NCBI RefSeq assembly: GCF_021730305.1
Contig: NZ_CP032674.1
Coordinates: 2,899,001 to 2,963,000 of the forward strand
From: Xanthobacter sp. YC-JY1
Lineage (GTDB): Bacteria > Pseudomonadota > Alphaproteobacteria > Rhizobiales > Xanthobacteraceae
Length of the DNA stretch: 64,000 nucleotides
Direction: 5' to 3'
Part shown: piece by piece, positions 1 through 64,000 of the stretch
Layout: each line of letters starts with the position of its first letter
Position numbering within the stretch: the first letter of the stretch is position 1
Program-made: the position numbers and the translations under genes
The notes under the pieces: model-generated
The model's input: only the letters and a program-made list of their open reading frames with translations
Told to the model about the DNA's origin: nothing
The model's database searches: none

Positions 1-60
1 GAGTTCATCTCGGACAACAACAAGCTCGGCGCCGAGATCACCGAGCAGTATCTGACCTGA
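1..60 (+). CDS. C-terminal end of a gene, probably an alpha-E domain protein (5' truncated)
   Basis: Frame 1 is open from the first base and ends with TGA at 58-60, giving a 19-residue tail that finishes in QYLT. The gene lies 109 bp upstream of a transglutaminase-like gene on the same strand. In many proteobacteria that gene follows a circularly permuted ATP-grasp gene and an alpha-E domain gene, and alpha-E proteins end in a similar short helix. The assignment is an inference from this order; 19 residues cannot prove the family. Confidence 0.55.
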   Translation, partial: EFISDNNKLGAEITEQYLT

Positions 61-169
61 CCCCGGGGCCGATCGCGGCCCCATCAGCTTCCCCGTCGGC
101 GCGGCCGGCTCGCGCCGGGGGACTGTCAGTCGCGGCGCGCGCGCCGCATCGTCACCAGGGACTCCCGCA

Positions 170-1009
170 ATGCGCATCCGCATCCGCCACGAGATCACCC
201 AGCGCTTCGAGCCCGGCACCCGCAACATGGCCGTGACCGTGCGCCTGACCCCGCGCGCCCATGAGGGCCAGTTCATCCTGCGCTGGGCGCTGGACCTCAA
301 TTCCGACTGCCGCCTCCACCCGCAAGAGGATGCGTTCGGCAACCTCTGCCACACCTTTTCCGTGGACGGGCCGGCCGATCAGCTGACCGTCTGCGCCGAA
401 GGCGAGATCGAGACGCAGGACACGACCGGCATCGTGCGCGGCACGGTGGAGCGCTTCCCTCCCTCCCTGTTCCTGCGCCAGACCGACCTCACGGAAGTTG
501 ATCCGGCCGTGGCCGCCCTCGCCGACGCGATCGAAGCGCCCAAGGACGACCCGCTGGCCCAGCTCCACGCCCTCATGGTCAAGGTTCACGAGAGCGTGGA
601 AGAGCAGGAAGGCCCGACGCTGGGCGATCCCCTGAGCGCGGCCGAGGCCGTGAAGGCGGGCACCGCCTGCGCCGGCAGCATCGCCCATGTCTTCACCGCC
701 GCCGCCCGCCATCTCGGCCTGCCGGCGCGCCACATCTCCGGCTATGTCGCGCCGGAGACCGGCGAGGAGGGCGAGGGTGAGGCGCGGCATTGGGCCGAGG
801 CCCATGTGCCCAAGATCGGCTGGGTCTCGTTCGATGCCGGCCGCAACATCTGCGGCACGGAAAACTATGTCCGCCTCGCCGTGGGCCTCGATGCCGTGGG
901 CGTGCAAGCGCTGCGCAGCACCGGCCTCGATGTGGAGGAGCGCATCAGCGCCCTCGACGGCCGTGCCCCGCAGAAGCTGGCGCAGGCCCAGAGCCAGGGA
1001 CAGAACTGA
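170..1009 (+). CDS. Transglutaminase-like (papain-fold) family protein
   Basis: 279 residues. The first ~100 form the beta-rich N-terminal region typical of bacterial transglutaminase-like proteins. The core follows, with the catalytic triad visible as Cys167 (GTACAGS), His207 (RHWAEAH) and Asp222 (FDAGRN). The family is related to transglutaminases and cysteine proteases; the usual genomic partners are alpha-E and ATP-grasp proteins, suggesting a peptide-ligating or peptide-processing system, but no substrate is established. There is no signal peptide, so the protein should be cytoplasmic. The start ATG at 170 gives the conserved RIRHEITQRF opening. It is probably the last gene of an operon that begins left of the window. 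Confidence 0.85.
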   Translation: MRIRIRHEITQRFEPGTRNMAVTVRLTPRAHEGQFILRWALDLNSDCRLHPQEDAFGNLCHTFSVDGPADQLTVCAEGEIETQDTTGIVRGTVERFPPSLFLRQTDLTEVDPAVAALADAIEAPKDDPLAQLHALMVKVHESVEEQEGPTLGDPLSAAEAVKAGTACAGSIAHVFTAAARHLGLPARHISGYVAPETGEEGEGEARHWAEAHVPKIGWVSFDAGRNICGTENYVRLAVGLDAVGVQALRSTGLDVEERISALDGRAPQKLAQAQSQGQN

Positions 1010-1115
1010 CTCCGTAGCCTCTGAGCAGAAGATGAGCCGGCGCAGGATGGAGCCCGCGCCGGGCCAGACGCAAAGCCGCGCCAACGCTTGATTTTTCGCG
1101 TATCGCCCGCGCCCA

Positions 1116-1127
1116 TGCGCTAGCGCA
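1116..1127. promoter_or_regulatory. 12-bp perfect palindrome upstream of pstB
   Basis: TGCGCTAGCGCA is a perfect palindrome 63 bp before the pstB start, in the 180-bp gap after the transglutaminase-like gene. It could be an operator or a small hairpin. It does not match a Pho box, and in GC-rich DNA a 12-bp palindrome can occur by chance. Confidence 0.2.
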
Positions 1128-1189
1128 AGGACGCGGCGCCGCAGACCGTCTAGGCAGGAGACATCAGCCCCAGCCGAGGATCGGCCGCG

Positions 1190-2041
1190 ATGTCCATCCA
1201 CACCCCGTCGTCGCCTCCCGCCGAGGGCGCGGCCCATGCCGGACTGCCTGCACCGACGCTCTTCGCCAGCCGGCAGGCCACCCTGCCCCCGGTGAAGCTC
1301 TCCGTCCGCCATGTGAGCTTCTATTATGGCGACGCGATCGCCCTCAGGGACATCTCGGTCGACCTGCGCGCCAACTGCGTCACCGCCTTCATCGGCCCGT
1401 CGGGCTGCGGAAAGTCGACGCTGCTGCGGATCTTCAACCGCATGTTCGAGCTTTACCCGGACCAGAGGGTGGAGGGCGACGTTCTGCTCGACGGCGTGAG
1501 CATTCTCGGCGACGCCATGGACCCTGCGCGCGTCAGGGCGCGCATCGGCATGGTGTTCCAGAAGCCGACGCCGTTCCCCATGTCGATCTACGACAACGTG
1601 GCCATCGGCCTGCGCATCAATGAGGAGCTGAAGCCGGCCGATCTCGACCTGCGGGTGGAGGAGGCCCTGCGCAAGGCGGCCCTTTGGGACGAGGTGAAGG
1701 ACATCCTGCCCCGGAGCGGCCTCAGCCTCTCCGGCGGCCAGCAGCAGCGCCTGTGCATCGCCCGCACCATCGCCCTCAAACCGGAGGTGATCCTGCTCGA
1801 CGAGCCCTGCTCGGCCCTCGACCCCATCACTACGGCGCGGATCGAGGAGACCATCGAGGAGCTGAAGGCGCACTACACCTTCGTCATCGTCACCCACAAC
1901 CTCCAGCAGGCGGCGCGCATCTCCGATTTCACCGGCTTCATGTATCTCGGCGAGATGGTGGAGTTCGGGCCGACGCAAGACCTCTTCACCCACCCCCGGG
2001 ACCGGCGGACGCAGGATTACGTCACCGGCCGGTTCGGCTGA
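1190..2041 (+). CDS. pstB: Phosphate ABC transporter ATP-binding protein PstB, stand-alone copy
   Basis: 283 residues. Walker [10 protein letters not shown] lies near residues 69-77, followed by the PstB-typical FNRM, the Q-loop [14 protein letters not shown], the signature LSGGQQQR, Walker B VILLDEP with SALDP, and a switch His in VTHNLQQA. This [15 protein letters not shown] stretch distinguishes PstB from other ABC ATPases. In the cell PstB energises the PstCA permease for phosphate import. Here no pstS, pstC, pstA or phoU lies nearby, and about 30 residues precede the usual start of the domain. It may serve a permease encoded elsewhere or be a second copy. ATG 1190 is the only good upstream start. 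Confidence 0.88.
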
Positions 2042-2115
2042 GGTCATCAGCTGCGCGCCGGTGCGGGCTTGACCCCCCGCCCGCGCCCTGCAATCTCCTC
2101 CCCCAACAGGGAGAC

Positions 2116-2556
2116 ATGCGCATGACCGCCACGCCGGCTTACGATCCGCAGAACATCTTCGCCCGCATCCTTCGCGGCGAACTGCCGGCGCACAAGGTCT
2201 ATGAGGACGACAAGACCCTCGCCTTCCTCGACATCATGCCGCGCTGCCCCGGCCATACGCTGGTCATCCCCAAGGCGCCGGCCCGCAACATCCTCGACAT
2301 CGCGCCCGAGGACCTCGCCTATGTGGCGACCATCGCCAAGAAGGTGGCCATCGCCGGCATGAAGGCCTTCGGGGCGGATGGAATCACCATCCAGCAGTTC
2401 AACGAGGAGGCCGGCGGGCAGGTGGTGTTCCACCTCCATGTCCACGTCATCCCGCGCCATTCGGGTGTGCCCATGAAGCCGCCCGCGAGCGAGATGGAGA
2501 AGCCCGACGTGCTCGCCGCCCATGCGGAGCGGCTGCGCGCCGCCCTCGCCGGCTGA
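2116..2556 (+). CDS. HIT family protein (histidine-triad nucleotide hydrolase)
   Basis: 146 residues of the HINT/Hit class. The triad HLHVHVIPR is at residues 106-114, with His106, His108 and His110 and the conserved N-terminal IFARILRGELPAHKVYED segment. HIT proteins hydrolyse adenosine phosphoramidates or dinucleotide substrates; the physiological substrate here is unknown. ATG 2116 has GGGAG five bases upstream; ATG 2122 is a possible alternative. The gene sits 74 bp after pstB and 8 bp before the beta-RFAP synthase gene, so it may be co-transcribed with the cofactor genes without being part of that pathway. Confidence 0.88.
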   Translation: MRMTATPAYDPQNIFARILRGELPAHKVYEDDKTLAFLDIMPRCPGHTLVIPKAPARNILDIAPEDLAYVATIAKKVAIAGMKAFGADGITIQQFNEEAGGQVVFHLHVHVIPRHSGVPMKPPASEMEKPDVLAAHAERLRAALAG

Positions 2557-2564
2557 GCCGCCGC

Positions 2565-3545
2565 GTGGATCTGCGCAATGCGGCCGGGGTGAAGGTGCGC
2601 GCGCCGGCGCGACTGCATCTCGGCTTTCTCGATCTCGGCGGATCGCTCGGCCGCCGCTTCGGCTCGCTCGGCATCGCGCTGGAGCGGCCGGGCACCGAGG
2701 TGACGGTCCGCCGCAGTACCACGGACGCCGCCGAGGGACCGGACCGCGACCGGGCCGCCCGCGCGCGGGATCTGGTGCGCGACAAGCTCGGCATAGACGG
2801 GCGTTTCGCCATCGACGTGGACGCCGCTTTGCCGGCCCATGGCGGGCTCGGCTCCGGCACGCAGCTGGCTCTGGCGGTGGGCGTCGCGGTAGCAAGGCTC
2901 TCCGGGCATGATCTGTCGCCCCGGGCGGTGGCCACCGTGCTCGGGCGCGGCCGGCGCTCGGCCATCGGCATGGAGGCGTTCGCGGCCGGCGGGGTGATCC
3001 TCGACGGCGGCAAGGCGCTCGATGGCCCAGAGGCCAGCGCGCCGCCGCCTTTGCTTTCGCGATTCCCGGTGCCGGAGAGCTGGCGCATCCTGCTGGTGTT
3101 CGACGCCGCCCGCGAAGGCTTGAGCGGCCCGCAGGAGACGGCGGCCATGGCCACCCTGCCGCCCTTTCCGGCGGAGCAGGCGGCCCATCTGTGCCACCGC
3201 ATGCTGCTTGAGGCGCTGCCGGCGCTGGCAGCTGCGGATGCGGACGGCTTCGGCAGCGTCATCGGCCACTGGCAGCGCGTGCTGGGCGATCATTATGCCG
3301 CGGCGCAGGGCGGCGGGCGCTTCCTGAGCCCGCAGGTTGCGGAAGCCATCGCTGCAATCGAGGCCGAAGGCATCCCCGGCGTCGGCCAAAGCTCGTGGGG
3401 GCCGACCGGATTCGCCATTGTCGATGGCGAGGAGACTGCGGCGCGACTGGCGGCCACCTTGCGCCGCCGCTTCGCATCGTTCACAAACCTGTCATTCGAT
3501 TGCGTGCGAGGAAACAATCAGGGCGCGGACATCATCGCTCTCTGA
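2565..3545 (+). CDS. mptG: Beta-ribofuranosylaminobenzene 5'-phosphate synthase (tetrahydromethanopterin biosynthesis)
   Basis: 326 residues of the GHMP-kinase fold. The nucleotide/phosphate loop LPAHGGLGSGTQ is at residues 89-100, and the N-terminal VRAPARLHLGFLDLGG matches the family. The enzyme condenses PRPP with p-hydroxybenzoate or p-aminobenzoate, the first committed step towards the tetrahydromethanopterin side chain. In methylotrophic bacteria this carrier works in formaldehyde oxidation. The start is GTG 2565, 8 bp after the HIT stop; GTG 2589 is an alternative that would remove the unconserved MDLRNAAG. The two following genes in the same orientation are also cofactor genes. Confidence 0.88.
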   Translation: MDLRNAAGVKVRAPARLHLGFLDLGGSLGRRFGSLGIALERPGTEVTVRRSTTDAAEGPDRDRAARARDLVRDKLGIDGRFAIDVDAALPAHGGLGSGTQLALAVGVAVARLSGHDLSPRAVATVLGRGRRSAIGMEAFAAGGVILDGGKALDGPEASAPPPLLSRFPVPESWRILLVFDAAREGLSGPQETAAMATLPPFPAEQAAHLCHRMLLEALPALAAADADGFGSVIGHWQRVLGDHYAAAQGGGRFLSPQVAEAIAAIEAEGIPGVGQSSWGPTGFAIVDGEETAARLAATLRRRFASFTNLSFDCVRGNNQGADIIAL

Positions 3546-3655
3546 GTACCGCCCGCGCGGCACCGGACAGGACGGGAGGAAGGCGCGTCACCGCACAGGC
3601 CGCGCCGCATAAAAGGCCCCGCAAGTGGGCTCCGAACCAACAGGCTGGGATCCAG

Positions 3656-4792
3656 ATGGATATTGCTCTCATTGCCATTTCCGCCCGGCCGCTGGCGGCC
3701 AGCGCCGCCCGCGCCGGCTTCGCGGCACTCTCGTTCGACCTGTTCGCCGATCTGGATACCTGCGCCCACACCGCGCGCTGCGTGCGCGTGCACAAGAAGA
3801 ACGGCTGCGCCTTCGACGGGGATGACCTGATCCAGGCGCTCCACTCCCTCGCGCCCACGGGTCTGCCCGTGGTGCTGGGCGGCGGGCTTGAGGACGACAC
3901 CGCCCTCATGACCCGCATCGCCGAGCGCAACCCCATCCTCGGCAACGCGCCGGCGATCGTGCGCGTGCTGAAGGACCCCATCGCCCTTGCCGCCCTCGCG
4001 GCCCATCTCGGCGTCCCCTTCCCGGCCGTGACGCTCGAAGCGCCCACCGCCGAGACCTTCGGCGGCACGCCGGTGCTGGAGAAGAAGATCGGCGGCGCCG
4101 GCGGCGCCCATATCAGCCGCAGGGCCCCCGGCGATCTCTCCCCGCCTGCACCGGGCCACTATCTCCAGCGCGAGGTGGAGGGCCAGTCCCTCTCGCTGCT
4201 GCTGCTGTCCAATGGCAGCGCCGCCCGGATCGTCGGCGCCTCCCGGCAATGGCGCTCGCAGGACGAGGAACATCCCTTCCGCTATGGCGGTGCCACCGGG
4301 CCTGTGGCCCTGCCGGAAGCGTTCGCCGCCGAGATGCTGAAGGGGGCGCTCAGCATCACGCTCGCATGCGGCCTGGTGGGGCTCGTCTCGCTCGACTTCG
4401 TGGTGAACGACGACAACTGGTTCCTGGTGGAGGTGAACCCCCGCCCCGGCGCGACCCTCGACATCTTCGACACAGATCCCCTGCCGCCGCTGCTCGGCCT
4501 GCACCTCGCGGCCTGCGGCGGAAAGCTGCCGGAAGTGCTGCCCGTGCCCGCGCAGGCGCACGCCGCCGGCGTCATCTATGCCGCGCACGACATGGTGGTG
4601 CCGCAGGATGCGTGGCCCGAATTCGTGGCCGATCGTCCGCCGGCAGGCGCCTCGGTGCTGAAGGGGGCCCCGCTCTGCACCGTGCGCGCGACCGGCCCCA
4701 CGCCGGAAGTCGCCGAGGCGCGGATGCGCGAGCGCACGCAGGCCCTGCTGCGCGACTTCGGCCTCGGCGCGGTAATGGAACCCGCTCCGTGA
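3656..4792 (+). CDS. ATP-grasp protein of the tetrahydromethanopterin/methylofuran gene set (like orf5 of Methylobacterium)
   Basis: 378 residues. ATP-grasp features are visible: the VLEKKIGGAGG nucleotide-binding stretch around residues 140-150, and the metal/substrate triad region VSLDFVVNDDNWFLVEVNPRPGATLD around 245-270. The start ATG 3656 gives MDIALIAISARPLAAS; the open frame extends upstream without a convincing start. ATP-grasp enzymes join a carboxylate to an amine or thiol. In methylotrophs a gene of this type lies beside beta-RFAP synthase and the CitG-like orf7, which is the order seen here. The exact reaction is not known to me. It is 19 bp upstream of the next gene. Confidence 0.8.
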   Translation: MDIALIAISARPLAASAARAGFAALSFDLFADLDTCAHTARCVRVHKKNGCAFDGDDLIQALHSLAPTGLPVVLGGGLEDDTALMTRIAERNPILGNAPAIVRVLKDPIALAALAAHLGVPFPAVTLEAPTAETFGGTPVLEKKIGGAGGAHISRRAPGDLSPPAPGHYLQREVEGQSLSLLLLSNGSAARIVGASRQWRSQDEEHPFRYGGATGPVALPEAFAAEMLKGALSITLACGLVGLVSLDFVVNDDNWFLVEVNPRPGATLDIFDTDPLPPLLGLHLAACGGKLPEVLPVPAQAHAAGVIYAAHDMVVPQDAWPEFVADRPPAGASVLKGAPLCTVRATGPTPEVAEARMRERTQALLRDFGLGAVMEPAP

Positions 4793-4811
4793 TCCCTTTC
4801 CCCGTCACCGC

Positions 4812-5645
4812 ATGAGGGCTCTTGCGCCGGCCGAGGTGGCGGAAGCCTTCCGCGCCGCCTGTCTTGCCGAACTGTCGGCGCTGAAACCCGGCAACGTGCA
4901 TGTCTTCGCGGCCGGGCACGGCATGGAAACCGCACAGTTCGAGGCCGCAGCCACAGCCGCAGCGCCGGCCGTGGCCGATCCGACCCTTCGCGTCGGGGCG
5001 CGGGTGCTGGCGGCGGTGGAGGCCTCCCTCGCTGTCGCCGGCTGCAACACCAATCTCGGCATCATCCTGCTCTGCGCGCCCCTTGCGATGGCGGCCGAGA
5101 GCGGCGGACCGCTTCGGGAACATCTGACCGTCGTCCTGGATGGCCTCGATCTTTCAGATGCGGCAGCGACCTTCCGCGCCATCGCGGCCGCCTCGCCCGG
5201 TGGCCTCGGCGCATCGGCCGAGGCGGATGTGCGCGCTCCGGCCAGCGTCACGCTCAAGGACGCCATGGCGCTCGCCGCCGATCGCGACGCCATCGCCCGC
5301 CAGTATGTGACCGGATATGCCGACCTCTTCGCGCTGGGTGTTCCCGTGCTTGCCGGTGAACCGCTCGCGCGTCAGCGCATTGAAGACGCCTACCTCGCCT
5401 TCCTGGCGACACTTCCAGACAGCCACATCGCCCGCAAGTTCGGGCTGGCGCAGGCGGAAGCCGTGCGGATGGAGGCAGCGGCCTTCCGCGGCAGGCTCGC
5501 TGGCCTGTCACCGGCAGAACGCCACGACGCGCTCCTCGCTTTCGATGCCGCTCTCAAGGCCCGCGGGCTCAACCCCGGCACCAGCGCCGACCTCACCGTG
5601 GCCAGCATCTTCGCCGCGCTGATGACTGCACGGGCCGAAGCCTGA
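4812..5645 (+). CDS. Triphosphoribosyl-dephospho-CoA synthase-like protein (orf7/MdcB-like) of the C1-cofactor cluster
   Basis: 277 residues. Family motifs are SALKPGNVHVF near residues 22-32, CNTNLGIILLCAPL near 78-91, and the C-terminal NPGTSADLTVASIF. The family includes CitG and MdcB, which make the prosthetic-group precursor of citrate and malonate lyases; no citrate- or malonate-lyase gene is present here. The neighbours instead match the methylotroph set in which an orf7 homologue accompanies beta-RFAP synthase and an orf5-like ATP-grasp gene. It probably carries out a phosphoribosyl-transfer step in cofactor assembly, an inference from context. ATG 4812 follows the previous stop by 19 bp. 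Confidence 0.8.
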   Translation: MRALAPAEVAEAFRAACLAELSALKPGNVHVFAAGHGMETAQFEAAATAAAPAVADPTLRVGARVLAAVEASLAVAGCNTNLGIILLCAPLAMAAESGGPLREHLTVVLDGLDLSDAAATFRAIAAASPGGLGASAEADVRAPASVTLKDAMALAADRDAIARQYVTGYADLFALGVPVLAGEPLARQRIEDAYLAFLATLPDSHIARKFGLAQAEAVRMEAAAFRGRLAGLSPAERHDALLAFDAALKARGLNPGTSADLTVASIFAALMTARAEA

Positions 5646-5692
5646 GGCGGAGCGGCCCCTAGTCCCCTTGTAAGGTGGAAAGGGCGCACGAT

Positions 5693-5711
5693 GCCGGGCG
5701 CTCCGCCCGGC
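5693..5711 (+). terminator. Hairpin between the cofactor operon and the convergent autotransporter gene
   Basis: A perfect 8-bp stem, GCCGGGCG (5693-5700) with CGCCCGGC (5704-5711) and a CTC loop, sits in the 83-bp gap between two convergent genes. There is no T-run, so it is a weak candidate for a two-way terminator. Confidence 0.35.
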
Positions 5712-5728
5712 TCGCGCGCCCGGACCTT

Positions 5729-8700
5729 TCAGAACTTCACCGCCAGCGTCGCCTTGCCAGCGTTGTAGCTGGTGCCATCACCAGCCATGCCCTCATAGGC
5801 CAGCGAGAAGGTGGCGCCCGTGCTGAAGGCGAAGTCGACACCCGCCGAGCCGACGATGCTGTCCTCGGCGATGGCGAGGCCGTCGATGCCGAAGGCGGTG
5901 CCGGTGTTGATGAAGCTCAGCACCGTCTGCGGCGTCACATCGCCGAAGGCGTGCCGCCAGCCGGCCGAGGCATGGGGCGTCACGACGATGCCTGAGGCGT
6001 TGAAGCTGGTGGCGATGCGCAAGCCGAGGGTGGAATAGGCGGTGTCGAACGACGAGCCGGTGGAGGCGAGGCCGGCGATGGGCGCGTTGTTCTCGATGAA
6101 GCTGCCGAGGTCCACGCTGGTCCAGCCGATGCCGGCGAACGGCTCCAGCGCCACGCCGCTGAACGCGAAGGTGTAGCCGGCCTCGGCGAAGAGGTTGCCG
6201 GCGGTGCCGTTATAGCTCGCCTTCGGGCTTTCGCCGGTGAGGGCGACGAAGCGGCTCTGGTCGATGCTGCTCCAGCCGTAGCTGGCGCCGGCGCGGAGCT
6301 TGATCGCGTCGAAAGTCGCGCCACCGTAGGCGGCGATGCGCCAGGTCTCGGTGTTCGCGGAAGCCGCATCGGCGCTGGTGGAGGCGGAGGAATAGCCGGC
6401 GGCGAGGCCCAGCACCCAGTTGCTGGCGGAGAGGTCCGCGCCGATCAGCAGGCCACCGAGATTGGTGTCGGCGGCCGCGGCATTGCCATTGGCGGAGGTG
6501 GAGAGCCACTGGCCGTAGCCCTGCGCCCAGGTGGTCCACACCGGACCCGGCTCGGGCGCCTTGACGGCCTTGAAGGCCTGCGCGCCCGGCGTCGCCGGAT
6601 CGGCATAGGCGCGGGCCGGACCGCCAGCACCGAGCGCGGCTTCCGCGCCCTTGGCGCCGGTGTAGCCCGCCTGCCGCAGACGGCCGAGGATGAGGTCGTT
6701 GACCATCATGTTCTCGGTGGCCATCTGCCCGGGCAGGGTGGCGTAGAGGTCACCAGAGAGCTGGGAGAGGGCGAGACTGGGGCTGTCGCCCAGCGACTGG
6801 GTGACGAACGCGGTGTAGAGGGCGGACGTCTTCGTCGGCCCGATGCCCGCGCGCTCCAGCGCGCCGGCCACCGAACGCTGGTTCGGGGTCGCGGCGTAGG
6901 TGGCGAAGGCGATGCCGTTGCGTTCGAGCTCCAGATAGACGTGGGTCGCGTCGTAGCTCAGTTCCGGAGCGATGAAGAGATACGCGGGTCCGTAGGTGTT
7001 GAGCGTTCCGAACGTCCCGCTGATCCCGCCTGCGGACGACAGGAGGGTGTAGCGCGCGCCCCACTCCAGTTGACCTGCGACGAAGACCCGGTTGTCCGCC
7101 CCGTTGAGGGTCGTCTTTCCATCGACCTTGATCAAGTCGGAGGAGCCATCGGGATTGATGTTGGCCCAGTAACTGGTGTCGGTCAGGGAAACATCGCCCT
7201 TCACGGCGATGGTGCCCGTCGCGTTGGACGGGCCGGTTGACGGGTCGATGATGATGTCCACCGCATCGAGGCTGCCAATGGTGCCATGGCCCCAGATTCC
7301 GCGCGGCCCGGTGGAACCTGCCTCGCTTTTGAAGTGGGCGTCGGGGGCATAGAGGTCATTAAGACCAAAGCTCCCGCTCTTGCCCATGTTCAAGGTGCCG
7401 GAGAAGGTGCTGGTGCCGGAGAGATAGACCGACCCGTCGGTGACCACTTCCTCGAAATGGCGATAGGTCGCGGCGTTCCCCACTTGGCCGAGATCGAAGT
7501 CGAGCACCCCGCTCGTGGTCTTGAGCGAAAGCGTATCGACCCCGCCCTGCGCATCGACGATGCCGACCACCTTGCTGCCCGCGCCGACGACGAACAGGTC
7601 GTTGCCGTTGCCCATCTGCACCGCATAGGTGGTGCCCGAGATGGTGCCGTAATTGACGACGGTGAGGGACTTGGTGGGATCGACGCCCGAATTCACATAG
7701 CGGATGCCGTAGCCGTCGAGGCCCTGGATGGTGCCGTAATTGGTGATGCTCATGGCGGCGTAGGCATCGCCGCTGTTGCTGTCGTCGACCAGGATGCCGT
7801 TGTTGGCGCCGGAGATCAGGGCCGAGGTGTGGGCGGCGTCGCCATTGGTGATCACGCCGCCGCCGATGGCGATGCCCTCTGAGGTGCTGGGCGTCGTCTC
7901 GCCCGGCTTGATGCCCTTGGAGCCGAGACCCTCGATGGTGCCGTAGTTCAGGACCGTGCCGGCATGGTCGAAGTCCACGCCGTCGCCATCGCCGAAGCTC
8001 GCGGCCGGATCGAAGGTGCCGGAGATCGTGCCGTAATTGGTCAGCGTGCCCGTGCCGTTGGAATTCACGCCCGAGCCGTTGCGGCCCTCGATGGTGCCGT
8101 TGTTAGTGACGATCAGGTTGTCGTCCGAGCCGGTGGCCTTGATGCCGTGATAGGCGCCGGAGATGAGGGCGCCGGCATAGTTGTTCACCTTGAGGGTGAT
8201 CGCCTGCCCCTGGTCATCGCCGCTCACCTTGACGGCGGAGTTGTTCTGCGTGTCCGCGGTCCCAGCGGCGTAATAGGACGAGATCGTCCCGTAATTGTTG
8301 ATCGTGACGCCGTTGGTGCCCTGGATGCCGTCATTGTCGGCGGCGGTGATCAGGCCAGTCTTCTCGTTGGTGATCGTGATCGTCGCGTTGGTGGAATAGA
8401 TGTCGCCGAGATCGATCCCCTGCCCGCCCGACTTCGACTGGATCGTCCCCGCATTGGTGATGGAGATCACCGGCGCGGCGGTGCTGGTGGTCTTGGACGA
8501 GATCTTGATGGCATCATCCGTGCCGGTGATGACGCCGCCCGCCTCATTGGTGATGGTCAGGCTCTTCAGCGTGTCGAAGTTCGATGCGGTGTCGAACTTG
8601 ATCGCCCGCTTGCCGGACGAGGTGGTCTCGATCGTCCCGGAATTGGTGATGCCGATGATGCCGCCGCCGAGGCGGATGGCATCCGAGCCGGCCGAGGAGA

Positions 8701-9199
8701 TGGTGCCGGTGTTGCCGATGGTGACGGTGGCGGTCGCCGAGGTCGCCTTGTCGAAGTCCAGCGCCTGCCCGGTCTGCGAGCTGATCGTGCCGTCGTTGTT
8801 GACGATGACCGTGCCGTTGGCGAGCGGACCGTTGATGCGGAACGCGTCGTCCTTGGAGGTGACCTTGCCGCCCACCTTGTTGTTCAGCGTGAAGCTGCCG
8901 GTGAAGGCACCCGTGGTGTCGATGGTCCGGTTGGTGGAGGTGATGGTGCCGGAATTGGTGATGACCACACCGGGAGAGGTCGTGGCGTTGCCGTTCCAAA
9001 CGATGGAGGCGGAGGAGCCGGTGTTCAGCGTTGCGCCGGCATCGATGGTGCCGGTGTCGCTGCCGGAGACGGTCTGCTGCCCGGTGGCCGGCGGCACGGT
9101 GAACGATCCGGCAAGGGCGGGCATCGCGGAGCCGGAGCAGACGAGAGCCAGGACGAAGCGGCTGGCGGACGACTGAAGCAGCGGCAGACGGATCATCAT
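5729..9199 (-). CDS. Large autotransporter (type Va secretion) with beta-helix passenger
   Basis: About 1156 residues. A Sec signal peptide (hydrophobic stretch FVLALVCSGSAMPALA) is followed by a passenger of roughly 600 residues made of repeated short units of the form (I/V)xNxGTI, with Asn, Gly, Thr and Ser dominant, as in right-handed beta-helices. The last ~270 residues form the autotransporter beta-barrel (from about WTTWAQGYGQW) and end in aromatic Phe (TLAVKF), the outer-membrane assembly signal. The start is one of two ATGs at 9199 and 9196; neither has a strong ribosome site. The passenger probably acts as an adhesin; no protease or esterase motif is seen. The gene lies inside the cofactor cluster but on the opposite strand. 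Confidence 0.9.
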   Translation of the reverse strand: MMIRLPLLQSSASRFVLALVCSGSAMPALAGSFTVPPATGQQTVSGSDTGTIDAGATLNTGSSASIVWNGNATTSPGVVITNSGTITSTNRTIDTTGAFTGSFTLNNKVGGKVTSKDDAFRINGPLANGTVIVNNDGTISSQTGQALDFDKATSATATVTIGNTGTISSAGSDAIRLGGGIIGITNSGTIETTSSGKRAIKFDTASNFDTLKSLTITNEAGGVITGTDDAIKISSKTTSTAAPVISITNAGTIQSKSGGQGIDLGDIYSTNATITITNEKTGLITAADNDGIQGTNGVTINNYGTISSYYAAGTADTQNNSAVKVSGDDQGQAITLKVNNYAGALISGAYHGIKATGSDDNLIVTNNGTIEGRNGSGVNSNGTGTLTNYGTISGTFDPAASFGDGDGVDFDHAGTVLNYGTIEGLGSKGIKPGETTPSTSEGIAIGGGVITNGDAAHTSALISGANNGILVDDSNSGDAYAAMSITNYGTIQGLDGYGIRYVNSGVDPTKSLTVVNYGTISGTTYAVQMGNGNDLFVVGAGSKVVGIVDAQGGVDTLSLKTTSGVLDFDLGQVGNAATYRHFEEVVTDGSVYLSGTSTFSGTLNMGKSGSFGLNDLYAPDAHFKSEAGSTGPRGIWGHGTIGSLDAVDIIIDPSTGPSNATGTIAVKGDVSLTDTSYWANINPDGSSDLIKVDGKTTLNGADNRVFVAGQLEWGARYTLLSSAGGISGTFGTLNTYGPAYLFIAPELSYDATHVYLELERNGIAFATYAATPNQRSVAGALERAGIGPTKTSALYTAFVTQSLGDSPSLALSQLSGDLYATLPGQMATENMMVNDLILGRLRQAGYTGAKGAEAALGAGGPARAYADPATPGAQAFKAVKAPEPGPVWTTWAQGYGQWLSTSANGNAAAADTNLGGLLIGADLSASNWVLGLAAGYSSASTSADAASANTETWRIAAYGGATFDAIKLRAGASYGWSSIDQSRFVALTGESPKASYNGTAGNLFAEAGYTFAFSGVALEPFAGIGWTSVDLGSFIENNAPIAGLASTGSSFDTAYSTLGLRIATSFNASGIVVTPHASAGWRHAFGDVTPQTVLSFINTGTAFGIDGLAIAEDSIVGSAGVDFAFSTGATFSLAYEGMAGDGTSYNAGKATLAVKF

Positions 9200-9383
9200 G
9201 GAGGGCAATTCCGGGCGCGAGGATCGAGAAGCTCGGCCCTGCCTAGGGGTGCGATGCTACAGTTCCATGACACGGGGCACCCTTGCGGCACCTCCATTTT
9301 CCAGTGTGGCGAGAAGGTTACAGTGAACCACGCTCCAGACTGGGCGTGACGCGCTTCTGCAACCGCGACTGACTTACCCTACG

Positions 9384-10088
9384 TCACGCCCATCGACGCG
9401 CGGTCTCGGGATCGATCCGTCCGTCATGGAGGGCGCTCGCCACCAGCGCGCCGGCGATTCCCGCCTGGGCGAGCGTTTCGAGATCGACCGGCCCGCGTAC
9501 GCCGCCGGCAGCGTAGAGCGCCGGCGTCACCCCCTGCCGCTCGGCCAGCCGGCCGGTGCGCTCCAGCGCATCCATGTCCGGCCCCTCGCCGCTGCCGACA
9601 CTGGCGAGCGTCATGACGATCACGCGCTCAGGCCACAGGCGTGCATCGCGGTGCGCACGCTCCGGACCGCGCGGTCCCGCGGCATCGTGGTCCAGGGAGA
9701 GAATCACACCGTCCACCGCGAGCGCGGCCTCCACGTCGGCCTCGCCGAGGCTTTCCGTGCCCACGATGGGAATACCGGGTCCGGATTTGGCGCGTGCGGC
9801 GATGCGCGCCGGGTCACCCTCCCCGGCGTCCACCCAAAGCGCGAGGCCGGGGAAGGTGCGGCGGAGGTCGCGCAGCGCCGCGTCATTGCCGCCGACGCCG
9901 GTTATCGCATCGATATCAGCCACATAGAGGGTGCGGAACGGGGCGAGCGACAACAGCCCCGCCACCACGTCGCAGGGCGTTGCGGTGGGCGAAAGCGGCG
10001 TGACGATGGGGCGATAGGCCTCGCGCTCGCCCCTGTGGGCACGCACGACCACCCCTCCCTTCAGGTCAACGACGGGGATAAGCTGCAT
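9384..10088 (-). CDS. HisA-like TIM-barrel protein of the methylotroph cofactor set
   Basis: 234 residues. It resembles the histidine enzyme HisA at the N-terminus (MQLIPVVDLKGGVVVRA) and has matching phosphate-binding Gly loops near the end (YAAGGVRGPVDLETLAQAGIAGALVASALHDG). No other his gene is present. HisA-related proteins of this uncharacterised class occur with tetrahydromethanopterin genes in methanogens and methylotrophs, so a cofactor-biosynthesis role is likelier than histidine synthesis. ATG 10088 gives the conserved start; the frame also extends far upstream, but that part overlaps the divergent ATP-grasp gene. Only 36 bp separate the two divergent starts. Confidence 0.78.
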   Translation of the reverse strand: MQLIPVVDLKGGVVVRAHRGEREAYRPIVTPLSPTATPCDVVAGLLSLAPFRTLYVADIDAITGVGGNDAALRDLRRTFPGLALWVDAGEGDPARIAARAKSGPGIPIVGTESLGEADVEAALAVDGVILSLDHDAAGPRGPERAHRDARLWPERVIVMTLASVGSGEGPDMDALERTGRLAERQGVTPALYAAGGVRGPVDLETLAQAGIAGALVASALHDGRIDPETARRWA

Positions 10089-10124
10089 ATCGAGGTCCGG
10101 CTGAGCTTGTGCGAGAGGAGCCCC
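10089..10124. promoter_or_regulatory. 36-bp divergent control region between the HisA-like and ATP-grasp genes
   Basis: The two start codons face away from each other across 36 bases. GAGAGGAG (10112-10119) is the ribosome site of the plus-strand gene. The space is too short for two separate promoters outside the coding sequence, so at least one promoter must overlap the neighbouring gene. Confidence 0.4.
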
Positions 10125-11090
10125 ATGCGCGTCTTCATCTGCGAGTACGTGACATCCGGTGGCATGCGCGACAAGCCCCTGCCGGAGGCGGCTCTGGCGG
10201 AGGGTCGCCTGATCCGCGACGCCATCGTCACCGATCTCCAGGAGCTCGTCGGCATCAACGTGGTGCTGGCCTATGACGACCGCCTGCCGCCGCCCAACGA
10301 GGAGGCGGTGCCGGTGCGCAAGGGCGCAGACCCGTGGATCACCTGGTCCGGCCTCGCCCAGGACGCCGACGTGGTGTGGCCCATCGCCCCCGAGGCCGGT
10401 GGGCTTCTGGCCCGTCTCGCCCGGCTGATGCGTGAGGGCGGCGCCCGCACGCTCGCCAGCTCCAGCGAGGCCATCATCCTCACCTCGAACCGGATGGCGC
10501 TGGCCCGCCGCCTCGCAGAGTACGGCATTCCGCACGTGCCGACCTATCCGATCGACGCGCTGCCCTCCGGGCTCGACGGCGATCTGGTGACGCGGCCCGA
10601 GGAAGGCACGGGCTGGTCGGCCGCCCGCGCCTGGCCGAACAGGGCCGCCCTGCCCCGCTCCGGCGGCCTCATCGTCCAGCCCTTCCTCAACGGCAACCTC
10701 GCCAGCCTCAGCGTGCTGGTGCGGCCGGACGGGGTGACGCTGCTCGCGGCGAACCGTCTCAGCATCAGCCACCTTGTGGGCGTGTTCGCTTTCGAGGGCG
10801 TGCAGGTCGGCGGCATCGCGGATGAGGACGGACGCCTCGCCCAGACAGCGCGACGGGTCGCGGAAGCCATTCCCGGCCTCTCCGGCATCGTCTGCATCGA
10901 CGTGATCCTGACGCCCGAAGGCCCGGTGGTGGCGGAGGTGAACCCCCGCGTCACCGCGTCCTACGCCGGGCTTCACGCCGCGCTCGGCGTCAATCCGCTC
11001 GCCTTCGTGCCCGAATTGATCCGCGAGGGCGTGCCACCCTCCATGCCGCGTCTGCCGCGTCCGACACCGGTCGAGGTGAAGATCCGTTGA
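10125..11090 (+). CDS. ATP-grasp ligase of the C1-cofactor cluster (like orf17 / tyramine-glutamate ligase type)
   Basis: 321 residues, opening MRVFICEYVTSGGMRD, typical of the methylotroph orf17 and methanogen MfnD-type ATP-grasp ligases. The C-terminal metal-binding region is GIVCIDVILTPEGPVVAEVNPRVTASYAG near residues 260-290. MfnD links glutamate to tyramine in methanofuran synthesis; bacterial methylofuran carries a polyglutamate tail, so a glutamate-ligase role fits, but this is inference. The start ATG 10125 has GAGAGGAG five bases upstream. A FolB-like gene follows on the same strand. Confidence 0.8.
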   Translation: MRVFICEYVTSGGMRDKPLPEAALAEGRLIRDAIVTDLQELVGINVVLAYDDRLPPPNEEAVPVRKGADPWITWSGLAQDADVVWPIAPEAGGLLARLARLMREGGARTLASSSEAIILTSNRMALARRLAEYGIPHVPTYPIDALPSGLDGDLVTRPEEGTGWSAARAWPNRAALPRSGGLIVQPFLNGNLASLSVLVRPDGVTLLAANRLSISHLVGVFAFEGVQVGGIADEDGRLAQTARRVAEAIPGLSGIVCIDVILTPEGPVVAEVNPRVTASYAGLHAALGVNPLAFVPELIREGVPPSMPRLPRPTPVEVKIR

Positions 11091-11172
11091 AAGCAGCCGG
11101 CGAAACCAATAGGAAGGCAGCGAGTTTGAGGCAGGGGGTGCGCCCGTGGCGACGCCTCCTCGCGAGGATGAG

Positions 11173-11610
11173 ATGACCTCCGACGATCCCACCGCCCTTG
11201 CGGACACCCAGCCCGACGCGAGCTCCGCGCCCCGCACCCGCCCCCACAACACCGACCGGCTGTTCCTGCGGCAACTGCCCTTCTATGCGCGTCACGGCGT
11301 GTACGACGCGGAGCGGGAGCTGGGTCAGCGCTTCATCATCGATGTGGACTGCTGGCTCGACACCCGCCCCGCCGCCTGGGCGGACGATGCGGCGCTCACG
11401 GTGTCCTACCAGGGCATCTACGAGCAGGTCGCGGCGGTGGTGGCGGATGATCCCGTCCACCTCATCGAGACGCTGGCGGAGCGCATCTCCACCCGCCTCC
11501 TGGACCATTTCGAGATGGTCGAGCAGGTGCGCGTGGTGGTGCACAAGCCCGGCGCGCCTGTCACCGGCGTGTTTGGCGATGTCGGTATAGAGATCGTCCG
11601 CACCCGCTGA
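11173..11610 (+). CDS. folB: Dihydroneopterin aldolase family protein (FolB-like)
   Basis: 145 residues. After ~25 poorly conserved residues comes the FolB core: DRLFLRQLPFYARHGVYDAERELGQRF with the substrate Glu of ELGQ, and VHKPGAPV with the catalytic Lys. FolB cleaves dihydroneopterin to 6-hydroxymethyl-dihydropterin, needed for folate and for the pterin part of tetrahydromethanopterin. Its place downstream of the ATP-grasp gene suggests the second use. ATG 11173 is chosen over GTG 11146 because GAGG lies five bases upstream and the extra nine residues are not family-like. Confidence 0.82.
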   Translation: MTSDDPTALADTQPDASSAPRTRPHNTDRLFLRQLPFYARHGVYDAERELGQRFIIDVDCWLDTRPAAWADDAALTVSYQGIYEQVAAVVADDPVHLIETLAERISTRLLDHFEMVEQVRVVVHKPGAPVTGVFGDVGIEIVRTR

Positions 11611-11677
11611 GGCGGGGCAAGACGAAACCCGATCGGACTGCCGTCGGCTCAGCCGCCGGATCGAAGGAGAGCACAAG

Positions 11678-12667
11678 GTGAGCGTTGCGGTGAGCCTCAA
11701 GACCTATCTCGCGGACTGGGCAGGGAGCGACGCCTCTCGACAGGCCGTGGCCGCCACCGTGACCGCCATCGCCGAAGCAGGGCTCGGCATCGCCGACCTC
11801 GTGGCCCGCGGCCCGCTGGAAGAAGGGCTCGCCAATATCCGTGGCGTCGATCCCAATGCCGGCGGCGACGCCCAGAAGGAGCTGGACGTGGTGGCCGAGG
11901 AGCTGATCCGCGAGAAGCTCCTGCCGACCCCCACCGCCTTTCTCGCCTCCGAGGAGAGCGAGGAGCTGATCCCGCTCAATCCCGAAGGTCGCCTCGTGGT
12001 GGCGGTGGACCCGCTGGACGGCTCGTCCAACATCGACACCAACGTGTCCGTGGGCACCATCTACTCCATCATGCCCTATGACGCTTCGGCGTTCGCCAAG
12101 CCCGAGGACGCGGTGATGCGGCCGGGCTCGGCGCAGGTCGCGGCCGGTTTCCTCGCCTATGGCCCGGCGACCATCCTCGTCGCCACCTTCGGCGAAGGCA
12201 CGCAGGTGTTCGTGCACGACCGCCGCACCGGCGAGTTCCTGCTGGCGCGCAGCGATGTGGAAATCCCCACCGAGACCAAGGAATACGGGATCAACCAGTC
12301 CAACGTCCGGCACTGGGACGCGCCCATGCAGCGCTATCTCGCCGATTGCCTCGCCGGCAAGGAAGGCCCGCGGGGCAAGGACTTCAACATGCGCTGGGTC
12401 GGCTCCATGGTGGCCGACGCCTTCCGCATCTTCACCCGCGGCGGCGTCTACGTATACCCGCGCGACAAGCGCAAGGGCTACGACAACGGCCGCCTGCGCC
12501 TGATCTACGAGGCCTTCCCCCTCGCCTTCCTGGTAGAGCAGGCCAAGGGCGGCGCCACCGACGGCACGTCTCGCATCCTCGACATCACCCCCCACCACAT
12601 CCACCAGCGCATCCCGCTGGTGTTCGGCTCCAAGGCCGAGGTGGACACCATCGCGTCCTATTACTGA
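11678..12667 (+). CDS. fbp: Class I fructose-1,6-bisphosphatase
   Basis: 329 residues. The metal site VAVDPLDGSSNID is near residues 108-120, an acidic cluster EESEE lies upstream, and the substrate-binding YVYPRDKRKGYDNGRLRLIYE near 265-285. The enzyme hydrolyses fructose 1,6-bisphosphate to fructose 6-phosphate in gluconeogenesis and the Calvin cycle. The start is GTG 11678 with AAGGAGA seven bases upstream. It follows the FolB-like gene by 67 bp. In an autotroph this enzyme would regenerate ribulose bisphosphate, but no rubisco or phosphoribulokinase gene is visible here. Confidence 0.95.
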   Translation: MSVAVSLKTYLADWAGSDASRQAVAATVTAIAEAGLGIADLVARGPLEEGLANIRGVDPNAGGDAQKELDVVAEELIREKLLPTPTAFLASEESEELIPLNPEGRLVVAVDPLDGSSNIDTNVSVGTIYSIMPYDASAFAKPEDAVMRPGSAQVAAGFLAYGPATILVATFGEGTQVFVHDRRTGEFLLARSDVEIPTETKEYGINQSNVRHWDAPMQRYLADCLAGKEGPRGKDFNMRWVGSMVADAFRIFTRGGVYVYPRDKRKGYDNGRLRLIYEAFPLAFLVEQAKGGATDGTSRILDITPHHIHQRIPLVFGSKAEVDTIASYY

Positions 12668-12687
12668 CCAAGCGGTCTCCCGCTGCC

Positions 12688-12711
12688 CCCGTGGGGACGT
12701 CTCCCCACGGG
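12688..12711 (+). terminator. Hairpin after fbp
   Basis: A perfect 10-bp stem, CCCGTGGGGA (12688-12697) with TCCCCACGGG (12702-12711) and a CGTC loop, starts 20 bp after the fbp stop. There is no long T-run, but stem strength and position support a terminator. Confidence 0.6.
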
Positions 12712-12719
12712 CCACTCTC

Positions 12720-12753
12720 TTGACCTCCCCCGGAAAAAAACGTTCGATCGTTT
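12720..12753 (+). promoter_or_regulatory. Putative promoter overlapped by an inverted repeat, upstream of the acyl-CoA synthetase gene
   Basis: TTGACC (12720-12725) is followed after 17 bp by TTCGAT (12743-12748), a weak -10. The inverted repeat AAACG-TTCGAT-CGTTT (12738-12753) sits exactly on this -10. Such placement is typical of a repressor site; TetR-type regulators of fatty-acid genes often bind similar repeats, but the regulator is unknown. Confidence 0.4.
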
Positions 12754-12798
12754 CCTTGAAGCGCAGCCGCCGGCAGAGCGGTGCCGTGGGAGGTGACG

Positions 12799-14406
12799 AT
12801 GCTCGTTCCGGCCGATGACTATGCGGGGCTGCTGCGCGCCTTTTCCTGGCAGGTGCCGGCCCGCTTCAACATGGGCGTCGCCTGCGCCGATGCCCATGCG
12901 GACGGCTCGGGCAAGCCGGCGCTGATCTTCGTGGAGGAGACGGGCGCCGTCCGCTCCTACAGCTTCGACGAGCTGAAAGCTCTCACCAACCGCTTCGCCA
13001 ATGTGCTGGTCGCCAAGGGCCTCGGGCCCGGCGACCGGGTGGCGGTGTTCCTGCCGCAGGCGCCCGAGACGGCCATCGCCCACATCGCCGCCTTCAAGGC
13101 GGGGATGATCTCCGTGCCGCTCTTCACCCTGTTCGGCGACGAGGCGCTGGAATTCCGCCTCGCCGCCTCGGGCGCCAAGGTGCTGGTGACGGACCTCGGC
13201 GGCCTCGCCAAGCTGATGCGCGTGAGGGATCACCTGCCGGACCTCGCCCACGTCTTCGTCATCGGCCCGGACGCGGGCGGCGCCCTCTCCTTCGACGCGG
13301 CGCTGGCGCAGGGCTCGGACCGCTTCACGCCGGTGGATACGGGGCCGGACGATCCCGGCATCATCATCTTCACCTCGGGCACCACCGGAAACCCGAAGGG
13401 CGCCCTACACGGCCACCGGGTGCTGCTGGGGCACCTGCCCTGCATCGAGTTCGTCCACCAATACATGCCGCAGCCCGGCGACCTGCACTGGACGCCGGCC
13501 GACTGGGCGTGGATCGGCGGGCTGTTCGACGTGCTCTTCCCCTCGCTCTATTTCGGCGTGCCGGTGCTCGCCCACCGGGCGAAGAAGTTCGATCCCGACG
13601 CCGCCATGGCCCTCATGGCGGACCACCATGTGCGTAACGTCTTCCTGCCGCCCACGGCGCTGAAGCTGCTGCGGCAGGCGGATGTGAAGCATGCCGGCCT
13701 GAAACTGCGCTCCCTCCTCACCGGCGGCGAGACGCTGGGGGCGGAGCTGGGCGCGTTCGTGCAGGAGCGGCTGGGCGTCGAGGCGCGGGAGATCTACGGC
13801 CAGACCGAGTGTAATCTCGTGGTCGGCTCCAACTCCAGCTTCTTCCCCATCCGCCCCGGCTCCATGGGCAAGGCCATCCCCGGCCATGACGTGCGCATCG
13901 TGGACGACGCGGGCCAAGAGCTTCCCCGCGGCACGGAGGGCCATATCGGCATCCGCCGCGGCGATCCGGTGATGATGCTGGAATATTGGAAGAATCCCGA
14001 GGCCACCGCGCACAAATATGCTGGCGACTTCCTCCTCACCGGCGACATGGGCCGGCAGGATGAGGAGGGCTATCTCTGGTACGTCGGCCGCGCCGACGAC
14101 GTGATTACCTCAGCCGGCTACCGCATCGGCCCCGGCGAGATCGAGGACTGCATCCTCAAGCACCCGGCGGTGGCGCTGGTTGCGGTGGTGGGCGTGCCGG
14201 ATGCGCTTCGCACGGAGGCGGTGAAGGCCTGGATCGTGCCCAAGGCGGGCGTCGCCCCCTCCGAGGCGCTGGCGAAGGACATCCAGGACTTCGTGAAGAC
14301 CCGCCTTTCGGCCCACGAATATCCCCGCCACGTCGCCTTCACCGATACCCTACCCATGACCGCCACCGGCAAGATTCTCCGCCGTGAGTTGCGCGCCCGG
14401 GGGTAG
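12799..14406 (+). CDS. Acyl-CoA synthetase (AMP-forming, ANL superfamily)
   Basis: 535 residues. The ANL motifs are in order: IIIFTSGTTGNPKGALHGH near residues 190-208, YGQTE, a TGD that binds the AMP ribose, GYRIGPGEIE, and the C-terminal catalytic lysine in TATGKILRREL. It activates a carboxylic acid to its CoA thioester through an acyl-adenylate. The sequence resembles the short/medium-chain acyl-CoA synthetase group, but the substrate cannot be told. ATG 12799 is preferred over GTG 12781 because GGGAGG lies five bases upstream. It stands alone between two hairpin/operon boundaries. Confidence 0.9.
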   Translation: MLVPADDYAGLLRAFSWQVPARFNMGVACADAHADGSGKPALIFVEETGAVRSYSFDELKALTNRFANVLVAKGLGPGDRVAVFLPQAPETAIAHIAAFKAGMISVPLFTLFGDEALEFRLAASGAKVLVTDLGGLAKLMRVRDHLPDLAHVFVIGPDAGGALSFDAALAQGSDRFTPVDTGPDDPGIIIFTSGTTGNPKGALHGHRVLLGHLPCIEFVHQYMPQPGDLHWTPADWAWIGGLFDVLFPSLYFGVPVLAHRAKKFDPDAAMALMADHHVRNVFLPPTALKLLRQADVKHAGLKLRSLLTGGETLGAELGAFVQERLGVEAREIYGQTECNLVVGSNSSFFPIRPGSMGKAIPGHDVRIVDDAGQELPRGTEGHIGIRRGDPVMMLEYWKNPEATAHKYAGDFLLTGDMGRQDEEGYLWYVGRADDVITSAGYRIGPGEIEDCILKHPAVALVAVVGVPDALRTEAVKAWIVPKAGVAPSEALAKDIQDFVKTRLSAHEYPRHVAFTDTLPMTATGKILRRELRARG

Positions 14407-14590
14407 CCGGGAGCCGCCCCCGACGTTCCCGGGAAAGACTGCGGCGGATCGCGCCTCAAAGCCGTAAGCCGGCTGTCAGCTTGGCTTCCTAGTGTCATCG
14501 CCGTACGAGGGGAGGCTTGCGGTGCGTGCCCCCATCGCTTACGGGAGGGGCTGCCTGAAATCCGTAAGCTGGCCCGAGGCCGGATAGGTA

Positions 14591-15910
14591 GTGACATTCG
14601 ACATGGGGGAGGCCGCGGCACTCTCCTCCACGTTCCCGGGAGGACCTGCGCAGGCTGTCCCCAGCGCGACCGTACCTTCGACCCGTCGTTTCGCAAGGCC
14701 GCAGGATAACGCACAAAGAATGCCGGATTCCGCGCCTGTTCCCTTCGGTTCCCCGTCTTCCCGCGGCCCCGGCATCGTCCGGCAGAGCAGCGCCGAGCCC
14801 GAATCCGATGCGGCCGTCGGTGTGCTGCCCGCGGTGCCGCGCCTGTCAGTCATCGTCCCCACCTTCAATGAGCGCGGCAATGTGGAGCGCATGCTCGTCG
14901 GCATCGACGGCGCGCTGAAGGGCGTCCCCTACGAGGTCATCTTCGTCGACGACGATTCGCCTGACGGAACGGCGGACACCGTGCGGCAGATCGGCGAGCG
15001 GGATCCCCGCGTCCGCTGCATCCGCAGGATCGGCCGGCGCGGCCTCGCTGGCGCCTGCATCGAGGGGATGCTGGCTGCCCAGGCGCCACTCGTCGCCGTC
15101 ATCGACGGCGATCTCCAGCACGATGTGAACGTGCTCAGGACCATGCTCGATCGGTCCCCCGACGCCGACCTCGTGGTGGCCAGCCGCTATGTGGATGGCG
15201 GCAGCGCCGACGGGCTGAACCGCCGCCGCGGCGCCATGAGCCGCACGGCAACCGGCATGGCGCGCCGCATCCTCGGCATCAAGACGTCCGACCCCATGAG
15301 CGGCTGCTTCCTCATCCGCCGTGCGCTGGTGGAACGCCTCGCGCCCTCCCTCTCGCCGAACGGCTTCAAGATCCTCCTGGACATCATGACAGCAAGCAAG
15401 GAACCGATGCGGATCGTGGAAGTGCCCATGGCCTTCGCCGCCCGCGACGAGGGTGACAGCAAGCTCGACAGCCGCACGATGCTCGACTTCCTGACCCTCC
15501 TGATCTTCAAGGTCAGCGGCGGTGCCATCTCGCCCCGGTTCGTCTGGTTCTCGGCCGTGGGCGGCGCGGGGCTGGTGCTGCACCTGCTGATGCTGAAGGG
15601 CGGGCTGCTCGTCGGGCTTGGCTTCGCAGTGGCCCAGTCCATCGCGACCATCGGCGCCATGACGTCGAACTTCGCCATGAACAACGTCTTCACCTATCGC
15701 GACCGGAGGGTGAGCGGCCTCGCCATGCTCCCAGCTTTGCTCAAGTTCTACCTCATCTGCGGTGCCGGCGCGGTGGCCAATGTGGGCGTCGCCAGCTGGG
15801 TGTTCGAGGGCGGATGGCGCTGGTGGCTCGCGGGCGTTGCCGGCTCCATCATCGGCGCGGTCTGGAACTTCGCTATGACCTCCCTGTTCGTCTGGGGACC
15901 CTCCAAGTGA
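14591..15910 (+). CDS. Dolichol-phosphate-mannose-synthase-like GT2 glycosyltransferase fused to a GtrA membrane domain
   Basis: 439 residues in three parts: about 80 residues of Pro/Ser-rich, probably disordered N-terminus; a GT2 domain (from LSVIVPTFNERGNVE) with FVDDDSPDGT and the metal motif DGDLQHD; and from about residue 310 four membrane helices of GtrA type ending FAMTSLFVWG. Such proteins transfer a sugar from a nucleotide donor to a polyprenyl phosphate and flip or hold the product. The start is uncertain: GTG 14591 or ATG 14603 keep the long N-terminus, ATG 14720 removes half of it. The stop overlaps the start of the next gene by four bases. Confidence 0.85.
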   Translation: MTFDMGEAAALSSTFPGGPAQAVPSATVPSTRRFARPQDNAQRMPDSAPVPFGSPSSRGPGIVRQSSAEPESDAAVGVLPAVPRLSVIVPTFNERGNVERMLVGIDGALKGVPYEVIFVDDDSPDGTADTVRQIGERDPRVRCIRRIGRRGLAGACIEGMLAAQAPLVAVIDGDLQHDVNVLRTMLDRSPDADLVVASRYVDGGSADGLNRRRGAMSRTATGMARRILGIKTSDPMSGCFLIRRALVERLAPSLSPNGFKILLDIMTASKEPMRIVEVPMAFAARDEGDSKLDSRTMLDFLTLLIFKVSGGAISPRFVWFSAVGGAGLVLHLLMLKGGLLVGLGFAVAQSIATIGAMTSNFAMNNVFTYRDRRVSGLAMLPALLKFYLICGAGAVANVGVASWVFEGGWRWWLAGVAGSIIGAVWNFAMTSLFVWGPSK

Positions 15911-17469
15911 GCGTTTCCACGCCAGGTCTCGCGCGGCCTGGCGTCGGCGACCGACCTGCGGGCCTCCGGACGCTGCAGGAGCGGATTTCGCCCGCCTCGG
16001 CCCTTGCCGCGGTGCTCATTTTCGCGCTGGCCGTGCGTCTCCTGTTCGCGGCAACCACCGGCCTCGGCAACGACGAATCCTACACCGTCGTCACCAGCCG
16101 CATCCCCGCGCTCAGCTATTTCGACCATCCGCCAATGGCCTGGTGGCTGGCGCATTATTCCGCTGTCCTCTTCGGCTCGGAGGCGCCGCTCGCAGTGCGG
16201 GCGCCGTTCCTGCTGCTCTCCACCCTCTCGACCCTGCTCATGTATCTGCTCACGGCCCGGCTGTTCGGCCGCTGGGCCGGTGTGTGGGCGGCGCTGCTGA
16301 TGGCCTGCGCGCCCGTGCTGGGGCTCACCAGCGCCACCTGGGTGCTGCCGGATGGACCGCTCATCGCCTTCCTGCTCGCGGGGTCGCTGGTGATCGCGCA
16401 CGTCCTGTTCGACGAGCGGGCCCATCCTGCCCTGTGGCTGCTGGCCGGTGCCTTCGGCGGGCTGGCGCTGCTCTCCAAATATCACGGCGTGTTCCTGTTC
16501 GCCGGCACCTTCCTGTTCCTGCTGCTGTGCCCGCGGCAGCGCAAATGGCTCGCCACCGTATGGCCCTATGCCGGCGGCGTGGTCGCCCTCGTCCTGTTCT
16601 CGCCGGTCATTGCCTGGAACATCGGCAATGGCTTCGCCTCCCTCGCCTTCCAGAGCGCGCGGGCGTCGGCGGCGGGCTTCCACCCGCTGATGGCGCTGAT
16701 GGTGGTGGGCGGCATCGCCCTGTTCCTGACGCCCTGGATCTGGGTCGGCCTCGTGGCGGCGGCGGTGCGCGCGCTCAGGGCCCGGCCCGTCAACCCGCGC
16801 GCGCTCCTGCTCATATGCCTCGCGGCCGGACCGGTGCTGGTGTTCCCGGTGGTCGCGGCCTGGTCGGGTGCCAAGCCCTTCTTCCACTGGGCCGCGCCCG
16901 GCTATCTCATGCTCTTCCCTCTGCTCGGCCGGGCCACCGCGCGGCGCTGGGCCGCCAACGCCGCGATCCGGGGCTGGACGGTCTGGTCCGCCGGCTTCAC
17001 CGCAGCGGGCGTGGCGGTGATCGCCACGGTCTCCATGGTTCCGTCCCTCGGTACGGCCTTCTCAGCCACCGGGGGCGATCCGCTGCGTGAACTCGCGACC
17101 TGGAGCGATCTCGACGCCGCGATCCGGCGCCAGGGGCTGACACCCGGCCCCTATGCCTTCGTGGTGACGCCCGTCTGGCACATGGGCGGAAAGGTGGGCT
17201 ATGCTCTCGGCCCCTCCTGGCCGGTTGCCTGCATGGGGGACGATTGCCGCGGCTTCCTCATGAGCGACATCCAGCACGGCCGCAAAGGCGCCGATGCGGT
17301 GCTCGTGCTCGACGCCGCCGGCTCCAACGCCCAGATGAACGCCATGCGTCGGCGCTTTCAAAGCGTCGAATCGCTGGGAACGGTGGAAATCCGCCACGCC
17401 GGTACGGCGGTCGCGCTGGTGGTGCTGGCGACGGGGCATGGCTATCTCGGCGACGCCTCGCCGCGATAG
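15907..17469 (+). CDS. Polyprenyl-phosphate-sugar-dependent membrane glycosyltransferase (ArnT/PMT_2 family)
   Basis: 520 residues with about 11-12 hydrophobic segments. The first periplasmic loop carries the family signature GLGNDESYTVV...FDHPPMAWWL, containing the acidic catalytic residue. These GT-C enzymes move a sugar from polyprenyl phosphate to lipid A, a protein or another acceptor in the periplasm. The start is GTG 15907, inside GTGA shared with the stop of the upstream GT2-GtrA gene, indicating translational coupling. The upstream enzyme would make the polyprenyl-phosphate sugar and this one would use it. The acceptor is unknown. Confidence 0.87.
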   Translation: MSVSTPGLARPGVGDRPAGLRTLQERISPASALAAVLIFALAVRLLFAATTGLGNDESYTVVTSRIPALSYFDHPPMAWWLAHYSAVLFGSEAPLAVRAPFLLLSTLSTLLMYLLTARLFGRWAGVWAALLMACAPVLGLTSATWVLPDGPLIAFLLAGSLVIAHVLFDERAHPALWLLAGAFGGLALLSKYHGVFLFAGTFLFLLLCPRQRKWLATVWPYAGGVVALVLFSPVIAWNIGNGFASLAFQSARASAAGFHPLMALMVVGGIALFLTPWIWVGLVAAAVRALRARPVNPRALLLICLAAGPVLVFPVVAAWSGAKPFFHWAAPGYLMLFPLLGRATARRWAANAAIRGWTVWSAGFTAAGVAVIATVSMVPSLGTAFSATGGDPLRELATWSDLDAAIRRQGLTPGPYAFVVTPVWHMGGKVGYALGPSWPVACMGDDCRGFLMSDIQHGRKGADAVLVLDAAGSNAQMNAMRRRFQSVESLGTVEIRHAGTAVALVVLATGHGYLGDASPR

Positions 17470-18323
17470 CCCCGCGCGGGGCTGCTTTTGGCCCCCCCTA
17501 CCCCGTCTCTTCAAAAGCCTGCGCCGTGAGAGTTTGGCTTTGAGCGTCGCAAGCGAGGGCGGTGGCCAGTGGCGCGCGCTCGCTCTAAGCGACGGTTAGG
17601 AGATGCTGCGCGGCCGTGACCGATTGCGCGCGTCCCAGAGCGGCGGCGGCACCTCCAGCGCCGATGGGGAGGGCCTTCCCCCGGCGTGCGGACCCGGGTG
17701 TCACCGAGGCCAGCCAAGCGCTCCAGCGGTCTCCGCTCCCGGCCTCCACCCAAGGACCGGCTTTGTGGCCCAGAGGCTTCGGCAATTGGACCGCAATGGA
17801 CGCCACCACCAACGACGTCGGCCTCTCCGCCAAAACGCAACAGAGGGGAGCCGTTCCGGCCAAATGGCAGGAAAGGACCAAGCCGTCCGTCGGCATGAAG
17901 GCGGCGGCTTGGTTCATTCCATACAGATGCGCAGCGGCCGCACGACACGATGGGCCGCCGCCCCGACGCCTCTCAAATCGCCCTGGAAGGGTCGAGAGAG
18001 CCTGACGTCGCCGAAGGAGCATCTTGGACGCTCCGCGGCATTATCAGAGGCTCTGGAGCCGTCGTAGGCGATGGCGGGGTGCGGACTGCCCATCCAGGGC
18101 GCCATGGGAATGCATCCCCGGCCTTAGGGGCGCCCTTCGAGGGCCATCAGCCCGCTGATCTAAGCCAGTTTGAAGAAGGTCAGGCCGCGTGCCGCGCAGG
18201 CCGAGCACAAGCGGCAGAAAGGGTGCCGGTCTGAAGTCATCGAGCCGGTGTGAATTCGAAGAGGAGGATGCCCCAAGCGCAGCTGGCGCGGAGCGAATAG
18301 CCAAATCATCTCAGGGTGATGAA
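17470..18323. other. 854-bp stretch with no gene I can support, ending at the 3' end of tRNA-Asp
   Basis: Several overlapping open frames of 130-155 codons exist on both strands, but none has a recognisable domain, a convincing ribosome site or neighbour-like codon use; the frames simply reflect high GC. The left end holds a structured inverted repeat. The right end abuts the 3' end of tRNA-Asp, a common integration point. I could not find a repeat of the tRNA 3' end in the window, nor any integrase or transposase motif. Confidence 0.5.
17545..17594. terminator. Interrupted long hairpin downstream of the membrane glycosyltransferase gene
   Basis: CGTCGC (17545-17550) pairs with GCGACG (17589-17594), and AGCGAG (17552-17557) pairs with CTCGCT (17579-17584), with small internal loops. 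It lies 75 bp after the stop at 17469. It may be a terminator or a structured RNA; there is no T-run. Confidence 0.3.
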
Positions 18324-18400
<77 letters not shown>

Positions 18401-18668
18401 GAACCGGCGGCAGGTCTTGCCGACCGCCGAGGAGAGCGGCGTGGTACGGCACCCCTCCGCCCAAGTCAAGCAAGCCGCGCATTTTTTGCCGGGAAGTTGT
18501 CCACAGCCCCCTTAGAATTGAGCTCTGGCAACGCTTTTCGGCACTACCGACGCTCTGTGTTCTGACCTGTGGATGAAGGGATTCGCGGAGCGCGCGGCGG
18601 CGCGAACGGCGCACACGCGCGGGGGCGGAATCGCGGATGGCGAAGTGAAGAGAGAAAGGAGCCGGACA

Positions 18669-18744
18669 TGGTGGGCGGTGACGGGCTCGAACCGCCGACC
18701 CTCTCGGTGTAAACGAGATGCTCTACCAACTGAGCTAACCGCCC
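18669..18744 (-). tRNA. tRNA-Val (TAC)
   Basis: 76 bases with encoded CCA. The acceptor arm GGGCGGT pairs with ACCGCCC. The anticodon stem TCTCG/CGAGA encloses loop TTTACAC, anticodon TAC. It lies 268 bp from tRNA-Asp on the same strand; the stretch between shows nothing else I can support. Confidence 0.97.
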
Positions 18745-19096
18745 GGTCGTCGCAGGACCTTCCGGCGCTATAGTCCGCCCGGGCCGCAGCGGCAAGGGTG
18801 GGCATGCGGCTGGAGCGTGGACAGCGGCTGCACGACGACATGGCGCGTGCCCGTCCGCCGGACGCCCTCAGGAAAAACGGCTTTGGGAAACGTCGGCACG
18901 ATGGCCGGATCTTGCGCTTGGCGCGCAGGCGCTTTGTGCGCCTCCGATCCGCGAGGCTGGGGCTCGCCGGATCGGGGACGCTCCGCCCGGTACGGCCGGG
19001 CCGGGAGCGTCCGGATAGCCCTCCGGACATCGATCCGGAGAGGCACATGCAGCGGCAGTACGGCCGGCGCAGCGCGCGCCCGGGCCGAGGGCCGGA
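18745..19096. other. 352-bp intergenic stretch downstream of hupB
   Basis: No gene is supported. It holds a perfect 7-bp hairpin, GTCCGGA (19009-19015) with TCCGGAC (19022-19028), about 70 bp past the hupB stop, which could end hupB transcription though it lacks a T-run. The rest must hold the promoter of the tRNA-Val gene. Confidence 0.4.
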
Positions 19097-19375
19097 TCAG
19101 TCGTTGACGGCTTCCTTGAGACCCTTGCCGGGGGTGAACTTCGGCGCCTTGGAAGCCTTGATCTTCACCGGCTTGCCGGTGCGCGGGTTGCGGCCTTCAC
19201 GGGCAGCGCGCGTCACCACGGAGAAGCTGCCGAAACCGATCAGCTTGACTTCCTCGCCATCCTTGAGCGCCTTGGCGATGATGTCGAAGGTCGCGTCCAC
19301 AGCCGCAGCCGCAGCGGTCTTCGTCAGCTTTGCCTCTTCGGCCACGGCGGCGATCAGTTCGTTCTTGGTGGTCAT
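19097..19375 (-). CDS. hupB: HU-family DNA-binding protein
   Basis: 92 residues. The N-terminal dimerisation helices (MTTKNELIAAVAEEAKLTKT), GFGSF turn, and the DNA-binding arm AAREGRNPRTGKPVKIKASKAPKFTPGK with the minor-groove Pro of RNPRTG are all present at the usual HU length. HU compacts and bends DNA in the nucleoid. AGGAAAGG lies upstream of ATG 19375. It follows lon on the same strand, as in many alphaproteobacteria and E. coli, but 325 bp and a strong terminator separate the two, so it should have its own promoter. Confidence 0.96.
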   Translation of the reverse strand: MTTKNELIAAVAEEAKLTKTAAAAAVDATFDIIAKALKDGEEVKLIGFGSFSVVTRAAREGRNPRTGKPVKIKASKAPKFTPGKGLKEAVND

Positions 19376-19659
19376 CTGACCTTTCCTTCCGTTGTCAGAA
19401 CGCGAATCGTGCAGGGCGAGCCCCGACGAACGGCGCGAGCATCACGGAAAATAAGGCTTTTGCAAGCGCGATTGGCGCCAAACCCGCACCAATGCACGAT
19501 TTTGCGCTGTGCGCCTGCGAAGAAGCGGGGTGCGGGCGAGGCGTGGCGCTGCGTCGGCTACGCCCCTAAGTCATTGAAAAGACTGAGGGCGCGCCCCGCA
19601 CACCCCGAAGGTCCGGGGATGGCGGCGACACGCCCTCGAAAATTGTTCAGAAACTGTTG

Positions 19660-19693
19660 AAACAGGCCGGGTTGCGGACAATCCGGCCTGTTT
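19660..19693 (-). terminator. Rho-independent terminator downstream of lon
   Basis: An 11-bp stem, AAACAGGCCGG (19660-19670) with CCGGCCTGTTT (19683-19693) and a 12-base loop, starts 8 bp beyond the lon stop. A- and T-tracts flank it on both sides, so it could work in either direction. The rest of the 19376-19700 gap holds the hupB upstream region; I see no other feature. Confidence 0.8.
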
Positions 19694-19700
19694 TTTCGCG

Positions 19701-22121
<2,421 letters not shown>

Positions 22122-22280
22122 GACGCAATCCTTTCAAGAAGTGCACGCGCTGGATTTGGGCGCAGAACTGCGTTGCCGCGCGTGCACGCGGCCGGAGACG
22201 GGCGTGGATTTTCAATGCTGAAGCGGCTTGCGCCGCAGGAGGCACGAGGTCCGACCCCCGAGACCGGAACTTTCGAAAAG

Positions 22281-22310
22281 TAGATGGACACGCAACCTGC
22301 CCGTTTCAAG
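22281..22310 (-). promoter_or_regulatory. Probable sigma-32 (RpoH) promoter of lon
   Basis: On the minus strand CTTGAAA (-35, from 22310) is followed, 18 bases after its CTTG, by TCCATCT. The alphaproteobacterial RpoH consensus is CTTG-N17/18-CYTATNT. The predicted start lies about 150 bases before the lon ATG. The remainder of the 22122-22538 gap shows no gene. Confidence 0.5.
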
Positions 22311-22480
22311 GGCACACCATTGACCTCTTTGGAGGATCGTCCCTTGCGGGCGAGCCCCCCGAGAAGAGGGCGAACCGGCGCGTCGGCCCCGGTCGTCATC
22401 TCCCGCCTCATGCCCCGGGCCCTGACCCGAACCGGGACCATCCGCCGGCCGGAACGGATCCGGGCCGGCTGAACTCCGGT

Positions 22481-22538
22481 CGTGTCCCGCCCTCTCCCGA
22501 AACCGCGAGGTCTGGGGAGAGGTGCGGGGCGCGACACG
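22481..22538 (-). terminator. Long imperfect hairpin immediately after clpX
   Basis: CGTGTC (22481-22486) pairs with GACACG (22533-22538), and CCTCTCCC (22491-22498) pairs with the GGGAGAGG within 22514-22522. The structure starts directly after the clpX stop and may end the clpX transcript. Confidence 0.4.
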
Positions 22539-23807
<1,269 letters not shown>

Positions 23808-24283
23808 CTCACGTCTCCTAACGCCCTCACGAACCGGACATATGACCGGCCGTCTCGTCAGGGCCTCATATGGGGCTTGTACGAAGCAAAAACCTCGCCA
23901 AGCCCGAATGTGGTGATCAACTCGCCAAAAGCCAACCACCCTGAGGCGACGCGATCAAGGCAGGCTGGCGACATTCCCCAGACCAAGGGACGCGCCGCCG
24001 CCGACCTGAAGGTCGCGCCGTCCGCCGATCGTCTGCCCACGACCTTTCGCAAGTCTGAACCCGGAACTCATTACGAAGTCCGGGCCCCGACGGTTCATGG
24101 CCCTGAAACGCGAAGGCCCCCACCATCAGGCGGGGGCCGACTACGCGGCATCCGATGCCGGCTTAACGACATGCAAGCGCGATCTTGCACCGCACGCAAG
24201 TGGGGCAATGCGTGAACGCCGGGCGTGTTGCCCAACTATCGCAATCGCCCCGTCTGCGCTTGCGGCCAAGCTCGTGCTCGACC
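23808..24283. other. 476-bp gap between clpP and clpX with a hairpin and the clpX control region
   Basis: A GGCCCCC (24115-24121)/GGGGGCC (24132-24138) hairpin with 10-base loop lies 146 bp past the clpP stop and is the likely clpP terminator. Nearer clpX, the minus strand reads CCCCATAT (23875-23868), a perfect sigma-32 -10 by the E. coli consensus, but no CTTGAAA lies at the right distance, so I do not call it a promoter. No gene is supported. Confidence 0.45.
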
Positions 24284-24919
24284 TCAGGCGGCCTTCACGG
24301 CCTCGTCGGTCGGGCGCTTGTCGATCACGGAATCGATGAGCCCGAACTCCTTGGCGGCTTCCGACGTCATGAAGTTGTCGCGCTCGAGGGCGTTCTCGAT
24401 GGCCTCGAAGGGCTGGCCGGTATGCTTCACGTAGATTTCATTCAGCCGCTTCTTGAGGCTGAGGATTTCCTGAGCGTGGAGCATGATGTCCGTCACCTGG
24501 CCCTGGAAGCCGCCGGACGGCTGATGGACCATGATTCGGGCGTTAGGCAGCGCGAATCGCATCCCCTTCTCGCCTGCGGTCAGCAGCAGCGAGCCCATGG
24601 AGGCCGCCTGGCCGATGCAGAGCGTCGACACCGCCGGCTTGATGAACTGCATGGTGTCGTAGATGGCGAGGCCCGACGTCACCACTCCCCCGGGGGAGTT
24701 GATGTACATCGAGATTTCCTTCTTCGGGTTGTCCGCCTCGAGGAACAGCAGCTGCGCCACCGCGAGCGTGGCCATGCCGTCCTCGACCGGGCCGGTGAGG
24801 AAAAGGATGCGCTCCTTCAGGAGGCGGGAAAAGATGTCGTAGGACCGCTCGCCACGGTTGGTCTGCTCGACCACCATGGGGATCAGGTAATTCATGTAAG
24901 TATCAACAGGATCACGCAT
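24284..24919 (-). CDS. clpP: ATP-dependent Clp protease proteolytic subunit ClpP
   Basis: 211 residues. The catalytic triad is Ser107 (GQAASMGS), His132 (MVHQPSGG) and Asp181. The start [21 protein letters not shown] is the usual alphaproteobacterial one, so ATG 24919 is chosen; the frame continues 15 codons upstream without family similarity. ClpP forms the 14-mer chamber that works with ClpX or ClpA. It lies downstream of tig, on the same strand. Confidence 0.98.
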
Positions 24920-24959
24920 CTTAAAACCCCCAGGGGCGCATAGGGAGGGCGCGGGTAAA

Positions 24960-24981
24960 GGCACGCCGCTGCCGGCGTGCC
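24960..24981 (-). terminator. Hairpin between tig and clpP
   Basis: GGCACGCCG (24960-24968) pairs with CGGCGTGCC (24973-24981) around a CTGC loop. In the minus direction it lies between the tig stop (25019) and the clpP start and is followed by CTTT. It could be a partial terminator or attenuator that sets the tig:clpP ratio. Confidence 0.4.
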
Positions 24982-25018
24982 GCGCGAATTCGTCGCAGGA
25001 CGGATCGCGACCCGAGCC

Positions 25019-26371
25019 TCAGGCCGCCTTCTCGTCCTCGTCATCCTTGAAGAGCTCTTCCTTGGTGACCGTCTTCTCGGTCACGTTGGCAAGCTCCAGG
25101 AGGAAGTCGACGACCTTCTCCTCGAACAGGGGGGCGCGCACGGACGCCAGAGCCTCGGGGGTGCGGCGGTAATAGTCCCACACCTGCTGCTCCTGGCCGG
25201 GGAACTGGCGGGCCCGTTCGACCACCGCGCGCGTCACCTCGTCGTCGGAAACCTGGATATTGTTGCGCTCCCCGATTTCCGCAAGCACCAGGCCGAGGCG
25301 CACGCGGCGCTCGGCGATGCGGCGGTAGTCCTGGCGAGCCTCGTCCTCGGTGGTGCCTTCATCGACGAAGGTGCGGCCCTGGGCGGCGAGATCCTCGTTC
25401 ACCCGGCTCCACACGCCGTAGAACTCCTGCTCCACGAGGCCTTCCGGCACGTCGAACTTGTGGGTCGCGTCGAGGCCGTCCAGCAGAGCGCGCTTCACCT
25501 TCTGGCGGGCGGCGCCGGCATATTCCTGCGCGATGCGGGCCTTCACGGTCTCCCGGAGCTTCTCGACACTCTCCTGGCCGAGAGTCGCGGCGAAGGCATC
25601 GTCCACCGCGATCGCACCGGGTGCGTCGACGGACTTGACGGTCACTTCGAAGGTCGCGGCCTTGCCGGCGAGTTCCTTGGCCGCGTAAGCCTCGGGGAAG
25701 TTCACGTTGAGGGTGCGGTTCTCGCCCGCCGAAGCGCCGACGAGCTGCTCCTCGAAGCCGGGGATGAAGCCCTTGGAGCCGATGAGGACGTCGATGTCCT
25801 GGCCTTCGCCGCCCTGGAACTTCTCGCCGTCCACATAGCCGGTGAAGTCGATGGTGACGCGGTCACCCTCGGCGGCCGGGCCTTCCTTGGTGGCGAAGGG
25901 GCGGTTGGCATCGGCGATGCGCTGCACCGCCTCGTCCACCTCAGCCTCGGTCACCTCGACCACGGGCTTCTCGACGGAGATGTCCTTGAAATTGCCGAGC
26001 TCGATCTTCGGCAGGATCTCCAGCTCCACGTCGTAGGCGAGGTCCTTGCCGCCATCGAGCAGGGTCTGGAACTGGGGGTCCTCTTCCGGACCCTTGATCC
26101 GGGGCTGGAGCGCCAGCTTGAAGCCGTGCTCCTCGACGATCTTGCCGTTGGTCTCGTTGACGGTCTGCTCGATGATCTCGGACATCACGGACTTGCCGTA
26201 GACGCGCTTGAGATGGGCCACGGGCACCTTGCCGGGGCGGAAGCCGTTCAGCTTCACCTGGCCCTTGAGCTCGTTGAGCCGGGCGTCGGCCCGGGCGTCG
26301 AGGTCGGCGGCGGACACCACCACACGGAAAGCGCGCTTGAGGCCCTCGGCCCCGGTCTCGGTCACCTGCAT
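25019..26371 (-). CDS. tig: Trigger factor (ribosome-associated chaperone and prolyl isomerase)
   Basis: 450 residues. The ribosome-binding signature GFRPGKVP is at about residues 43-50, the FKBP-like PPIase domain (about 160-245) contains GDRVTIDFTGYVDGEKF and IPGFEEQLVGA, and the C-terminal helical chaperone arms follow. It binds nascent chains at the ribosome exit. The C-terminus is highly acidic and Lys-rich, as is common. The order tig-clpP-clpX-lon-hupB is a classical proteostasis arrangement. Confidence 0.97.
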   Translation of the reverse strand: MQVTETGAEGLKRAFRVVVSAADLDARADARLNELKGQVKLNGFRPGKVPVAHLKRVYGKSVMSEIIEQTVNETNGKIVEEHGFKLALQPRIKGPEEDPQFQTLLDGGKDLAYDVELEILPKIELGNFKDISVEKPVVEVTEAEVDEAVQRIADANRPFATKEGPAAEGDRVTIDFTGYVDGEKFQGGEGQDIDVLIGSKGFIPGFEEQLVGASAGENRTLNVNFPEAYAAKELAGKAATFEVTVKSVDAPGAIAVDDAFAATLGQESVEKLRETVKARIAQEYAGAARQKVKRALLDGLDATHKFDVPEGLVEQEFYGVWSRVNEDLAAQGRTFVDEGTTEDEARQDYRRIAERRVRLGLVLAEIGERNNIQVSDDEVTRAVVERARQFPGQEQQVWDYYRRTPEALASVRAPLFEEKVVDFLLELANVTEKTVTKEELFKDDEDEKAA

Positions 26372-26527
26372 CGTCTTGCCTTCACATCCTCATCGCGCCA
26401 GGCGCGTTAACTTGAATTCAGCGCTGTCACCGGCATCCCGCGGCAATCGCCGGAGGCCGCGCGGCACGGTGGACCTGCCCCGACCGGACCACCTTGCGGC
26501 GGCCGGCGCGCGGGCTTGCGGCGGCAT

Positions 26528-26612
26528 TGGTGCGGGCGGAGGGTTTCGAACCCCCACGACTTGCGTCACGGGAACCTAAATCCCGCGCGTCTACCAGTTC
26601 CGCCACGCCCGC
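26528..26612 (-). tRNA. tRNA-Leu (TAG)
   Basis: 85 bases with encoded CCA. The acceptor arm GCGGGCG pairs with CGCCCGC; the anticodon stem GGGA/TCCC encloses loop TTTAGGT, anticodon TAG. The long variable arm expected of a class II tRNA is present. Confidence 0.96.
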
Positions 26613-27067
26613 GGCCCCGTCTCGCCAAAGGCCCGTCGCGCCCAAAGGCCCGTCATGCCTGCGAGGTGTCGCCGGGCACGGGGACGGCACCGAAGCGCTT
26701 GAGCGCACGACGCCTCCGGGCACAGCTCCACCGCTCGCGCACGAGGCCGCACGCGCCGTTCGGGTCGCGGCTTATATCATGCCCGTGCGGTCGCGCAGCA
26801 AGAAAATGGCGCCCGCGACCGCACGCTCCCCATCGCGCGTGCATCACGGCACGACGCCGCATCCCCGCCCGAGGAGCAGCCTGCGGAGCGTATGGCCGGC
26901 CGGCGGAAGATTGTATGCCGCCAAGCTTTCGCTCGCAGATGAGATCAAAGGAGGTGCCGCGTCGACGGAGCAGTCCGTGCAGCGGCGCTGGGGAACGCTT
27001 GAGCAAAGCCGCTTGCCCTTTTTCCGGCCGCGTAACATGGTCCACCCACCCCGCCAGGAGATGCCGC
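26613..27067. other. 455-bp intergenic stretch between tRNA-Leu and the multicopper-oxidase-like gene
   Basis: No gene is supported here; the open frames running through it lack ribosome sites and family features. It should contain the promoters of tRNA-Leu (minus) and of the plus-strand gene. The only clear signal is the AGGAG at 27056-27060 serving the next start codon. Confidence 0.4.
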
Positions 27068-28309
27068 GTGAGCCCGTCGATTCCCTCTCGTCGCAACGTT
27101 CTCAAGGGGGCTGCGGCCCTGTCGTTCGCCGGCGCTGCCGGTGCCCTGTTGCCGGACTGGGCGTTGGCGCAGGGCCAAGGCGCCGGCCCCGTCTCGCTCA
27201 CGGCCACGGAAGGCACCCGGCCGGCCATCGCCGGTCAGGGCAACCTTGCGCTCTTCAACGATTCTCTGCCGGGCCCCGTGCTGCGGGTGACGAAGGGGAG
27301 TGAACTTCAGGTCCAGTTCGCCAATGCGCTCAAGGAGAGCGTGGGCCTGACGTGGCAGGGCGTGCGGTTGCCGACCGATGCCGCCACTTCCGCCTCCGCG
27401 GCCGTCGCTGGCGGGCAGAACAAGCTGATCCGGCTCACGCCCAAGGATGCCGGCACCTTCTGGTACCACGCCACGTCCCCGGCCCTCGCCCGCCGCGCGC
27501 TCTCCGGCGCGCTCATCGTGGCCGAGCCCGGCACGCCAGCCTACGCCTCCGACAACCTGCTGTTCATCCAGTCGTTTCCGCCCGAGAGCGGGGTGCCGAT
27601 CTTCCCGGTGAACGGCGAGTTCTCGCCGACATTTCAGGGTCCCGCCAGCGGACGCAGCCGGCTGCGGCTCGTGAACGCCACGCCCCTGTTCCTCCGCCTG
27701 CGGCTGAAGGGCCCGGCCGCTTACGCCATTGCCATCGACGGGCAGCCGGTCGCCCAGCCGTTCGAACTGAAGGACGGCCGCCTCCAGATGCCGCCGGGCG
27801 GGCGGGTGGATGTCGCCGCGACCATCGACGACGCGGATGCCACCATCATCGAGATCGAGACATCGCAGGAGCCGATCCGGCTCGCGGTGGTGACGCCGGT
27901 CGGGCCCGCAGGCCCCCTGCCCTCCGGCCCGCCCGCGCCGCTCCCGCCAAACGATTTGCCGGCTGACATTCCGCTGAAGGATGCCGTTCGCGTCGAGCTG
28001 CCCATCGGAGGGAAGAGCGGCGCCTCCACCTCGCTCGGCACCGTGAAGTCAGGCAAGGCAATGGTTCTGACCCTCACCAACAGCCTCGATGCTCCGGTGT
28101 CGGTCCATGTCGCCGGCCACGCGGTGCGGCTGCTCGACGGCCTCGACGATGGCTGGAAGCCGTGGTGGCACGACACAGTTCCTGTGCCGGCTAAAGCGAC
28201 AGTAAGGGTGGCCCTTCTGGCCCAGACGACCGGGACGTGGAGCGTTACGGCGCAGCGGGGCGGCGATGGCGAGGTCGTCGCCTCGGCGACGTATCAGGTC
28301 ACGGCCTGA
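27068..28309 (+). CDS. Tat-exported multicopper-oxidase-fold protein lacking copper ligands
   Basis: 413 residues. A twin-arginine signal (SRRNVLKGAA, cleavage near ALAQ) leads into three cupredoxin-like domains of multicopper-oxidase type. The fold is recognisable (LPGPVLRVTKG, VRLVNATP-like RLRLVNATP, WHDTVPVPAKATVRV), but the copper motifs have decayed: HWHG is LTWQG (94-98), the WYHxH motif is WYHAT (133-137), HPxHLHGH is VSVHVAGH, and the final HCHxxxH block with the type 1 Cys is WSVTAQR (about 391-397). It cannot be a normal laccase or cuprous oxidase; E. coli FtsP/SufI is a known copper-free relative. The start is GTG 27068 with AGGAG seven bases upstream. It is transcribed alone. Confidence 0.85.
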   Translation: MSPSIPSRRNVLKGAAALSFAGAAGALLPDWALAQGQGAGPVSLTATEGTRPAIAGQGNLALFNDSLPGPVLRVTKGSELQVQFANALKESVGLTWQGVRLPTDAATSASAAVAGGQNKLIRLTPKDAGTFWYHATSPALARRALSGALIVAEPGTPAYASDNLLFIQSFPPESGVPIFPVNGEFSPTFQGPASGRSRLRLVNATPLFLRLRLKGPAAYAIAIDGQPVAQPFELKDGRLQMPPGGRVDVAATIDDADATIIEIETSQEPIRLAVVTPVGPAGPLPSGPPAPLPPNDLPADIPLKDAVRVELPIGGKSGASTSLGTVKSGKAMVLTLTNSLDAPVSVHVAGHAVRLLDGLDDGWKPWWHDTVPVPAKATVRVALLAQTTGTWSVTAQRGGDGEVVASATYQVTA

Positions 28310-28440
28310 CCGGTTTTTCCCGCCGAATCAGAGACCTATGCGGCCGGAACCGCCCGGCCGCCCGGCGCATAGGCCCCGCTGGGGCGCGTGACGACGTGGC
28401 CCGCCAGACGAAGATGTCGACTTTGATTCGCTTGCGCGCG

Positions 28441-30492
<2,052 letters not shown>

Positions 30493-30553
30493 CGCGTCCA
30501 AAACAAATCGTCCAAGAAACGAACTGCAGGCCAGCAGAAAGGTAGCAAACCCC

Positions 30554-31969
<1,416 letters not shown>

Positions 31970-31990
31970 TCGACCTTCATCCCAAAGCAG

Positions 31991-32018
31991 AACGGGCGCC
32001 CTTCGGGGCGCCCGTTTT
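31991..32018 (+). terminator. Rho-independent terminator of glnA
   Basis: An 11-bp GC-rich stem, AACGGGCGCCC (31991-32001) with GGGCGCCCGTT (32006-32016), closes on a TTCG tetraloop and runs into TTTT, 21 bp after the glnA stop. It also faces the convergent trmJ gene. Confidence 0.9.
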
Positions 32019-32062
32019 CGTTTGTGGCGGTGTCTTGCGCCCGTCCGGCTCGGTCGCCCGGC

Positions 32063-32923
32063 TCAGCCAGCGTCGCCGCCCTCGCCACTCCCTGCCGACC
32101 CGCCACCCGTCTTGCGGGCAGCAGCGCGGGCGTTGTTCTCGGCCTTGCGGGCCTCGCGCCCTTCCCTGCCCTCTTCCAGCGCCGTCACCGCCCCATGCAG
32201 GGTGGCGAGGTCCTGCCGGGTGAGACCCAGCCGGTGGAAAATGTTGCGCAGGTTGCGGATGGTGGAGGGTGCCTTCTCCGGCGAGCGGAAGAAGCCGGAG
32301 GTCTGCAGCGCCGTCTCCAGATGGTCGAAGAAGGCGAAGAGATCGCCCTTGTCGGCGAGCGGCGAGCGATCCGGCGGGGCGAACGGCAGGGCGCCGCCGC
32401 TTTCCGCCTTCGACCACTCATAGCCCGCGACCGCGACGCAGGTGGCGAGGTTCAGCGAGGCGAAGGCCGGGTTCACCGGAAGGGTGAGGATGGCATCGCA
32501 CAGCGATACCTCCTCCGTATAGAGGCCGGTGCGCTCGCGGCCGAACACCAGCGCCACCTCCTCGCCGGCGGCCATACGGCTGCGGGCCTCCGCCGTGGCC
32601 TCATCCGCCCCGACCACCCGCTTCGCCATGCCGCGCTCGCGAGCGGTGGTGGCGAAGGCGAACTTCACGTCGTGCAGCGCCGCGCGCAGGTCCGGGAAGA
32701 GCTGCGCCTCGTCGAGAATGCGGTCGGCCCCGGCGGCGAAGGTGCGCGCCCGGTCGTTCGGCCAACCCTGGCGCGGGTTCACGATGCGCAGGCGCGACAG
32801 GCCGAAATTGCCCATGGCGCGCGCCGCCGAGCCGATATTGTCCCCAAGTTGCGGCTCCACCAGGATGATGAGCGGCCCCCCCGCCGTCCACGGCTTGGTG
32901 CTGTCGGTACCCGAACCCGGCAT
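32063..32923 (-). CDS. trmJ: tRNA/rRNA ribose 2'-O-methyltransferase, TrmJ type
   Basis: 286 residues of the SPOUT superfamily. IILVEPQLGDNIGSAARAMGNFGLSRLRIVNPR opens the domain, VALVFGRERTGL and the C-terminal SAM knot LPVNPAFASLNLATCVAV are typical of TrmJ (formerly lasT/yfhQ), which methylates residue 32 of tRNAs. The last ~50 residues are Arg/Ala/Gly-rich and unstructured. ATG 32923 has AAGGGAGACC upstream; the frame continues 31 codons upstream without similarity. Confidence 0.88.
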   Translation of the reverse strand: MPGSGTDSTKPWTAGGPLIILVEPQLGDNIGSAARAMGNFGLSRLRIVNPRQGWPNDRARTFAAGADRILDEAQLFPDLRAALHDVKFAFATTARERGMAKRVVGADEATAEARSRMAAGEEVALVFGRERTGLYTEEVSLCDAILTLPVNPAFASLNLATCVAVAGYEWSKAESGGALPFAPPDRSPLADKGDLFAFFDHLETALQTSGFFRSPEKAPSTIRNLRNIFHRLGLTRQDLATLHGAVTALEEGREGREARKAENNARAAARKTGGGSAGSGEGGDAG

Positions 32924-33157
32924 GTGGTCTCCCTTGTCGGCGCCTTGGTCGCACACGGCGCCCGGACGTGTCGATACCCGGACGAAAGGCGGGCCCCGCG
33001 TGGGAAACGATCTCACGGCATTAGCCGGGTTTCCGTCTTGCGCCGCACTGCACCGGTGCTATAGCGGCCCGTGCCGGAGGCCGGTGGCGCCGCAATGCAG
33101 CGCCATCGCCTCCCCCGCTTTACCAAGGCTCATTGAGCAGTCGCGAAAGGCCGTCCC

Positions 33158-34372
33158 ATGGCGAAGATCAAGGTGGCAAATCCGGTCGTCGAGCTCGACG
33201 GCGACGAGATGACCCGGATCATCTGGCAGTACATCAAGGACAAGCTGATCCACCCCTATCTCGACCTCGACCTCGAATATTACGACCTTTCCGTCGAGAA
33301 CCGCGACGCCACCAACGATCAGGTCACGATCGCCGCCGCCGAGGCCATCAAGAAGCACGGCGTGGGCGTGAAGTGCGCCACCATCACGCCGGACGAGGCC
33401 CGCGTGAAGGAATTCAACCTCAAGGAAATGTGGAAGTCGCCCAACGGCACCATCCGCAACATCCTTGGCGGCGTGATCTTCCGCGAGCCCATCATCTGCA
33501 AGAACGTGCCGCGCCTGGTGCCGGGCTGGACCCAGCCCATCGTCGTCGGCCGTCACGCCTTCGGCGACCAGTATCGCGCCACCGACTTCAAGGTGCCCGG
33601 CAAGGGCAAGCTGACCATCTCCTTCGTGGGCGAGGACGGCACGAAGATCGACAAGGAAGTCTACAGCTTCCCCGGCGCCGGCGTGGCCATGGCCATGTAC
33701 AACCTCGACGAGTCGATCCGCGAGTTCGCCCGCGCCTCGCTCAATTACGGCCTGCTGCGCAACTATCCCGTCTACCTCTCCACCAAGAACACGATCCTCA
33801 AGGCCTATGACGGCCGCTTCAAGGACATCTTCCAGGAAGTCTACGAGGCCGAGTTCAAGGCCGAGTTCGACAAGCGCGGCCTCACCTACGAGCACCGCCT
33901 CATCGACGACATGGTGGCCTCGGCCCTCAAGTGGTCGGGCGGCTATGTGTGGGCCTGCAAGAACTACGACGGCGACGTGCAGTCCGACATCGTGGCCCAG
34001 GGCTTCGGCTCGCTCGGCCTGATGACCTCGGTGCTGATGACGCCCGATGGCAAGACGGTGGAGGCGGAAGCCGCCCACGGCACCGTCACCCGCCACTATC
34101 GCGAGCACCAGAAGGGCAAGGAGACCTCCACCAACTCCATCGCCTCCATCTTCGCCTGGACCCGCGGCCTCGCCCATCGTGCCAAGCTCGACGGCAACGA
34201 GGAACTCGCCAAGTTCGCCGCAACGCTGGAGAAGGTGTGCGTGGACACGGTCGAGGCCGGCGACATGACCAAGGACCTCGCGCTCCTCGTCGGCGCCGAC
34301 CAGAAGTGGCTCTCCACCACCGGCTTCCTGGACAAGGTGTCGGAGAACCTCACCAAGGCCATGGCGGCCTGA
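33158..34372 (+). CDS. icd: NADP-dependent isocitrate dehydrogenase (homodimeric, eukaryote-like type)
   Basis: 404 residues, starting [23 protein letters not shown], which marks the IDH subfamily shared with eukaryotes rather than the E. coli type. [10 protein letters not shown] and [22 protein letters not shown] bind isocitrate; metal-binding Asp residues lie in [11 protein letters not shown] and [25 protein letters not shown] supplies cofactor contacts. It makes 2-oxoglutarate and NADPH in the TCA cycle. It is a single-gene unit bounded by a strong terminator. Confidence 0.97.
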
Positions 34373-34417
34373 GGCACACGACATTTGGCGGCAGCCCAGG
34401 CCGCCGCCGCAATCCCG

Positions 34418-34448
34418 AAGGGGCCGCCATGCGCGGCCCCTTTTCTTT
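34418..34448 (+). terminator. Bidirectional terminator between icd and the K+ channel gene
   Basis: AAGGGGCCGC (34418-34427) pairs with GCGGCCCCTT (34433-34442) around a five-base loop and is followed by TTTTCTTTT. It lies 45 bp after icd and just before the stop of the convergent channel gene. Confidence 0.85.
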
Positions 34449-34460
34449 TGGCGGGAAAGG

Positions 34461-35624
34461 TCAGGCGGCCGGAGCGTCGCCCTCGGGCCTCACGTCCGGA
34501 TGGAGTTCCGAAAGCCGGCCGATCACGTCGGGATGGCGCAAGGCGAGCATGTACAGCTCGTTTTCCTCGATGGAGAGGATCTTGGTCTTCGCGACCGCCC
34601 GTACCGCCACCGGATCGGGCTTCGTGTGACCCGGCAGAAGCCCGAACACCTCGCCCGGCCCCAGCGTGCGGACCCCGTCGGTCCCCTCCATCTCCACCTT
34701 TCCCTCCAGCACCACGAACAGGTGCGCCGCCTCCTCGCCCCGCCGCACCACATGATGGCCGCGGTCGAAGCTGCGGGAGTGCAAAACCGGCAGGATGTCG
34801 CCCAGCACGGGCGCTTCGAGGTCGGAAAAGGGAGGCAGCCGGGCGATCATGGAGAAGGTGACGACGAAATTGTGCTTCGAGATCACCTCGGCAAAGGAGC
34901 CGGCGATAATGGCGATGGGCAGCGCCAGCATCATCAGGCCGGAAATCATGGTGATGCCGCCGATGAGCCGGCCGAGATTGGTCACCGGCACCACGTCGCC
35001 ATAACCCACCGTGGTCAGCGTCGTGATCGCCCACCACATGGCGAGCGGGATGGAGCCGAACTTGTCCGGCTGAACATTGCGCTCCGTGAGATACATGGCG
35101 GTGGCCGACATGAGCACGCCGGAGCACAGGATGATGAGGCAGGAGAGCAGCGCATAGCGCTCGCGCTTGATGGCGAGATAGAGCGCGTTGAAGCCGGAGG
35201 AATAGCGCGCGAGCTTCAGGAAACGCACGAGGCGCAGCACCAGCAAAGCGTGGGGATCGAAATCGGTCGCCAGCGCCACGAACCACGGCAGGATGGCGAT
35301 GAGGTCGATCAGCGCCGGAACGGTCAAGGCGTAGCTGAGGCGCGCGCGGGTGTTCGACATGCTGCGCCTGAGCGGATGCTCCGGCGCCACCCACAGGCGG
35401 AAGCCGTATTCCACCGTGAAGATGAGCAGCGCGGTGAATTCGCCGATCTTGAACCACCACGCGTCGCGGATTTCCAGGGATTGCACGGTCGCCAGCACGG
35501 CGCCGGTCACCGACAGCAGCACCATTCCGATCAGGAAATAATGGACGAAGTCCGCCGTGCGGTCGCCGGGAAGGTCTCGCTCCAGGATGTCGAACACACG
35601 CCGCCGGGCCGATTGCTCCTTCAT
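34461..35624 (-). CDS. Cyclic-nucleotide-binding potassium channel (6-TM, MlotiK1-like)
   Basis: 387 residues. Six transmembrane segments include an S4-like helix LLVLRLVRFLKLARY with regularly spaced Arg/Lys, and a pore helix with K+ selectivity filter TTVGYGD near residue 205. From about 265 a cyclic-nucleotide-binding domain follows (SFDRGHHVVRRGEEAAHLFVVLEGKVEM, LGPGEVFGLLP). Relatives are ligand-gated K+ channels opened by cAMP. Whether this domain still binds cAMP cannot be judged by eye. ATG 35624 has GAGGACGAG upstream. It lies 7 bp downstream of the antiporter gene, so the two are co-transcribed. Confidence 0.88.
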   Translation of the reverse strand: MKEQSARRRVFDILERDLPGDRTADFVHYFLIGMVLLSVTGAVLATVQSLEIRDAWWFKIGEFTALLIFTVEYGFRLWVAPEHPLRRSMSNTRARLSYALTVPALIDLIAILPWFVALATDFDPHALLVLRLVRFLKLARYSSGFNALYLAIKRERYALLSCLIILCSGVLMSATAMYLTERNVQPDKFGSIPLAMWWAITTLTTVGYGDVVPVTNLGRLIGGITMISGLMMLALPIAIIAGSFAEVISKHNFVVTFSMIARLPPFSDLEAPVLGDILPVLHSRSFDRGHHVVRRGEEAAHLFVVLEGKVEMEGTDGVRTLGPGEVFGLLPGHTKPDPVAVRAVAKTKILSIEENELYMLALRHPDVIGRLSELHPDVRPEGDAPAA

Positions 35625-35631
35625 CTCGTCC

Positions 35632-37374
35632 TCAAATCCCCTGCCCGCTTTGGCTTCGCGCGCCACCGAGCGCTGTCTCGATGCGGGCTCGGGCGCGCTC
35701 GGTGCGCGCCGCCACCACCTCGTCCGGCAAACCAAGCTGCGTCAAGAGGCGCGCGGCGAGCTGCAGGCTCGCCTCCTGCGCCTCCGGTATCACGCCTGAT
35801 ACCCCGAGCGCCGACAGCCGGTGAGCATGCTCGGTATCCTTCGCGCGAGCGATGATCGCCGCGTCCGGCCAGTGCTGGCGCACGGCACCCGCCATGCGCT
35901 CGGCCGCGTTGGGGGCATCGAGGGTCACCACGAACACGGTGGCGCGCTCGGCACCCAGGCGCTCGAGCATCTCCGCGCGCCCGGCATCCCCGAAATAGAC
36001 CGGCAGGCCTTCGACCCGCGCCTCGGCCACGCGGCGGGGATCGTTGTCGAGCGCCACATAAGCGACGCCCTCTTCCTCCAACGCGTCCGCCACCATGCGG
36101 CCCACCCGCCCGAAGCCGCCGATGACCACATGGCCCTCAGCGCTGCTCTGCACCGGCGCGGCGAGGTTGTCGTTGAGGCGGGCATCCAGCGTCCGCCCCA
36201 GCCGCCGGCCCAGCCGCGCAAGGAACGGCGTTGCCGCGAGGCTTAGGCCCACCATGGCGATGAGGACGCCAGCATCGGCCCGCGGCAGCGCGCCGCTCGC
36301 CGCCAGAAGCGCCAGCACCACGAGGGCGAATTCCCCGGTTTGCGCCAGCAGCACCGCCGCCTCCGCCGCCGCCGGTGGCGCAACTTTCATCAGGCGGCCG
36401 GCGGCATAGGTGAACACGACCTTCACGGCGAGGATGCAGGCGACGCCGCCCAGCACCCAGCCGAGCCGGGGCAGCACCACGGCGAAATCGACGCTCATGC
36501 CCACGGTGACGAAGAACACGCCGATGAGCAGGCCCTTGAACGGCTCCAGATCCACCTCGATCTGGTGACGGTAGGCCGTCTCCGACAGCAGCATCCCGGC
36601 AAGGAAGGCGCCGAGCGCGCTGGAGAGACCCGCCCGATGGGTGACCGCGGCGGAGCCCACCACCACCACCAGCGTGATCGCCATGATGAGATCGCGCGAG
36701 CGCGTGGAGGCGGCAGCCGCGACCAGAGGCGCCAGCACGAAGCGTCCCGCCACCAGGATCAGCGCCACGGCGCCCACCGCCTTGACGAGCGCGAGGGCGG
36801 CCAGCGTCAGCACGTCCGGCGCATTGCCGGTGAGAAGCTCCGCCGCCAGGAGGATGGGCACCACCATCAGGTCCTGAAACAGCAGGACGGCGATGACGAG
36901 CTGGCCGAGCGGGGCAAGGGCACGGTGCTGGTCGATGAGCAGCTGGCTCACGACCGCCGTCGATGAAAGGGCGAGCGCCGAGCCCAGCACCAGAGCCACA
37001 CCCGGCGGGTATCCGACGAGCACCGCCCCCAGCGCCAGCGGGACACCACAAAACACCACCTGCAGGCAGCCGACGCCGAACACCTCGCGCCGCAGCGCCC
37101 ACAGGCGCGCGGTGGAGAATTCAAGCCCCAGCAGAAACAGCAAGAAGACGATGCCGAGTTCGCCGAACGGCGCCGCCCGTTCGGGACTGGAAATGGTGAC
37201 GAAGCGGACCAGCGGCAGCGTATCGGCCAGGCGCCCGAGCCCGTGCGGGCCGACGAGCGCTCCCACGGCGATGAAACCCACCACGGCGCCGATACGGGCG
37301 CGGTGAAAGAGCGGCACCAGCACCCCGGCGGCGAGGAGATAGACGAACGCATCCTTCAGGAAGCTGTCGTTCAC
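35632..37374 (-). CDS. Monovalent cation:proton antiporter, KefB/KefC family
   Basis: 580 residues. The first ~390 form a CPA2 exchanger of about 12 helices (GFIAVGALVGPHGLG, FLLFLLGLEFS, ALALSSTAVVSQLL with the transport Asp in LLFQDLMVVPI). From about 405 a Rossmann RCK/TrkA-N domain follows (GHVVIGGFGRVGRMVADAL, DNDPRRV), then a short tail. Such proteins export K+ in exchange for H+ and are gated by NADH or glutathione adducts. The start is uncertain: GTG 37374 gives VNDSFLKDAF. The stop is 7 bp from the start of the K+ channel gene. Confidence 0.88.
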   Translation of the reverse strand: MNDSFLKDAFVYLLAAGVLVPLFHRARIGAVVGFIAVGALVGPHGLGRLADTLPLVRFVTISSPERAAPFGELGIVFLLFLLGLEFSTARLWALRREVFGVGCLQVVFCGVPLALGAVLVGYPPGVALVLGSALALSSTAVVSQLLIDQHRALAPLGQLVIAVLLFQDLMVVPILLAAELLTGNAPDVLTLAALALVKAVGAVALILVAGRFVLAPLVAAAASTRSRDLIMAITLVVVVGSAAVTHRAGLSSALGAFLAGMLLSETAYRHQIEVDLEPFKGLLIGVFFVTVGMSVDFAVVLPRLGWVLGGVACILAVKVVFTYAAGRLMKVAPPAAAEAAVLLAQTGEFALVVLALLAASGALPRADAGVLIAMVGLSLAATPFLARLGRRLGRTLDARLNDNLAAPVQSSAEGHVVIGGFGRVGRMVADALEEEGVAYVALDNDPRRVAEARVEGLPVYFGDAGRAEMLERLGAERATVFVVTLDAPNAAERMAGAVRQHWPDAAIIARAKDTEHAHRLSALGVSGVIPEAQEASLQLAARLLTQLGLPDEVVAARTERARARIETALGGARSQSGQGI

Positions 37375-37555
37375 CGCACCGCCACTCCGCTGCCTTCCGC
37401 CGGCGCCCCCACCCCTGTGTGGCAAGAAGGAATGACGCTGCGCAAGGGGCTTACGTCAAATCCACCCCGAACGCGTCAGATAAAACGCGCCTGAGCGCTA
37501 CCCGGGCCGAACCGGGCGGCCGCAGTGTCGCGGACGCCGTCAGGTTGCAAGACCG

Positions 37556-37577
37556 CCTCGCGGGTCAACCCGCGAGG
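37556..37577 (-). terminator. Hairpin overlapping the alaS stop codon
   Basis: CCTCGCGGG (37556-37564) pairs with CCCGCGAGG (37569-37577) around TCAA. The alaS stop codon (37565-37567) lies in the loop. No T-run follows in the minus direction. Confidence 0.35.
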
Positions 37578-40216
37578 GCGGCCTCAATGGCGGAGAGGGC
37601 CGCGTCGGCCTTGTCGCCGTCGGGTCCGCCGGCCTGGGCCATGTCGGGACGGCCACCGCCGCCCTTGCCGCCCAGCGCCTCGGCGCCCCGACGGACCAAA
37701 GCAACGGCATCGACGCGGGCGGTGAGGTCGGCGGTGACACCCACCACGATGCCGGCCTTGCCGTCGGACGTGACGCCGACGATGGCGACGACGCCCGAGC
37801 CGATCTGCTTCTTGCCCTCGTCCACCAGGCCCTTGAGATCCTTGATCTCGATGCCTTCCACCTGACGCGCCAGGAGCTTGATGTCGCCAACCGTGCGCAC
37901 GGCGTCGCCCGAGCCCTGGTTGCCGCCCATGGCGAGCTTCTTGCGGGTCTCGGCCAGCTCACGCTCCAGCTTGCGCCGCTCCTCCACGAGGGCGGCGACG
38001 CGCGCCTCCACCTCGGCCACCGGCGCCTTGAGCGTGGAGGCGGTGGCAATGAGGGCGGCGCTCGCGCCGTTGAGATGCTTGCGGGCCGCGCGGGCGGTCA
38101 GCGCCTCGATGCGACGGACGCCGGACGCCACCGCGCCCTCGGAGACCACGGAGATGAGGCCGATGTCGCCGGTGCGCTTCACATGGGTGCCGCCGCACAG
38201 CTCCACCGAGTAGGGCGCTCCGTTGCCGTCGTCCGTCCCCATGGAGACGACGCGCACCTCCTCGCCATACTTCTCGCCGAACAAAGCGCGGGCGCCGGAC
38301 TTGATGGCGTCGTCCACCGCGAGGATGCGCGTCTCCACCGGCTCATTACGCAGCACGAAGCGGTTGGCGATCTCCTCAACCTCCGCCACCTCGGCCTCGC
38401 TGAGGGGCTTGGGATGGGAGAAATCGAAGCGCAGGCGGTCGGGGGCGACCAGCGAGCCCTTCTGCGCCACATGCTCGCCGAGCACCCGGCGCAGCGCCTC
38501 GTGCAGGAGATGGGTGGCGGAATGGTTGGCGCGCACGGCGGCGCGGCGATCATGCTCCACCTCCAGCACCAGGGCGGTGCCGGGCTTGAGCGTGCCGCTC
38601 TCGACCTTCACATCGTGCAGGAACAGGTCGCCCAGCTTCTTCTGGGTCGCGCGCACCTCCGCGACGATGCCGCCCTCGCCGGTCATGCGGCCGGTGTCGC
38701 CCACCTGACCACCGGATTCGGCGTAGAAAGGCGTCTGGTTGAGCACCACGAGGCCGGTCTCGCCGGCATTGAGGGCCGCAACCTCGGCGCCGTCGCGCAC
38801 GAGGGCGGTGACCACGCCTTCCGCCTTCTCGGTATCGTAGCCGAGGAAGTCGGTGGCGCCGACCTTGTCGCGCACCGCGAACCACAGCGTGTCGGTCGCC
38901 GCCTCGCCGGAGCCGGCCCAGTTGGCGCGGGCCTCCGCCTTCTGACGAGCCATGGCGGCGTCGAACGCGTCGGTGTCGACGCTGATGCCGCGGGCGCGCA
39001 GGGCGTCCTGGGTCAGATCGAGAGGAAAGCCGTAGGTGTCGTAGAGCTTAAATGCCACCTCGCCGGGGAAGCTCGCGCCGGAGACGAGGCCCTGGCTCTC
39101 CTCTTCGAGGATGGAGAGGCCGCGCTCGAGCGTGCGGCGGAAGCGGGTCTCCTCGAGCAGCAGCGTCTCTTCGGCCAGCGGCTCGGCGCGCACGATCTCG
39201 GGATAGGCCCGGCCCATCTCGCGCACCAGAATGGGCACGAGGCGGTGCATCAGGGGATCCTTGGCACCGAGCAGCTGCGCGTGGCGCATGGCGCGGCGCA
39301 TGATGCGGCGCAGGACGTAGCCGCGGCCCTCATTGGAGGGCAGCACGCCGTCGGCGGTGAGGAAGACCGACGCGCGCAGGTGATCGGCGATCACCCGGTG
39401 GCTCGCCTTCTGCGGACCCTCGGGATCGACGCCGGTGAATTCCGCGACCTCGGCGATGAGGGCGCGCATGAGGTCGGTTTCGTAATTGTCGTGGGTGCCC
39501 TGCAGCACCGCCGAGATGCGCTCGAGGCCCATGCCGGTGTCGATGGACGGCCGCGGCAGGCCGACGCGCTCGCCGCCCGGCAGCTGCTCATACTGCATGA
39601 ACACGAGATTCCAGATCTCGATAAAGCGGTCGCCGTCCTGGTCCGCCGAGCCGGGCGGGCCACCGAAGATGTGGGGGCCGTGGTCGAAGAAGATTTCCGA
39701 GCAGGGGCCGCACGGGCCGGTGTCGCCCATGGACCAGAAATTGTCCGAGGACGCGATGCGGATGATGCGGTCGTCGGAAAGCCCGGCGATCTTCTTCCAC
39801 AGGCCGTAGGCTTCTTCGTCCTCGCTGTAGACGGTGACGAGCAGGCGGTCCTTCGGCAATTCGAAGGTGCGGGTCACGAGGTTCCAGGCGAGCTCGATCG
39901 CGCGATCCTTGAAATAGTCGCCGAACGAGAAATTGCCGAGCATCTCGAAGAAGGTGTGGTGCCGCGCGGTGTAGCCCACATTGTCGAGGTCGTTGTGCTT
40001 GCCGCCGGCCCTGACGCACTTCTGCGACGTCACCGCCCGCGAATAGGGCCGCTTCTCGACGCCGGTGAAGACGTTCTTGAACTGCACCATGCCCGCATTG
40101 GTGAACATGAGCGTGGGGTCGTTATGCGGCACGAGGGGCGACGAGGCGACGGCCTCGTGGCCCTCCTTGACGAAGTAGTCGATGAAGCTCGACCGGATCT
40201 CGTTGACGCCGCTCAT
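37565..40216 (-). CDS. alaS: Alanyl-tRNA synthetase
   Basis: 883 residues. The class II catalytic core has motif 1 [13 protein letters not shown], motif 2 [21 protein letters not shown] and motif 3 around DTGMGLERI. The editing domain carries the zinc/hydrolytic [12 protein letters not shown] and [15 protein letters not shown]-terminal coiled coil and C-Ala domain end in a Gly-rich stretch and GG(P)[13 protein letters not shown]. It charges tRNA-Ala and clears Ser and Gly errors. ATG 40216 starts the conserved [15 protein letters not shown]. It follows recA on the same strand (recA-alaS order as in many alphaproteobacteria). Confidence 0.98.
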
Positions 40217-40411
40217 GTGCCGGCACTGTCCCTCGGAGGCCGGGCCTTGCGGCCGCCGGCTCTGGTGATCGCTGCGCGCGCCAGCGCCTTGGGCCGAGCT
40301 TGGGGCCATCCCTCGGGCGTCGCGCGGTTCCCTCGGCCGACGCGGCCGGCGGAACCGGGTTCGTTTAACGATGGGCCCGCCACTTGTCCAGAAACGCGAG
40401 GCAGCAAAGGC

Positions 40412-40446
40412 AGAGCGGGCGGAGCCTTGCCGGCACCGCCCGCTCT
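40412..40446 (-). terminator. Terminator between recA and alaS
   Basis: AGAGCGGGCGG (40412-40422) pairs perfectly with CCGCCCGCTCT (40436-40446), 36 bp beyond the recA stop; a short TTT follows in the minus direction. Confidence 0.6.
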
Positions 40447-40481
40447 AAAAGGCTGTCAGGACCACGTCCGGGGCTGACGCA

Positions 40482-41567
40482 TCACGCGTCGGCTTCCGAC
40501 CCCTCGGCATCCTCTTCCGGATCGCCGGCGAGAATCTTCTCGGCGATGAGGCCGGCATTCTGGCGGATGGCCGCCTCGATGCGCGCCGCCACCTCCTGGT
40601 TCTGCTTCAGGAAGGTCTTCGCATTCTCGCGGCCCTGGCCGAGGCGCTGGCTGTCGTGGGAGAACCAGGCGCCGGACTTCTCAACCACGCCGGCCTTGAC
40701 GCCGAGATCGAGCAGTTCGCCGGTCTTGGAGACGCCCTCGCCATACATGATGTCGAACTCGACCTGCTTGAAGGGCGGGGCCAGCTTGTTCTTCACCACC
40801 TTCACGCGGGTCTGGTTGCCCACCACCTCGTCGCGCTCCTTGATGGCGCCGATGCGGCGGATGTCGAGGCGGATCGAGGCGTAGAACTTCAGCGCGTTGC
40901 CGCCCGTGGTGGTCTCCGGCGAGCCGTACATCACGCCGATCTTCATCCGGATCTGGTTGATGAAGATGACCATGGTGTTGGACTTGGAGATGGAGGCGGT
41001 GAGCTTGCGCAGCGCCTGGCTCATGAGCCGCGCCTGCAGGCCGGGCTGGTTGTCGCCCATCTCGCCATCGAGCTCAGCCCGGGGGGTCAGGGCAGCAACC
41101 GAATCCACCACCAGCACGTCGACGGCGCCGGAGCGCACCAGCGTGTCGGCGATCTCCAGCGCCTGCTCGCCGGCGTCGGGCTGGGAGATCAGCAGATCGT
41201 CGAGGTTCACGCCCAGCTTGCGGGCATAGATCGGGTCCAGCGCATGCTCGGCGTCGATGAAGGCACAGGTGCCGCCGCGCTTCTGGGATTCGGCGATGGT
41301 GTGAAGCGCGAGCGTGGTCTTGCCCGACGATTCGGGGCCGTAAATCTCCACGACGCGCCCCTTGGGCAGGCCGCCGATGCCCAGCGCGATATCGAGTCCC
41401 AACGAGCCGGTGGGAATGCTCTCGATCTCCAAGGCCTTGCCGCCCTTGCCGAGCCGCATGATGGAGCCTTTGCCGAAATGCCGTTCGATCTGCGAGAGCG
41501 CGGCATCCAGCGCCTTGGTCTTGTCCATGGAAGAACCTTCGACGAGTCGGAGTGTTGCCTGAGTCAT
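40482..41567 (-). CDS. recA: Recombinase RecA
   Basis: 361 residues. Walker [14 protein letters not shown], Walker [11 protein letters not shown], loop L1 [20 protein letters not shown] and loop L2 [30 protein letters not shown] are intact, with an acidic tail ([11 protein letters not shown]). It carries out strand exchange and triggers LexA cleavage. ATG 41567 gives [20 protein letters not shown], matching alphaproteobacterial RecA starts; ATG 41528 (MDKTKALD) is a less likely alternative. Confidence 0.99.
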
Positions 41568-41632
41568 CGCCGCGCTCCGGTGCCGGTGCAAGGGGAATTA
41601 AGAACGTAGCGGTTGTACCCCTTCTGTTCTCT

Positions 41633-41647
41633 GTTCGCAATATGTTC
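41633..41647 (-). promoter_or_regulatory. LexA (SOS) box of recA
   Basis: GTTC-N7-GTTC on the plus strand (GAAC-N7-GAAC on the coding strand) is the alphaproteobacterial LexA site. It lies 66 bp before the recA ATG. A further GAAC three bases downstream on the coding strand may extend it. Confidence 0.85.
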
Positions 41648-41651
41648 TCTT

Positions 41652-41672
41652 TTGTCCACAGTGTGTGGATAA
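41652..41672. promoter_or_regulatory. Pair of DnaA-box-like sites in the recA upstream region
   Basis: TTGTCCACA (41652-41660, plus) is one mismatch from the DnaA box TTATCCACA, and TGTGGATAA (41664-41672) is a perfect DnaA box on the minus strand. They face each other three bases apart, just upstream of the SOS box. A role is not proven; they may be part of the recA promoter. Confidence 0.45.
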
Positions 41673-41704
41673 CATTTGGTATAACAGAGCGCCTTCGAGC
41701 TGCT

Positions 41705-41727
41705 GCCGGGGCCATCGAGGCCCCGGC
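41705..41727 (-). terminator. Hairpin downstream of the first SDR gene
   Basis: GCCGGGGCC (41705-41713) pairs perfectly with GGCCCCGGC (41719-41727) around ATCGA, 10 bp after the stop of the minus-strand SDR gene and before the recA promoter. Confidence 0.5.
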
Positions 41728-41736
41728 CCGCTCCCC

Positions 41737-42513
41737 TCAGTAAATGCCGGTTTCCACAGCCACGCGCCGATAGCCGGCGCCGGCCGTGAAGCCTCCGTCG
41801 ATCACGAAGTCCTCGCCGGTGATGAAGGCGGAGCGATCCGAGGCGAGGAACAGCACCAGCTCGGCGATCTCCTCCGGCGTGCCGCTGCGGCCCATGGGTG
41901 TCATGCCGATCATCGGCTGGAGATGCGGGCTCGCGGCGTTCAGGGCCGTCACCACGAGGCCGGGGCATACGGCGTTCACGCGGATGCCGCGCGCGGCATA
42001 TTCCATGGCGGCGCTGCGGGTGAGGCCGCGCAGGCCCCATTTGCTCGCCGTGTAGGCCGGATCGTAATGGCCGGAAAAGGCGCTGTTCGACGAGATGTTG
42101 ACGATGCTGCCGCCGCCGGTCTCCTCCATCAGCGGCGCAGCGGCCCGGATGCCGAGGAAGGCGCCGGTGAGGTTGACCTTGAGCACCCGCTCCCACGCGT
42201 CCGGCTCCGTGGCCGAGACGGTGCTGCGATTGATGATGCCGGCATTGTTGATGAGGATGTCGAGCCGCCCCTTCCAGGCCCGCGCCGCCTCGATGGTCTG
42301 AGACCAGTCGGCCGGGTTGGTCACGTCGAGCGTGCGGAAGCGGGCTTCGATGCCTTGGGCGGCGAGTTCCGCCACGAACGCCTCGCCCTCGGGTGCGAGC
42401 ACGTCGCAGACCAGCACTGCCGCGCCCTCGATGCCCAGACGCCGCGCTTCCGCCGCCCCCTGCCCCCGCGCGCCCCCGGTGACGATGGCGACGCGCCCCT
42501 CCAGTTCCTTCAT
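41737..42513 (-). CDS. Short-chain dehydrogenase/reductase (SDR 1 of the catabolic island)
   Basis: 258 residues, classical SDR. The cofactor loop TGGARGQG lies near residues 12-19, NNAG, an active-site Ser in NISSNSA, and YTASK supply the catalytic set. The acidic residue at the end of beta-2 (LVCDV) points to NAD(H). The substrate is a hydroxyl or keto compound of unknown identity. The gene is divergent from SDR 2, and both starts share the control region with operator-like site A. ATG 42513 is the start. Confidence 0.9.
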   Translation of the reverse strand: MKELEGRVAIVTGGARGQGAAEARRLGIEGAAVLVCDVLAPEGEAFVAELAAQGIEARFRTLDVTNPADWSQTIEAARAWKGRLDILINNAGIINRSTVSATEPDAWERVLKVNLTGAFLGIRAAAPLMEETGGGSIVNISSNSAFSGHYDPAYTASKWGLRGLTRSAAMEYAARGIRVNAVCPGLVVTALNAASPHLQPMIGMTPMGRSGTPEEIAELVLFLASDRSAFITGEDFVIDGGFTAGAGYRRVAVETGIY

Positions 42514-42620
42514 GCGTTTCTCCCCGGCTTATCTGTTCGGGCCCGGCTGGCCGTCTGCTCTCGAGCCCGATCGCAGCCGCCGGAAAGCCCCTTGCCACAG
42601 AATTTAGAATAAACTAAAAA

Positions 42621-42635
42621 TCGCATAATACGAGA
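42621..42635. promoter_or_regulatory. Operator-like palindrome A (candidate IclR site)
   Basis: TCGCATAATACGAGA in the AT-rich gap between the divergent SDR 1 and SDR 2 genes. It matches sites B (49103) and C (50753) with the pattern TCtCAtAAtAcGAGA. It is about 108 bp from the SDR 1 start and 69 bp from the SDR 2 start. Confidence 0.6.
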
Positions 42636-42703
42636 TTAATCGTCACTCAACGATCTCCGGACTCGACATGCTCGCAGAACCGGGACGCGGGGGAGGGAAA
42701 ACA

Positions 42704-43453
42704 ATGCTGCAAGGAAAGGTCGCCCTCATCACGGGGGCGGGCATCGGGATTGGCCGTTGCGCGGCGGAGCTGTTCGCCCGCCATGGCGGGCGCATCGTCG
42801 TCGCCGAGATCAACGAAGAGGCCGGGCGGGAAACGGCGGCGCGCATTCATGCCGCCGGCGGTGATGCGCGGTTCGTGCGGACCGACGTGACCGATGCGGC
42901 GAGCGTCGAGGCGGCGGTGGCGGCCGGCGTCGCGCACTATGGCCGTCTTGACGTGATCTACAACAACGCCGGGGGCTCGACGACCCGCGACAGCGATCTC
43001 ACCCGCGCGCCGGACGACGAGTTCTGGCGGGCGATGACGCTCGATCTGCATGGCACCTGGCTGGTCAGCCGCTTCGGTATTCCCGAGCTCATCAAGGCCG
43101 GCGGCGGCGCGGTGGTGAATGCGGCGTCCGTGGTGGCCCTCATGGGCTGGCCGGGCAAGGATGCCTACACCGCCGCCAAGGGCGCCGTCGCCGCGCTCAC
43201 CCGCTCCATGGCGGTGGAATACGCGCCCCACAACATCCGCGTGAACGCGGTGGCGCCGGGCGTCACCCGCACGCCGCGGGTGGTGGCGCAGCTGGAGCAA
43301 TTGGAGACCACGCAGCGGCTCACCGCCGCCCACCTGCTGGGCATGGTGGAGCCGGAGCATGTGGCGCAGGCGGCGCTTTTCCTCGCGTCCGAGGCGTCCG
43401 GCCGAACCACCGGGCATGTGCTGCCCGTGGACAGCGGCCTCTCCATCTCCTGA
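42704..43453 (+). CDS. Short-chain dehydrogenase/reductase (SDR 2), first gene of the transporter unit
   Basis: 249 residues, classical SDR with TGAGIGIG, NNAG, an active-site Ser in NAASVVA and YTAAK. The residue after beta-2 is Glu (VVAEIN), favouring NAD(H). ATG 42704 follows GGGAGG; the open frame extends upstream without similarity. The LIV transporter genes start 118 bp downstream on the same strand, so the enzyme and the uptake system are probably expressed together. Confidence 0.9.
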   Translation: MLQGKVALITGAGIGIGRCAAELFARHGGRIVVAEINEEAGRETAARIHAAGGDARFVRTDVTDAASVEAAVAAGVAHYGRLDVIYNNAGGSTTRDSDLTRAPDDEFWRAMTLDLHGTWLVSRFGIPELIKAGGGAVVNAASVVALMGWPGKDAYTAAKGAVAALTRSMAVEYAPHNIRVNAVAPGVTRTPRVVAQLEQLETTQRLTAAHLLGMVEPEHVAQAALFLASEASGRTTGHVLPVDSGLSIS

Positions 43454-43515
43454 TCCAACCCAACGTCCTCGTCGCGCACGCAGACGGCCGAGCACCGTCC
43501 TGCGGCGCGCGGGTG

Positions 43516-43536
43516 TGATCCCCACCGGCGGGATCA
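43516..43536 (+). terminator. Small hairpin between SDR 2 and livH
   Basis: TGATCCC (43516-43522) pairs with GGGATCA (43530-43536). With no T-run it is more likely a partial attenuator or a chance repeat than a full stop. Confidence 0.3.
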
Positions 43537-43570
43537 GGACCTCAGCCACCCGCCCTACAGGAGGGGTCTG

Positions 43571-44419
43571 TTGATCATCCATATCCTCAACGGCTTCGTT
43601 TACGGGGGCCTGCTCTATCTGGTCGCCATCGGGCTGGTGCTCATCTTCGGGATCCGGCAGGTGGTGAACTTCGCCCACGGCAGCCTCTTCATGCTGGGCG
43701 CCTATGTGGGCTATGCGGCCACCGCGATTGCCGGCTTCTGGGCGGGCGTGGTGGCGGCGACGCTGGTGCTCGCCATCCTCGGCCTGCTCCTTGACCGCGC
43801 GGTGTTTCGCCCGCTGCAGGACCAGGACCCCATCGTCACCCTGCTCGTCACCTTCGGTCTCCTTCTGGTGATCGAGGATCTCGTGCGCACGGTCTGGGGC
43901 AAGGACACGCTCACCATCGCCATGCCCGACCTGCTCAGCGGCACGCTGCGCATCGCGGGCGAGGACTTTCCGGTCTACCGCCTGTTCGTCATCCTGGTCG
44001 CGGCGGGCATGGGCGCGGGGCTCACCTTGTGGCTGAAGCGCAGCCGCATCGGCCTTTACGTGCGTGCCTTCGCCTCCGATCCCCTCACCACCGGCACGCA
44101 GGGCGTGGACACCGAGCGCGTGAGCGCCGCCGTGGTCGCGCTGGGCGCGGGATTTGCGGGGCTCGCGGGCATCATCGCAGGGCCGCTTCTCGCCCTCTCG
44201 CCGGCCATGGGCGGGTCGATCCTCATCGAGAGCTTCATCGTGGTGGTGGTGGGCGGATTCGGCAGCTTCTCCGGCGCCTTCGTGGCGGCCCTGGTCATCG
44301 GCCAACTCCAGAACCTCGGCATCGTCTTCATCCCCTCCTTCTCCACCATGATCCCCTTCCTGCTCATGATGCTCATTCTGCTGTGGCGTCCCCTCGGCCT
44401 CACCGGGAGGGCGGCATGA
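43571..44419 (+). CDS. livH: Branched-chain amino acid-type ABC transporter permease (LivH)
   Basis: 282 residues with about eight membrane helices. It opens INGLVYGG-like (HILNGFVYGGLLYLVAIGLVLIFG) and has VNFAHGSLFMLGAY and GGFGSFSGAFVAALVIGQ, the LivH signature. The start is TTG 43571 with a strong AGGAGGGG four bases upstream; no ATG fits. Together with LivM it forms the membrane channel of an import system that in this family also carries aromatic acids, amides, urea and other small molecules. The stop overlaps the livM start. Confidence 0.9.
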   Translation: MIIHILNGFVYGGLLYLVAIGLVLIFGIRQVVNFAHGSLFMLGAYVGYAATAIAGFWAGVVAATLVLAILGLLLDRAVFRPLQDQDPIVTLLVTFGLLLVIEDLVRTVWGKDTLTIAMPDLLSGTLRIAGEDFPVYRLFVILVAAGMGAGLTLWLKRSRIGLYVRAFASDPLTTGTQGVDTERVSAAVVALGAGFAGLAGIIAGPLLALSPAMGGSILIESFIVVVVGGFGSFSGAFVAALVIGQLQNLGIVFIPSFSTMIPFLLMMLILLWRPLGLTGRAA

Positions 44420-45408
44420 CGAGCCCAGCCACGCTCACGGCCACCGCCCCGGCGCGTCCGGCGCGCGCGCCGGGCAGTGTCCTCGCCCTCGTCGTGTTGG
44501 GGACCGGATGCCTGCTGCCCTTCGCCGGCGCCTCGCCGCTTCTCCTGTCGCTGCTGGTGCAGGCCATCATCGGCGCCATGCTGGCCACCGGAGTGGGCTT
44601 CCTGGTGCGGCAGAACGGCATGGTCAGCTTCGGCCATGCCCTGTTCTTCGGCCTCGGCGGCTATGTGCTCGGCGTGCCCATGGCGCATGGGCTGCTGCCG
44701 CCGGAAATGGCGGTGCTGCTGGCGCTGCTGGTGCCGGCGCTGCTGGCCTTTCTGCTCGGCCTCGTCATCACGCGCATTCCCGGCGTCGCCTTCTCCATGC
44801 TCAGCCTCGCCTGCGCGCAGACCTTCTACGAGGTGGTGCTGAAGGTACGCACCCTGGCCAACGGCGACGACGGCATGTCCGTCACCTTCCCCGCCCGCCT
44901 GTTCGGGCTGGACGTGGGGCTGCTGCAGGATCCGCGCTCCATGTACCTCATCTGCTGGGTGCTGCTGGCGGCCGTTCTCGTCGGGCTGTGGCTGTTCACG
45001 CGCTCGCCCTATGGCCTGCTGACCCTCGCCATCCGCTCGAACGAGGAGCGGGCGCGCTTCATCGGCTACGAGACCGTGGTGCCGCGTGCGGCGGTCTATG
45101 CGCTGTCCGCCGGCGTCGCGGGCCTCGCGGGGGTGCTCGCCACCTTCTACAACGGCTTCATCTCTCCCGACATGATGCACTGGACCCTCTCCGGCTCGGC
45201 GCTGGTCATGGCCGTCATCGGCGGCACGCGGGCCGTGTGGGGGCCGGCGCTGGGCGCGGTGGTGTTCTTCTTCTTCAAGGAGATCGTCGGCGACGCCACC
45301 GAGCACTGGCCGGCGGTGATCGGCATCACCCTCATCGTGGTCACCCTGTGCGCGCCGGCCGGCCTCAGCGGGCTGCTCGCACGCCTCTTCGCGCGGAGGG
45401 CAGCATGA
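44416..45408 (+). CDS. livM: Branched-chain amino acid-type ABC transporter permease (LivM)
   Basis: 330 residues with about ten helices. LivM-type motifs are GQNGMVSFGHALFFGLGGYVLG-like (RQNGMVSFGHALFFGLGGY), TRSPYGLLTLAIRSNEERARFIGY and GGTRAVWGPALGAVV. The ATGA overlap with the livH stop and with the livG start shows tight translational coupling. The substrate specificity lies in the binding proteins, not here. Confidence 0.9.
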   Translation: MTSPATLTATAPARPARAPGSVLALVVLGTGCLLPFAGASPLLLSLLVQAIIGAMLATGVGFLVRQNGMVSFGHALFFGLGGYVLGVPMAHGLLPPEMAVLLALLVPALLAFLLGLVITRIPGVAFSMLSLACAQTFYEVVLKVRTLANGDDGMSVTFPARLFGLDVGLLQDPRSMYLICWVLLAAVLVGLWLFTRSPYGLLTLAIRSNEERARFIGYETVVPRAAVYALSAGVAGLAGVLATFYNGFISPDMMHWTLSGSALVMAVIGGTRAVWGPALGAVVFFFFKEIVGDATEHWPAVIGITLIVVTLCAPAGLSGLLARLFARRAA

Positions 45409-46112
45409 CACTTCCGGCCATCGAGGGGCGCGCCCTCTCCCGCACCTATGGCGGGTTCCGCGCGCTGGACGGCGTGGACCTGAAGGTAGCGCGCGGCGAG
45501 GTGCGCGGCATCATCGGCCCCAACGGAGCAGGAAAATCCACGCTCATGGACGTGCTCACCGGCCGTGCGGCCTCCCGCGGCGGCACGGTGCTGCTGGGCG
45601 GGCGGGACATAAGCGCGCTGGCGCCCCGCGCCCGCCAGCGCGCCGGCCTCGCCCGCTCCTTCCAGAAGACCAATGTCTTCCTCGATCTCACCGTCGGCGA
45701 GCAGATCCGCCTCGCCGGCCGCTGCGCGACGCTCGACAACGGCGAGGAGGTGCTGGTGGCGCTGGGCCTCGCCGAGATCGCCCATCGTCCCGCAGCCGAC
45801 ATCTCCTATGGCGACCGGCGCCGTCTCGATCTCGCTTTGGCGCTGGTGGGGCGCCCGCAGGTGCTGCTGCTCGACGAGCCGGCGGCCGGCCTCACGGTGG
45901 AAGAATCCCTCGCCATGGCCGACCTGCTGAAGGATCTCGCCCGGCGCTGGCACGTCACGGTGCTGCTGGTGGAGCACGACATGGAGGTGGTGTTCGGCAT
46001 CTGCGACCGCATCACCGTGCTCCATCTCGGCCGCCTTCTCGCCGAGGGCACCCCAGCCGAAATCCGGTCCGATCCGCGGGTCATCTCCGCCTATCTGGGG
46101 ACTGCTGCATGA
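45405..46112 (+). CDS. livG: LIV-type ABC transporter ATP-binding protein (LivG)
   Basis: 235 residues. Walker A GPNGAGKST, Q-loop RSFQKTNVF, a LivG-type signature ISYGDRRRLDLALAL and Walker B VLLLDEPAAGLT are seen, with switch His in LLVEHDMEVVFGICDRITVL. It is shorter than usual LivG (about 250-260) because the middle part is compact. It overlaps livM and livF by four bases each. Confidence 0.92.
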   Translation: MTLPAIEGRALSRTYGGFRALDGVDLKVARGEVRGIIGPNGAGKSTLMDVLTGRAASRGGTVLLGGRDISALAPRARQRAGLARSFQKTNVFLDLTVGEQIRLAGRCATLDNGEEVLVALGLAEIAHRPAADISYGDRRRLDLALALVGRPQVLLLDEPAAGLTVEESLAMADLLKDLARRWHVTVLLVEHDMEVVFGICDRITVLHLGRLLAEGTPAEIRSDPRVISAYLGTAA

Positions 46113-46804
46113 CCTTGCTCAGCTTCGATGCCGTGGATGCCTTCTACGGGCGCGCCCAGGTGCTGAGGGGCGTGAGCCTCGCCATCGGCAAGGGCGAGCG
46201 CGTGGGGCTGCTCGGACGCAACGGCGTCGGCAAGACCACGGTGGTCAACGCCCTGCAGGGCATCGCCCAGGTGGGCCGAGGGGCCGTGGTGATGGCCGGG
46301 CAGCCGGCGCCGCGCATCCGCCACTACAGCGCCGCCCGGGCCGGCATCTCCGTGGTGCCGCAGGGTCGGCGGATCATCCCCGCGCTCAGCGTGCGGGAGA
46401 ACCTCCTGCTCGGCGCCGCCGTCGCCCGTCCCGGCCCCTGGACCCTGGCCCGCGTCTTCGAGCTGTTCCCGGTGCTGAAGGAGCGCCAGCACACGCCCGG
46501 CACCGCCCTGAGCGGCGGCCAGCAGCAGATGCTCGCCATCGGCCGCGCCCTGATGGCCAACCCCGACCTCCTCGTGCTGGACGAGCCGTCCGAGGGGCTG
46601 GCGCCGGTGATCGTGGATGAGCTCGCCGAGGTCTTCGTGCGCCTCGCCGACGAGGGCACGAGCCTGCTCCTCATCGAGCAGCACATCAGCCTCATCCGCC
46701 GCGTGGTGGAAAGATACCACATCATGTCCAAGGGGATGATCGTCGACAGCGGACCGCTGGCCCAGCTGACGACGGAAAAGCTCAAGCAACACGTCGCCGT
46801 TTGA
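46109..46804 (+). CDS. livF: LIV-type ABC transporter ATP-binding protein (LivF)
   Basis: 231 residues. Walker A GRNGVGKTT, VPQGRRIIPALSVRENL, signature LSGGQQQMLAIGRALM, Walker B LLVLDEPSEGLAP and LLIEQHI are typical of LivF. It completes the two-ATPase set. The binding-protein gene follows 26 bp downstream. Confidence 0.93.
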   Translation: MTLLSFDAVDAFYGRAQVLRGVSLAIGKGERVGLLGRNGVGKTTVVNALQGIAQVGRGAVVMAGQPAPRIRHYSAARAGISVVPQGRRIIPALSVRENLLLGAAVARPGPWTLARVFELFPVLKERQHTPGTALSGGQQQMLAIGRALMANPDLLVLDEPSEGLAPVIVDELAEVFVRLADEGTSLLLIEQHISLIRRVVERYHIMSKGMIVDSGPLAQLTTEKLKQHVAV

Positions 46805-46830
46805 AGGCGTGAACAAGGGTGGAACTGCCA

Positions 46831-48018
46831 ATGGGATGGACGATGCGTTTGGGCGGCGCGCTCGCGGCCGCCATGATGCTGCCGGTGGCGGCGATGGCGC
46901 AGGAGCCGCTGCGGATCGGCGTGCCGACCGCGCTGACCGGCACCTATGCCGACCTCGGCAGCCAGGTGAAGCGCGCCATCGCCTTCGCCGCCGCCGAAGC
47001 CAACGCAGCGGGCGGCATCGACGGCCACAAGGTGGAGGTGGAATACCTCGACACGGAGGCCAAGCCCGATCTCGCCCGGCGCCAGGCGGAAAAGCTCGCG
47101 CTCCAGGGCAACAAGGTGCTCATCGGCGCCATCGCCTCCGGCGAGGCCCTTGCCATCGCTCCCCTGCTGGCGCGTTGGGACGCGCTCTACATCGCGACCA
47201 CCAACAAGAGCGACAAGATCACCGCCGAGGCCTGCGTGCCGCGCATGTTCCGCGTCAACCGGCCGGACAGCTCCGACGCCGCCACCATGGCGCCCTGGCT
47301 GAAGGGCCGCAGCGAGGAGACATGGGCGGTGATGGCCGCCGATATCGCCTGGGGCCGCGATGTCGCCGCAAGCTTCGGCAAGGCCGCCGCGGCACAGGGC
47401 AAGAAGGTGGTGCTGGAGAATTTCTCCGCCCTCGGCACCAACGATTTCGCGACCTACATCCAGAAGATCAAGGATTCCGGCGCCAAGGGCGTGTGGGTGG
47501 CACTGGCGGGGCGCGATGCGGTGAACTTCGCCATGCAGGCCAAGCAGGCCGGCCTTCTCGACAGCGCCACCGTGGCCGGGGTTAGCTTCGTGACCGACAA
47601 CACGGTCGCCTCCATCGGCGATGCGGCCAAGGGCGTCGCCGGCATCATCAATTACTCGTCCACCCTCGACAATCCGGCCAACAAGGCGTTCGTGGCGGCG
47701 TGGGAGAAGGCCTATCCCGGCACCACGCCGACGAACTTCGAGGGCGAGACCTACATCGCGATGCAGGTGCTGTTCCAGGCGGTGAAAGCCGCCGGCAGCG
47801 TGAAGGCGGCGGACATCGCCAAGGCCCTGCCGGGCCGCACCTACGCGACCATCCTCGGCGACCAGCAGATGCGCCGCGAGGACAACCAGCTGGTGGGGCC
47901 GAACTTCTTCGGCGTGGTCGAGGTGTTCGACGGCAAGCTGCGGCCGGTGGTGAAGATGTCGGTTCCCGCGGAGACCGCCACCGTCGCGCCGAGCCCGGCC
48001 TGCAAGATCGCCGGCTGA
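46831..48018 (+). CDS. ABC transporter substrate-binding protein (LIV-type, periplasmic), SBP 1
   Basis: 395 residues with a Sec signal (LGGALAAAMMLPVAAMAQ, cleaved after AMA). The mature part begins PLRIGVPTALTGTYADLGSQVKRAIAFA, the type I periplasmic-binding fold of the LivK/amide-binding family. The C-terminal VPAETATVAPSPACKI holds one of the Cys residues that form a disulfide in these proteins. ATG 46831 is chosen because AAGGGTGGA precedes it; GTG 46819 is possible. It is the dedicated partner of livHMGF. Confidence 0.9.
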   Translation: MGWTMRLGGALAAAMMLPVAAMAQEPLRIGVPTALTGTYADLGSQVKRAIAFAAAEANAAGGIDGHKVEVEYLDTEAKPDLARRQAEKLALQGNKVLIGAIASGEALAIAPLLARWDALYIATTNKSDKITAEACVPRMFRVNRPDSSDAATMAPWLKGRSEETWAVMAADIAWGRDVAASFGKAAAAQGKKVVLENFSALGTNDFATYIQKIKDSGAKGVWVALAGRDAVNFAMQAKQAGLLDSATVAGVSFVTDNTVASIGDAAKGVAGIINYSSTLDNPANKAFVAAWEKAYPGTTPTNFEGETYIAMQVLFQAVKAAGSVKAADIAKALPGRTYATILGDQQMRREDNQLVGPNFFGVVEVFDGKLRPVVKMSVPAETATVAPSPACKIAG

Positions 48019-48025
48019 CAAGGAG

Positions 48026-48051
48026 GGGCGGCGTTCGCGGGAGCGCCGCCC
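48026..48051. terminator. Bidirectional hairpin between SBP 1 and iclR
   Basis: GGGCGGCG (48026-48033) pairs with CGCCGCCC (48044-48051) in the 37-bp gap between two convergent genes. Confidence 0.5.
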
Positions 48052-48055
48052 GTTC

Positions 48056-48877
48056 TCATTCCACGGGAGAGGCATCCTCGGGGGCGAGGGTGCGAATCTT
48101 GCGCGGACGCGCCGCCCGCTGCGCCGGCCGGTCCCCGGCCTCGCCGGCGATGGCGCTGGTGATGCGGGCGGCCAGCTGCTTGATCTCGCTCACCAGATCT
48201 TCCTTGCCGGCGCTCTGGAAGCGGGACTCGCGCACCGCGAACACCACGCTGCCGAGGATGCGCCGCTCCGCATCGAACACCGGCGCGCCGATGCCCACGA
48301 GATCGGGGATCACCTCGCCCCGCGTGACGCAATAGCCGTCGCGACGCAGGCGGGACATGTTGGAGCGGAACTGCTCCCAGTTCTCGCCGAGGCCGGCCTC
48401 GCGCACCAATTCCCCGTGCCACAGCATGATGTTGCGCAACTGGTAGGGAGTCAGATGGGCAAGGATGGTCTTCGCCATGGCGCCGCGGAACATGGGCATG
48501 GGGCGACCGCGCTCGTAATATTCCGGCACCGAGCGCTCGGGCCAGACGATATCCGCGCACATGACCTTGTCGCCGTAGTAGCTGCACAGCATCACGTTGA
48601 TGCCGAGGCGCGCGCTCACGTCCCGCATGGGCGCGCCGGCGCGGGTCAGCAGCGGGTCGGCCCGGCGCACGAGGCGGTCGAGTTCGATGATGCGCGGGCC
48701 GAGCACATAGCTGCCGCCGGTGGTGGGCGCGAGCAGCCCCGAATCGCACAAAGACTGGATGTAGCGATAGGCCGTGGCGCGCGAGGCACCGGCCGCCTGC
48801 ACGTCCTCGAGCTGGATGCTCATGCGCTCTTCGCCGAAAAGGTCCAGAACCTTCAGCATCTTGTCGAGACTGCTCAT
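48056..48877 (-). CDS. IclR-family transcriptional regulator of the catabolic island
   Basis: 273 residues. The winged-helix DNA-binding domain (LDKMLKVLDLF, ASRATAYRYIQSLCDSGLL) covers residues 1-70; the IclR effector-binding domain follows (GAMAKTILAHLTPYQL, GYCVTRGEVIPDLVGIGAPVFD). IclR regulators of catabolic genes bind short palindromes and respond to pathway substrates. ATG 48877 has GGAGGGA upstream; ATG 48910 lacks one. The gene is divergent from SDR 3, with operator-like site B between them. The last ~35 residues are a basic, Pro-rich tail. Confidence 0.9.
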   Translation of the reverse strand: MSSLDKMLKVLDLFGEERMSIQLEDVQAAGASRATAYRYIQSLCDSGLLAPTTGGSYVLGPRIIELDRLVRRADPLLTRAGAPMRDVSARLGINVMLCSYYGDKVMCADIVWPERSVPEYYERGRPMPMFRGAMAKTILAHLTPYQLRNIMLWHGELVREAGLGENWEQFRSNMSRLRRDGYCVTRGEVIPDLVGIGAPVFDAERRILGSVVFAVRESRFQSAGKEDLVSEIKQLAARITSAIAGEAGDRPAQRAARPRKIRTLAPEDASPVE

Positions 48878-49209
48878 GGCTGCGTCCCTCCGGCTCGCCG
48901 CTTCATGCACCCGGGGCGCACCATCTGTCGGCGCATTATAGGGTCCATGTCCGCGAATTGAAATTTGCGAGCAGTTTCAAAATCTGCCCCGCCGCGCCCA
49001 CCTCGGCGGCTCGACCCTGCGACGTGGCCGGCAGGCAAGGCTCTGCAAAGCGCGCCAACACAATGCCATGAGACATTGACATAGCTCAAGATGCGGAAAT
49101 AGTCTCACAATACGAGAATAATATAATAACTAGGAAGCGCCGTGTTCAGTTCTGAAGAGGCTCCGATGGGGGCCCTTGTCGCATCTGCATGTCCCCGGAA
49201 GGACCGACC
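48878..49209. promoter_or_regulatory. Divergent control region of iclR and the SDR 3-SDR 4 unit
   Basis: This 332-bp stretch holds no gene. TTGACA (49076-49081), operator-like site B (49103-49117) and a perfect TATAAT (49122-49127) lie in one AT-rich patch about 85-135 bp before SDR 3. The two promoter elements are not at standard spacing from each other, so they may belong to two promoters. Confidence 0.5.
49103..49117. promoter_or_regulatory. Operator-like palindrome B (candidate IclR site)
   Basis: TCTCACAATACGAGA shares 12 of 15 bases with site A and 12 of 15 with site C. It lies five bases before the TATAAT at 49122, where a bound repressor would block RNA polymerase for SDR 3 and could autoregulate iclR. 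Confidence 0.65.
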
Positions 49210-49953
49210 GTGACGCCCCGCGCGCCCTACGACCTCACCGGCATGCGCATCCTGCTTACCGGCGCTGCCGGCGGCATTGGCCGCGCGACGGCGCAGCTGT
49301 GCGCGAGCCTCGGTGCCGAGATGGTGCTGACCGACGCCGGGCCCGCCCCCGGCCTTGCCGAGGACCTGCCGCGCGATCACGGCCAGGCCCACAGCTACGC
49401 CGCCTGCGACGTGCGCGACCGGGCCGCGGTGGAGGCCCTGTGCCAATCGGCCGGCCCCTTGGATGCGGCGGTGCTGAATGCCGGCATCTTCCCGCAGGAG
49501 CAGTGGCTTGCAGACGATTGGGACGACCTGTTCCACGAGGTGATGGCGGTGAACGTGGCCGGGCCGGCGCATTTTGCCCGCGCGCTCGTTCCAGCCATGA
49601 AGGCGCGGGGCAACGGCCGCATCGTCCTCCTCGGCTCGGTTGCCGCCCACACCGGCGGCACCTATGCCCATTCCCCGGTGAGCTATGCGGCGTCCAAGGG
49701 CGCGGTCCACACCTTCGTGCGCTGGCTGGCGCGCCGCGCCGCGCCGGAAGTGCTGGTGAATGCGGTGGCGCCCGGGTCCACCCTCACGCGCATGGTGGCC
49801 ACTGCCGATCCCAAGGCGCTGGAGGCGATGCCCGTGCCGCGCTTCGGCCGGCCGGAAGAGATCGCCTGGCCCATCGCCTTCCTGTGCTCCCCCGGCGCCA
49901 GCTTCGTGTGCGGCGCCATTCTGGACGTGAACGGCGGCGCCTACATGGGCTGA
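49210..49953 (+). CDS. Short-chain dehydrogenase/reductase (SDR 3)
   Basis: 247 residues, classical SDR: TGAAGGIG, NAGI, active-site Ser in LLGSVAA, and YAASK. Asp after beta-2 (VLTDAG) suggests NAD(H). GTG 49210 is chosen because GGAAGGA lies six bases upstream; ATG 49189 has no ribosome site. SDR 4 follows after 32 bp. Its sequence diverges from SDR 1, 2 and 4, so it is not a recent duplication. Confidence 0.88.
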   Translation: MTPRAPYDLTGMRILLTGAAGGIGRATAQLCASLGAEMVLTDAGPAPGLAEDLPRDHGQAHSYAACDVRDRAAVEALCQSAGPLDAAVLNAGIFPQEQWLADDWDDLFHEVMAVNVAGPAHFARALVPAMKARGNGRIVLLGSVAAHTGGTYAHSPVSYAASKGAVHTFVRWLARRAAPEVLVNAVAPGSTLTRMVATADPKALEAMPVPRFGRPEEIAWPIAFLCSPGASFVCGAILDVNGGAYMG

Positions 49954-49985
49954 GGGCCCAAGCGTCCTTCAATCGGGAAAACACC

Positions 49986-50729
49986 ATGTTGCTGGAAGGC
50001 AAGGTTGCCATCATCACGGGCGCGGGCAGCCCGCAGGGGATCGGCTATGGCGTGGCGCGCCGCTTCGCGCGGGAGGGGGCGCGGGTGGCGTTGCTCGATC
50101 GCTCGCCCCGGCCGTCGCAGGAGATGGAGCGCGAACTTGGCCCCAACGCCATGACGGTGGTGGCCGACGTGCGCGACGAGGCGGCCTGCGCCGCCGCCAT
50201 CGCCGAAGTGGTGGAGCGCTGGGGACGCCTCGACGTGCTCGTCAACAATGCCGGCGTGGTGCAGGCCCGCCGCACGCGGGACATCTCGCGTGACGACTAC
50301 GATCTGGTGCTGGATGTGAACCTGCGCGGCACGCTGCTCATGTCCCAGCAGGCGCTGGCACACATGGGGCCGGGCGGGTCCATAGTATGCATCGCCTCCA
50401 TCGCCGCCCAGCGCGGCGGCGGGCTCATGGGCGGGCCGCACTATGCCGCCTCCAAGGGAGGCGTGCTGGCGCTGGTGAAGTCCATGGCCCGCGAATTCGG
50501 GCCGGCCGGCATCCGCGTCAATGCGGTCAATCCCGGCGTCATTCTCACCGGCATGACCGCCGGAGCCTATGAGGGCGAACGGGGCGCGAGCGTCATCTCC
50601 ACCATTCCGCTCGCCCGGCTCGGGACGCCGGATGACGTGGCCGGCGCCTGCCTGTTCCTGGCTTCGGATCTGGCCGGCTACATCACCGGAGCGTCGGTGG
50701 ATGTGAATGGCGGAATGCACATGCACTGA
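49986..50729 (+). CDS. Short-chain dehydrogenase/reductase (SDR 4)
   Basis: 247 residues, classical SDR with a slightly enlarged cofactor loop TGAGSPQGIG, NNAG, active-site Ser in CIASIAA, and YAASK. Asp after beta-2 (ALLDRS) favours NAD(H). It ends GASVDVNGGMHMH. It lies 32 bp after SDR 3 and probably shares its promoter. The substrate is unknown. Confidence 0.88.
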   Translation: MLLEGKVAIITGAGSPQGIGYGVARRFAREGARVALLDRSPRPSQEMERELGPNAMTVVADVRDEAACAAAIAEVVERWGRLDVLVNNAGVVQARRTRDISRDDYDLVLDVNLRGTLLMSQQALAHMGPGGSIVCIASIAAQRGGGLMGGPHYAASKGGVLALVKSMAREFGPAGIRVNAVNPGVILTGMTAGAYEGERGASVISTIPLARLGTPDDVAGACLFLASDLAGYITGASVDVNGGMHMH

Positions 50730-50742
50730 CGGTCGGCGCATG

Positions 50743-50771
50743 TTGACACTAGTCTCATAAAATGAGATTTT
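50743..50771 (+). promoter_or_regulatory. Promoter of the SBP 2-cupin-FAH-NIPSNAP unit with embedded palindrome C
   Basis: A perfect -35 TTGACA (50743-50748) is followed by TCTCATAAAATGAGA (50753-50767), a perfect palindrome with arms TCTCAT/ATGAGA, then a T-rich -10 region (about 50766-50773). The palindrome fills the spacer between -35 and -10, a classical repressor position. It is the best of the three matching sites. Confidence 0.65.
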
Positions 50772-50858
50772 TAGTTATTCGCTCTTAAGGCAGAAAACGA
50801 CCTGCAAAGGCAGGCAGCATTGGGCGCCCCGACGTCCGATCATGGGGAGGAAACACAG

Positions 50859-52091
50859 ATGAAGCGCATGCTGGCCCGCACCGCCCTTGCCCTGGCGGTG
50901 GGCGGTCTTTCCCTCGCGGCGACCTCCGCCGCACGGGCGCAGTTCACCGATGGAGTCGTCCGCATCGGCGTGCTCAACGACCAGAACGGCATCTATGCCG
51001 ACATGGCCGGCCCCGGCTCGGTCGCGGCCGCGAAGATCGCGGTGGAGGAGATCGGCGGCAAGATCGGCAACACGCCCATCGAGATCATCGTCGGCGACCA
51101 CCAGAACAAGCCGGACATCGGCCTCAACATCGCGCGCAAGTGGCTGGACGTGGACGGCGTCGACATGATCGCCGACATTCCCAATTCCTCCATCTCCCTG
51201 GCGCTGGTCCAGCTGGTGAAGGAAAAGAACAAGGTGGCCGTCATCGCCACCTCCAACAGCAATCGCCTGACCGGTGATTCCTGCACGCCCAATCATGTCC
51301 ACTGGACGCTGGACAATTACTCCCTCGCCAAGAGCACGGCGACGGAAGTGCTGAAGTCGGGCGGCAGCAGCTGGTATTTCGTGACGGTGGACTATGCCTT
51401 CGGCCACGACATGGAGCGCGAGGCGGGGCAGATCGTGAAGAATGCCGGCGGCACCGTGGTCGGCTCCGTCCGCCACCCGCTCGGCTCGTCGGACCTCTCC
51501 TCCTTCCTGCTGCAGGCCCAGGCCTCCGGCGCCAAGGTGATCGGCTTCGCCAATTCCGGCGCCGACTTCACCAATTCCATGAAGCAGTCGGCAGAATTCG
51601 GCCTCACCCAGGGCAAGCAGAAGCTGGCAGCGCTCGCCGTGTATCTCACGGACATCAAGTCCCTCGGCCTCACCAGCGGCCAGGGGCTCTATCTCAGCGA
51701 GCCGTTCTACTGGGATCTCAATGACCAGACCCGCGCCTTCGCCAAGAAGTTCTCGGAGAAGATGAACGGCGCCATGCCCACCTCCTTCCAGGCCGGCGTC
51801 TATTCAGGCGTGCTGCATTATCTGAAGGCGGTCCAGGCCCTCAACAGCGACGCGGATGGTCGCGCCATCGTCGCCAAGATGAAGGATCTGCCCACGGACG
51901 ACCTCGCCTTCGGCAAGGGCTATGTGCGGGCCGACGGCCGCAAGATCCACCCCATGTACCTGTTCAAGGTGAAGAGCCCGGCCGAATCCAAGGGACCGTG
52001 GGACCTCTACACCAAGATCGGCGAGACACCCGCCGACCAGGCCTTCAAGCCCCTCGAGGCCGGCGGCTGCGCGCTGGTGAAGCAGAACTGA
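50859..52091 (+). CDS. ABC transporter substrate-binding protein (LIV-type, periplasmic), SBP 2
   Basis: 410 residues with a Sec signal (LARTALALAVGGLSLAATSAARA, cleaved before QF). Mature sequence FTDGVVRIGVLNDQNGIYADMAGPGSVAAAKIAVEEIG is typical of aromatic-acid and amide binding proteins of the LIV family. ATG 50859 follows GGGGAGGAAACACAG. No permease gene accompanies it; it may share livHMGF with SBP 1 and so widen the range of substrates. It heads the unit with the cupin, FAH and NIPSNAP genes. Confidence 0.9.
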   Translation: MKRMLARTALALAVGGLSLAATSAARAQFTDGVVRIGVLNDQNGIYADMAGPGSVAAAKIAVEEIGGKIGNTPIEIIVGDHQNKPDIGLNIARKWLDVDGVDMIADIPNSSISLALVQLVKEKNKVAVIATSNSNRLTGDSCTPNHVHWTLDNYSLAKSTATEVLKSGGSSWYFVTVDYAFGHDMEREAGQIVKNAGGTVVGSVRHPLGSSDLSSFLLQAQASGAKVIGFANSGADFTNSMKQSAEFGLTQGKQKLAALAVYLTDIKSLGLTSGQGLYLSEPFYWDLNDQTRAFAKKFSEKMNGAMPTSFQAGVYSGVLHYLKAVQALNSDADGRAIVAKMKDLPTDDLAFGKGYVRADGRKIHPMYLFKVKSPAESKGPWDLYTKIGETPADQAFKPLEAGGCALVKQN

Positions 52092-52192
52092 GTCCGCCGG
52101 GCCTTTCCCTTTCAGCGAAGCCGGGAGGCTGCGGGCTCCCGGCCGAATGCCCCGCGCATCCACAGTCCCGCATCGATTTTCAGGAGCAGAAG

Positions 52193-52594
52193 ATGGTCGC
52201 AATCACCCCCGGCCTCGCCGGCGAGGACAAGCTCGGTCCGAAAGATTCCCGCTACGTCGACGTGCCGAGCCTGCCGTGGAAGCCCACCCCCACCAAGGGC
52301 ATCGACATGAAGATCCTGCTCCTCGACGAGGAGACCGGGCTCATGACCGCCCTCTTCCGCTGGCAGCCCGGCACGGAGCTGCCCCGCCACGAGCATGTGG
52401 AGATCGAACAGACCTACGTGCTGGAAGGCAGCATCGTGGACGCCGAGGGCGAGGCGCTCTCCGGCAATTATGTCTGGCGCCCGGCCGGCAACCAGCATGT
52501 GGCCCGCTCTCCCAACGGCGCGCTCGTCATCTCCATGTTCCTGCGTCCCAACAAGTTTCTCGACGGCGACCTCGCCGGTCAGGAACTGAAGTAA
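52193..52594 (+). CDS. Small single-domain cupin (ChrR-like; possible dioxygenase)
   Basis: 133 residues. The cupin metal motif has His66 and His68 (LPRHEHVEIEQTYVLEGS), Glu72 and His102 (GNQHVARS), the usual 3-His/1-Glu set. This ChrR-like class includes enzymes that cleave diketones or hydroxyacetophenones with oxygen, as well as sensors. A catalytic role next to FAH is possible but unproven. ATG 52193 has CAGGAGC upstream. It follows SBP 2 by 101 bp and precedes the FAH gene by 63 bp. Confidence 0.82.
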   Translation: MVAITPGLAGEDKLGPKDSRYVDVPSLPWKPTPTKGIDMKILLLDEETGLMTALFRWQPGTELPRHEHVEIEQTYVLEGSIVDAEGEALSGNYVWRPAGNQHVARSPNGALVISMFLRPNKFLDGDLAGQELK

Positions 52595-52657
52595 GTCCAG
52601 GGACACACCGGGGCGGCCGGGCTTGGGTCCGGCCCCTTGGCTGAACGAGAGAGCGTC

Positions 52658-53524
52658 ATGCGCATCGTCCGCTTTGAACATCAGGGCCGCATCCAGTTCG
52701 GCACGCGACGGGATGACCACGTAACCCCCTTCGCCGGGGTGGCAGGGGGATCCTTCACCGCCCTTCTGGCGGCCCTTGCGGACGGCGCGCATGTCCCGCA
52801 GGCCACCCCCATTCCTCAGGCGCAGGTGAGCCTGCTGCCGCCGGTGCCGCTCACCGGGAAGATCATCTGCATCGGCCTCAACTATGCGGACCACGCCCGC
52901 GAGGGCGGCCACCCCATTCCCACCTATCCGGCGGTCTTCCTGCGCACCGCCACCTCGCTGGTGGGCCACGGGCAGCCGCTGGTACGCCCGGCGCTCTCCG
53001 AGCAGTTCGACTATGAGGCCGAGCTTGCGGTGGTGATCGGGCGGACCGCGCACCGCGTCCGTGCGGCCGATGCCCTGCACCATGTCGCGGGCTATTCCTG
53101 CTTCAATGACGGGTCGATCCGGGATTTCCAGCGCAAGTCCACCCAGTGGACCATGGGCAAGAACTTCGACCGCTCCGGCTCCGTCGGCCCTGAGCTGGTG
53201 ACGCCGGACGAGTTGCCATCCGGGGTCGACAATCTGCGCATCGCCGCGCGCCTCAATGGCGAGACGCTGCAGGACGGCTCCACCCGGGAGATGATCTTCC
53301 CCGTGGCGGATTTGATCGAGACCTTGTCCGCCGTCATGACGCTGGAGCCCGGCGACGTCATCGCCACCGGCACGCCGGCTGGCGTCGGCTTCGCCCGCAC
53401 GCCGCCGCGCTTCATGGAGGCCGGCGACCTCATCGAGATCGAGATCGAGGGCATCGGCATCCTCGCCAATACCATCGTGGACGAGGCGCCCGACGCCGCC
53501 GAACAGGAAAGCCATCGCCCATGA
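52658..53524 (+). CDS. Fumarylacetoacetate hydrolase (FAH) family protein
   Basis: 288 residues. A short N-terminal domain is followed by the FAH fold: KIICIGLNYADHARE, then the metal site with DYEAELAVVIGR and NDGSIRDFQ, and IATGTPAGVGFARTPPRFMEAGDLIEIEIEGIG. Members hydrolyse C-C bonds in beta-diketo acids, or act as decarboxylases and hydratases; related enzymes end non-phosphorylating L-fucose and L-rhamnose pathways and aromatic pathways. ATG 52658 begins MRIVRFEHQG. Its stop overlaps the NIPSNAP start. Confidence 0.9.
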   Translation: MRIVRFEHQGRIQFGTRRDDHVTPFAGVAGGSFTALLAALADGAHVPQATPIPQAQVSLLPPVPLTGKIICIGLNYADHAREGGHPIPTYPAVFLRTATSLVGHGQPLVRPALSEQFDYEAELAVVIGRTAHRVRAADALHHVAGYSCFNDGSIRDFQRKSTQWTMGKNFDRSGSVGPELVTPDELPSGVDNLRIAARLNGETLQDGSTREMIFPVADLIETLSAVMTLEPGDVIATGTPAGVGFARTPPRFMEAGDLIEIEIEGIGILANTIVDEAPDAAEQESHRP

Positions 53525-53877
53525 TCGTCGAAGAGCGGATGTACGTGCTCCACACCGAGGTGAACATCGCCGACTACATGGCGATCTACACCAGCGAGGG
53601 CCTGCCGCTGCAGCGGGAGATTCTCGGCGGCTTCCTCGGCTATTTCACCACCGAGATCGGCACGCAGAACCAGCTCGTCCATTTCTGGGCGTATGCGGAC
53701 CTGGAGGAGCGGCGCAAGCGGCGCGAGAAACTGGCGGCGCAGCCCGGCTGGCAGGCGTGCCTCGTGAAGATACGGCCCATGATCATGACCATGGAGAACC
53801 GCATCCTCGTCCCCACCGCCTTTTCCCCCTGGCCCGGCGCGACGCCGAGCCTCGCGGCGGGCAGCGGGCAGGCGTGA
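53521..53877 (+). CDS. NIPSNAP family small protein
   Basis: 118 residues with a ferredoxin-like NIPSNAP fold (VEERMYVLHTEVNIADYMAIYTSEGLPLQREILGGFLGYFTTEIGTQNQLVHFWAYADLEER). The function of bacterial NIPSNAPs is unclear; many sit in catabolic operons. ATG 53521 overlaps the FAH stop in ATGA, so expression is coupled to the hydrolase. The end of the island is marked by a hairpin. Confidence 0.82.
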   Translation: MIVEERMYVLHTEVNIADYMAIYTSEGLPLQREILGGFLGYFTTEIGTQNQLVHFWAYADLEERRKRREKLAAQPGWQACLVKIRPMIMTMENRILVPTAFSPWPGATPSLAAGSGQA

Positions 53878-53894
53878 CGTTTTCCGTGTCGAGC

Positions 53895-53925
53895 AGGCCT
53901 TGCAGAGATTGACGTTGCAAGGCCT
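53895..53925 (+). terminator. Hairpin at the right end of the catabolic island
   Basis: AGGCCTTGCA (53895-53904) pairs perfectly with TGCAAGGCCT (53916-53925) around an 11-base loop, 18 bp after the NIPSNAP stop. There is no T-run. The rest of the gap to 54105 shows only a GGAGGAG ribosome site for the next gene. Confidence 0.55.
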
Positions 53926-54105
53926 CCTCGGCCGAACCGATTTCAACGCCCTTCCCCCTACAGCCTCCTCCAGCAGCCCCGCTGCGCGCACCGTCTTCGC
54001 AGATGCAGTGAAACCTTGAGCCCTCCTGCCGCGTTGAGGCGTCAGACACGCGAGACCTACCCATCCTCGGTAGTCATCGCGCCGGCGCCGCCGGAGGAGA
54101 CACAC

Positions 54106-55191
54106 ATGCGCATCGCCCAAGTCGCGCCGCTCATCGAGAGCGTGCCGCCGCGCCGCTATGGGGGAACCGAACGTATCGTCTCCTACCTCACCGAGGAATT
54201 GGTGGCGCAGGGCCATGACGTGACGCTGTTCGCCAGCGGCGACTCGCTCACTTCAGCCCAGCTTGAGCCCATGTGCGAGACGGGTTTGCGTCTCTCCACC
54301 GGCCCCGTCGATCCCGTCGTCTTCCACCTGCTCATGCTGGAGCAGGTGCGGCGGCGCGCGGACGAGTTCGATCTCATCCATGTGCATGTGGACGTGCTGC
54401 ACTATCCGGTGCTGAAGGAGCTTGCGCCGCGCACGCTCACCACCCTGCATGGCCGGCTCGACAGCGTCGCCGCCCAGCGGCTCTACGCGCTGTATGACGA
54501 ATTTCCGCTGGTCTCCATCTCCAATCACCAGCGCAAGCCCATGCCGCCGGTGAACTGGGCCTCCACGATCTACCACGGCCTGCCGGAAGCGCTCCTGCCG
54601 TTCAATCCGACGGGGGGCGACTATCTCGCCTTCCTCGGCCGCATCTCGCCGGAAAAGCGCCCCGACCGCGCGATCGAGATCGCCGCCCGCGCGGGGCTGC
54701 CGCTCAAGATCGCGGCGAAGGTGGACCAGGCGGACCTGGAATATTGGGAAACGAAGATCCGCCCCATGGTGGAAGCCACCCCCGGCGTCGAATTCATCGG
54801 CGAGATCGACGAGCGGCAGAAGGCGCAGTTCCTCGGCAATGCCAAGGCCCTGATCTTCCCCATCGATTGGCCCGAACCGTTCGGGCTGGTGATGATAGAG
54901 GCCATGTCCTGCGGCACGCCGACCATCGCCTATGGCTGCGGCTCGGTTCCGGAGGTGCTGGAGAACGGACTGACCGGCTACATCGTCCGCAGTCAGGATG
55001 AGGCGGTGGCCCGCGTCGCCGATCTGGACCGGCTCGACCGCGCCGCCATCCGCCACACCTTCGAGAAGCGTTTCTCGGCGGCGCGGATGGCGCGGGACTA
55101 TGTGGCGCTCTACCAGCGCCTTGCCGCGCCCTCCTCCCCCCGGATGGTGCCGCGTGAGTTGGTCAACGGGAGCCTCAATGTCGCCGTCTGA
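54106..55191 (+). CDS. Glycosyltransferase family 4 protein
   Basis: 361 residues of GT-B fold. The N-terminal domain begins MRIAQVAPLIESVPPRRYGGTERIVSYLTEELVAQGHDVTLFASGD; the C-terminal nucleotide-sugar site has YLAFLGRISPEKRPDRAIEIA, FPIDWPEPFGLVMIEAMSCGTPTIAYGCGSVPEVLENG with the conserved E-x7-E. The acceptor and sugar are unknown. ATG 54106 follows GGAGGAGAC. The end overlaps the start of the debranching-type gene, so both products should act together. Confidence 0.9.
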   Translation: MRIAQVAPLIESVPPRRYGGTERIVSYLTEELVAQGHDVTLFASGDSLTSAQLEPMCETGLRLSTGPVDPVVFHLLMLEQVRRRADEFDLIHVHVDVLHYPVLKELAPRTLTTLHGRLDSVAAQRLYALYDEFPLVSISNHQRKPMPPVNWASTIYHGLPEALLPFNPTGGDYLAFLGRISPEKRPDRAIEIAARAGLPLKIAAKVDQADLEYWETKIRPMVEATPGVEFIGEIDERQKAQFLGNAKALIFPIDWPEPFGLVMIEAMSCGTPTIAYGCGSVPEVLENGLTGYIVRSQDEAVARVADLDRLDRAAIRHTFEKRFSAARMARDYVALYQRLAAPSSPRMVPRELVNGSLNVAV

Positions 55192-57376
55192 CGCCGCGGC
55201 CCGGGCTGCCGCCGCAGACTCGCAGGAGCCGGGCTATGCCATCGCCGCCAGCGCCTCGCAGATCGAGGCGATGCCGCGCACGCTCAAGCACGACGAGACG
55301 TTCGCCGTGTTCGATGCCCATGGCGATGCCGTCCCCGGTCTCGCCAGCAACCATGGCCTGTTCCACCGCGACACGCGGCACCTCTCGCAATTCTTCCTCA
55401 CCATCGACGGGGTGCGGCCGCTGCTACTCGGCTCCACGGTGCGGGACGACAACGCAACGCTGAGCTGCGACCTCACCAATCCCGACCTGCCGGCGCGCAA
55501 CGGCGAGGGCGAGCTGGCGCACGACCTCATCCATTTGCGCCGCTCGCGCTTCCTGTTCCGCGGCGCGTGTCATGAATGCCTGTCCGTTCGCAATTTCGAT
55601 GGCGAGACGCGCACCTTCGAGATCGGCCTCTTCTTCGATGCCGATTTCGTGGATTTGTTCGAAGTGCGCGGGTCGCATCGGGCAAAGCGCGGGCGGATGG
55701 CGGCGCCTGTGGTGGGGGAGAGCCATGTGGTCCTCTCCTATCGCGGTCTCGACGAGCACACCCGCACCACCCGCCTCGCCTTCGCCCCCCGGCCCAGTGT
55801 CCTGAAGGCAGATCGCGCGCTCTACCGGCTGACCCTGAAGCCCGGCGAGGGCTTCGTGATTTTCGCGGAGATCCGGTGCGACGGCGCCGAGCCGGAGCGC
55901 GATGCCCGGCAGGCGTTCCGGCTCGGCCTCAAGGACATCCGCGCCGACATGCGGATACGGACGGCGCGCTCGGCGGGCGTTTCCTCCTCCAACGATCATT
56001 TCAACGAGGGCCTGCGCCGCGCGGTGAGCGACCTCAACGTCCTCATCACCGATCTGCCCGAAGGCCCCTACCCCTATGCGGGCGTGCCTTGGTTCTCGAC
56101 CGTGTTCGGACGCGACGCGATCATCACCGCGTTCGAGACCCTGTGGCTGACGCCCTCTCTGGCGCGCGGCGTGCTGCTGCATCTCGCCGCCAACCAGGCC
56201 ACCACCTTTGATCCCGAGGCCGATGCCGAGCCCGGCAAGATCCTGCACGAGGTGCGCTTCGGCGAGATGGCGGAACTCGGCGAGGTGCCGTTCCGCCGCT
56301 ATTACGGCAGCATCGATTCCACCCCGCTCTTCGTCATGCTGGCCGGCGCCTATCTGGAGCGCACCGGCGACGTTGAGACGGTTCGCATGCTGCGGCCGGC
56401 CATCGAGGCCGCGCTCGACTGGATGCGCGAGCATGGCGACCGCGACGGGGACGGCTTCATCGAATACGGCCGCCGACGCGGGGACGGGCTGGTGAACCAG
56501 GGCTGGAAGGACAGCCACGACAGCATCTTCCATGCGGACGGACGGCTCGCCAAAGGCCCCATCGCGCTGGTGGAGGTGCAGGGCTATGCCTATGCGGCGT
56601 GGAATGCCGCGGCCGCCATTGCGCGCGTCCTCGGCGCCCCGGATGCGGCGGAGGCCCATGCGGCGCGGGCGCGCGACCTGCGTGCCGCCTTCGACGCCGC
56701 CTTCTTCGACGCGGCCCTCGGCACCTACGTCCTCGCGCTGGACGGCGACAAGGCGCCCTGCCGCGTCCGCACCTCCAATGCCGGGCACGCCCTGTTCTCC
56801 GGCATCGCCCTGCCCGAGCGGGCGGAAGCGGTGGCGGCGACCTTGATGAACAGCAGTTCCTTTTCCGGCTGGGGCGTGCGGACGCTCGCGGCCGGCGAGG
56901 CGCGCTTCAATCCCATGAGCTATCACAACGGCTCGGTGTGGCCGCACGACAACGCCGTGGTCGCGCTGGGGCTGGCGCGCTACGGCTTCCGGGCCGAGGC
57001 GGCGCGCATCTTCGAGGGGCTGTTCCGAGCCTCGGTCTATTTCGACCTGCGGCGCATCCCCGAGCTGTTCTGCGGCTTTGCCCGCCAGCGCAACCGGGGG
57101 CCGGTGGGCTATCCGGTCGCCTGCGCGCCGCAGGCCTGGGCGGCGGCGGCTCCTCTTGCCCTTCTCCAGGCCTCGCTTGGCCTCAGCTTCGACGTGGCGG
57201 AACGGCGCGCGGTGTTCGAGCGGCCCATGCTGCCGGAATTCCTCGACACGCTCACCCTCACCGGCCTCGCCGTCGCGGATGGGCATATCGACGTGAAAGT
57301 GGAGCGTGTGAAAGCCTCCGCCGCCCTGTCGGTGATCGACCGGCAGGGCGACGTCGGCATTCGCGTGGAGTCCTGA
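55178..57376 (+). CDS. Glycogen-debranching-type amylo-alpha-1,6-glucosidase family protein
   Basis: 732 residues. The first ~290 residues form the N-terminal bis domain (FDAHGDAVPGLASNHGLFHRDTRHLSQF), followed by the (alpha/alpha)6 barrel of the GDE C-terminal family, with GVPWFSTVFGRDAIIT, NQGWKDSHDSI, VEVQGYAYAAW and SYHNGSVWPHDNAVVALGL. No signal peptide is seen. The family cleaves alpha-1,6 or other alpha-glucosidic bonds; the actual substrate is unknown. ATG 55178 has GGGAG five bases upstream and lies 14 bp inside the GT4 gene. Confidence 0.88.
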   Translation: MSPSDAAARAAAADSQEPGYAIAASASQIEAMPRTLKHDETFAVFDAHGDAVPGLASNHGLFHRDTRHLSQFFLTIDGVRPLLLGSTVRDDNATLSCDLTNPDLPARNGEGELAHDLIHLRRSRFLFRGACHECLSVRNFDGETRTFEIGLFFDADFVDLFEVRGSHRAKRGRMAAPVVGESHVVLSYRGLDEHTRTTRLAFAPRPSVLKADRALYRLTLKPGEGFVIFAEIRCDGAEPERDARQAFRLGLKDIRADMRIRTARSAGVSSSNDHFNEGLRRAVSDLNVLITDLPEGPYPYAGVPWFSTVFGRDAIITAFETLWLTPSLARGVLLHLAANQATTFDPEADAEPGKILHEVRFGEMAELGEVPFRRYYGSIDSTPLFVMLAGAYLERTGDVETVRMLRPAIEAALDWMREHGDRDGDGFIEYGRRRGDGLVNQGWKDSHDSIFHADGRLAKGPIALVEVQGYAYAAWNAAAAIARVLGAPDAAEAHAARARDLRAAFDAAFFDAALGTYVLALDGDKAPCRVRTSNAGHALFSGIALPERAEAVAATLMNSSSFSGWGVRTLAAGEARFNPMSYHNGSVWPHDNAVVALGLARYGFRAEAARIFEGLFRASVYFDLRRIPELFCGFARQRNRGPVGYPVACAPQAWAAAAPLALLQASLGLSFDVAERRAVFERPMLPEFLDTLTLTGLAVADGHIDVKVERVKASAALSVIDRQGDVGIRVES

Positions 57377-57378
57377 CC

Positions 57379-58086
57379 CTATTCCGCCGCCGGCGGATAG
57401 TTGGAGGGGAAAAGCGCCTTGCGAGAGTCCTCGTCGCCCGACGCCTTGAACGCGTGGTCCTTGCCCACTTCGCGGGCGCGGGCGGCGGCGGGGCGGGCGT
57501 CGATCTCGGCGAACCAGCGCTTGATGTGCGGGAAGCGCGCGAGAGGATCATCCTCGCCCTTCAGCACGCGGGACGCCCGCCCGATCCAGCCCCAGGCCGA
57601 CATGTCGGCGATGGTGTAGTCCGCACCGGTGACATAGGGGCGGGTGGCGAGCAGGTCGTCGAGCACCTGATAGTGCCGCTCCGCCTCGCGTCGGTAGCGG
57701 TTCACGGCATAGCCGAGGCCCTCGGGCGCGGCGTGCTGGAAATGCACCGCCTGACCGGAGAAGGGCCCGAGACCGCTGGCCAGGAACAGGAGCCAGGAGA
57801 GCAGTTCCGGCCGGTCCTTGGGATCACCACCGAAGCGGCCGGTCTTCTCGGCGAGGTAGAGCAGGATCGCGGTGGAATCGAACACCCGCGCCTCGCCGCC
57901 GCCCGGCCCTTCCGTATCGACGATGGCCGGCACCTTGCCGTTGGGATTGATGGCGCGGAACGCCGGCAGGTGCTGCTCGCCCTTGGCCGTATCGACCGGG
58001 ACGATCTCGTAGGGAAGGCCCGTCTCCTCAAGGAAGAGCGCGACCTTGGCCGGGTTGGGCGTGGGATGGAAATAGAAGCGGATCAA
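57379..58086 (-). CDS. Glutathione S-transferase family protein (GST A)
   Basis: 235 residues. The thioredoxin-like N-terminal domain (RFYFHPTPNPAKVALFLEETGLPYEIVPVDTAKGEQHLPAFRAINPNGKVPAIVD) is followed by a helical C-terminal domain with the N-capping box YTIADMSAWGW. The PNPAKV form resembles the YfcG/YghU group. The start is uncertain: TTG 58086 has AAGG nine bases upstream and gives the conserved LIRFYFHP; GTG 58095 is also possible. Its stop is 2 bp from the convergent debranching gene. Confidence 0.85.
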   Translation of the reverse strand: MIRFYFHPTPNPAKVALFLEETGLPYEIVPVDTAKGEQHLPAFRAINPNGKVPAIVDTEGPGGGEARVFDSTAILLYLAEKTGRFGGDPKDRPELLSWLLFLASGLGPFSGQAVHFQHAAPEGLGYAVNRYRREAERHYQVLDDLLATRPYVTGADYTIADMSAWGWIGRASRVLKGEDDPLARFPHIKRWFAEIDARPAAARAREVGKDHAFKASGDEDSRKALFPSNYPPAAE

Positions 58087-58249
58087 CGGGATCACCCTTC
58101 GCTGGCAGCCGCCGAAGCGGGCACGTTTGCGTTTTAGAACGACTGATATAGAATGCACGCATCGGACACCCGCGCAAGCTGTCCGCATCGCAAAATACTG
58201 TCGCATGCCAGATCTCGGCGGCGGCATGACACGCCATGGATGATCCAGA

Positions 58250-58939
58250 ATGATCGACCTGCATTATTGGCCGACCCCGAACGGTCACAAGATCACGATG
58301 TTTCTCGAAGAAGCGTGCGTCGACTACACCATCATCCCCGTCGACATCAACGCAGGCGACCAGTTCAAGCCGGATTTTCTGGCCATCGCCCCCAACAACC
58401 GCATGCCAGCCATCGTTGACCATGCCCCCACCGATGGTGGCGCGGCCATTTCGGTGTTCGAATCCGGCGCCATCCTGCTCTATCTCGCCGAGAAGACCGG
58501 CCGCTTCGTTCCCACCGACGTGCGCGGCCGCAAGAGCGTGCTGGAATGGCTGTTCTGGCAGGTGGGCGGGCTGGGTCCCATGGCGGGGCAGAACCACCAT
58601 TTCGTCCAGTACGCCCCGGAGCGCATCCCCTATGCCATGGAGCGCTACGTGAAGGAGACGAACCGTCTCTATGGCGTGCTCAACACGCGCCTCGGCAAGA
58701 GCGCGAACGTGGCGGGCGAGGAGTATTCCATCGCCGACATGGCCATCTACCCCTGGATCGTGCCGCACCAGCGTCAGCAGCAGGATCTCGACACCTTCCC
58801 GAACCTGAAGCGCTGGTTCGAGGCGGTGGCGGCGCGCCCGGCCACCATCGCGGCCTATGCGAAGGGCGAGCCCTTCACCAAGCGTCCGACGGTGACCGAG
58901 GAAGGCAAGAAAATCTTGTTCGGCCAGACCGCACACTAG
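58250..58939 (+). CDS. Glutathione S-transferase family protein (GST B)
   Basis: 229 residues. MIDLHYWPTPNGHKITMFLEEACVDYTIIPVDINAGDQFKPDFLAIAPNNRMPAIVD is the YfcG-like signature, with AGEEYSIADMAIYPW in the C-terminal half. YfcG-type enzymes act as disulfide-bond oxidoreductases with two glutathiones. It is a distant paralogue of GST A, which is divergently oriented 163 bp away; the shared region probably controls both. A TetR gene follows 75 bp downstream. Confidence 0.9.
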   Translation: MIDLHYWPTPNGHKITMFLEEACVDYTIIPVDINAGDQFKPDFLAIAPNNRMPAIVDHAPTDGGAAISVFESGAILLYLAEKTGRFVPTDVRGRKSVLEWLFWQVGGLGPMAGQNHHFVQYAPERIPYAMERYVKETNRLYGVLNTRLGKSANVAGEEYSIADMAIYPWIVPHQRQQQDLDTFPNLKRWFEAVAARPATIAAYAKGEPFTKRPTVTEEGKKILFGQTAH

Positions 58940-59014
58940 GCCGGATGACGTCTCCCCCGGCGCGGGTTACGCTGCGCCGGGAGAGGCGGAAAGACGCGGG
59001 AAAGACAGGGGACC

Positions 59015-59614
59015 ATGGCGCGGCCGAGGGCGTTCGACGAGGGCGAGGTACTGGACGCGGCGCTGCGCTGCTTCTGGACCCGCGGCTACGAGGCGACCTC
59101 CGTGCGCGATCTCGCCTCCTCCATGGGCCTCACCGGCGCGAGCCTCTACAATGCCTTCGGCGACAAGCGCACGCTCTATGAGAAGGCGCTGGAGCGCTAT
59201 GCCAGCCACAGTATGGCGGAACGCATCCGCCGGCTGGAGGCGCCGGACATCGCCCCGCGCGACGCCATATCCTCCTTCTTCCGGGAGACACTGGAGCGGG
59301 CGCTGGACGATCCCGAGATGAAGGGCTGCTTCGTGGTGAACGCCGCGGTGGAGATGGGGCCGCACGACCCCGAGCTTCGCGCCGCCGCCCTCGCCTCCCT
59401 CGGTGAGGTAGAGGCCTTCCTCACCCGCCGCATCGAGGCCGGCCGCGCGGATGGCACCATCCAGAACCGGGAAACCGCGCAGGAGCTGGCGCGCATGCTC
59501 CTCGGCGTCCATCTTGGCCTCCGGGTGCTGGCGCGCCTGCGCCCCGGCCGCGAACTGCTGGAGGGGGTGGTGAAACCCGCCCTCGCCGCCCTCGATCCGC
59601 ACGTGCCGGGCTGA
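59015..59614 (+). CDS. TetR/AcrR-family transcriptional regulator
   Basis: 199 residues. The N-terminal helix-turn-helix (MARPRAFDEGEVLDAALRCFWTRGYEATSVRDLASSMGLTGASLYNAFGDKRTLYEKAL) is classical TetR; the C-terminal ligand domain is of the type often found in regulators of redox or detoxification genes. It sits between GST B and the haloacid dehalogenase gene, 40 bp from the latter, so it may control either. No clear palindromic operator was found. Confidence 0.9.
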   Translation: MARPRAFDEGEVLDAALRCFWTRGYEATSVRDLASSMGLTGASLYNAFGDKRTLYEKALERYASHSMAERIRRLEAPDIAPRDAISSFFRETLERALDDPEMKGCFVVNAAVEMGPHDPELRAAALASLGEVEAFLTRRIEAGRADGTIQNRETAQELARMLLGVHLGLRVLARLRPGRELLEGVVKPALAALDPHVPG

Positions 59615-59654
59615 TCCCGCCCGCGCCCCCGCCCTCCACGACAGGACGCCGCCC

Positions 59655-60425
59655 ATGATCCGGGCCTATGTGTTCGATGCCTATGGCACGCTGTTCGACG
59701 TCCAATCGGTCAGTGCCGTGACCGATGCGGCCTTCCCCGGCCATGGTGAGATCATCACCCAGGTGTGGCGGATGAAGCAGCTGGAATACAGCTGGCTGTG
59801 CTCGCTCATGGGTGATTATCAGGACTTCTGGTCCGTGACCCGCCGCGCCCTCACCTACACGCTTGGCATCCTGGGGCTTCAGCCCAGCGAGCGGTTGTTC
59901 GACGACATTGCCGAGGCCTACAATCGCCTCACGCCCTATTCCGATGCGGCCGAGGCGTTGGCAGGCCTGACGGGCGTGCGTCGGGCGATCCTGTCCAATG
60001 GGAGCCCCGCCATGCTCCAGGCGCTGGTGGGCAACTCGCCGCTCGCGCCTTTCATCGAGGACACCATCAGCGTCGATCCCAAGCGCTGCTTCAAGCCCGA
60101 CCCGCGCGCCTACGAGTTGGTGGAGGAACGACTGGGCGTGAAGCCCGGCGAGGTGATGTTCGTCTCCTCCAACGGCTTCGACATCGCCGGTGCGAAGAGG
60201 TTCGGGTTCAACGTGGCCCGCATCTCCCGCGTGCCGCAAGCCGACCTCGCCGCCGAGCTTGCAGGAAGCGGCCCCTTGTCGGCATCCGCCTTCTACCGCG
60301 CCCTGCGGACGCAGGAGGAAGCCCTCGGCTATCCCCCGGACATAGTGGTCACGAGCCTGTCCGAGCTTGCGGCCCCTCCTACTCAAGGCGGAGGCCGGGA
60401 GCCTATTTCAGCAGCGCCTCGGTGA
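59655..60425 (+). CDS. dhlB: L-2-haloacid dehalogenase (haloacid dehalogenase type II, DhlB-like)
   Basis: 256 residues of the HAD superfamily. Nucleophile Asp8 ([10 protein letters not shown]), Arg39, Ser114-Asn115 (LSNGSP), Lys147 (KRCFKPDP), Asn173 and Asp176 (SSNGFD) occur at the same residue numbers as in the DhlB of Xanthobacter autotrophicus GJ10. The enzyme displaces halide from L-2-haloalkanoates with water, giving D-2-hydroxy acids. No haloacid transporter or haloalkane dehalogenase gene is near. The last 22 bp overlap the end of the convergent anti-sigma gene. The C-terminal 20 residues are unlike the family. Confidence 0.93.
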
Positions 60426-61230
60426 AGTCCTCCTGAAACTCTTTCAGCTCCACGGGATTGATGTCCGAGACAGCCCAATAGGACAGCCCCGCCTCGCTCC
60501 AGCCCAGGAGCGTATAGCCGTCGCGGCCCTTCACCGTGCGCGCGCCGGACGCGCCGGGCCAGACGAAGACGTTGATGACATGGCCGTTGCGGCGATAGAC
60601 GAGGGCCGCGACCACCCGTCCCCCCACATAATCGAGCCGGCCGCCCACGAGCGGAAACCCGCGTGCGGCGAGGTCCACCACCGGCGGGGAGAAATCGATG
60701 CGGCCGCCGAACCACGGCTTCACCGTGTGCTGGTTGGACGACGCCACGTCGGTGAGATGGTCCGCGAGCAGGGATCGCACATGACCGGCGACTAACTCGT
60801 CCTCCAGGGCACCCCCGCGCGGCGGCAGCACTGCGATGACCAGCGCCACCGCCAGCACCGCAAGGGAGGGCACGAGGCTCCACCGCGCGAACCGTTCGCC
60901 CATCAGGGTGCGCCCCATACCACCCCTCAAGCGGCGCCACAGCGTAGCGGGGCTCCAGGCGGCCGGCGAGGCATTGGCCGCCTCCGCCGCGAGGGCAGCG
61001 ACCACGCTCTCGCGCAGCCCCTCCGGCACCGGCCACCGCGCTTGCCCGGAGGCTAGGAGCGCATGGCTGCCTTCGAGCCGGCGCAGGTGCGCGGCGCAGG
61101 CCGGACAAGAGGCCAGATGCCGCTCCACCTCCAAGACGTGGACGGCATCGAGTTCCCCATCGAGGTAGGAATTGAGGAGCGCGTCCCACTCCGCGCAGGG
61201 TTCGGGCGCGCAATCCGTGCTTTCGCTCAT
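60403..61230 (-). CDS. Zinc-binding anti-sigma factor, membrane anchored
   Basis: 275 residues. The zinc anti-sigma motif His38-x3-Cys42-x2-Cys45 ([13 protein letters not shown]) lies in the N-terminal cytoplasmic domain. One transmembrane helix ([19 protein letters not shown], about residues 120-138) is followed by a ~135-residue periplasmic domain. It should hold the ECF sigma factor encoded just upstream until a signal arrives. ATG 61230 overlaps the sigma stop in ATGA. The end overlaps the convergent dehalogenase gene. Confidence 0.88.
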
Positions 61231-61982
61231 CGCACCGCCTCCGCCCCGGCGGCGACGCGCTCCCACAGGTCGGCGAAATGGCGTCGCGCGCGGGAGAGAC
61301 GCGACATGACAGTGCCCACCGGCACGCCCGCGACGTCGGCGATCTCGCGATAGGAGAGTTCATCCAGCTCGCGCAGCACCAGCACCTCGCGCAGGGGCTC
61401 GGGCAGCAGCTCGAGAATGCCGCGCACCCGGTCGGCCTGCGAGCGGCGCAGCAGGATTGTTTCCGGCGTCTCGCCGTCCACCAGCAGATCGAGCGCGTCT
61501 TCCGCTTCGCTGCCTTCTTGTGCGGCCACCGCGTCCGGCGCGCGGCGCTGCATCTCACGGCGCCGGTGATCGCGCCAAGTGAGGTGGCAGTTGCGCACGA
61601 TGGCGAGCAGCCATGCCCGCGCGCTGCCGCCCTTGAAATCGGCGAAGGCGCGATAGGCCCGCAGATAGGCGTCCTGCACGATATCCTGCGCGGCATCAGC
61701 ATCGCAGGTGAGATAGCGGGCGAGGGTATAGGCCGCATCGAGATGCGGCAGCACGCTGGTGCGGAAGTGCGCCGCCTCAGTTGCGGTCAGCGGCCGTCCG
61801 GGCCGCACGTCCTCGGCACGCCCGGCCGCGCCCTCCGACGGAGCCGCGGCGACGGCGAAGAACGCGCGCACAGCTTCGGCGACGGCCCCGAAAACACCGC
61901 CTAGGACGCCGCGCCTGCCGTCCGCGCTCGGGCCACGACAAGGCCGCGCGCATGCCTGCGGGAAGGCCGCAATCGAGATCAT
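61227..61982 (-). CDS. ECF-family RNA polymerase sigma factor with N-terminal extension
   Basis: 251 residues. Region 2 ([54 protein letters not shown]) and region 4 ([44 protein letters not shown]) are intact. ECF sigmas are usually ~170-190 residues; here ~65 extra residues precede region 2. The GGAGAC six bases before ATG 61982 supports the long form. It is transcribed after the metallophosphoesterase and cupredoxin genes and before its anti-sigma. Confidence 0.9.
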
Positions 61983-62034
61983 CCCGTCTCCGTTCCGGAT
62001 GGAGGGGGCAGCCGCAGCCGCCCCGGACCGGGCA

Positions 62035-62382
62035 TCAGCCGCCCGCCTTCACGATGACCTTTCCGACCATGTGCGGGTGAAGGGAACAGAAATAAGAGTA
62101 ATCTCCCGCAGTCGTGAAGGTGAAGGAGAACTTACCTTCCGTATCGAGAGCCTTCGACCGGAATGCCTGCTTCTTATCGACCACCGTATGAGGAATATCG
62201 TCATTATTGACCCAGGTCACCGTGGTGCCTGGCGTGACGGTGACTTCGGCCGGTGTGAAGGTAAAATTGTCGATGCTGACCGTGACATCCTCGGCAGCGG
62301 CCGGCGTCGCGAGGGCACCGAAGGCAAGACAGATGGCGAGGACCGCGACCTGAGGCGGAAGGGGAAGAGGCGACTGTTTCAC
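62035..62382 (-). CDS. Amicyanin-like periplasmic cupredoxin
   Basis: 115 residues. A Sec signal (VAVLAICLAFGALATPAAA, cleaved near residue 30) precedes a ~85-residue blue-copper domain. Type 1 copper ligands are His65 (IPHTVV), Cys99, His102 and Met105 (CSLHPHM), the spacing of amicyanin. Cupredoxins carry single electrons in the periplasm. The start is GTG 62382 with AGGAG eight bases upstream. It lies between a metallophosphoesterase and an ECF sigma gene; no methylamine dehydrogenase is near, so its partner is unknown. Confidence 0.88.
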   Translation of the reverse strand: MKQSPLPLPPQVAVLAICLAFGALATPAAAEDVTVSIDNFTFTPAEVTVTPGTTVTWVNNDDIPHTVVDKKQAFRSKALDTEGKFSFTFTTAGDYSYFCSLHPHMVGKVIVKAGG

Positions 62383-62450
62383 AGATGAAGCTCCTGACGG
62401 ATGACACCGGCCGCAGCCGGCCATGACGGAGGAAGGGCGACGGGGGCGGC

Positions 62451-63419
62451 TCAGCCTTCGAGCGGCGTGTCGATGATGGCGAGCGGCTCGGAGCCGCGGA
62501 CGAAGTTGACCGTGGCGATGCCGAGATTCTTCTTCAGTTCGCCCGCCGGCAGCTTCAGCGGCCCGGGCGAGGGCGCGGTGCCGGGGGCGGGCTGCGGGAA
62601 GGCCGTGGACCGTGCGGTGTGGAAGGAGACATTGCCCTCCACCTTCTGCATCACCTGGTGGATGTGCCCGTTGAGCACCGTCACCGAGCCGAACCTCTTC
62701 AGGTAGGACAGGGCCTCCAGCCCATCGGCGGTGCCCCAGCCCCATTCGGGATAGACGGTCCACAGGGGGATGTGGGCGAACACCACGAGGGGTGTCGAGG
62801 ACGGCAGGCCGGCGACATCGTTCTCCAGCCATTCCAGCTGCTCGGTGCCGAGATTGCCGAGGCCGCCCGCCTTCAGGTTCACCACGTTCACCAGCGCGAT
62901 GAAATGCACGCCGCCATGGTCATAGCTGTACCAGCCGGCGCCCTTCGCGCCCTTGCCGTAGCGGTCGAGATAGGCCTTGCCCTGACCGTCGTCGAGGAGG
63001 TCGTGCTCGCCGGGCACGTAGAAGACGGGGATGCCGGCCTCCTTGATGATCTGATCGGCGTCGTCGAATTCCTTGTCCTTGGACAGGTGGCTGATGTCGC
63101 CGGTGTGGATCATGAAGGCGGGCTTCTCCTTCAGCGTCCGGATGCGGGCAACCGCCTCCCGCAGCGTGCCAAGCGCATCCGGATTGGCGGCCTTGTCGAA
63201 GCCCACATGGCTGTCGGAAATCTGCAGGAAGGTCAGCGCCTTCTGCGGCTCGGCCGCGAGCGCGCGCCCGAGACCGACGCCGCTCGCGACGCCGCCGGAG
63301 ATGGACCACAGGATGCCGGTGCCGGCCCAGGTCATGCACTCAAGGAAGCCGCGCCGGTCGATGCCGTCAGCATCAAGGCGCGGGGCGGTCTCGGAGGACG
63401 GCCGTTCGTGTCTGCTCAT
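62451..63419 (-). CDS. Tat-exported metallophosphoesterase
   Basis: 322 residues. A twin-arginine signal (DRRGFLECMTWAG) is followed by the calcineurin-like fold: DSHVG, GDISH, GEHD (for the usual GNHD), HIPLW and GHIHQV. The Asn-to-Glu change in GNHD is uncommon but the rest of the metal site is present. The substrate is unknown. ATG 63419 follows AGAGATCC. It is the first gene of the minus-strand unit that continues with the cupredoxin and the ECF sigma/anti-sigma pair. Confidence 0.88.
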   Translation of the reverse strand: MSRHERPSSETAPRLDADGIDRRGFLECMTWAGTGILWSISGGVASGVGLGRALAAEPQKALTFLQISDSHVGFDKAANPDALGTLREAVARIRTLKEKPAFMIHTGDISHLSKDKEFDDADQIIKEAGIPVFYVPGEHDLLDDGQGKAYLDRYGKGAKGAGWYSYDHGGVHFIALVNVVNLKAGGLGNLGTEQLEWLENDVAGLPSSTPLVVFAHIPLWTVYPEWGWGTADGLEALSYLKRFGSVTVLNGHIHQVMQKVEGNVSFHTARSTAFPQPAPGTAPSPGPLKLPAGELKKNLGIATVNFVRGSEPLAIIDTPLEG

Positions 63420-63546
63420 GGATCTCTCCGCATGGCGCCGGGGGCTCCCGGCGCTGCGACCGCGCACCCATATGGAGCGGCGCGGTCGAAGCGTGGGCGT
63501 CACCTCAGGGCGTCCCACATGGGCAAAGACCGGGGAGCGAGCCGGT

Positions 63547-64000
63547 TTATTCCCGACCGGAGAGATTTTTTGCGGCGGATGACACCGGCAAAGCGGCGAG
63601 CCGGCTTCGCAGGCGGGGCACGGTGAAGGTCACGAAGGCCCGCAGCTTAGCCGCCGGCAGGCGCGCCTCGGGATAGACGATGGCCACCGGCAGGGGCGGG
63701 CCTTCATAGTCCTCCAGCAGTAAAGAGAGGCGCCCGGCGGCCACCGCCTCCTCCACCTGATAGGAGAGCACGCGCGTGATGCCGCGCCCGCGCACGGCCG
63801 CGTCGATAGCCGCCTCGGCACCGTTCACCACATAGTGCGGGCGTACCGTCACCTGCTTGCGCGAGCCGCCTCCAGGACCAGGCGCGAAGCTCCAGATGGA
63901 ATTGTCGGTGATCTGGGAGAAGGAGACGATGCGGTGGCCGGCGAGGTCCGCCGGCACCTGCGGCATGCCGTGGGCGGCGAGATAGGCGGGGCTGGCGCAG
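63547..64000 (-). CDS. LysR-family transcriptional regulator, C-terminal part (5' end outside the window)
   Basis: The frame is open to the right edge and covers the last ~150 residues. ASPAYLAAHGMPQVPADLAGHRIVSFSQ, VRPHYVVNGAEAAIDAAVRGRGITRVLSYQVEEAVAAGRLSLLLEDYE and YPEARLPAAKLRAFVTFTVPRLR are the LysR ligand-binding domain. The DNA-binding part and the start are missing. The 127-bp gap to the metallophosphoesterase gene has no visible operator. Confidence 0.88.
   Translation of the reverse strand, partial: CASPAYLAAHGMPQVPADLAGHRIVSFSQITDNSIWSFAPGPGGGSRKQVTVRPHYVVNGAEAAIDAAVRGRGITRVLSYQVEEAVAAGRLSLLLEDYEGPPLPVAIVYPEARLPAAKLRAFVTFTVPRLRSRLAALPVSSAAKNLSGRE

Follow-up and report, generated by a model that had tools for sequence, protein, structure and literature searches.

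A multicopper oxidase descendant that has lost most of its copper ligands at the tig–nnr locus of Xanthobacter sp. YC-JY1, probably a non-catalytic binding or scaffold protein

Introduction

An active multicopper oxidase (MCO) binds four copper ions through ten histidines and one cysteine, which are distributed over four motifs. In plants, the SKU5/SKS proteins are MCO-related proteins of eukaryotic type and of separate origin. The change from an enzyme to a non-enzyme is usually visible only as an end state. The E. coli protein SufI (FtsP) keeps only two of the copper ligands of CueO, and its crystal is reported to contain no metal (PMC2661564). The insect protein MCORP is described in its abstract as missing many copper ligands and having no oxidase activity, and it is essential in a beetle (PMC4203857).

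In this study, we describe an MCO-like gene in a stretch of 64,000 nucleotides of Xanthobacter sp. YC-JY1 (NZ_CP032674.1, positions 2,899,001 to 2,963,000), which is called the window here and to which all coordinates refer unless another locus is named. At the chromosomal position of this gene, intact, half-eroded and fully eroded forms of the protein are all found within one order of bacteria. We believe that the window protein is a copper-free, non-catalytic descendant of an MCO and probably serves as a binding or scaffold protein.

Materials and Methods

Relatives were collected in a scan of one genome per species (84,980 species), and the best 80 of at least 562 confirmed relatives were named. 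For the alignment, relatives were pooled via the window protein, the intact relative L046 and a profile; open reading frames of at least 330 residues were used, one per set with identical last 300 residues, which gave 192 aligned proteins. Positions were compared between 75 proteins with eroded copper motifs and 44 intact ones, after both sets had been thinned to below 70% identity, and the groups used for conservation were thinned to 18, 60 and 51 proteins. The motifs of the window protein were read against intact homologues. The names of seven neighbouring genes were read by eye and then checked against family models. The comparison of neighbours across relatives relied on tig, clpP, nnr and glnA.

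Results

Gene and export signal

The gene, its start and its signal are as follows.

27068..28309, + strand: gene of the copper-less MCO-like protein, 413 aa, GTG start
27056..27060, + strand: Shine-Dalgarno-like AGGAG, 7 nt upstream of the GTG start, read in the sequence
27068..27172, + strand: Tat-type signal peptide, residues ~1–35 (SRRNVL...ALAQ), with a putative cleavage site

The reading frame is open upstream of the GTG as far as 26516. A start further upstream was considered and rejected, as GTG 27068 is favoured both by the AGGAG that precedes it and by similarity to orthologues. No sigma-70-like site was found in the promoter scan.

The twin arginines of the signal are residues 8–9 of the open reading frame 27068–28309. 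Both signal models score just below their cutoffs, Pfam TAT_signal with 16.0 bits (cutoff 22.7) and TIGR01409 with 15.5 bits (cutoff 16.7). Both arginines were present at the aligned columns in 75 of the 75 thinned eroded relatives, whereas a simple RR pattern matched in 101 of the 130 eroded rows from the same locus; we attribute this gap to trimmed N-termini and to the strictness of the pattern. We infer that Tat delivers the protein to the periplasm in folded and soluble form.

Copper motifs and fold

The four former copper motifs lie at the following positions.

27347..27361, + strand: former motif 1, LTWQG replacing HWHG, residues 94–98
27458..27475, + strand: former motif 2, FWYHAT replacing FWYHxH, residues 131–136, first His kept
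28097..28120, + strand: former motif 3, VSVHVAGH replacing HxxHLHGH, residues 344–351, middle His kept
28232..28258, + strand: former motif 4, GTWSVTAQR replacing GxWxxHCHxxxH, residues 389–397

Nine of the 11 copper-ligand positions are replaced, so that of the ten His and one Cys of an active MCO only two His are left (His134 in WYHAT and His347 in VSVH). The ligand positions are presumed to belong to the type 1, 2 and 3 copper sites as we have assigned them; at the type 1 Cys position the window protein has Ala395. X. aminoxidans (L035/L006) and the X. autotrophicus-type congeners have Tyr at position 347, so His347 is not conserved. Two MCO genes with intact motifs are present elsewhere in the same genome.

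The Pfam models Cu-oxidase_3 (E 5e-22) and Cu-oxidase_2 (E 3e-6) both match the window protein. The AlphaFold2 model (mean pLDDT 89.3, pTM 0.87) aligns with an MCO across residues 36–412, and its predicted fold has three cupredoxin domains in the MCO arrangement. The best structural match was 6vow (Z 44.0, rmsd 2.8 over 364 residues), followed by 4f7k (Z 42.3), a Thermus laccase (40.5), 6vox (39.8), SufI (38.3) and CueO (37.6). Since the nearest solved structures are MCOs and the ligands are replaced, the predicted fold was retained and the copper ligands were not. Proteins of this kind are easily mislabelled as oxidases, because the Cu-oxidase_3 model matches eroded and intact proteins alike (60 of the 60 members of one alignment).

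A preliminary description of this DNA had claimed that the MCO fold and the Tat signal are kept while all four motifs (LTWQG, WYHAT, VSVHVAGH and WSVTAQR), the type 1 Cys included, are replaced. The structure prediction, the RR at residues 8–9 and our own reading of the motifs agree with it. Its wording that every copper motif is eroded is correct and can be refined, in that His134 and His347 remain.

Chromosomal locus and neighbours

The order of genes is lon, clpX, clpP and tig, all on the − strand, then tRNA-Leu (−), the MCO-like gene (+), nnr (−), the P-II gene (+) and glnA (+).

19701–22121, − strand: lon
22539–23807, − strand: clpX
24284–24922, − strand: clpP
25019..26371, − strand: tig (trigger factor), divergent upstream neighbour; TIGR00115 426.6 bits, cutoff 180.2
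26528..26612, − strand: tRNA-Leu between tig and the MCO-like gene (ARAGORN)
28441..29931, − strand: nnr (NAD(P)H-hydrate epimerase/dehydratase), convergent downstream neighbour; scores above cutoff with both yjeF domain models
30154–30492, + strand: P-II protein gene, called glnB here; just below its two model cutoffs
30560–31969, + strand: glnA; above the cutoff of one of two models

The window gene is thus divergent from tig and convergent to nnr. The same arrangement with tig and/or nnr was found at 75 of the 80 named loci (67 with both, 6 with tig only and 2 with nnr only), a sample that leans toward the kin of the window because only the best 80 of at least 562 relatives were kept. Among these best 80, the locus is found in Xanthobacter, Aquabacter, Azorhizobium, Bosea, Blastochloris, Chelatococcus, Rhodopseudomonas, Nitrobacter, Tardiphaga and Bradyrhizobium. 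The remaining five loci, without tig or nnr, come from three Oceanospirillum, one Dinoroseobacter MAG and one Hyphomicrobiales MAG, and all 11 ligands are kept there. No operon partner was found within the 64-kb window, and the conserved neighbours, which are genes of proteolysis, NAD(P)HX repair and nitrogen metabolism, point to no function.

Nine loci were inspected, and some of them have extra open reading frames between the MCO-like gene and nnr. From their translations, these were read as an enolase-like frame in several Bradyrhizobium and as a pair of SPFH-like and NfeD-like genes in one Bradyrhizobium (L062, 9321–11488), with different frames at further loci. In the window, an open frame of 859 aa lies antisense to lon (19704–22283, + strand); other long antisense frames are also present in the window, so this one is probably no gene.

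In B. diazoefficiens, lon, tig and glnA carry the tags bll4942, bll4945 and blr4949 (PMC6320959), from which the orthologue there should be blr4946; this tag is not named in the open-licence literature searched. Among candidate tags in R. palustris, RPA2963 is given as RelA/SpoT (PMC13343836).

Ligand states across relatives

Among the 192 aligned proteins, 133 lie at the tig–nnr locus. Three of them keep all 11 ligands and 130 keep 0–7, which is a loss of 4 to 11 ligands; 55 of the 130 keep two. A further 59 aligned relatives were not seen at the locus, and 10–11 ligands are kept in 54 of them. The locus could have been missed in 15 of these 59 rows, because their flanks are shorter than 2.5 kb (on both sides in 11, on one side in 4); among the 44 rows with at least 2.5 kb on both sides, 42 keep 10–11 ligands. 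The five off-locus rows with at most seven ligands comprise L237 and L244, which lie at contig ends and carry the signature described below, and L203, L208 and L215, which are further MCO-like open reading frames.

The three intact proteins at the locus are L046 and L049, both from MAG records, and L194, which has tig and clpP beside it. Seven eroded proteins at the locus still have Cys at the type 1 column. In L132 (the same gene as L032), 7 of 11 ligands remain; all ligands of motifs 1–3 are kept and only those of the HCH motif are lost. L132 and the intact L046 form a sister pair, with SH-aLRT 99 in a tree of 86 rows, and probably represent a recent step of ligand loss. At the HCH motif, L046 reads HCHMLEH and L132 reads DYRRLGY.

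Number of losses

In the same tree, which was made by a quick method without the ligand columns and leaves 30 of its 83 inner branches open, the eroded proteins do not form one group. A single clade of eroded proteins was rejected with p-AU 0.000166, again with the ligand columns left out; this test covered 59 rows (43 eroded against 16 other), L198 with its very long branch and other rows being set aside. The rejection of one eroded clade indicates that the ligands were probably lost more than once, in different branches. On these trees, the copper sites would have been lost at least twice, unless they were regained.

Selection

Among seven members of the genus, the window included, dN/dS (Nei–Gojobori) was 0.07–0.21, with a value of 0.08 for the window against either of its two nearest relatives, which places the gene under purifying selection. 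In the family, 119 of 149 genomes match the window protein at E ≤ 0.001, a count that includes ordinary MCOs.

The preliminary description had named a result that would count against it, namely that orthologues keep the ligands and this copy is simply decaying. We found the opposite: an alignment of orthologues, the check it had proposed, shows ligands lost in 19 of 19 close orthologue rows and in 130 of the 133 relatives at the locus. Decay of a single copy was ruled out by this common loss and by the dN/dS values. Its view that a function other than oxidation keeps the protein conserved gains support from the same two results, from the near-fixed position and from the new signature.

Signature in domains 2 and 3

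Two sequence features set the eroded proteins apart.

28145..28162, + strand: signature loop DDGWKP, residues 360–365, followed by WWHDT, domain 3
27761..27763, + strand: Phe232 in DGQPxxPF, domain 2, second part of the signature

The window protein carries both. The loop, as [DY]DGW[KER]P, was found in 127 of the 130 eroded proteins at the locus versus 0 of the 54 intact relatives not seen there, and Phe at position 232 in 130 of 130 versus 9 of 54. In the comparison of the thinned sets, the positions more conserved in the eroded set were D360, D361, G362, W363 and P365 (99–100%), K364 (89%), F232, R354, L356, R196 and A306 (100%), and R308 and R380 (93%). At the level of DNA pattern matches, DDGW[KE]P occurs in 88 of 149 sampled family genomes, compared with 6 of 149 for the reversed pattern; four Xanthobacter genomes with YDGWRP are missed by it. 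In other orders of the class, 8 of 285 genomes match, and none of the eight matches reads as an MCO.

Of the three intact proteins found at the locus, L046 and L049 carry both parts of the signature and L194 has neither. The L194 gene (5186–7081) is an intact MCO gene divergent from tig, and nnr was not found adjacent to it. This gene may show what the locus was like before the signature arose, or it may have been inserted independently.

The old copper cavity

In the clade of the Xanthobacter type (18 thinned proteins), ten of the 11 former ligand columns lie at a conservation percentile of 0.40–0.85, and the eleventh is the invariant Val344. This middling to high variability indicates that the old site has drifted in this clade. 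Position 347 is Gln in 7, His in 5, Tyr in 5 and Leu in 1 of the 18, and position 134 is His in 10 and Arg in 8, with His134 kept within the genus. In the clade of the Bradyrhizobium type (60 thinned proteins), old ligand positions hold His (51 of 60), His (59 of 60), Asp (51 of 60) and Glu (57 of 60), a former type 1 position holds Trp (59 of 60), and two further positions hold Arg (35 and 40 of 60). The protein at L060, 7932–9314, is an example with His, His, Asp, Glu and Trp in the cavity. Judged by its residues, this set could form salt bridges that plug the cavity, or it could be a new metal site.

Discussion

The relay of electrons from the type 1 copper to the trinuclear site could not be expected to run without its ligands, and this step leads us to think that the window protein would not be an oxidase. 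In the Xanthobacter-type clade the former active site drifts, yet a loop of domain 3 and a residue of domain 2 stay conserved, so what the protein still does is most likely to bind. The partner would be bound via the surface around the DDGWKPxWxD loop together with Phe232. Two intact MCOs at the locus (L046 and L049) carry the signature, so the protein probably took up its binding role while still a working oxidase, and that role rendered copper unnecessary. In this proposed order, a binding interface would form on the oxidase, catalysis would become dispensable, and a copper-free binding or scaffold protein of the periplasm would remain. By analogy with FtsP/SufI, it most likely serves the cell envelope as a scaffold or by binding. 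It counts against this explanation that both intact carriers of the signature are MAGs or MAG-titled records, that His134 is kept in the genus and that the His/Asp/Glu set of Bradyrhizobium could bind a metal. The signature could also be structural instead of an interface. As a whole, we still consider a copper-free, non-catalytic binding or scaffold protein to be the probable explanation. The series at one position, together with the signature in two intact copies, makes the order of events testable: which of the functions is older, which of the copper sites is the first to fail, and what is bound today.

Other explanations were weighed against this one. The drifting ligand columns would suit a decaying gene, as would a protein that evolves faster than its neighbours (31% identity to the Bradyrhizobium protein L047, versus 58% for tig and 57% for nnr), but the low dN/dS, the lack of stops among the family matches listed and the signature, retained across proteins less than 70% identical, make decay scarcely credible. 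It seems rather unlikely that a metal is still bound in a rebuilt or partial site and that the protein is a metal carrier or a new enzyme: the nearly fixed His/His/Asp/Glu of the Bradyrhizobium-type branch and the His134 and His347 of the window protein speak for it, whereas columns 347 and 134 vary in the window's own clade, and Arg at two more former ligand positions of the Bradyrhizobium branch suits a salt-bridge plug better. A joint history is similarly doubtful, in which the cavity of the Bradyrhizobium–Rhodopseudomonas–Nitrobacter branch was rebuilt as a new non-copper metalloprotein site of two His and two carboxylates, the window branch became a pure binding protein, and the interface (DDGWKP and Phe232) came from an ancestor at the oxidase stage. 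Descent from an MCO and the intact-motif MCOs of the same genome would fit a role alongside intact MCOs or in copper handling, as partner, sensor or decoy; we regard this as very improbable, since the conserved neighbours are proteolysis and nitrogen genes, which is a weak point that concerns the named neighbours only.

The remaining alternative is that the protein is the functional counterpart of FtsP, a divisome protein that would stabilise the septal ring in these alphaproteobacteria. An MCO fold without the full set of copper ligands, as known for FtsP, was found in the window protein, and its structural scores for SufI and CueO are tied within 1. The FtsP model NF008135 (PRK10883) matches 32 of 60 aligned relatives at E ≤ 1e-5 (best E 9.4e-26). 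No protein of the Xanthobacter sp. YC-JY1 genome exceeds the cutoff of this model, and its only match there is the window protein (28.2 bits). However, against a curated cutoff of 581 bits the window protein reaches 32.8 in the direct comparison, and it is scored higher by the CopA and CueO models (55.7 and 50.8 bits) than by the FtsP model. The closest structures are copper-containing laccases or MCOs, and a separate origin is suggested by the intact relatives that occupy this locus. A counterpart of FtsP is therefore an unlikely reading, if the least unlikely of the alternatives. Where the preliminary description had proposed FtsP/SufI, the likeness in fold and copper loss (SufI Z 38.3; PMC2661564) has stood, and membership of that family has not (32.8 versus 581 bits).

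No paper recognisable as dealing with this gene, or with copper-less MCOs of these organisms, was found in the open-licence literature. A series at one chromosomal position that runs from intact proteins to eroded ones, in which intact copies already bear the signature, seems to be new. By fold and by sequence profile, the closest proteins are the laccase-like MCOs 6vow (P. thermotolerans), 6vox (P. parafulva) and 4f7k (the metagenomic Lac15); 6vow and 6vox keep HWHG, WYH and HLHG where the window protein does not, in alignments that end before the HCH motif. MCORP is likewise MCO-related with reduced copper ligands, but it is eukaryotic and of separate origin, and no series of intact to eroded forms at one position is described in its abstract (PMC4203857). 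FtsP (SufI) of E. coli (PDB 2uxt/2uxv) is similar in its three-domain MCO fold, in Tat export (putative for the window protein) and in the two ligands kept in each (PMC2661564). It differs in that the two proteins share 20% identity over the structural alignment, and in that the window gene occupies a locus of its own, where intact relatives also occur.
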